Positions 1 to 21,787 of a DNA stretch of 21,787 bases are shown piece by piece. Below the pieces are notes generated by a model. That model was not told the DNA's origin. It made no database searches and saw only the letters and a list, made by a program, of their open reading frames with translations. The stretch comes from a virus. Both the position numbers and the translations under genes were made by a program. How positions within the stretch are numbered: the first letter of the stretch is position 1; every line of letters begins with the position of its first letter. Location of the stretch: positions 1-21,787 of IMG/VR virus record IMGVR_UViG_3300043444_000267; one strand, 5' to 3'.

Positions 1-2
1 AC

Positions 3-113
3 GACGCCCTGTCGGCATACACGAAGAAGTACGGCCAGCCCCAGAAGGCGGATCAGGATCAGTTGGAAGCGATGTTCCGCAGTCAGTATCGGACGAGCAG
101 ATCCGGGAGATGA
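3..113 (+). CDS. 3' end of truncated reading frame upstream of the multidomain protein
   Basis: From base 3 the third frame reads DALSAYTKKYGQPQ and onward to a TGA at 111-113. Its codons mostly end in G or C, as in the real genes here, while the second frame over the same bases has poorer codon use, so this is probably true coding sequence entering from the left. Its last codons (after about base 89) look less natural than the second-frame reading SDEQIRE, which runs straight into the next protein. Two readings are possible. It may be the tail of a separate gene overlapping the next by ATGA (110-113). Or it may be the N-terminal part of the same gene, split by a one-base deletion near 81-92. 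The product is not recognisable from 36 residues. Confidence 0.5.
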   Translation, partial: DALSAYTKKYGQPQKADQDQLEAMFRSQYRTSRSGR

Positions 114-2998
114 TGGCCGACCCGGGCAACTTCGTGCGCAAGACAGCGGACGACTATGCCCAGCGGTACACAGGCTCACCCTATGAGCTTCCCAAGATCC
201 CCGAGTCCTCGCTGGCCAAGCAGTCGGCCATCGGTCGCACCTTCCAGTTGGCCGCAGAGGATGACCCCAAGTACAAGAGCGCGGTCTTCGATGCCTACGC
301 CAAGAAGTACCCCGACCTCGTCGAGCAGACCGGCGCACAGAACTACGACCAACTGATGGAGGCCGCGTACCGGCAGTTGGCCATGGAGACGGAGAAGCAG
401 TTCCGCTCCCTGCCCATCAACATGTCGTACCACCGACAGGGCGAGGGCAACTACACCTCGAGCGGCCAGATGCTCAAGGACATCTACGGCAATCGCCACA
501 TGTACGTCTACCAAGGCGGTGACCCCCACGACTTTCTGAACCTGATCGACCCGCAGACCGGCTTGAACACCAACGAGATGTTCCGGGCCGTGCATGACTT
601 CTATGGCCACGCCATCCACGGCAACCAGTTCGGCCCCAAGGGCGAAGAGGTGGCATGGGCCGCACACAGCAAGATGTTCTCCCCGCTCGCTCGCATCGCC
701 ATGACCAGCGAGACCCGTGGCCAGAACTCCTTCGTCAACTACACCCCGCTCAACGCCGAGTTGAAGGCCCAGATCAGCAAGCTGGACGAGGCCATCATGG
801 ACGCCAAGCGCAAGCGCCGCACCGAGGACGTCAAGATGCTCGAGGACGCCAAGAAGGGCGTCTGGGCCGAGTTCCAGTTCGCGCCCCAGAAGAGCGTGAT
901 CCTGCCGCCTGAGTTCCTCGACCTCGAGTACAAGGGTGGCATGCCCAGCTACATCCAGCCGCTGGTCAAGCCTGAGGCGGGCACCACCGCCGCGTCTGAG
1001 TTGACCCACTTCAGCCACAGCCCCGACATCGAGATCATCGACCCGACCCGGTACGGCACCGGCATCAAGGGCCGCGAGATGGAGCGCCTGACAGGCACCG
1101 AGAACCCGGTGATGGAGCGCTCTTACTTCTACACCGGCGAACCCGGCTCCGTGCGTCCTGAGCCCGGTCTGGGCATCAACCGCTACGGTGCCCGCAGTGA
1201 GGGCCTGTACGACGTCGCCGCCGACCCGATGAACTTCCGCAAGCTGGCCACCGAGGCCAACCGCACCCCGTTCACGGCCAAGTACAACCAAGGCATCACC
1301 GACCCCAGCCAGTCCTTCACCGACGTGGAGCGCATGGCCAAGGAGTACGGCTACGAGGGCCTGATGAACCCCCAGCAGGGCACGGCCATCATGTACCAGC
1401 CCACACCGGTGCGCCGCTACTCGTGGGGCGGCTTCGTTGGCCAAAGCCCGGACGGCACCGAAGGCATCCAGACCCCATTCAACACCACGCCCGACATGGC
1501 CGACGGCGGACGCCTGATTGCTGACACGGAACTGAACCGCTACGCCGCTGGCGGGCTGGCCCACTTCGACCGTGGCGGCGCGGCCAAGAAGGAGGTCAAG
1601 GAGTGGCTCAAGGGTGCCATCGACAGCCTGACCAAGAAGTTCGCCGACGACGCTGACAAAGCGAAGTCAAAGCCAATCGCAACCGAATCGGTTATCTCGA
1701 GCACCATCGCCAAGTCGGCGGACGAGATCGCCAAGGCCAACCCGAAGCTGTCCGAGGCAGAGATCGCCAAGAAGGCCGAGCGCGACGCCTTGGCCAAGCT
1801 CAAGTGGGAGCGGCAGGAGAAGCCCGCCATCGAGAACCGGTATGGCAAGCTGGCCCGCTCGAGCTACGACGATCCCCGGGCCAAGCGCCTGCGCAACGTG
1901 CCCGAGGTGGTCGAGGAACGCGCCAGCAAGGCCGAGCAGTTCTTGGCCCAGCCCACAGAGCCGTGGACGCCTCCCAAGCCCGAACTGCAGGCCTTCGACC
2001 GCTCCCTCATCAAGGACGCGCTGGAGGGCTTCCCGGGCGTCGAGCAGAGCCGCTTCCCCCGCTACCAGCCTGCCCGGGCCGACACCGGCTACATCGACGA
2101 GATCTACGACGACCCACGCAACCGCGCCCTGATCGAGAAGCAGATCAAGCGCGGCCTGCCGCTGGGTGGCGAGACCTTCTACGCCAGCCTGTACCCACTC
2201 AAGGTCGCGGCCATGGAGCGCGGCATCCCCGCAGAGAAGTTCGAGCAGTTCGTCTACCAGACCGCCCCGGCCAGCGCCCGCAACTCGATCATGAACGAGA
2301 TGGCCGTGGGCCAGTTCCTGCGCGACATGAACGCCCGGGGCTTGCCGCTGGACGAGAAGACCGTGGCCGAGGAGATGGGCAAGTTCAAGAGCCAGTACGG
2401 CACGGGCCTGCCCCTGATGCCCGTCCACCGCGAGGGTGTGCGTCAGGTCATCGAGGGTGGCCAGAACATGCGCGACCTTGTGAAGGCCGACATCCCGACC
2501 AACTACAAGATCCCGACCTATGGCACCCAGAAGGCTGGCGACTTCGGCAAGAGCATGGTACTCGACGTCCACGAGTCCGCTGGCCAGACGCAGGGAAGCC
2601 GCTACCACCCGTACTTCACCGAGCAAGGCGGCTTCGGGCCGACCGAGTACGGGCTGGCCGAGAGCAAGATGCTGGACATCGCCAACGAGATGGGCATCCC
2701 CGGAGGCATGGCGCAGGCTGGCCGCTGGTTCGGTGGTGGTGAGTTGACCGGCCTGAAGTCACCCCGAGGCGACGCCCTTGACCTGCTGGAGCGCCAAGCC
2801 GCGTACACCATGCAGGGCCTTGGCCTCAAACCCACACCGAAGATGATCCGCGAGTATGTCCTTGACATGATCGAGAGCGGTCGCGGTGTGCTGATGCCGT
2901 ATTACAAGTCGGAGGCGATGCCCGACTATCGAACCCAGAAAAAGAAGGGCGGTGCCGTACGATCCGGCCTGTCCGCCTTAGAACATGCGAGGGCATAA
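110..2998 (+). CDS. Large multidomain phage protein (polyvalent-like; ART-like and DUF7178-like regions)
   Basis: The 962-residue protein has at least three blocks. Residues 1-280 hold a conserved phage domain with a histidine/acid cluster (HDFYGH at 162-167, GEE at 178-180, H186, ETRGQ at 201-205), which looks like a metal-binding or catalytic site. Residues 297-437 (LTHFSH, YGTGIKG, YGYEG) resemble the ADP-ribosyltransferase-like domains of phage polyvalent proteins. A Gly-Gly linker with YAAGGLAHF (478-486) and a charged helical stretch follow. Residues about 630-930 carry LDVHESAG and GMAQAGRW, in a pattern reminiscent of DUF7178 phage proteins. Polyvalent proteins are often packaged and injected; that role is inferred here. 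The gene sits directly before the portal. ATG 110 and ATG 113 both have poorly spaced Shine-Dalgarno sequences, and the frame is open to the left edge, so the true start may lie upstream (see the suspected frameshift). Domain names come from memory of motif patterns. Confidence 0.8.
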   Translation: MMADPGNFVRKTADDYAQRYTGSPYELPKIPESSLAKQSAIGRTFQLAAEDDPKYKSAVFDAYAKKYPDLVEQTGAQNYDQLMEAAYRQLAMETEKQFRSLPINMSYHRQGEGNYTSSGQMLKDIYGNRHMYVYQGGDPHDFLNLIDPQTGLNTNEMFRAVHDFYGHAIHGNQFGPKGEEVAWAAHSKMFSPLARIAMTSETRGQNSFVNYTPLNAELKAQISKLDEAIMDAKRKRRTEDVKMLEDAKKGVWAEFQFAPQKSVILPPEFLDLEYKGGMPSYIQPLVKPEAGTTAASELTHFSHSPDIEIIDPTRYGTGIKGREMERLTGTENPVMERSYFYTGEPGSVRPEPGLGINRYGARSEGLYDVAADPMNFRKLATEANRTPFTAKYNQGITDPSQSFTDVERMAKEYGYEGLMNPQQGTAIMYQPTPVRRYSWGGFVGQSPDGTEGIQTPFNTTPDMADGGRLIADTELNRYAAGGLAHFDRGGAAKKEVKEWLKGAIDSLTKKFADDADKAKSKPIATESVISSTIAKSADEIAKANPKLSEAEIAKKAERDALAKLKWERQEKPAIENRYGKLARSSYDDPRAKRLRNVPEVVEERASKAEQFLAQPTEPWTPPKPELQAFDRSLIKDALEGFPGVEQSRFPRYQPARADTGYIDEIYDDPRNRALIEKQIKRGLPLGGETFYASLYPLKVAAMERGIPAEKFEQFVYQTAPASARNSIMNEMAVGQFLRDMNARGLPLDEKTVAEEMGKFKSQYGTGLPLMPVHREGVRQVIEGGQNMRDLVKADIPTNYKIPTYGTQKAGDFGKSMVLDVHESAGQTQGSRYHPYFTEQGGFGPTEYGLAESKMLDIANEMGIPGGMAQAGRWFGGGELTGLKSPRGDALDLLERQAAYTMQGLGLKPTPKMIREYVLDMIESGRGVLMPYYKSEAMPDYRTQKKKGGAVRSGLSALEHARA

Positions 2999-3001
2999 CC
3001 C

Positions 3002-5548
3002 ATGGCCACAGAATTTCCAATCGAACAAGACTACAACCGCTTCGTTGACGGCATGCCGCAAGACGGTGGCGCAGAAGAGGGCGGCGTTGAAGTTGAAGTC
3101 GATCTCGACGACAGCGAACTTGAGGAGCTACCCGACGGCTCCGTCGTCGTTCACATGGACACCAAGGGGCCGATGGAGAACGAGGACTTCTACCAGAACC
3201 TCGCCGACAGCGACTCCATCGACATCCTCGACCTCAAGGGCATGGCCCTGCGCTACATCGAACTGGTCGAGAAGGACAAGGAAGCCCGCAAGCAACGCGA
3301 CAAGCAGTACGAAGAGGGCATCAAGCGCACCGGCATGGGCAACGACGCCCCCGGCGGCGCGACGTTCTCTGGTGCCAGCAAGGTGGTTCACCCGATCATG
3401 GCCGAGGCCTGCATCGACTTCGCCGCTCGCGCCATCAAGGAGATGTTCCCGCCTGACGGCCCGACCAAGACCAAGATCCTCGGCGACGTAGACGAGGAGA
3501 AGACCGCGATTGCCGAGCGCAAGCGCGACTTCATGAACTGGCAGTTGACCGAGCAGATCGAAGAGTTCCGCGACGAGGAAGAGCAACTGATGACCCAGTT
3601 GCCGCTGGGTGGCTCGCAGTACCTCAAGCTCTGGTACGACGACAAGAAGAAGCGCCCCTGCGCCCAGTTCCTGCCCATCGACAACGTGCTCCTGCCCTTC
3701 GCCGCTGGCAACTTCTACACGGCCCAGCGTGTGACCGAGGTGGACGACATCAGCGAGTACGAGTTCAAGCGCCGCATCGCCTCGGGCCTGTACCGCGACC
3801 ACAACTACATCCGCGCCTCGATGGATCCCGAGCCGACTGCCGCGCAGAAGGCCACTGACAAGGTCGAGGGCAAGTCGCCCAACGACAACGAGGACGGCAT
3901 CCGCCGCGTGTACCACATCTACTGCTGGATGGAGGTCAAGGGCGACAACTACGCCAAGGGCGAGATGGCCCCCTACATCCTGATGGTCGACGAGATGGAG
4001 ACCGAGGTGCTGGGCCTGTACCGCAACTGGGAAGAGGGCGACGAGACGATGACCAAGCTCGACTGGATCGTCGAGTTCAAGTTCATCCCGTGGCGCGGCG
4101 CTTACGCTGTGGGCCTGCCGCACATCATCGGTGGCATGTCCGCCGCCCTGACCGGTGCGCTCCGCGCTCTGTTGGACAGCGCACACATCAACAACGCGGC
4201 CACCCTGCTCAAGCTCAAGGGGGCCAAGGTCTCCGGTCAGAGCCAGCAGGTGGAGGTCACGCAGGTGGCCGAGATCGAAGCCGCCCCGGGCGTGGACGAC
4301 ATCCGCAAGCTGGCCATGCCCATGCCATTCAACCCGCCCTCGCCGGTGCTTTTCCAGCTTCTGGGCTGGCTTACGACCGCCGCCAAGGGGGTGGTGACCA
4401 CTGCCGAGGAAAAGATCGCCGACGTGAACTCCAACACGCCGGTGGGCACCACGCAGGCCCTGATCGAGCAGGGTGCGGCGGTGTTCTCCTCCATCCATGC
4501 CCGCCTGCACGAGTCGCAGGCCCGCGTCCTGCGCGTCCTGAGCCGCATCAACCGCTGGTATCTGGACGACATGCGCCGTGGCGAGGTGGTCGAGGATCTG
4601 GACATCAAGCGCGACGACTTCGCCCGCATCACGGACGTGATCCCGGTGAGCGACCCGCACATCTTCTCCGAGACCCAGCGCATGGCCCAGACGCAGGCCG
4701 TCATGGCGCTGATGGAGAAGCACCCCGACCTGTTCAACCGCCGTGCCGTGATCCAGCGCTTCCTCAAGCAGATCAAGGTGCCCGGTGTCAACGAACTGAT
4801 GACGGACGTGCCGCCCCCGGCCAAGATGGACGCGGCCAACGAGAACGTGGCCATGTCGATTGGCCAAGCCGCCTTCGCCTACCCTGAGCAGGATCACCTC
4901 GGCCACATTCAGGCCCACCTTGACTTCGCAAAGAGCCCGATCTTCGGCGGCAACCCTGTGATCGCCCCGGGTCTGTTGCCCAAGATGGTCGAGCACATCA
5001 AGCAACACCTCGTGCTGTGGTATCTGAACCGCATGAACGGCTACGTCAACAAGTCGCTGGGCCAGAAGCTGGACGACTACGAGTTGATCGAGGATCCCAA
5101 GGACGTGGACAAGCTCTTTGGCGCGGCCAGTCAGCATGTGGCCATGGACGCCGAGCAGACCCTGCAGGGCATCATGCCGGTCATCCAGCAGATGGTCGAG
5201 GGCCTGCAGAAGTTCAAGCCCCAACCGCAACTCACGCCAGACGCGCAGGTTCTGCTCCAGACCAGCATGGCCGAGACCCAGCGCCGTCAGGCTCGCGATC
5301 AGGCCGAGCTTGGCTTGAAGGACAAGCAGTTGGCCGCGAAGATCCAACTGGACATGGACAAGATGAATCGCGACTACGAAGAAGCGATGGAAGAACAACG
5401 TCTCCGCCTCGCCATTGCAGTGGGCGACATGGAGACCAAAGAACGCATCGAAACAGCCCGACTCACGCGGGATGCGGCCCGATTGAAATTCGATCAGGAC
5501 AAGACTGCTTTCAACCCAACCTCAGGAGGCTTAAATGGCTACCAGTGA
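3002..5548 (+). CDS. Portal protein
   Basis: This 848-residue protein would form the dodecameric portal ring at one capsid vertex, through which DNA is packaged and ejected. The family pattern is seen at about residues 120-215: ASKVVHPIMAEACIDFAARA, a MFPPDGP segment, then LPLGGSQYLKLWYDDKKKRP and PIDNVLLPF. This block is typical of portals of podovirus-like phages. The N-terminus is acidic (residues 22-45). The C-terminal part (about 755-835) is rich in Gln, Glu, Lys and Arg and predicted helical, like a portal barrel or coiled coil. The length suits the longer podovirus portals. It starts three bases after the upstream stop codon with a GAGGG ribosome site, and its end overlaps the next small gene by 14 bases. 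The scaffold, GroES and capsid genes downstream support the call. Confidence 0.92.
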   Translation: MATEFPIEQDYNRFVDGMPQDGGAEEGGVEVEVDLDDSELEELPDGSVVVHMDTKGPMENEDFYQNLADSDSIDILDLKGMALRYIELVEKDKEARKQRDKQYEEGIKRTGMGNDAPGGATFSGASKVVHPIMAEACIDFAARAIKEMFPPDGPTKTKILGDVDEEKTAIAERKRDFMNWQLTEQIEEFRDEEEQLMTQLPLGGSQYLKLWYDDKKKRPCAQFLPIDNVLLPFAAGNFYTAQRVTEVDDISEYEFKRRIASGLYRDHNYIRASMDPEPTAAQKATDKVEGKSPNDNEDGIRRVYHIYCWMEVKGDNYAKGEMAPYILMVDEMETEVLGLYRNWEEGDETMTKLDWIVEFKFIPWRGAYAVGLPHIIGGMSAALTGALRALLDSAHINNAATLLKLKGAKVSGQSQQVEVTQVAEIEAAPGVDDIRKLAMPMPFNPPSPVLFQLLGWLTTAAKGVVTTAEEKIADVNSNTPVGTTQALIEQGAAVFSSIHARLHESQARVLRVLSRINRWYLDDMRRGEVVEDLDIKRDDFARITDVIPVSDPHIFSETQRMAQTQAVMALMEKHPDLFNRRAVIQRFLKQIKVPGVNELMTDVPPPAKMDAANENVAMSIGQAAFAYPEQDHLGHIQAHLDFAKSPIFGGNPVIAPGLLPKMVEHIKQHLVLWYLNRMNGYVNKSLGQKLDDYELIEDPKDVDKLFGAASQHVAMDAEQTLQGIMPVIQQMVEGLQKFKPQPQLTPDAQVLLQTSMAETQRRQARDQAELGLKDKQLAAKIQLDMDKMNRDYEEAMEEQRLRLAIAVGDMETKERIETARLTRDAARLKFDQDKTAFNPTSGGLNGYQ

Positions 5549-5690
5549 TCAAGAGCAAAAGAGTATCAACGTGCCCCAGCACAAGCGCATCGCCATGGGC
5601 GAGAAGCTCGACGGGCAATCCATGAACCCCAAGGGTGGCAACAGCCAGCCTGCGAGCAAGGGAGGCCTGAGCCAAGCGAAGAAAAAATAA
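5535..5690 (+). CDS. Small basic unknown protein overlapping the portal gene
   Basis: A 51-residue open frame (MATSDQEQKSINVPQHKRIA...) starts inside the last 14 bases of the portal gene, in another frame. A near-perfect AGGAGG Shine-Dalgarno (5524-5529) lies five bases before its ATG, which is the main reason to call it real. It is hydrophilic, Lys/Gln/Gly-rich, has no membrane segment and ends in a run of lysines. A short basic protein after the portal recurs, as I remember it, in related environmental phages. Function unknown; a minor virion or head-assembly factor is a guess from position. Confidence 0.7.
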   Translation: MATSDQEQKSINVPQHKRIAMGEKLDGQSMNPKGGNSQPASKGGLSQAKKK

Positions 5691-5699
5691 ACACACCCC

Positions 5700-5882
5700 A
5701 TGGCAACACTAGGAGATCTGATCGGCGGGATCAAGGCATCGCAGGCTGAAATAGCCTCGTCCATGGCGCGTGGTAATGCGCCGAATTGGGATGTCTATCA
5801 ACGTCTGGTCGGTAAGTACGAGGGACTGCAAGAAGCTCTCGACATTTTGAATAACCTGATAAAGGAAGAAGAAGATGAATGA
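5700..5882 (+). CDS. Small conserved phage protein, helical
   Basis: The 60-residue protein (MATLGDLIGGIKASQAEIAS...) looks like two amphipathic helices with an acidic tail (KEEEDE). The central YQRLVGKYEGLQEALDIL pattern resembles a small protein commonly found near phage portal genes. It has no membrane segment or cysteines. The start lies nine bases after the previous stop codon and lacks a clear Shine-Dalgarno, so translation is probably coupled. Its stop overlaps the GroES-like start by eight bases (5875-5882), a typical operon junction. Function unknown; an adaptor or head-assembly accessory role would fit the position. Confidence 0.75.
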   Translation: MATLGDLIGGIKASQAEIASSMARGNAPNWDVYQRLVGKYEGLQEALDILNNLIKEEEDE

Positions 5883-6306
5883 ACCGGTAGTGGCTGACGC
5901 CGCTGAATTGGCTTGGGCTTTTCCGAGCGTAGACCCCGGTGCCAAACCTCTTGGCGGACGCATTCTTGTGCAATTGCGCCGCACCAAAAAGAAGGCAACG
6001 AGTGCTGGGATTATCTTGGTCGAAGAGACCAAGGAAACCGAGAAGTGGAACAACATGGTGGCCAAGGTCGTTGAGATCGGCCCGCTTGCGTTCAAGCATC
6101 GCGAGACCATGCTCCCATGGCCAGAAGGCTCATGGTGCGAGGTCGGCGACTACATCCGCGTCCCCAAGTGGGGCGGAGACCGTTGGGAGGTAAAAGTCCC
6201 CGGTGATGATGACCATGAAGACCCCGCGCTCTTCATGATCTTGAACGACCACGAGGTGATCGCACGGGTCACCGGTAACCCACTCGAGATGAAGGCATTC
6301 CTATGA
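5875..6306 (+). CDS. GroES-like co-chaperonin
   Basis: The 143-residue protein follows the GroES (Cpn10) pattern: PLGGRILVQLRR at the first strand, then a mobile-loop-like stretch (about residues 36-58), then MVAKVVEIGPLAF, VGDYIRVPKWGGD and a final MILNDHEVIARV. The loop keeps a hydrophobic Ile-Ile-Leu triplet (46-48) in the place where GroES uses Ile-Val-Leu to dock on GroEL. The protein is longer than bacterial GroES (about 97 residues) because of an N-terminal extension and extra residues around FKHRETMLPWPEG. Phage co-chaperonins such as T4 gp31 replace host GroES to fold the capsid protein. Its place between portal and scaffold, upstream of the coat gene, supports that role here. No GroEL gene is seen, so it would use the host ring. 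It overlaps both neighbours. Confidence 0.88.
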   Translation: MNEPVVADAAELAWAFPSVDPGAKPLGGRILVQLRRTKKKATSAGIILVEETKETEKWNNMVAKVVEIGPLAFKHRETMLPWPEGSWCEVGDYIRVPKWGGDRWEVKVPGDDDHEDPALFMILNDHEVIARVTGNPLEMKAFL

Positions 6307-7268
6307 GCACTGAAAAAGACGAAGACCTTGTTGTGATCGAAGAGAAAGACGGTTCCGTCACCGTCGATCTGCCTGAGCACCTCGCTGTCGAAAGCGATGA
6401 CGACGATCAGGACAACGGCCAAGGCCAGCATGCCAATGCTGACGACGCAGACGACGACCACGACCGCGAAGGTGACACCGAGGCGATCCGCGAGGCACGA
6501 CGTGCCCGCCGCCGCGCCAAGAAGGAGTACATCAAGCGCACCAATGAGGAAAAAGACCAGAAGCTCATGTTGCTTCAGCGTCAGAACCAAGAACTCATGG
6601 AGCGCCTGTCTGTCGTGGAGCGCAAGACCCACGGTGCAGATCTTGCCCGATTGGACAAAGCCATCGAGGACGAAGAACTGCGCATGCAGTATGCCCAGCG
6701 CAAGATGCAGGAGGCCACCGACAACTCTGACGGTCGCGCCTTCACTCAAGCGCAGGAACTGTGGTACGAAACGCGCCGCAAGCTGGAGGCCATGAAGGGC
6801 GTCAAGCAAAAAGCCGCCGAGTCCATGACCAACGACGCAGGCCCCGCCAACCCCAAACTGGTTCGCTTGGCCAACTCGTGGATGGACAAGAACGACTGGT
6901 ATGACCCCAACGGTGGGGACGAGGATTCCCAGATCGCCAAGATCATCGACAGCCGCATGGCCGCTGAAGGTTGGGATCCTTCCAGTCAAGATTACTGGGA
7001 CGAGCTTGACAATCGCTTGCAAAAACGCTTACCACATCGGTATACTCAAACACAAGACGAACCATCCAGAAGGAGCAGACCTAGTAGAAGTATCGTGACG
7101 GGTTCTGGGCGTGAATCATCGGGCAGTCGCGCAAGCGGCAGTTCCTTTGTTCTTTCACCCGAACAAGTGCGAGCAATGAAGGACGCAGGATTTTGGGATG
7201 ACCCTGTCAAGCGTTCCAAGATGATCAAACGATACGCCCAAGAGGCACGAAACAACGCTAGGAGCTAA
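6303..7268 (+). CDS. Putative head scaffolding protein
   Basis: This 321-residue protein has a strongly acidic N-terminus (DDDD at 32-35, further Asp-rich run to 58), then a basic helical stretch (ARRARRRAKK, 65-74) leading into a long predicted coiled coil (about 75-175). A conserved segment around DWYDPNGGDEDSQ (198-210) and a Ser/Arg-rich linker (254-280) follow. The C-terminal helix-loop-helix (FVLSPEQVRAMKDAGFWDDP, then a KRSKMIKR basic helix) resembles the coat-binding end of known scaffolds. Scaffolds assemble inside the procapsid and leave before DNA fills it. The call rests on architecture and on position between portal and coat. Its ATG overlaps the GroES-like stop codon (ATGA, 6303-6306). 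No protease gene is seen. Confidence 0.72.
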   Translation: MSTEKDEDLVVIEEKDGSVTVDLPEHLAVESDDDDQDNGQGQHANADDADDDHDREGDTEAIREARRARRRAKKEYIKRTNEEKDQKLMLLQRQNQELMERLSVVERKTHGADLARLDKAIEDEELRMQYAQRKMQEATDNSDGRAFTQAQELWYETRRKLEAMKGVKQKAAESMTNDAGPANPKLVRLANSWMDKNDWYDPNGGDEDSQIAKIIDSRMAAEGWDPSSQDYWDELDNRLQKRLPHRYTQTQDEPSRRSRPSRSIVTGSGRESSGSRASGSSFVLSPEQVRAMKDAGFWDDPVKRSKMIKRYAQEARNNARS

Positions 7269-7273
7269 ACATT

Positions 7274-7816
7274 ATGGATTCCCGTCTCAAAAAAAATCTT
7301 TCCGCAGGTGGTCGTGAGAATCGATCTTCATCCGATCTGTCTCGTGCCGCCCCCGAAGAGAAGTTCATGTCAGCGCAGGAGCGTCGCAAGATGTGGAGCG
7401 ATGAATGGACACAAAGTGCCTTGCCAAAGGTACCCGAACTTGACGGCTGGCACTTGTGCTGGCTTTCGACCACCAACGGCTACGACAGTATCGATAAGCG
7501 GTTCCGGCTCGGTTATGTGCCGGTCAAAGCGGAGGAGTTCCCGGGCTTTGAGAATTACCGCGTAAAGGCTGGCGAGCACGTCGGTTTTATCGCTTGCAAT
7601 GAAATGATCCTGTGCAAACTTCCCATGGAGGTTTATCAGGAAGTCATGTTGCAGATGCACCATGACGCACCGATGGAAGAGGCGGACAAAATCAAAGTCC
7701 AAATCGAAAATCTTCAGGGCAATCGCGATAGCCAAGGCAGAAGTCTTGGTCAGGTCGAGGGTGAGGGTTTTGGCAACTTAGACCGAACCGTCCAAACCCC
7801 AACCTTCCATGGGTGA
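7274..7816 (+). CDS. Conserved phage protein of the head cluster, unknown function
   Basis: The 180-residue protein has a basic, low-complexity N-terminus (DSRLKKNLSAGG), a central mixed fold with conserved-looking aromatic positions (GWHLCWLSTTNGYDSIDKRF, GYVPVKAEEFPGF, GEHVGFIACNEMILCKLP) and a charged C-terminal helix (about 130-155). It has no transmembrane segment. The start is supported by AGGAG at 7260-7264, nine bases before the ATG. Lying between scaffold and coat genes, it is probably a minor head or assembly protein, but I do not recognise a named family. It holds an eight-A run near its start (7299-7306). Confidence 0.8.
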   Translation: MDSRLKKNLSAGGRENRSSSDLSRAAPEEKFMSAQERRKMWSDEWTQSALPKVPELDGWHLCWLSTTNGYDSIDKRFRLGYVPVKAEEFPGFENYRVKAGEHVGFIACNEMILCKLPMEVYQEVMLQMHHDAPMEEADKIKVQIENLQGNRDSQGRSLGQVEGEGFGNLDRTVQTPTFHG

Positions 7817-7839
7817 GGACAACTCAACAAGGAGTTAAC

Positions 7840-8412
7840 ATGAGTGCAACCTCTGCTCCGTTCGGCCTGCGCCCTGCGTTCCATCCCTCTGGTCTGGATC
7901 GCGCTCAGGCGCTTGCTGGCGGTATCGCGTCGGGCTACGGCACCGACATTCTGAAAGGCCAACCGGTCAAGCTCAATTCCAGCGGCGTCCTCGTTGTCGC
8001 CGCCGCAGGCGATGCCTTCCAAGGCGCATTCGCTGGCGTGGAGTGGACTGACACCACTGGTCGTCGTCGCGTCTCGAACAACTGGCCTGCCTCTACGGCA
8101 TACCAGACCGGTTCGTGCGTCGCCTACTTCTACAACGATCCCAACATCGTGTATGAAATCCAGTGCGACGGCTCGCTGGCACAGACCTCTGTCGGTGACA
8201 TGGCTGATCTGAGCAACACCACTGCTGGCTCGACCGTTACCGGTCTGTCGCAATGCACACTGTCCTCGACCCTCGTGGGCGCAGGCAACAGTGCTCAGAT
8301 GCTGATCCGTGATCTGGCTCCCTACCCCGACAATGCTTGGGGCGATGCGTACACGATTGTGCGCGTAACCATCAACGAGTCGCAGTTCAATGCGTCCGTG
8401 AACGCTATCTAA
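7840..8412 (+). CDS. Putative capsid decoration-like structural protein
   Basis: The 190-residue protein (MSATSAPFGLRPAFHPSG...) is rich in Ser, Thr, Gly, Ala and Val with a predicted all-beta character, and is immediately followed by the coat gene. The phrases GDAFQGAFAGVEWTDTTGRR and AYFYNDPNIVYEIQCDGSLA recur, as I remember, in a family of phage virion proteins encoded just before the coat protein. A decoration or cement role is inferred from that position and the beta-rich make-up. A frame start at GTG 7813 is possible, but ATG 7840 is preferred because AAGGAG (7829-7834) sits five bases ahead of it. Confidence 0.72.
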   Translation: MSATSAPFGLRPAFHPSGLDRAQALAGGIASGYGTDILKGQPVKLNSSGVLVVAAAGDAFQGAFAGVEWTDTTGRRRVSNNWPASTAYQTGSCVAYFYNDPNIVYEIQCDGSLAQTSVGDMADLSNTTAGSTVTGLSQCTLSSTLVGAGNSAQMLIRDLAPYPDNAWGDAYTIVRVTINESQFNASVNAI

Positions 8413-8428
8413 GAAAGGAGAGTGAATC

Positions 8429-9343
8429 ATGGCCGCTCCGATGCGCAGTACCGACTTTCGCTCGATTGTCGAACCCATCCTGAACGAGTGCTTTGACGGC
8501 GTGTACGACCAACGTACCGACGAATGGAGCCGTGTCTTCCGTGAACAAGAAGGCATCCCTCGTAACTACCACGAAGAACCCGTCCTGTACGGTTTTGGTG
8601 CCGCTCCCCAGTTGCCTGACGGCTCGCCTGTCAGCTACCAACAGGGTGGTGTGCTCTTCCTCAAGCGCTACGTCTACAACGTGTATGGTCTGGCCTTCGC
8701 GCTGACCAAAGTGCTGGTGGAAGACGGTGACCACATCCGTATCGGTCAGGTGTACGCTCGTCACCTCGCCCAGTCCCTGATCGAGACCAAGGAAACGCTG
8801 TCTGCCAACGTGCTGAACCGCGCTTTCAACGCCTCGTACCCCGGTGGCGACGGCGTGGCACTGAACAGCGCTTCGCACCCCATCGTCAACGGTACCGCCA
8901 GCAACCTGCTGGCCACTGCCGCCAACCTGTCTCAGACCTCTCTCGAGCAGATGTTGATCCAGATCCGTCAGGCTGTGGACAACAACGGCAAGAAGATCCG
9001 TCTGGTGCCCCGCCAACTGGTGGTCGCTCCGGGCAACGTCTTCCAAGCCGAAGTTCTGCTGAAGAGCGTTCTGCGCTCTGGCAACGCGAACAACGACATC
9101 AACCCCATCAAGTCGATTGGCTTGCTGGACGAGGGTGCCGCTGTGATCTCGCGTTTGACCAGCGCGACCGCATGGTGGGTGCAGACCGATGCTCCTGAAG
9201 GCATGAAGCTGATGATGCGCCGTCGTCTTGAGAAAACCATGGAAGGTGACTTCGAAACCGACACCATGCGTTACAAGGCAACGGAGCGTTACGACGTTGG
9301 CTTCACTGACTGGCGTGCCATGTACGGCACTCCGGGCGTCTAA
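8429..9343 (+). CDS. Major capsid protein (HK97-fold type)
   Basis: The 304-residue protein matches the coat proteins of related environmental phages: STDFRSIVEPILNECFDG near the N-terminus, an extended-loop-like region (about 45-85), the characteristic GDGVALNSASHPIVNG (140-155), a spine-helix-like LSQTSLEQMLIQIRQAVDNN and a C-terminal DTMRYKATERYDVGFTDWR. It would form the icosahedral shell. No N-terminal delta domain is evident, which agrees with a separate scaffold gene. A strong AAAGGAG (8414-8420) precedes the start by eight bases, as expected for the most abundant virion protein. A stable UUCG hairpin follows the stop codon. Confidence 0.9.
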   Translation: MAAPMRSTDFRSIVEPILNECFDGVYDQRTDEWSRVFREQEGIPRNYHEEPVLYGFGAAPQLPDGSPVSYQQGGVLFLKRYVYNVYGLAFALTKVLVEDGDHIRIGQVYARHLAQSLIETKETLSANVLNRAFNASYPGGDGVALNSASHPIVNGTASNLLATAANLSQTSLEQMLIQIRQAVDNNGKKIRLVPRQLVVAPGNVFQAEVLLKSVLRSGNANNDINPIKSIGLLDEGAAVISRLTSATAWWVQTDAPEGMKLMMRRRLEKTMEGDFETDTMRYKATERYDVGFTDWRAMYGTPGV

Positions 9344-9351
9344 ATAAAGTT

Positions 9352-9369
9352 GGGGGGCTTCGGCTCCCC
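9352..9369 (+). terminator. UUCG hairpin after the major capsid gene (attenuator or partial terminator)
   Basis: GGGGGGC (9352-9358) pairs with GCTCCCC (9363-9369) around a TTCG tetraloop, giving seven pairs with one G-T wobble. The downstream bases are GCTTCAC, without a real T-run, so full termination is doubtful. It may stabilise the 3' end of capsid mRNA or let only part of transcription pass. It closely resembles the complete terminator at 10946-10969. Confidence 0.65.
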
Positions 9370-9387
9370 GCTTCACAGGAGAACGAT

Positions 9388-9837
9388 ATGTCGCAAACTT
9401 ACTTCGGTTCCGCTTTGCGCTCGGGTTCCGGTACGTTGACTGACACCACTGACGGCGGTTTCGTCGTCTTGATGCAGACAACCACTGTGACCACGAACGC
9501 AGACGGCACCGCATCCAGCGCCAGCGTCGTCATCCCTTCCGGTTCTCAGATCGTTGACATCCTCATCGATCAAGTACAGAACGAGGTTGTGGGTGGTGGC
9601 TCTGCTACCGCGATCAACGCAACCGTTGGCACTGCCGCCGCTGGTACTCAGTACCTGTCGGCCACGGATGTCATCGGTGGTGGTCGCGCCGCACTGACTT
9701 TTACAGCCGCTCAGTTGGCCGCGATGGCTGACGTTGGTGCCAACACCAGCGTCTTCCTCACTGTCGATCCGAACGGAACGATCAGCACAACTCAGGGCAT
9801 CTACCGCTTCACCGTGGTATACGCTCAGAAAGGTTGA
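9388..9837 (+). CDS. Small beta-rich virion protein, unknown
   Basis: The 149-residue protein is rich in Thr, Ser, Gly, Ala and Val with alternating hydrophobic residues (GGFVVLMQTTTVTTNADG, GSQIVDILIDQVQNEV), consistent with a beta-sandwich. It ends in GIYRFTVVYAQKG. There is no signal peptide or membrane helix. AGGAG (9377-9381) six bases before the ATG supports the start. It lies just after the capsid gene and its hairpin, so a head decoration or head-completion role is likely but unproved. No named family was recognised. Confidence 0.75.
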   Translation: MSQTYFGSALRSGSGTLTDTTDGGFVVLMQTTTVTTNADGTASSASVVIPSGSQIVDILIDQVQNEVVGGGSATAINATVGTAAAGTQYLSATDVIGGGRAALTFTAAQLAAMADVGANTSVFLTVDPNGTISTTQGIYRFTVVYAQKG

Positions 9838-9845
9838 GGCGAATC

Positions 9846-10940
9846 ATGGGCCAATTCAAACCTATGGTCAAAATGATGACCACTGAGCCTTCAGTCGAAC
9901 TGAAGCTCAAAAAGGGTGGCTCCGTGAAAAAGGCTGACGGCGGCATGATGGGGGCACCCGCTCCCGCTATGCCTGCCGCGATGCCTGCTCGCGGTGGCTC
10001 CATGCCCGCCGCCGCCCCCGGCAAGCCGTCCATGATGGCTCGCCGTCGTGCGATGAAGGGTATGCCTGCAGGTGCTGGCCCAGCCGCGCCTGTCGGCATG
10101 GCCGCTCGCATGATGAAGGAAGGCGGCGAATCCAAAGCCGAGCACAAGTCGGAAATGGCCAAGATGGCCAAGACCGCCAAAGCGCTCAAAGAGCATGCCG
10201 ACAAACCCGCGTCCAAGGCCCACAAAGGCCTGAAGACCGGCGGCGTGGTCAACGGCCAAGGTGGCTTCAAAGCTGGTGGCATCATCAACACTGAAGGCCA
10301 AGGCGGCAAGTACCGCAACACCAAGATGGACACGGCTACGCCCGATCACTCGCCTGCCAAAACTGGCGGCGTGAAGATGGGCAACGGCGGTGGCTATGCG
10401 ACTGGTGGCGTGGCGAAGGCAAACGGCGGTGGCTACAAAAAAGGTGGTGCCGCAAAAAAAGCCTACGCCACGGGGGGACTTGTTGACGACGGTCGTCCCG
10501 TGGCGATGCCCCAAGGCCGCAAGCCTGCACCGAAACCAGTGAGCATCACTGCTCTTTCGGGCACCTACAAGGCTGGCGGTAAGGTCTCTCCCACTCCCGC
10601 TCAGAAACGACTGCAAAAGTCGTTCGAGGAGGAAAACAAAGAAGCCGTGCGCGACTCCAAGCGGAACACTCGCGAGAAGTACGCAGACGGCGGATCTGTC
10701 CCTTCTGACGTTCAAGATCAGTTGATGGATGCCAAGAATGCCAAGGCATACAAGAACTGGGAGAAGTCAGAGCGTGAAGAGAACGAAGCCATGCGCGGTG
10801 CAATCCTCGGCGCTCCAAAGCGCATGATGGAGGGCATCAAAGGCCTCTTCGGCAAGAAGACACCTGAAGGCAGTGTGACCAAGACTGAAAAGTCTGTGAC
10901 TGTCACACCAGCTAAAAAGCGCGGCGGACGAGTCTGCTGA
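9846..10940 (+). CDS. Gly-Gly-motif low-complexity basic protein
   Basis: The 364-residue protein is unusual in composition. Residues 24-95 are rich in Met, Ala, Pro and Gly, and 96-130 form a Lys/Ala helix. Residues 131-212 hold closely spaced Gly-Gly motifs such as KTGGV, FKAGGI, NGGGYATGGV and YKKGGAAKK. A charged helical part (about 255-315) follows, and the end is KKRGGRVC. Similar GG motifs occur in the first large protein and in the gene at 12023. No enzyme domain or membrane segment is seen. Position suggests a virion or assembly protein; function unknown. A TTG start at 9834 is possible, but ATG 9846 with GAGG (9836-9839) is better. A seven-A run lies at 10454-10460. A complete terminator follows the gene. 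Confidence 0.75.
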   Translation: MGQFKPMVKMMTTEPSVELKLKKGGSVKKADGGMMGAPAPAMPAAMPARGGSMPAAAPGKPSMMARRRAMKGMPAGAGPAAPVGMAARMMKEGGESKAEHKSEMAKMAKTAKALKEHADKPASKAHKGLKTGGVVNGQGGFKAGGIINTEGQGGKYRNTKMDTATPDHSPAKTGGVKMGNGGGYATGGVAKANGGGYKKGGAAKKAYATGGLVDDGRPVAMPQGRKPAPKPVSITALSGTYKAGGKVSPTPAQKRLQKSFEEENKEAVRDSKRNTREKYADGGSVPSDVQDQLMDAKNAKAYKNWEKSEREENEAMRGAILGAPKRMMEGIKGLFGKKTPEGSVTKTEKSVTVTPAKKRGGRVC

Positions 10941-10945
10941 ACTTG

Positions 10946-10969
10946 GTGGGGGCTTCGGCCCCCGCTTTT
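10946..10969 (+). terminator. Rho-independent terminator
   Basis: GGGGGC (10948-10953) pairs perfectly with GCCCCC (10958-10963) around a TTCG loop. Weaker pairs extend the stem outward to about 10946 and 10965, and TTTT follows at 10966-10969. It lies just after the stop of the Gly-Gly protein and 15 bases before the next ATG. It probably separates the capsid transcript from later genes, at least in part. Confidence 0.85.
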
Positions 10970-10983
10970 AATTGGGGATAGAC

Positions 10984-11289
10984 ATGAAGGTACAGACCGT
11001 ATCAAGAACGGGAGTTGGATCGACCGACGCGATTGTGATCAACACAAACGTGACGCCGATCAACATCGGTTTTGCAGTCATTGTGACTGGAACCGTGAAC
11101 TACTCCGTGCAATTTACTTACGACGACCCCGCGACCGGCTTCACGACGTGGTTTGATGACGCGACCATCACCAGCAAGACCGGCAACGAAGATGGGTATC
11201 TGAATTTCCCGATCACCGGGCTGAAGGTGTTGGTGAACTCCGGCTCCGGCTCTGTGACCATGAAGGTTGTTCAAGCAGGGATTGCGTGA
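10984..11289 (+). CDS. Small beta-rich virion protein, unknown
   Basis: The 101-residue protein (MKVQTVSRTGVGSTD...) is Thr/Val/Ser-rich and predicted all-beta, with a NYSVQFTYDDP segment and a final VTMKVVQAGIA. ATG 10984 is preferred over an in-frame TTG at 10972 because GGGGA (10974-10978) lies about five bases ahead of it. The TGA stop overlaps the next ATG by one base (TGATG at 11287-11291), so the two are probably translated together. It is probably a head or neck structural protein; family not recognised. Confidence 0.7.
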   Translation: MKVQTVSRTGVGSTDAIVINTNVTPINIGFAVIVTGTVNYSVQFTYDDPATGFTTWFDDATITSKTGNEDGYLNFPITGLKVLVNSGSGSVTMKVVQAGIA

Positions 11290-12020
11290 TGGGCACTTAC
11301 TCCTCCGCCACTCGACAAGGTGCCTACGAGCCGTTTGACCTGCAGGTCGCTCGTGGGCAAATTGACGGCCACAGCACAGTCAACATCTACGGCTACCAGC
11401 CGAGCGTGGGCACCACGTCCATTCCAGTCTGGGAGAACGCCACGGCCTACACCTACCCGTCGTCGGCCATTACGATGTACCTGTCTGGGAGCAATGGCGA
11501 CACGGCGCAGATCCTGATCGTTGGCTTGGATGCCAGCTACGCGCCGATCTCGGAGACCGTGACCCTCAATGGCACCACGCCGGTCGCAACCACCAAGCAG
11601 TACCTGCGCATCAACTCCATGACGGTGTCGGTGGGCAGTGCCACGAACCCTGCTGGCATCGTGTACCTGAAGAATCAGGCTGGCTCGGCCACCTACGCCC
11701 AGATCAACGCTGGCGTGGGCCGCACTCAGGCGGGCATCTACACCGTGCCTGCTGGCTTCACCTATTTCCTCGAGCGAGTGAACATCTACACCTCGCTCAA
11801 CGGCAATGACTACGTCACCTACGTCAACAAGACCATCAGCCCTGCTGGCGTGGTGCAGTTGACTCAGCAAGCGCCATTCGCAACCAGCTACGAGGCCCGC
11901 CGTGTGATGCCTCGTCCATTCCTCGAGAAGACCGACATCCAGTTGATGGCCAAGGTTCAAACGGGTACTGGTGCTGTGGCAATCGCCCAAGAGGGCTATC
12001 TCATCAAGAACCCGGACTGA
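11289..12020 (+). CDS. Beta-rich phage structural protein
   Basis: The 243-residue protein has many alternating hydrophobic strands. Its phrases (FDLQVARGQIDGHSTVNIYG, SIPVWENATAYTYPSSA, YLRINSMTV, AQINAGVGRTQAGIYTVPAG) resemble a virion protein family I have seen in environmental podoviruses. There is no signal peptide or membrane helix. ATG 11289 overlaps the upstream stop codon by one base; a GTG at 11286 is a less likely start. A role in the head-tail region or as a decoration protein is inferred only from position between head and neck genes. Confidence 0.75.
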   Translation: MGTYSSATRQGAYEPFDLQVARGQIDGHSTVNIYGYQPSVGTTSIPVWENATAYTYPSSAITMYLSGSNGDTAQILIVGLDASYAPISETVTLNGTTPVATTKQYLRINSMTVSVGSATNPAGIVYLKNQAGSATYAQINAGVGRTQAGIYTVPAGFTYFLERVNIYTSLNGNDYVTYVNKTISPAGVVQLTQQAPFATSYEARRVMPRPFLEKTDIQLMAKVQTGTGAVAIAQEGYLIKNPD

Positions 12021-12022
12021 TC

Positions 12023-12427
12023 ATGCCAGCGACCAGCAAATCCCAGTTCCGCCTGATGAAGGCAGTCGAGCACAACCCCAAGATCGCCAAGAAGGTCGGG
12101 ATTAGTCCTGACATCGCGGGCGAGTTCACGCAGTCGAACAAGGGCAAGAAGGCCTACGACAAGCTCCCAGAGCGCATGAAGAAGGGTGGCCCGAGTCTGG
12201 CTGTGGGTCGCGGCGAGAAAATGCCTGTGGAGCGCGGTGCTGGCCTGACGGCCAAGGGTCGCGAAAAGTACAACCGGGAGACCGGCTCAAAATTGAAGGC
12301 TCCGCAACCCCAAGGAGGCCCTCGTCGGGACTCTTTCTGCGCGAGAATGGAGCCTGTAGCGAAAAAAAGCGACGAAGGAAGCCGTTCACGAGCCTCCATG
12401 AAGCGCTGGAACTGCCCGGGATGGTGA
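12023..12427 (+). CDS. Small basic DUF6321-like phage protein
   Basis: The 134-residue protein is basic. Its N-terminus (KSQFRLMKAVEHNPKIAKKV) resembles a short motif found in several small phage proteins, and its C-terminal half shows the DUF6321-like pattern LTAKGREKYN, APQPQGG, SFCARM and a closing SMKRWNC. A KKGG motif (53-56) echoes the Gly-Gly protein upstream. Cys 106 and Cys 131 could bind metal or cross-link. The start is two bases after the upstream stop with no clear Shine-Dalgarno, so coupling is likely. Function is unknown; DUF6321 proteins occur in structural clusters of phages, and the family name is from memory. Confidence 0.72.
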   Translation: MPATSKSQFRLMKAVEHNPKIAKKVGISPDIAGEFTQSNKGKKAYDKLPERMKKGGPSLAVGRGEKMPVERGAGLTAKGREKYNRETGSKLKAPQPQGGPRRDSFCARMEPVAKKSDEGSRSRASMKRWNCPGW

Positions 12428-12434
12428 GGTAAAC

Positions 12435-13508
12435 ATGGCTTACTCAGGAACTGTCGGCACAACCGTCATCCAAGTTCAGACCCTGATCGATCACGGGGCG
12501 CGTCGGTGCGGGAAATTGGCCGAAGAGTTGACCTCTGAGCAGGTTCTGAGTGCCCGCGAGTCGCTGTTTTTCCTGCTCTCGAACCTGATCAACATCGGCA
12601 TCCAATACTGGGCCATCGACAAGAAGGTCTACGGCCTCACTGCCGACAATTACATCTACAAATTGCCCCTCGGTGGCAACGACGTGCTCCAAGCGCTGTA
12701 CCGCAAGATGAATCGGCCCACGCCGAACAGCACTGGCGGGTACGCATCAAGCGCTGGCGGCATCGTCGGCAACGCTTTTGACTCGAACATTGACACACTC
12801 TGCACACAAACCAGCGCCAACGGCAACATCTCGGTCGACTTTGGCACCAACAACCCGGTCTATGTGGGTTCCATCGGCATCCTGCCGGGAGTTTCTGGCA
12901 CGTTCAACGCGGTTCTTGAGTATTCCGCCGACGGAATCACTTGGAGCACACTTTACGACCCCGGCGAGACCGTCTGGGTCAACGATGAATGGCTCTGGTA
13001 CGACATTGAAGCTGGCCAAACCGTCCAGTTCTACCGAATCCGCGAGACTGGTGGCAACACCCTAGTCTTGCGCGAGCTTTTCTTCGGCAACAACTCGACC
13101 GAAGTGACCATGGCTCGCCTGAACCGGGACGATTACACCAACCTGCCCAACAAAAACTTCACGGCCAACCAGCCGTACCAGTACTGGTTCAACCGCACCA
13201 TCCCTCAAGCCGAAATTTGGCTCTGGCCGGTGCCCTCTGACCCCTTCATCCAGATGACGGTGTGGTACTCGCGCCAGATCATGGACGTGGGCGACCTGTA
13301 CGGTGAGTTGGAGATCCCCGCACGGTGGTTCTTGGCCGTGCAATCCATGCTGGCCCACCAGATGAGCATCGAGTTGCCCGGTGTGGCGCTGGATCGCATC
13401 ACCTATCTCGAGGGTCAGGCCGAGAAATACCTCAACCAAGCCGAGCAGGAAGAGCGCGACAAGTCGCCGATCTACTTCGCGCCCGGTATCGGCGTCTACA
13501 CGAGGTAA
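12435..13508 (+). CDS. Neck/head-tail adaptor protein (P22 gp4-like) with inserted beta-sandwich
   Basis: The 357-residue protein reads as two helical halves of a short-tailed phage neck or packaged-DNA-stabilising adaptor. Residues 1-92 include RESLFFLLSNLINIGIQYWA and 222-357 include IWLWPVPSDPFIQMTVWYSR, the pattern of gp4-like proteins that close the portal after packaging. Between them, about residues 95-220 form a separate beta-rich unit: ISVDFG, VYVGSIGILPG, VLEYSADGITWSTLYDP and FYRIRETGG. That order resembles discoidin (F5/8 type C) carbohydrate-binding domains. The insert would sit on the outside of the neck. The start has TGAGGT (12425-12430) ahead of it. The gene lies between head and fibre genes, as expected for a podovirus neck. 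Confidence 0.82.
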   Translation: MAYSGTVGTTVIQVQTLIDHGARRCGKLAEELTSEQVLSARESLFFLLSNLINIGIQYWAIDKKVYGLTADNYIYKLPLGGNDVLQALYRKMNRPTPNSTGGYASSAGGIVGNAFDSNIDTLCTQTSANGNISVDFGTNNPVYVGSIGILPGVSGTFNAVLEYSADGITWSTLYDPGETVWVNDEWLWYDIEAGQTVQFYRIRETGGNTLVLRELFFGNNSTEVTMARLNRDDYTNLPNKNFTANQPYQYWFNRTIPQAEIWLWPVPSDPFIQMTVWYSRQIMDVGDLYGELEIPARWFLAVQSMLAHQMSIELPGVALDRITYLEGQAEKYLNQAEQEERDKSPIYFAPGIGVYTR

Positions 13509-13510
13509 CC

Positions 13511-13855
13511 ATGCCGCGATTCCTTGACACCGAAGGCCTCTCAGACATCGCCATCGCCGTATGCGACCGATGCAAGATGAAGCGCGTCCACGCGGAGATG
13601 CGCCCAGACCCCAATTTCCCGGGTCTGCAGGTCTGCGGCCAAGGATGCGCTGACGAGTTCGACCCCTACCGCCTGCCAGCCCGCAAAACCGAACGGATAA
13701 CGATTCGGTTTCCGCGCCCTGATGTGTCGGTGGCCGTCGATCCCAACAACCTGACGGTCGGGGAGGCCTACGGCGGCACGGTGATCTCCACAGAGGGGAA
13801 CACTGACACGCCTGAGAACAACGGCAACCTCGACGGACTCGAGATCCAGCCCTGA
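13511..13855 (+). CDS. Putative zinc-binding small phage protein
   Basis: The 114-residue protein has four cysteines spaced CxxC (18, 21) and CxxxC (42, 46), a zinc-ribbon-like arrangement. A conserved DEFDPYRLPARKTERITIRF segment follows, then a disordered Asn/Thr/Glu-rich tail. Similar proteins starting MPRFLDT recur between neck and fibre genes in related phages, as I remember them. The frame is open further left inside the previous gene, but ATG 13511 with GAGG (13502-13505) is the natural start. It could be a small structural or assembly protein; function unknown. Confidence 0.75.
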   Translation: MPRFLDTEGLSDIAIAVCDRCKMKRVHAEMRPDPNFPGLQVCGQGCADEFDPYRLPARKTERITIRFPRPDVSVAVDPNNLTVGEAYGGTVISTEGNTDTPENNGNLDGLEIQP

Positions 13856-13856
13856 C

Positions 13857-16307
13857 ATGCCAAATTTAACCATCTCCCAACTGCCTGCGGCTGGCCCGAT
13901 ACTCGGGGATGAACTCGTCCCCATCGTTCAGAACGGCCAGACCCTTCGCACGACCGCGCAGGCGCTTGCCGCGTCTCCGTCGCAGTCCCAGACCTTCCTG
14001 ACGCTCAATCAGGAGCCCACTTTGCCCAACAGCCGCCGCCTTTCTGGCGGTACTGGCATCGGTTTGGTCGATGGCGGGGCCTTGTCGACCCTCCAGATCA
14101 CGCTCAACGGCACCTCTGGGGCTTTGGAGGGTGCAGGTACAGGGATCATCGTAAAAACCGGCTCTGGGGCTGTTTCTGCGCGTTCTGTGGCGGTTTCTGG
14201 CACCGGTTTGGCCGTGGCCAACGCATCCGGTGTGTCCGGTAACCCCACTTTGTCGCTGGATGGGCTGATTTCGGCCATTGCGCAGGTCGGCGGCACCGGT
14301 TTGCTGGCCATCCAGAACGGAACCACCGCCGGTGGGGTGCAGATCCTCGGCTACGGCGGTCAGATTCAAGTCAGCAACGGCAACGGGCAGGGCGGAAACC
14401 CCCTGATCCAGCTTGTGGACAACCCGGTCATCCCGGGCACGGCTGGCATGGTTGTCCCGCTGGGCACCAGCGCTCAGGAGCCCGTGGGTACCCCGGGCCA
14501 GTTCCGTTTCAACACCACCTCGCAGACCTTTGACGGGTACGCGGCTGGCCAGTGGCGTCAATTCTCGCTGGCGGGCGGTGTGAGCACCTTTAGCGCGGGC
14601 AACACCGGCTTCACGCCCTCTACCCCTACCTCCGGCGCGGTGACCCTCGACGGCGTCCTGAACGCGGCCCATGGCGGCACCGGTGTGGACAACGGCACCA
14701 GCACCATCACCATCGGCGGCAATCTGGCCTTCTCTGGGGCCTACGGCGTCACGTTCACGGCCACCAACACCACCAGTCTGACCCTGCCTACCACCGGCAC
14801 CTTGGCCACGCTGGCGGGCTCCGAGACCTTGACCAACAAGACGATGTCGGGGTCTTCGAACACGTTTTCGAACATCGCCAACGCCAGCCTAACGAACTCG
14901 TCGGTGACCTACAACGGCGTCACCGTGGCGCTGGGTGCGTCCGGCACGATCACGGCCACCACCACAAACGCGCTGACTGTCGGCACTGGCCTGCAGTTGA
15001 ACTCCGGCACGACGTTCGATGGCTCTGCGGCCAGAACGATCAGCATCGACAGCACCGTCGTGACCCTCACCGGCACCCAGACGCTGACCAACAAGACGCT
15101 GACCTCGCCGGTGATCTCGACCATCGTCAACACTGGCACCCTGACCCTGCCGACCAGCACCGACACGCTGGTGGGCCGCGCCACAACCGACACACTGACC
15201 AATAAGTCGATCAGCGGCTCAACCAACACCCTGAGCAACATCGGAAACGCCTCGCTGACCAACAGTTCGATCACGATCGGCTCGACCTCGGTGTCGCTGG
15301 GCGGCACGATCACCACGTTCGTGGGCACGTCGATCTCTGGATCTGACAACACGCTAACGAACATTGGCAACGGCTCGCTGGTCAATTCGACGATCTCGTT
15401 CACCTACTCCGGCGGCATCTCTGGCTCGTCCTCTGTGGCGCTGGGAAGCTCGAACGCGCTGTCGCTGTCGAACATCCCGAACGCCTCGCTGGCCAACAGC
15501 GCGGTGACCATCGGCACGACATCAATCTCGCTGGGTGCTTCATCGCTGACCCTCGGTGGCCTGACCTCTGTGGCTGTGACGCAAGACCCTGTGTCGGCCT
15601 TGCAGTTGGCCACCAAGCAGTATGTGGACACGCTGGTGTCTTCAGGCATCACCTTCCACACGCCGGTCAAGTACGAGGTGCCCAACAGCACCGGCAACCT
15701 GAATGCCACCTACAACAACGGCACCGCCGGTGTGGGGGCCACGCTGACCAATGCCGGTACGCTCGTCGCTTTCACGCCCGATGGCGTCGTGGCGCAGGCT
15801 GGCGACCGCATCCTGATTTACAACCAGACCAATCAGTTCGAGAACGGCGTCTACACCGTGACCACGGTGGGCAACGGCTCGACCGCTTGGGTGCTGACTC
15901 GCGCCACGGACGCTGACACCTACGCTCTCAAGAGCCCCAACGGGCTGGGTGAGGGTGATGCGTTCTTCATCCAGAGTGGCAACACTGGTGCTGGTGAGAC
16001 CTACGTTTGCAACACGTCGGGCACGATCACATTCGGCACCACGGCGATCACTTTCGCTCAGGTGTCCGCATCGCAGGTTTACTCTGCCGGTACGGGCCTG
16101 ACATTGACGGGAACCCAGTTCAGCCTCTCCACCCCAGTGGCTGTCAATTTGGGTGGATTGGGTTTGTCGAGCTACACCGCAGGAGATCTGATCTATGCGT
16201 CTGCCTCGACGACTTTGTCTAAACTTGCACTGGGGACACAGGGATACGTCCTGACGGCTGGAGCGACTGGGCCGGAATGGAGCGGGATCTCTGGGGGAAC
16301 TTTCTGA
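13857..16307 (+). CDS. Tail fibre protein 1
   Basis: This 816-residue protein is rich in Thr, Ser, Gly, Asn and Leu, like trimeric fibres. The N-terminus (LTISQLPAAGPILGDELVPI) matches a frequent fibre N-terminal domain that may attach to the virion. Residues about 320-570 contain degenerate repeats built on TLTNKT and SNIxNASLTNSS. Residues about 610-750 hold a beta domain (GDRILIYNQTNQFENGVYTV) common in phage fibres. The C-terminus (about 762-816: SSYTAGDLIYAS, TLSKLALGTQGYVLT) resembles the N-terminal module of fibre 2. No enzymatic domain or S74 chaperone is seen. The ATG is one base after the upstream stop codon, implying coupling. It probably carries part of host recognition or links fibre 2 to the neck. 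Confidence 0.85.
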   Translation: MPNLTISQLPAAGPILGDELVPIVQNGQTLRTTAQALAASPSQSQTFLTLNQEPTLPNSRRLSGGTGIGLVDGGALSTLQITLNGTSGALEGAGTGIIVKTGSGAVSARSVAVSGTGLAVANASGVSGNPTLSLDGLISAIAQVGGTGLLAIQNGTTAGGVQILGYGGQIQVSNGNGQGGNPLIQLVDNPVIPGTAGMVVPLGTSAQEPVGTPGQFRFNTTSQTFDGYAAGQWRQFSLAGGVSTFSAGNTGFTPSTPTSGAVTLDGVLNAAHGGTGVDNGTSTITIGGNLAFSGAYGVTFTATNTTSLTLPTTGTLATLAGSETLTNKTMSGSSNTFSNIANASLTNSSVTYNGVTVALGASGTITATTTNALTVGTGLQLNSGTTFDGSAARTISIDSTVVTLTGTQTLTNKTLTSPVISTIVNTGTLTLPTSTDTLVGRATTDTLTNKSISGSTNTLSNIGNASLTNSSITIGSTSVSLGGTITTFVGTSISGSDNTLTNIGNGSLVNSTISFTYSGGISGSSSVALGSSNALSLSNIPNASLANSAVTIGTTSISLGASSLTLGGLTSVAVTQDPVSALQLATKQYVDTLVSSGITFHTPVKYEVPNSTGNLNATYNNGTAGVGATLTNAGTLVAFTPDGVVAQAGDRILIYNQTNQFENGVYTVTTVGNGSTAWVLTRATDADTYALKSPNGLGEGDAFFIQSGNTGAGETYVCNTSGTITFGTTAITFAQVSASQVYSAGTGLTLTGTQFSLSTPVAVNLGGLGLSSYTAGDLIYASASTTLSKLALGTQGYVLTAGATGPEWSGISGGTF
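14820..15560 (+). repeat. Degenerate coding repeats in tail fibre 1
   Basis: About five imperfect units occur in frame. Recognisable copies start near 14821 (ETLTNKTMSGSSNTFSNI), 15079 (QTLTNKTLTSP), 15190 (DTLTNKSISGSTNTLSNI), 15329 (TSISGSDNTLTNI) and 15466 (SLSNIPNASLANSAVTIG). The nucleotide copies have diverged, so these are old protein repeats forming a fibre shaft. Confidence 0.75.
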
Positions 16308-16316
16308 GGAATCGAT

Positions 16317-19300
16317 ATGGCCGCAACAAACTTCACACCGATCCAGCTTTACCACTCGACCACTGCGTCTGCCGCTCCGACGGCTGGCAATCTGGCCAAC
16401 GGTGAACTGGCCATCAACATCACCGACGGCAAGTTGTTCTACAAGGACAACGGCGGTACGGTGCGGGTGCTCGCAACCAAGGGCACAGGCACCATCGGTG
16501 GTTCGAACAACCAAGTCCAGTACAACTCGAGCGGTGCGCTCGCTGGCTCCGCGAACTTCACGTTCGACGGCACGACCGCGACGATCAACACCCTGAACCT
16601 CACCACGGTGCTGGATGAGACCTACGGCGGCACGGGCAACACCTCGTACGCCACCGGTGACCTGCTGTACGCCTCTGCGGCCAACACGCTGTCCAAGCTC
16701 ACTGTGGGCACCAACGGCTACATCCTGACCTCCAACGGAACCATCCCGACGTGGACGGCTGGCTCGAGCATCTCGGTCAACACCGCCACCAACTTGGCTG
16801 GTGGTCTGGCTGGCTCTGTGCCCTACCAGTCCGGCGCTGGCGCGACGACCTTCCTCGGCATTGGCGCGGCCAACCGGGTGCTGACATCCTCTGGCACTGC
16901 ACCACAGTGGGTGACCTCTCTGACGGGCCTCACGGGCGTTTCGTCGTCCGGCTTGACCAACACCAGCCTGACCGCTGGCCGCGTTGTCTACAGCACCACT
17001 GGTGGCGCTCAGACCGATTCTGCGAACCTGACCTTCGACGGCACCACGCTGACCGCCGCTGGCCTTGCCACGGGCGGCGTTTCCACGCTGGATAAACTGG
17101 TCAAGATTGGCGACAGCGGCTTCACCCTGCCTGCTGTGCTGTCTGCCACGGCCCCAGCCAAGCTCTACGTCAGTACCGCGACAGTGACAGACGGCTCGAG
17201 CGCCGCTGGTGCGACCAACACGCTTGGCACGATTGCTTCGCTCGGCTCCACCACGGTGGCCGCATCGAATACTGGCGTGACCTACACCAACCTTGCGACC
17301 TTGTATATCGCAGGCGCTCCGACGGCTGGCACCAACGTCACGATTACCAACCCGTACTCTCTGTACGTTGCTGGAGGAGCATCTTACTTTGGTGGTGGTG
17401 TTACTTATGGCGGCAATCTGACTGTTACCGGAAACCTTCAGGTTGATGGAAACACCACTTTAGGGAATGCAAGCACAGACACTGTGACGGTCAATTCTGC
17501 GGCGTGGACGCTTAACTACGATGTCACCGCGACTATGGCCGCTGGTACTGGTTTAATTACAAGTTCGGCTTCTGCGGTTGTCCCCGGCACTGAGGGTAAC
17601 TACCCGCTTCGTGTTGGGTACACGGGGTACAACGGCTCCCTTGCGTTTGGTGTTGATGCCTCATACGGCTACATCCAAACTTTCAACAGCAAGCCCCTGT
17701 ACATCCAGCCGTCTGGTAATCAAATTCACTTTGGCGACAACGTATTGTTCAAGGGGGCCAACCCTCGCATCAACATGAATGGTAGTGCAACCAATCAGGT
17801 TGCATCTATCGTGAACGGTAACGGCGGCTCTACCGTAATTAAGATTGCCTCTGCTGGCATTCAGTTTGCCAACGACTACGAGACAACTTACACCTACATG
17901 GACTCCGCTGGGACGTACATGTATGACACCAATGCCAACGCTGGTAGCGTGAAATTGTTGGTGACCAATGGAGCAAACGGATTCCCTGTTACTTCTGGGT
18001 CAACCCAGACCTACGGCGCTTTGCGCTTGCGTGGTGGTGACAACGCTGTCTTGGATTTTGGCGTAAACGGCGGCAATGGTTCTTGGATTCAGTCCACAGA
18101 CAAATTGTCTTTGGCAAACTTCTACAACTTGTACCTCAACCCCCGTGGTGGTGACATCAAAATCAACACGGTAAGCACTGCCAATGGCTTTACTGGGTTG
18201 TACCCAAAGATCATGGCTTTGGCGGACAACACCAAAGCAATCGGTGAATTTGTTTCCGGCGGCGGCGGTCGTGGTCTTTATATCCTGTCTTACGGCGCAG
18301 GCTCTGTTGCTTCTGGCAGTGACTTTTATGTGCTGGAGTCAAACGCACTCTCCACCGGAACTTATGGTGCGTACACCTCTATTTCGTCAATGCGCTATCG
18401 TGTCGGTACCGGTTTTTATAGCGACACGCCGCTGTACATTAACAACGGCGGCGGAAGTGTCCTTGTTGGGCCTCCCGATGCCGATTTGTTTAGTGGCGGC
18501 AGTGTTCGTCTCATTGCGAGGACGGCTACAAACGCTTGGCCTGCAACATCTGGAACAACGCAGACTGCCGCCTTGCGGTTGTGCGGTGCGGATAACGCCG
18601 TTCTTGACATGGGCTTGAACAGCGTCAACACTTGGATTCAAGCAACCGACAAGTCTGGCCTGAACAACTACTACTACCTGAACCTCAATCCTCGTGGCGG
18701 GTATGTCGGAATCAATGGCGGCACAAGTACCCCAAGCGATACCCTTCATGTTTTTGCGGCGACAAACTACGGCATAACAATTGCCGCCACAGACAATCCA
18801 ACATTTACGTTGATTGACACCGGAAACTCAACCAGCAAGATTCGCACTGTTGGCGACAACTTCTCGTTCGACACCTACAACATTACGGGTGCCATGCGTA
18901 TCCGTGGTTCTGATGGTCGAGTGACGATTGCGGGTGGCGATAGCTCATATGGGAACTATCTGAACGTTCGGACGCCTTCAAGCATTACAACTGGAACTCA
19001 AGATAGCTACGCACTTGGCGTTGGCGTTGGCTCTTCAAACCAATGGACAGTCGGGACTCTTACTGGCGCGGCAGTTTACATTCAGTCGTGGTCTTCGTTG
19101 CCAATGGTTTTCAACAGCCAAGGCAATGCTGTCTGGTTTCCAGGGTCATATGCCTCTACTACGGGAAGTGCCGCAAACTGTTTCATCGATTCCAACGGTG
19201 AGATCAAGCGATCCACTTCGTCTCTGAAATACAAGCAAGACATCGTGGATGCTGTTCATGGTCTTTCCGAGGTCATGCAGTTGCGCCCGATCACCTACAA

Positions 19301-19541
19301 AGCAAAACCAACATTCAGCAAGAACGACAAAGGCGAGATGATTGCCAACCCCGTGAGCGGCCAAGTGTTCGGCGGTTTGATTGCTGAAGAAGTCCATGCG
19401 CTCGGCTTGACTGAGTTTGTTCAATACGGCCCGGATGGTGATCCCGAAGGACTGGCTTATGGCAACATGGTGTCCTTGTTGACCAAAGCAATCCAGCAAC
19501 TCAAAACTCAATTTGATGCGTATGTCGCATCGCACCCCTGA
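16317..19541 (+). CDS. Tail fibre/receptor-binding protein 2 with S74-type chaperone domain
   Basis: The 1074-residue fibre starts with a short domain (LYHSTTASAAPTAGNLANGE, LAINITDGKLFYKDN) common at fibre N-termini. A module at 101-149 (YGGTGN, SYATGDLLYAS, TNGYILTSN) is shared with the end of fibre 1. The middle holds two copies of a module with ALRL, DNAVLD and NPRGG. The last 109 residues fit the peptidase S74 intramolecular chaperone. Ser966 and Lys971 (STSSLK) keep the Ser-x4-Lys spacing of the self-cleavage site known in endosialidases, and FGGLIAEEVHALGL follows. The domain would help trimer folding and then cut itself off before Ser966. Base composition changes sharply near 17380, suggesting an exchanged distal part. 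GAGGA (16306-16310) precedes the start. It is the best candidate for the receptor-binding protein; no glycan-degrading domain was recognised. Confidence 0.88.
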   Translation: MAATNFTPIQLYHSTTASAAPTAGNLANGELAINITDGKLFYKDNGGTVRVLATKGTGTIGGSNNQVQYNSSGALAGSANFTFDGTTATINTLNLTTVLDETYGGTGNTSYATGDLLYASAANTLSKLTVGTNGYILTSNGTIPTWTAGSSISVNTATNLAGGLAGSVPYQSGAGATTFLGIGAANRVLTSSGTAPQWVTSLTGLTGVSSSGLTNTSLTAGRVVYSTTGGAQTDSANLTFDGTTLTAAGLATGGVSTLDKLVKIGDSGFTLPAVLSATAPAKLYVSTATVTDGSSAAGATNTLGTIASLGSTTVAASNTGVTYTNLATLYIAGAPTAGTNVTITNPYSLYVAGGASYFGGGVTYGGNLTVTGNLQVDGNTTLGNASTDTVTVNSAAWTLNYDVTATMAAGTGLITSSASAVVPGTEGNYPLRVGYTGYNGSLAFGVDASYGYIQTFNSKPLYIQPSGNQIHFGDNVLFKGANPRINMNGSATNQVASIVNGNGGSTVIKIASAGIQFANDYETTYTYMDSAGTYMYDTNANAGSVKLLVTNGANGFPVTSGSTQTYGALRLRGGDNAVLDFGVNGGNGSWIQSTDKLSLANFYNLYLNPRGGDIKINTVSTANGFTGLYPKIMALADNTKAIGEFVSGGGGRGLYILSYGAGSVASGSDFYVLESNALSTGTYGAYTSISSMRYRVGTGFYSDTPLYINNGGGSVLVGPPDADLFSGGSVRLIARTATNAWPATSGTTQTAALRLCGADNAVLDMGLNSVNTWIQATDKSGLNNYYYLNLNPRGGYVGINGGTSTPSDTLHVFAATNYGITIAATDNPTFTLIDTGNSTSKIRTVGDNFSFDTYNITGAMRIRGSDGRVTIAGGDSSYGNYLNVRTPSSITTGTQDSYALGVGVGSSNQWTVGTLTGAAVYIQSWSSLPMVFNSQGNAVWFPGSYASTTGSAANCFIDSNGEIKRSTSSLKYKQDIVDAVHGLSEVMQLRPITYKAKPTFSKNDKGEMIANPVSGQVFGGLIAEEVHALGLTEFVQYGPDGDPEGLAYGNMVSLLTKAIQQLKTQFDAYVASHP
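17961..18152 (+). repeat. Fibre 2 module, copy A
   Basis: In-frame copy reading VTNGANGFPVTSG, then ALRLRGGDNAVLDFG, a TDK turn and YLNPRGG. It matches copy B at 18522-18701 in order and key residues (SG-TQT, ALRL, DNAVLD, WIQ, TDK, LNPRGG). Confidence 0.7.
18522..18701 (+). repeat. Fibre 2 module, copy B
   Basis: In-frame copy reading TATNAWPATSGTTQT, then ALRLCGADNAVLDMG, WIQATDK and NLNPRGG. It shares the layout of copy A but is shorter by four residues and has diverged in sequence, so the duplication is old or the module was acquired twice. Confidence 0.7.
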
Positions 19542-19552
19542 AAGGAAAAATC

Positions 19553-19912
19553 ATGACAGCAACAATGGAATGGATCGTTGAGTCGATGTCTTGCTACCCC
19601 GCTGATGCTGGGGAGTCTGACGTTGTTTTCTCGGTGGCTTGGCGTTGCCGTGGCACACAGATGAACGCCGGGGAGCCTGTAATTGGTTCAATTCCGGGTA
19701 ACCAGAGTGTGACCTACACGGCTGGTTCTCCGTTCACACCCTATGCTGATCTGACTCAGGATCAGGTTCTTGGGTGGATTTGGAAATCTGAATCCAACCC
19801 TGATGGTGTGGACAAAGACGCAATTGAAGCCCAGATTCAAGCGCAGATTGACCGTCGAATCAATCCTCCTGTGGTAACTCCTCCTTTGCCTTGGTCAACC
19901 CCTGCGGCATAA
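19553..19912 (+). CDS. DUF7936-like small phage protein
   Basis: The 119-residue protein has the pattern of a small protein often found after phage fibre genes: MEWIVESMSCYP, VVFSVAWRCRGTQ, a PYADLTQDQVLGWIW motif, an acidic helix (DKDAIEAQIQAQIDRR) and a Pro-rich end (PPVVTPPLPW). I link it to DUF7936 from memory. AAAGGA (19541-19546) lies six bases before the ATG. Suggested roles include a fibre accessory or assembly protein, but none is shown. It ends just before a terminator, so it is probably the last gene of the fibre transcript. Confidence 0.78.
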   Translation: MTATMEWIVESMSCYPADAGESDVVFSVAWRCRGTQMNAGEPVIGSIPGNQSVTYTAGSPFTPYADLTQDQVLGWIWKSESNPDGVDKDAIEAQIQAQIDRRINPPVVTPPLPWSTPAA

Positions 19913-19926
19913 TTAAGAAGGGCATA

Positions 19927-19952
19927 CCGCTGGCCCAAACAGCGGAGTTTTT
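19927..19952 (+). terminator. Rho-independent terminator between fibre and lysis genes
   Basis: CCGCTG (19927-19932) pairs perfectly with CAGCGG (19940-19945) around a seven-base loop, followed by AG and five T (19948-19952). It sits 14 bases after the previous stop codon. The six-pair stem is modest, so termination may be partial. Confidence 0.75.
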
Positions 19953-19964
19953 GGAGATTGAAAA

Positions 19965-20135
19965 ATGGAAAAACTGGCACTTTCAACCAACCTGCTGAAT
20001 GCAATTCTTCAGTACCTCGACACTCGTCCTCACAACGAAGTTCGTCGTCTGATCGATGCGATTCAAGCAGAAGCACAACAAGCCGTTCAGAGCGCTCCTG
20101 CCGCCCCTGACGCCGCTCAAGCCCAGCCGGAGTAA
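19965..20135 (+). CDS. Small conserved phage protein
   Basis: A 56-residue frame (MEKLALSTNLLNAILQYLDT...) begins 12 bases after the terminator, with GGAG (19953-19956) eight bases before the ATG. The helical first half (LLNAILQYLDTRP, then EVRRLIDAIQAEAQ) resembles a small protein common near lysis genes of related phages; the second half is Ala/Pro/Gln-rich. It has no true membrane segment. The next gene starts four bases after its stop codon, so it belongs to the lysis operon. Function unknown. Confidence 0.78.
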   Translation: MEKLALSTNLLNAILQYLDTRPHNEVRRLIDAIQAEAQQAVQSAPAAPDAAQAQPE

Positions 20136-20139
20136 GCGG

Positions 20140-20373
20140 ATGGAAAACCAGCCCCTTTTCAATCTGATCATCACTGCATCCGGTGCGATTGGGGGCTGGA
20201 TGCTTAAAGTCATTTGGGACGCAATACGCGATCTCAAACAAGACATCAGCAATCTCAACAAAGAGATGCACCAAGATTTCGTTCGACGCGATGACTTCAG
20301 TGATGCAGTCAAGCGCATCGAATACATGTGCGAGCGGATCTTCGACAAGCTCGACGGGAAGGCGGACAAGTAA
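20140..20373 (+). CDS. Single-span membrane protein, XhlA-like holin accessory candidate
   Basis: The 77-residue protein has one N-terminal membrane span (about 6-26) and then a charged helical, coiled-coil-like domain. That domain includes DLKQDISNLNKEMHQDFVRR and ends RIFDKLDGKADK, an ending seen in small phage lysis proteins. This layout recalls XhlA-type membrane proteins that work with a holin, but the assignment is inference. ATG 20140 is chosen because it follows the previous stop and GGAG (20129-20132); an earlier in-frame ATG at 20056 lies inside the previous gene. It overlaps the next gene by one base (TAATG). Confidence 0.7.
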   Translation: MENQPLFNLIITASGAIGGWMLKVIWDAIRDLKQDISNLNKEMHQDFVRRDDFSDAVKRIEYMCERIFDKLDGKADK

Positions 20374-20789
20374 TGGAACCCAACGACCTCAAACTGCTCA
20401 AAGCACAAGCCCAAGCCGAACTCAATCGGCTCGAGGCTCAAAGCTCTGCAAAAGAGGTCGCTGGCAAGGCCATCGGCAAGCACGGTCTTGCCTACATCAC
20501 CGCGATTGTGTGCGTGGGTGTGGGGGCCAGCTTGATGCTCGAGGAATCCAAGATCGCCGCAGTCATCGGGCTCGTGTCCGCCGCTCTCACCGCCCTGATC
20601 GCCATGCTCAATGGCATCGCCGGGGCCAATCCCAAGCAGGAGAAGCCTGAGTTCGAGGTGATCAAGTCACTGATCGAGCGCCTCGACCGTCTGGCTGAGA
20701 GGGAGCCTCCAATGACCGTCTCCGTGGATGGTGACAAGGTTACCGTCACCAAGGGGGATGATCAAGTCAAAACCTCGAGGAGTGCATGA
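20373..20789 (+). CDS. Two-span membrane protein, holin candidate
   Basis: The 138-residue protein has an N-terminal helix (Leu/Ala/Gln/Lys-rich, 1-35), two hydrophobic spans (about 38-56, AYITAIVCVGVGASLML, and 61-84, AAVIGLVSAALTALIAML) joined by a short EESK turn, and a charged C-terminal part with a beta-like MTVSVDGDKVTVTK stretch. Two spans with a short turn are typical of class II holins, which make the membrane lesion that lets endolysin reach the wall. Lying two genes before the endolysin supports that. The C-terminal tail is longer than in most class II holins. It starts within the previous stop codon and overlaps the next gene. Confidence 0.68.
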   Translation: MEPNDLKLLKAQAQAELNRLEAQSSAKEVAGKAIGKHGLAYITAIVCVGVGASLMLEESKIAAVIGLVSAALTALIAMLNGIAGANPKQEKPEFEVIKSLIERLDRLAEREPPMTVSVDGDKVTVTKGDDQVKTSRSA

Positions 20790-21286
20790 TGTTCGATCTG
20801 ATCGGTGGTGGAATCCTAGGCTCCCTTCTCGGGGGCATTTTTCGTTTGGCCCCTGAGGTCATCAAATACTTCGACAAGAAGAACGAGCGCCAGCACGAGT
20901 TGGCTATGTTCGACAAGCAGTGCGACCTCGAGAAGGTGCGTGGCCAGATCCGCCTCGAGGAGATCGGTGCCCAGCGCGACATGGCTGTCGATGTGGGCGT
21001 CATGGACGCCTTCAAAGCCGCCATCGACCAGCAGACCGAGATGGTCAGGGCCGCAGGGGGCTGGGTGGCCTCTCTGAGCGCTTCTGTGCGCCCGGTGATG
21101 ACCTACTACCTCCTGCTCCTCTACGGCGTCGCCAAGACCGCCTCCATCGTTCTGGCTCACCTTGCTGGCCAGCCCATGCTCGAGGTGCTCAAAGCCGCGT
21201 GGGGAGTTGATGACATGGCCCTGCTGTCGGGCGTCGTGAACTACTGGATCCTCGACCGCACCTTGGCCAAGAGAGGGCTCGCATGA
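20789..21286 (+). CDS. Membrane protein resembling 3TM (GTA-type) holin
   Basis: The 165-residue protein has a glycine-rich hydrophobic N-terminus (LIGGGILGSLLGGIF, about 4-18), a charged helical middle (28-90), a hydrophobic span (about 104-124, MTYYLLLLYGVAKTASIVL) and a final weaker span (143-155) ending WILDRTLAKR. The SVRPVMTYYL and DRTLAKR pattern recalls the GTA_holin_3TM family, so it may be the holin, or a partner of the two-span protein upstream. ATG 20786 and ATG 20789 are both possible; 20789 is preferred because AGGAG (20778-20782) is six bases before it rather than three. Its stop overlaps the endolysin start (ATGA, 21283-21286), the classic holin-endolysin arrangement. Confidence 0.75.
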   Translation: MFDLIGGGILGSLLGGIFRLAPEVIKYFDKKNERQHELAMFDKQCDLEKVRGQIRLEEIGAQRDMAVDVGVMDAFKAAIDQQTEMVRAAGGWVASLSASVRPVMTYYLLLLYGVAKTASIVLAHLAGQPMLEVLKAAWGVDDMALLSGVVNYWILDRTLAKRGLA

Positions 21287-21741
21287 ATCTGGAGGTTGCC
21301 ACAGAGTTGTGTCGCAGGTTCGAGGGCTTCCGCTCGAAGCCCTACCTGTGCCCTGCTGGCATCCCCACAATTGGCTACGGCTCCACCTTCTACGGTGATG
21401 GCCGCAAGGTAACCCTCGAAGACCCGCCCATGGATGAGCCCACGGCTCGCGCTCTGCTGGTCTCTGAGTTGATGCACCGCTACGCCCCGGGCGTCATTCG
21501 TCAGTGCCCCATCCTGCTCACGTTGGCCATGCAGGCCAATGACTGGGCCAAGCTCAATGCCATCGTGGACTTCGCCTACAACCTCGGCGTGGGGCGCTTG
21601 CAGACCAGCACCTTGAAGCGCAAGATCAACGCGCAGGACTGGGAAGGAGCCAAGGAGCAGTTGATGCTCTGGGTGCGTGGTGGTGGCCGGGTGTTGCCCG
21701 GTCTGGTGGCTCGCCGAAAGGCGGAGTGTGCCTTGTTTTAA
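21283..21741 (+). CDS. Endolysin (GH24 lysozyme, muramidase)
   Basis: The 152-residue enzyme would cut the peptidoglycan backbone between N-acetylmuramic acid and N-acetylglucosamine. The GH24 core is plain: RFEGFRSKPYLCPAGIPTIG with Glu14 as catalytic acid, Cys23 where T4 lysozyme has Asp20, and Thr29 at the third site (the E-x8-C/D-x5-T pattern). FVDFAYNLG-like spacing appears as IVDFAYNLGVG (about 93-103), and the end is LPGLVARRKAECALF. Length is typical. There is no signal peptide or signal-anchor span, so it should need a holin to exit the cytoplasm, matching the membrane proteins just upstream. The start overlaps the upstream stop by four bases. Confidence 0.95.
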   Translation: MNLEVATELCRRFEGFRSKPYLCPAGIPTIGYGSTFYGDGRKVTLEDPPMDEPTARALLVSELMHRYAPGVIRQCPILLTLAMQANDWAKLNAIVDFAYNLGVGRLQTSTLKRKINAQDWEGAKEQLMLWVRGGGRVLPGLVARRKAECALF

Positions 21742-21759
21742 TATGCCATGGAGCCTAAA

Positions 21760-21787
21760 ATGTCAACAAAAGCTGTTTGGGAAAAGC
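21760..21787 (+). CDS. Start of a gene cut by the window end
   Basis: ATG 21760 opens MSTKAVWEK and runs off the right edge. GGAG (21750-21753) lies six bases ahead, which favours this ATG over those at 21743 and 21748. Nine residues are too few to name the product. Confidence 0.5.

Follow-up and report, generated by a model that had tools for sequence, protein, structure and literature searches.

A widespread phage-only domain with a near-invariant HDxxGH/GEE/ETRGQN signature in a portal-adjacent multidomain protein of probable polyvalent type

What is the role of a large phage protein that is encoded directly beside the portal gene, combines several unrelated-looking modules and carries a patterned cluster of histidines and glutamates? 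Is it a component of the particle, or an effector carried within it? This question is raised by a 21,787-base virus record, the whole of which is hereafter called the window, and we approached it by means of profile comparisons, structure prediction and analysis of gene neighborhoods. The reading that we favor, with a probability of roughly 60%, is that this is a polyvalent-type phage protein, whose linker-joined modules would be packaged along with the head and enter the cell together with the DNA, the first of them (domain 1) being its active part. Polyvalent proteins are already a known class; domain 1, for its part, is very widespread and has neither a family name in Pfam or NCBIfam nor a structural match in the PDB. 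The coordinates of the features discussed below are collected in Table 1.

Table 1. Features of the multidomain protein and its locus in the window, and two solo relatives of domain 1
Feature	Coordinates	Strand	Basis or remarks
Multidomain-protein gene, 5'-truncated	2..2998	+	Open frame; relative L002 starts upstream
Domain 1, phage-only, HDxxGH / GEE / ETRGQN signature	194..979	+	phrog_3170, alignments A1 and A4, AlphaFold2
HDFYGH motif	593..610	+	Read directly from the sequence
GEE motif	641..649	+	First Glu invariant in 62 diverse homologues, second nearly so
ETRGQ motif	710..724	+	E, T, R and G nearly or fully invariant (62 homologues)
Domain 2, ART-like; His (1007-1009) and Tyr present, strand-5 acid absent	992..1429 (about)	+	A2, 33-sequence alignment, Foldseek, hhalign
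Linker between modules, Gly-Gly/charged, low-confidence (YSWGGFV, YAAGGLA, FDRGGAA)	1430..1789	+	pLDDT <50 in large part
Domain 3, distant DUF7178-like module	1790..2959	+	hhalign to clade 2
Portal protein	3002..5548	+	phrog_1216, E 1.4e-19
LKA1 ORF7 (Pseudomonas phage), short solo domain-1 relative	L243:3662-4228
phi15 ORF2, short solo domain-1 relative	L267:1329-1820

The ORF that the first-pass annotation had placed beside the portal is real: long and on the plus strand, it lies directly upstream of the portal gene and bears the HDFYGH, GEE and ETRGQ motifs. The gene start given there, position 110, is wrong: no stop codon interrupts the frame from base 2 onward, and the stretch before the ATG chosen there (RRPVGIHEEV...) matches the closest relative (L002, 93% identical), whose gene begins 188 codons before the first in-frame codon of the window and 224 before that ATG. 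The true start therefore lies before the contig, by about 190 codons, and the window shows 998 residues of a contig-cut gene. The gene order in relatives is terminase small subunit, terminase large subunit, multidomain gene, portal and GroES-like gene, and the portal-adjacent position is thus conserved. The GroES-like co-chaperonin of the window (5875-6306; phrog_3188, E 3.5e-9) follows soon after the portal; one is likewise listed near the portal region of phage ct7L0027 (MW202675).

Domain 1 is matched over residues 64-212 by the phrog_3170 profile (E 1.4e-17), whereas nothing in Pfam or NCBIfam rises above cut-off for this region. Pattern scans with two different queries recovered domain-1 relatives in 368 and 347 viral stretches, sets that may overlap. 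The HDxxGH motif is present in 219 of 221 homologues, the other two being fragments, and it is followed by E[TSV]xG in all but one of the 219 that cover the region, the lone exception having G in place of the second Glu. In an alignment of 62 sequences, with residues numbered from window base 164, no variation is seen at F140, R141, H144, D145, G148, H149, E161, H168, T184, G186 or N188, and almost none at E183. The earlier description of this His/Glu block as highly patterned is thereby borne out, with conservation in 218 of 219 homologues going far beyond chance; the further suggestion that it looks catalytic is favored by the conservation, but no known enzyme fold was matched.

AlphaFold2 predicts a confident, helical structure for domain 1 (pLDDT 91.5, pTM 0.87), with the strictly conserved H, D, H, E and E on successive helices, as one would expect if the domain were an enzyme dependent on a metal or formed a binding pocket. 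The proposed check by structure prediction thus yielded a confident fold but no match in the PDB: a Foldseek search with the domain-1 model returned no solved structure that matches. No reaction can for that reason be assigned to domain 1, and it is its conservation that argues for an enzyme; on the strength of the motifs it is likely to be the main candidate enzyme of the multidomain protein. When searched against viral models, the same structure retrieved proteins whose names read ART-PolyVal-like, large polyvalent protein or phage head morphogenesis, the proteins of the Bxz1-like phages and of Skog, and short ones from phages that include LKA1 and shl2.

The 188-residue LKA1 ORF7 and its relatives, found in 123 phage records of which most are T7-like phages of Pseudomonas, have in common with domain 1 the signature N..FR..HD.(.)GH ... 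E ... [ED]T..Q. A profile-profile comparison of the LKA1 ORF7 family with domain 1 (hhalign) gave E 4.9e-6 and a probability of 86% over 111 columns, as against about 0.7 for reversed controls, and by this measure domain 1 has homologues in the short proteins encoded close to the genome ends of T7-like Pseudomonas phages. Of the 60 records listed, 44 have the short gene no more than 7% away from a genome end and 54 no more than 13%, though some records may be rotated; in phi15 only one annotated gene precedes it. LKA1 ORF7 and phi15 ORF2 both lie near the left end of the genome. The left-end region of T7 holds the early takeover genes, and by analogy with this plan the short genes may be expressed early. 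Given these small versions near the genome start of other phages, domain 1 probably has its role in the opening minutes of infection. It is possible, and we put it forward only tentatively, that domain 1 defines a new enzyme family whose active site is H-D-H-E-E and which serves phages as infection begins, being injected as part of a polyvalent protein or, in T7-like phages, encoded by an immediate-early gene of its own. The short versions occur in cultivable T7-like Pseudomonas phages (phi15, LKA1 and phiIBB-PF7A), making the function of domain 1 directly testable, and a function found there would predict its role in the large proteins of uncultured phages.

The short versions also bear on a more specific assignment, namely to the non-haem iron hydroxylases, as a distant relative of the aromatic amino acid hydroxylases that would act on host or DNA components. 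The order of its H-D-x-F-G-H...E motif is identical to that of the iron-ligand motif of PF00351, and in the model a strand-helix-strand unit immediately precedes the motif helix, an order of elements that in our reading resembles that of the hydroxylase family. A weak, motif-only hhalign match (14 columns, E 0.003) points the same way, but hhalign probabilities are 10-23% over 9-14 columns, no member of the family is among the best 50 Foldseek PDB matches of domain 1, and the short relatives have HDxGH or HDxxH spacing. We consider this assignment highly improbable, and identification of domain 1 as a PF00351 hydroxylase was rejected, the likeness being confined to the motif, with no profile or fold similarity over the domain. 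An HD phosphohydrolase (PF01966), considered for the HDxGH likeness, was likewise rejected, its E of 0.07 being no better than the 0.096 of the reversed control.

Domain 2 has no Pfam match by hmmscan. AlphaFold2 models its main strands with pLDDT of about 80-93, and the top PDB match of this model in Foldseek is AcrIF11 (6KYF; probability 0.95, E 0.054). An hhalign comparison with ART-PolyVal, which was represented by 18 segments from related viruses, one of them (L343) taken on the wrong strand, gave E 7e-5 as against 0.7 for reversed controls, the alignment covering the C-terminal GYDG...F.P..IK region. The strand-1 His (H15) and strand-2 Tyr (Y54/Y56) are invariant in the domain-2 alignment (A2). 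In contrast, the strand-5 acid position is occupied by T, M or V both in a 33-sequence alignment and by comparison with ART-PolyVal, domain 2 reading GTAIMY, GMAIMY or GLVAVMF where ART-PolyVal has EVV.F. In Tox-ART-HYD2 the strand-5 acid is D (PMC5512222). A study of AcrIF11 (PMC12421852) confirms that 6KYF is this protein and describes it as an ADP-ribosyltransferase in which D115 (AcrIF11Pae1) is key. Of the first-pass assignment of domain 2 as an ADP-ribosyltransferase-like domain, the ART-like part stands, but it is no proven enzyme: with the conserved strand-5 acid missing, ADP-ribosyltransferase activity appears doubtful from its sequence.

These features bear on an alternative in which domain 2 is an active ADP-ribosyltransferase that is injected and modifies host proteins in the manner of T4 Alt or AcrIF11. 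The AcrIF11 fold match, the ART-PolyVal profile match and the conserved His and Tyr all speak for it, but the replaced acid speaks against it, as do several relatives (L012, L101, L103, L108 and L117) whose ORF contains, besides domains 1 and 2, an ART-PolyVal domain that passes its cut-off. With such a separate domain available, there is no need for domain 2 to be the active ART, and we regard this alternative as quite unlikely. As the usual acid has been lost, domain 2 would rather be an ART fold that probably binds NAD or a target, or that uses other residues.

In the linkers of the multidomain gene (2-2998) and in window 9834-10940, [Y/F/K]xxGG[A/V/L] repeats are concentrated (5 and 13, respectively, of one pattern). 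The Gly-Gly motif was rejected as a packaging tag, the pattern being too loose and capsid ORFs scoring higher. A Rabenosyn Pfam match in the multidomain protein was also discarded as a coiled-coil match below cut-off, and PADLOC reported nothing credible.

Domain 3 was connected to DUF7178 through intermediates. The window-type domain matches a second clade of relatives, clade 2 (hhalign probability 96.6, E 5.4e-10), and members of that clade score 26.5-27.8 bits against the DUF7178 model (PF23802; cut-off 27) and also match phrog_3842, as do the DUF7178 proteins of actinophages. PF23802 itself finds no match in domain 3 of the window, such that the DUF7178-like part previously proposed is upheld by way of clade 2 and not by a direct match. 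As the connection runs in two steps, it is distant and the case for it modest. The model of domains 2 and 3 together is weak overall (pLDDT 59.7), and we therefore claim no fold for domain 3. DUF7178 gave no match among 198 actinobacterial genomes, but neither did it in the control genomes. The idea that DUF7178 is a glycosylase arose from a VDTH motif and a label in Gordonia phage Skog, whose gp165 and gp166 (L122:498-3627) were annotated 'glycosylase' by the depositors; HhH-GPD profiles lend this label no support, and the HhH-GPD DNA glycosylase family (PF00730) was rejected for DUF7178 and domain 3 at E 0.1 or worse, with a profile of five glycosylase sequences only.

The three modules recognized in the first-pass annotation are indeed present in the one protein of the window, but they do not constitute a fixed protein, as domain 3 is separate or otherwise fused in many relatives. 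Among near-relative loci, all three window-type domains occur in one ORF in nine; domains 1 and 2 occur without a detected domain 3 in 20, some of which are contig fragments; domain 3 is a separate gene in 14, is of the clade-2 type and fused in one, and occurs without domain 1 in four. Other modules enter at this same terminase-portal locus: in L005 the gene immediately upstream carries ART-PolyVal, and domain 3 is joined to LPD23 in L030 and to a PcfJ-like domain, of a family that conjugative plasmids have as well, in L014 (2-2908). In Rhodococcus phage E3, gp205 unites domain 1 and DUF7178 in one protein, and the two are encoded by adjacent genes in Pio (gp110/gp109) and Skog (gp166/gp165). 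Domain 1 is found in 204 records and DUF7178 in 202, dominated by actinophages, and the hosts of the two sets are distributed almost identically. Set against the favored reading, the actinophage copies of domain 1 are surrounded by small uncharacterized genes, about 12 kb ahead of the gene for the tail sheath. In Microcystis phage Mel-JY33, domain 1 is part of a 4012-residue protein (L238:10554-22592) encoded directly after the lysozyme gene. This 'lysin' also holds an LPD22-like part, just below cut-off, and a domain-2 relative, and is better described as a polyvalent protein. In Mycobacterium phage Pio, gp109 and gp110 (L124:789-3987), which are otherwise unrelated, have a common N-terminal TAREQFEMLxPW (phrog_30890), and Skog gp166 begins with a similar motif. 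Within about 150 kb of Pio sequence motifs of this type were found in gp109 and gp110 only; the motif is possibly a shared targeting tag.

Such swapping weighs on the alternative that the protein is a head or ejection-apparatus component, a portal-proximal scaffold or DNA conduit without catalysis. Its position beside the portal and the Gly/Ala-rich hydrophobic N-terminal region of its relatives would suit such a component, as would the E3 relative gp205, which the depositors named 'structural protein'; predicted functions in the E3 record carry 'putative', and the label hence suggests, though it does not prove, detection in virions. However, domain 3 can be detached and exchanged, domain 1 is also made by itself as a short protein, what is conserved in domain 1 is a set of near-invariant polar motifs rather than surfaces, and relatives are fused to ART-PolyVal enzymes. 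We consequently hold a purely structural role to be rather unlikely.

The polyvalent-type reading accommodates both the locus and the modules. As the class and its late-gene context are set out by Iyer et al. 2017 (PMC5512222), two or more disparate domains are joined in one polypeptide; here domains 1, 2 and 3 are separable in relatives, and the gene lies beside the late, virion genes of a portal-terminase phage. Domains of the polyvalent network, ART-PolyVal, LPD23 and PcfJ, are found in relatives at the same locus and not in the window's own protein, and with these relatives the idea of an injected effector fits the class. In the mechanism that we propose, the protein, whose gene sits between those for the terminase large subunit and the portal, would be packaged with the head and enter the cell with the phage DNA. 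Domain 1 would likely be its active part, perhaps as a metal-binding catalyst, accompanied by the ART-like domain 2 and by domain 3 as a DUF7178-like module that appears to travel with domain 1. The whole would be an early effector carried in the particle, which may act on host or defence targets.

Comparison with known systems places each module at some remove from its nearest relative. The closest solved fold to domain 2 is that of the anti-CRISPR AcrIF11, yet domain 2 lacks the equivalent of D115 and is lodged inside a large protein; ART-PolyVal (PF18760) is reached by hhalign but not by hmmscan, and the acid before its last strand is missing from domain 2. For domain 3 the relation to DUF7178 is the near-cut-off one through clade 2. 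Members of phrog_3170 and phrog_7806 (Bxz1-like gp110; LKA1 ORF7) are united with domain 1 by the common signature and by hhalign and viral Foldseek homology, but differ from the window's protein in being solo or two-gene versions. Unlike the polyvalent proteins of phages and conjugative elements, as far as the consulted parts of PMC5512222 describe them, the window's protein has no Pfam match to a zincin-like peptidase, which is common though not universal in the class, or to any other named polyvalent domain, and domain 1 is not found described in those parts; like them, it is a multidomain, linker-joined protein encoded by the late and portal genes, with an ART-like domain and swappable modules.
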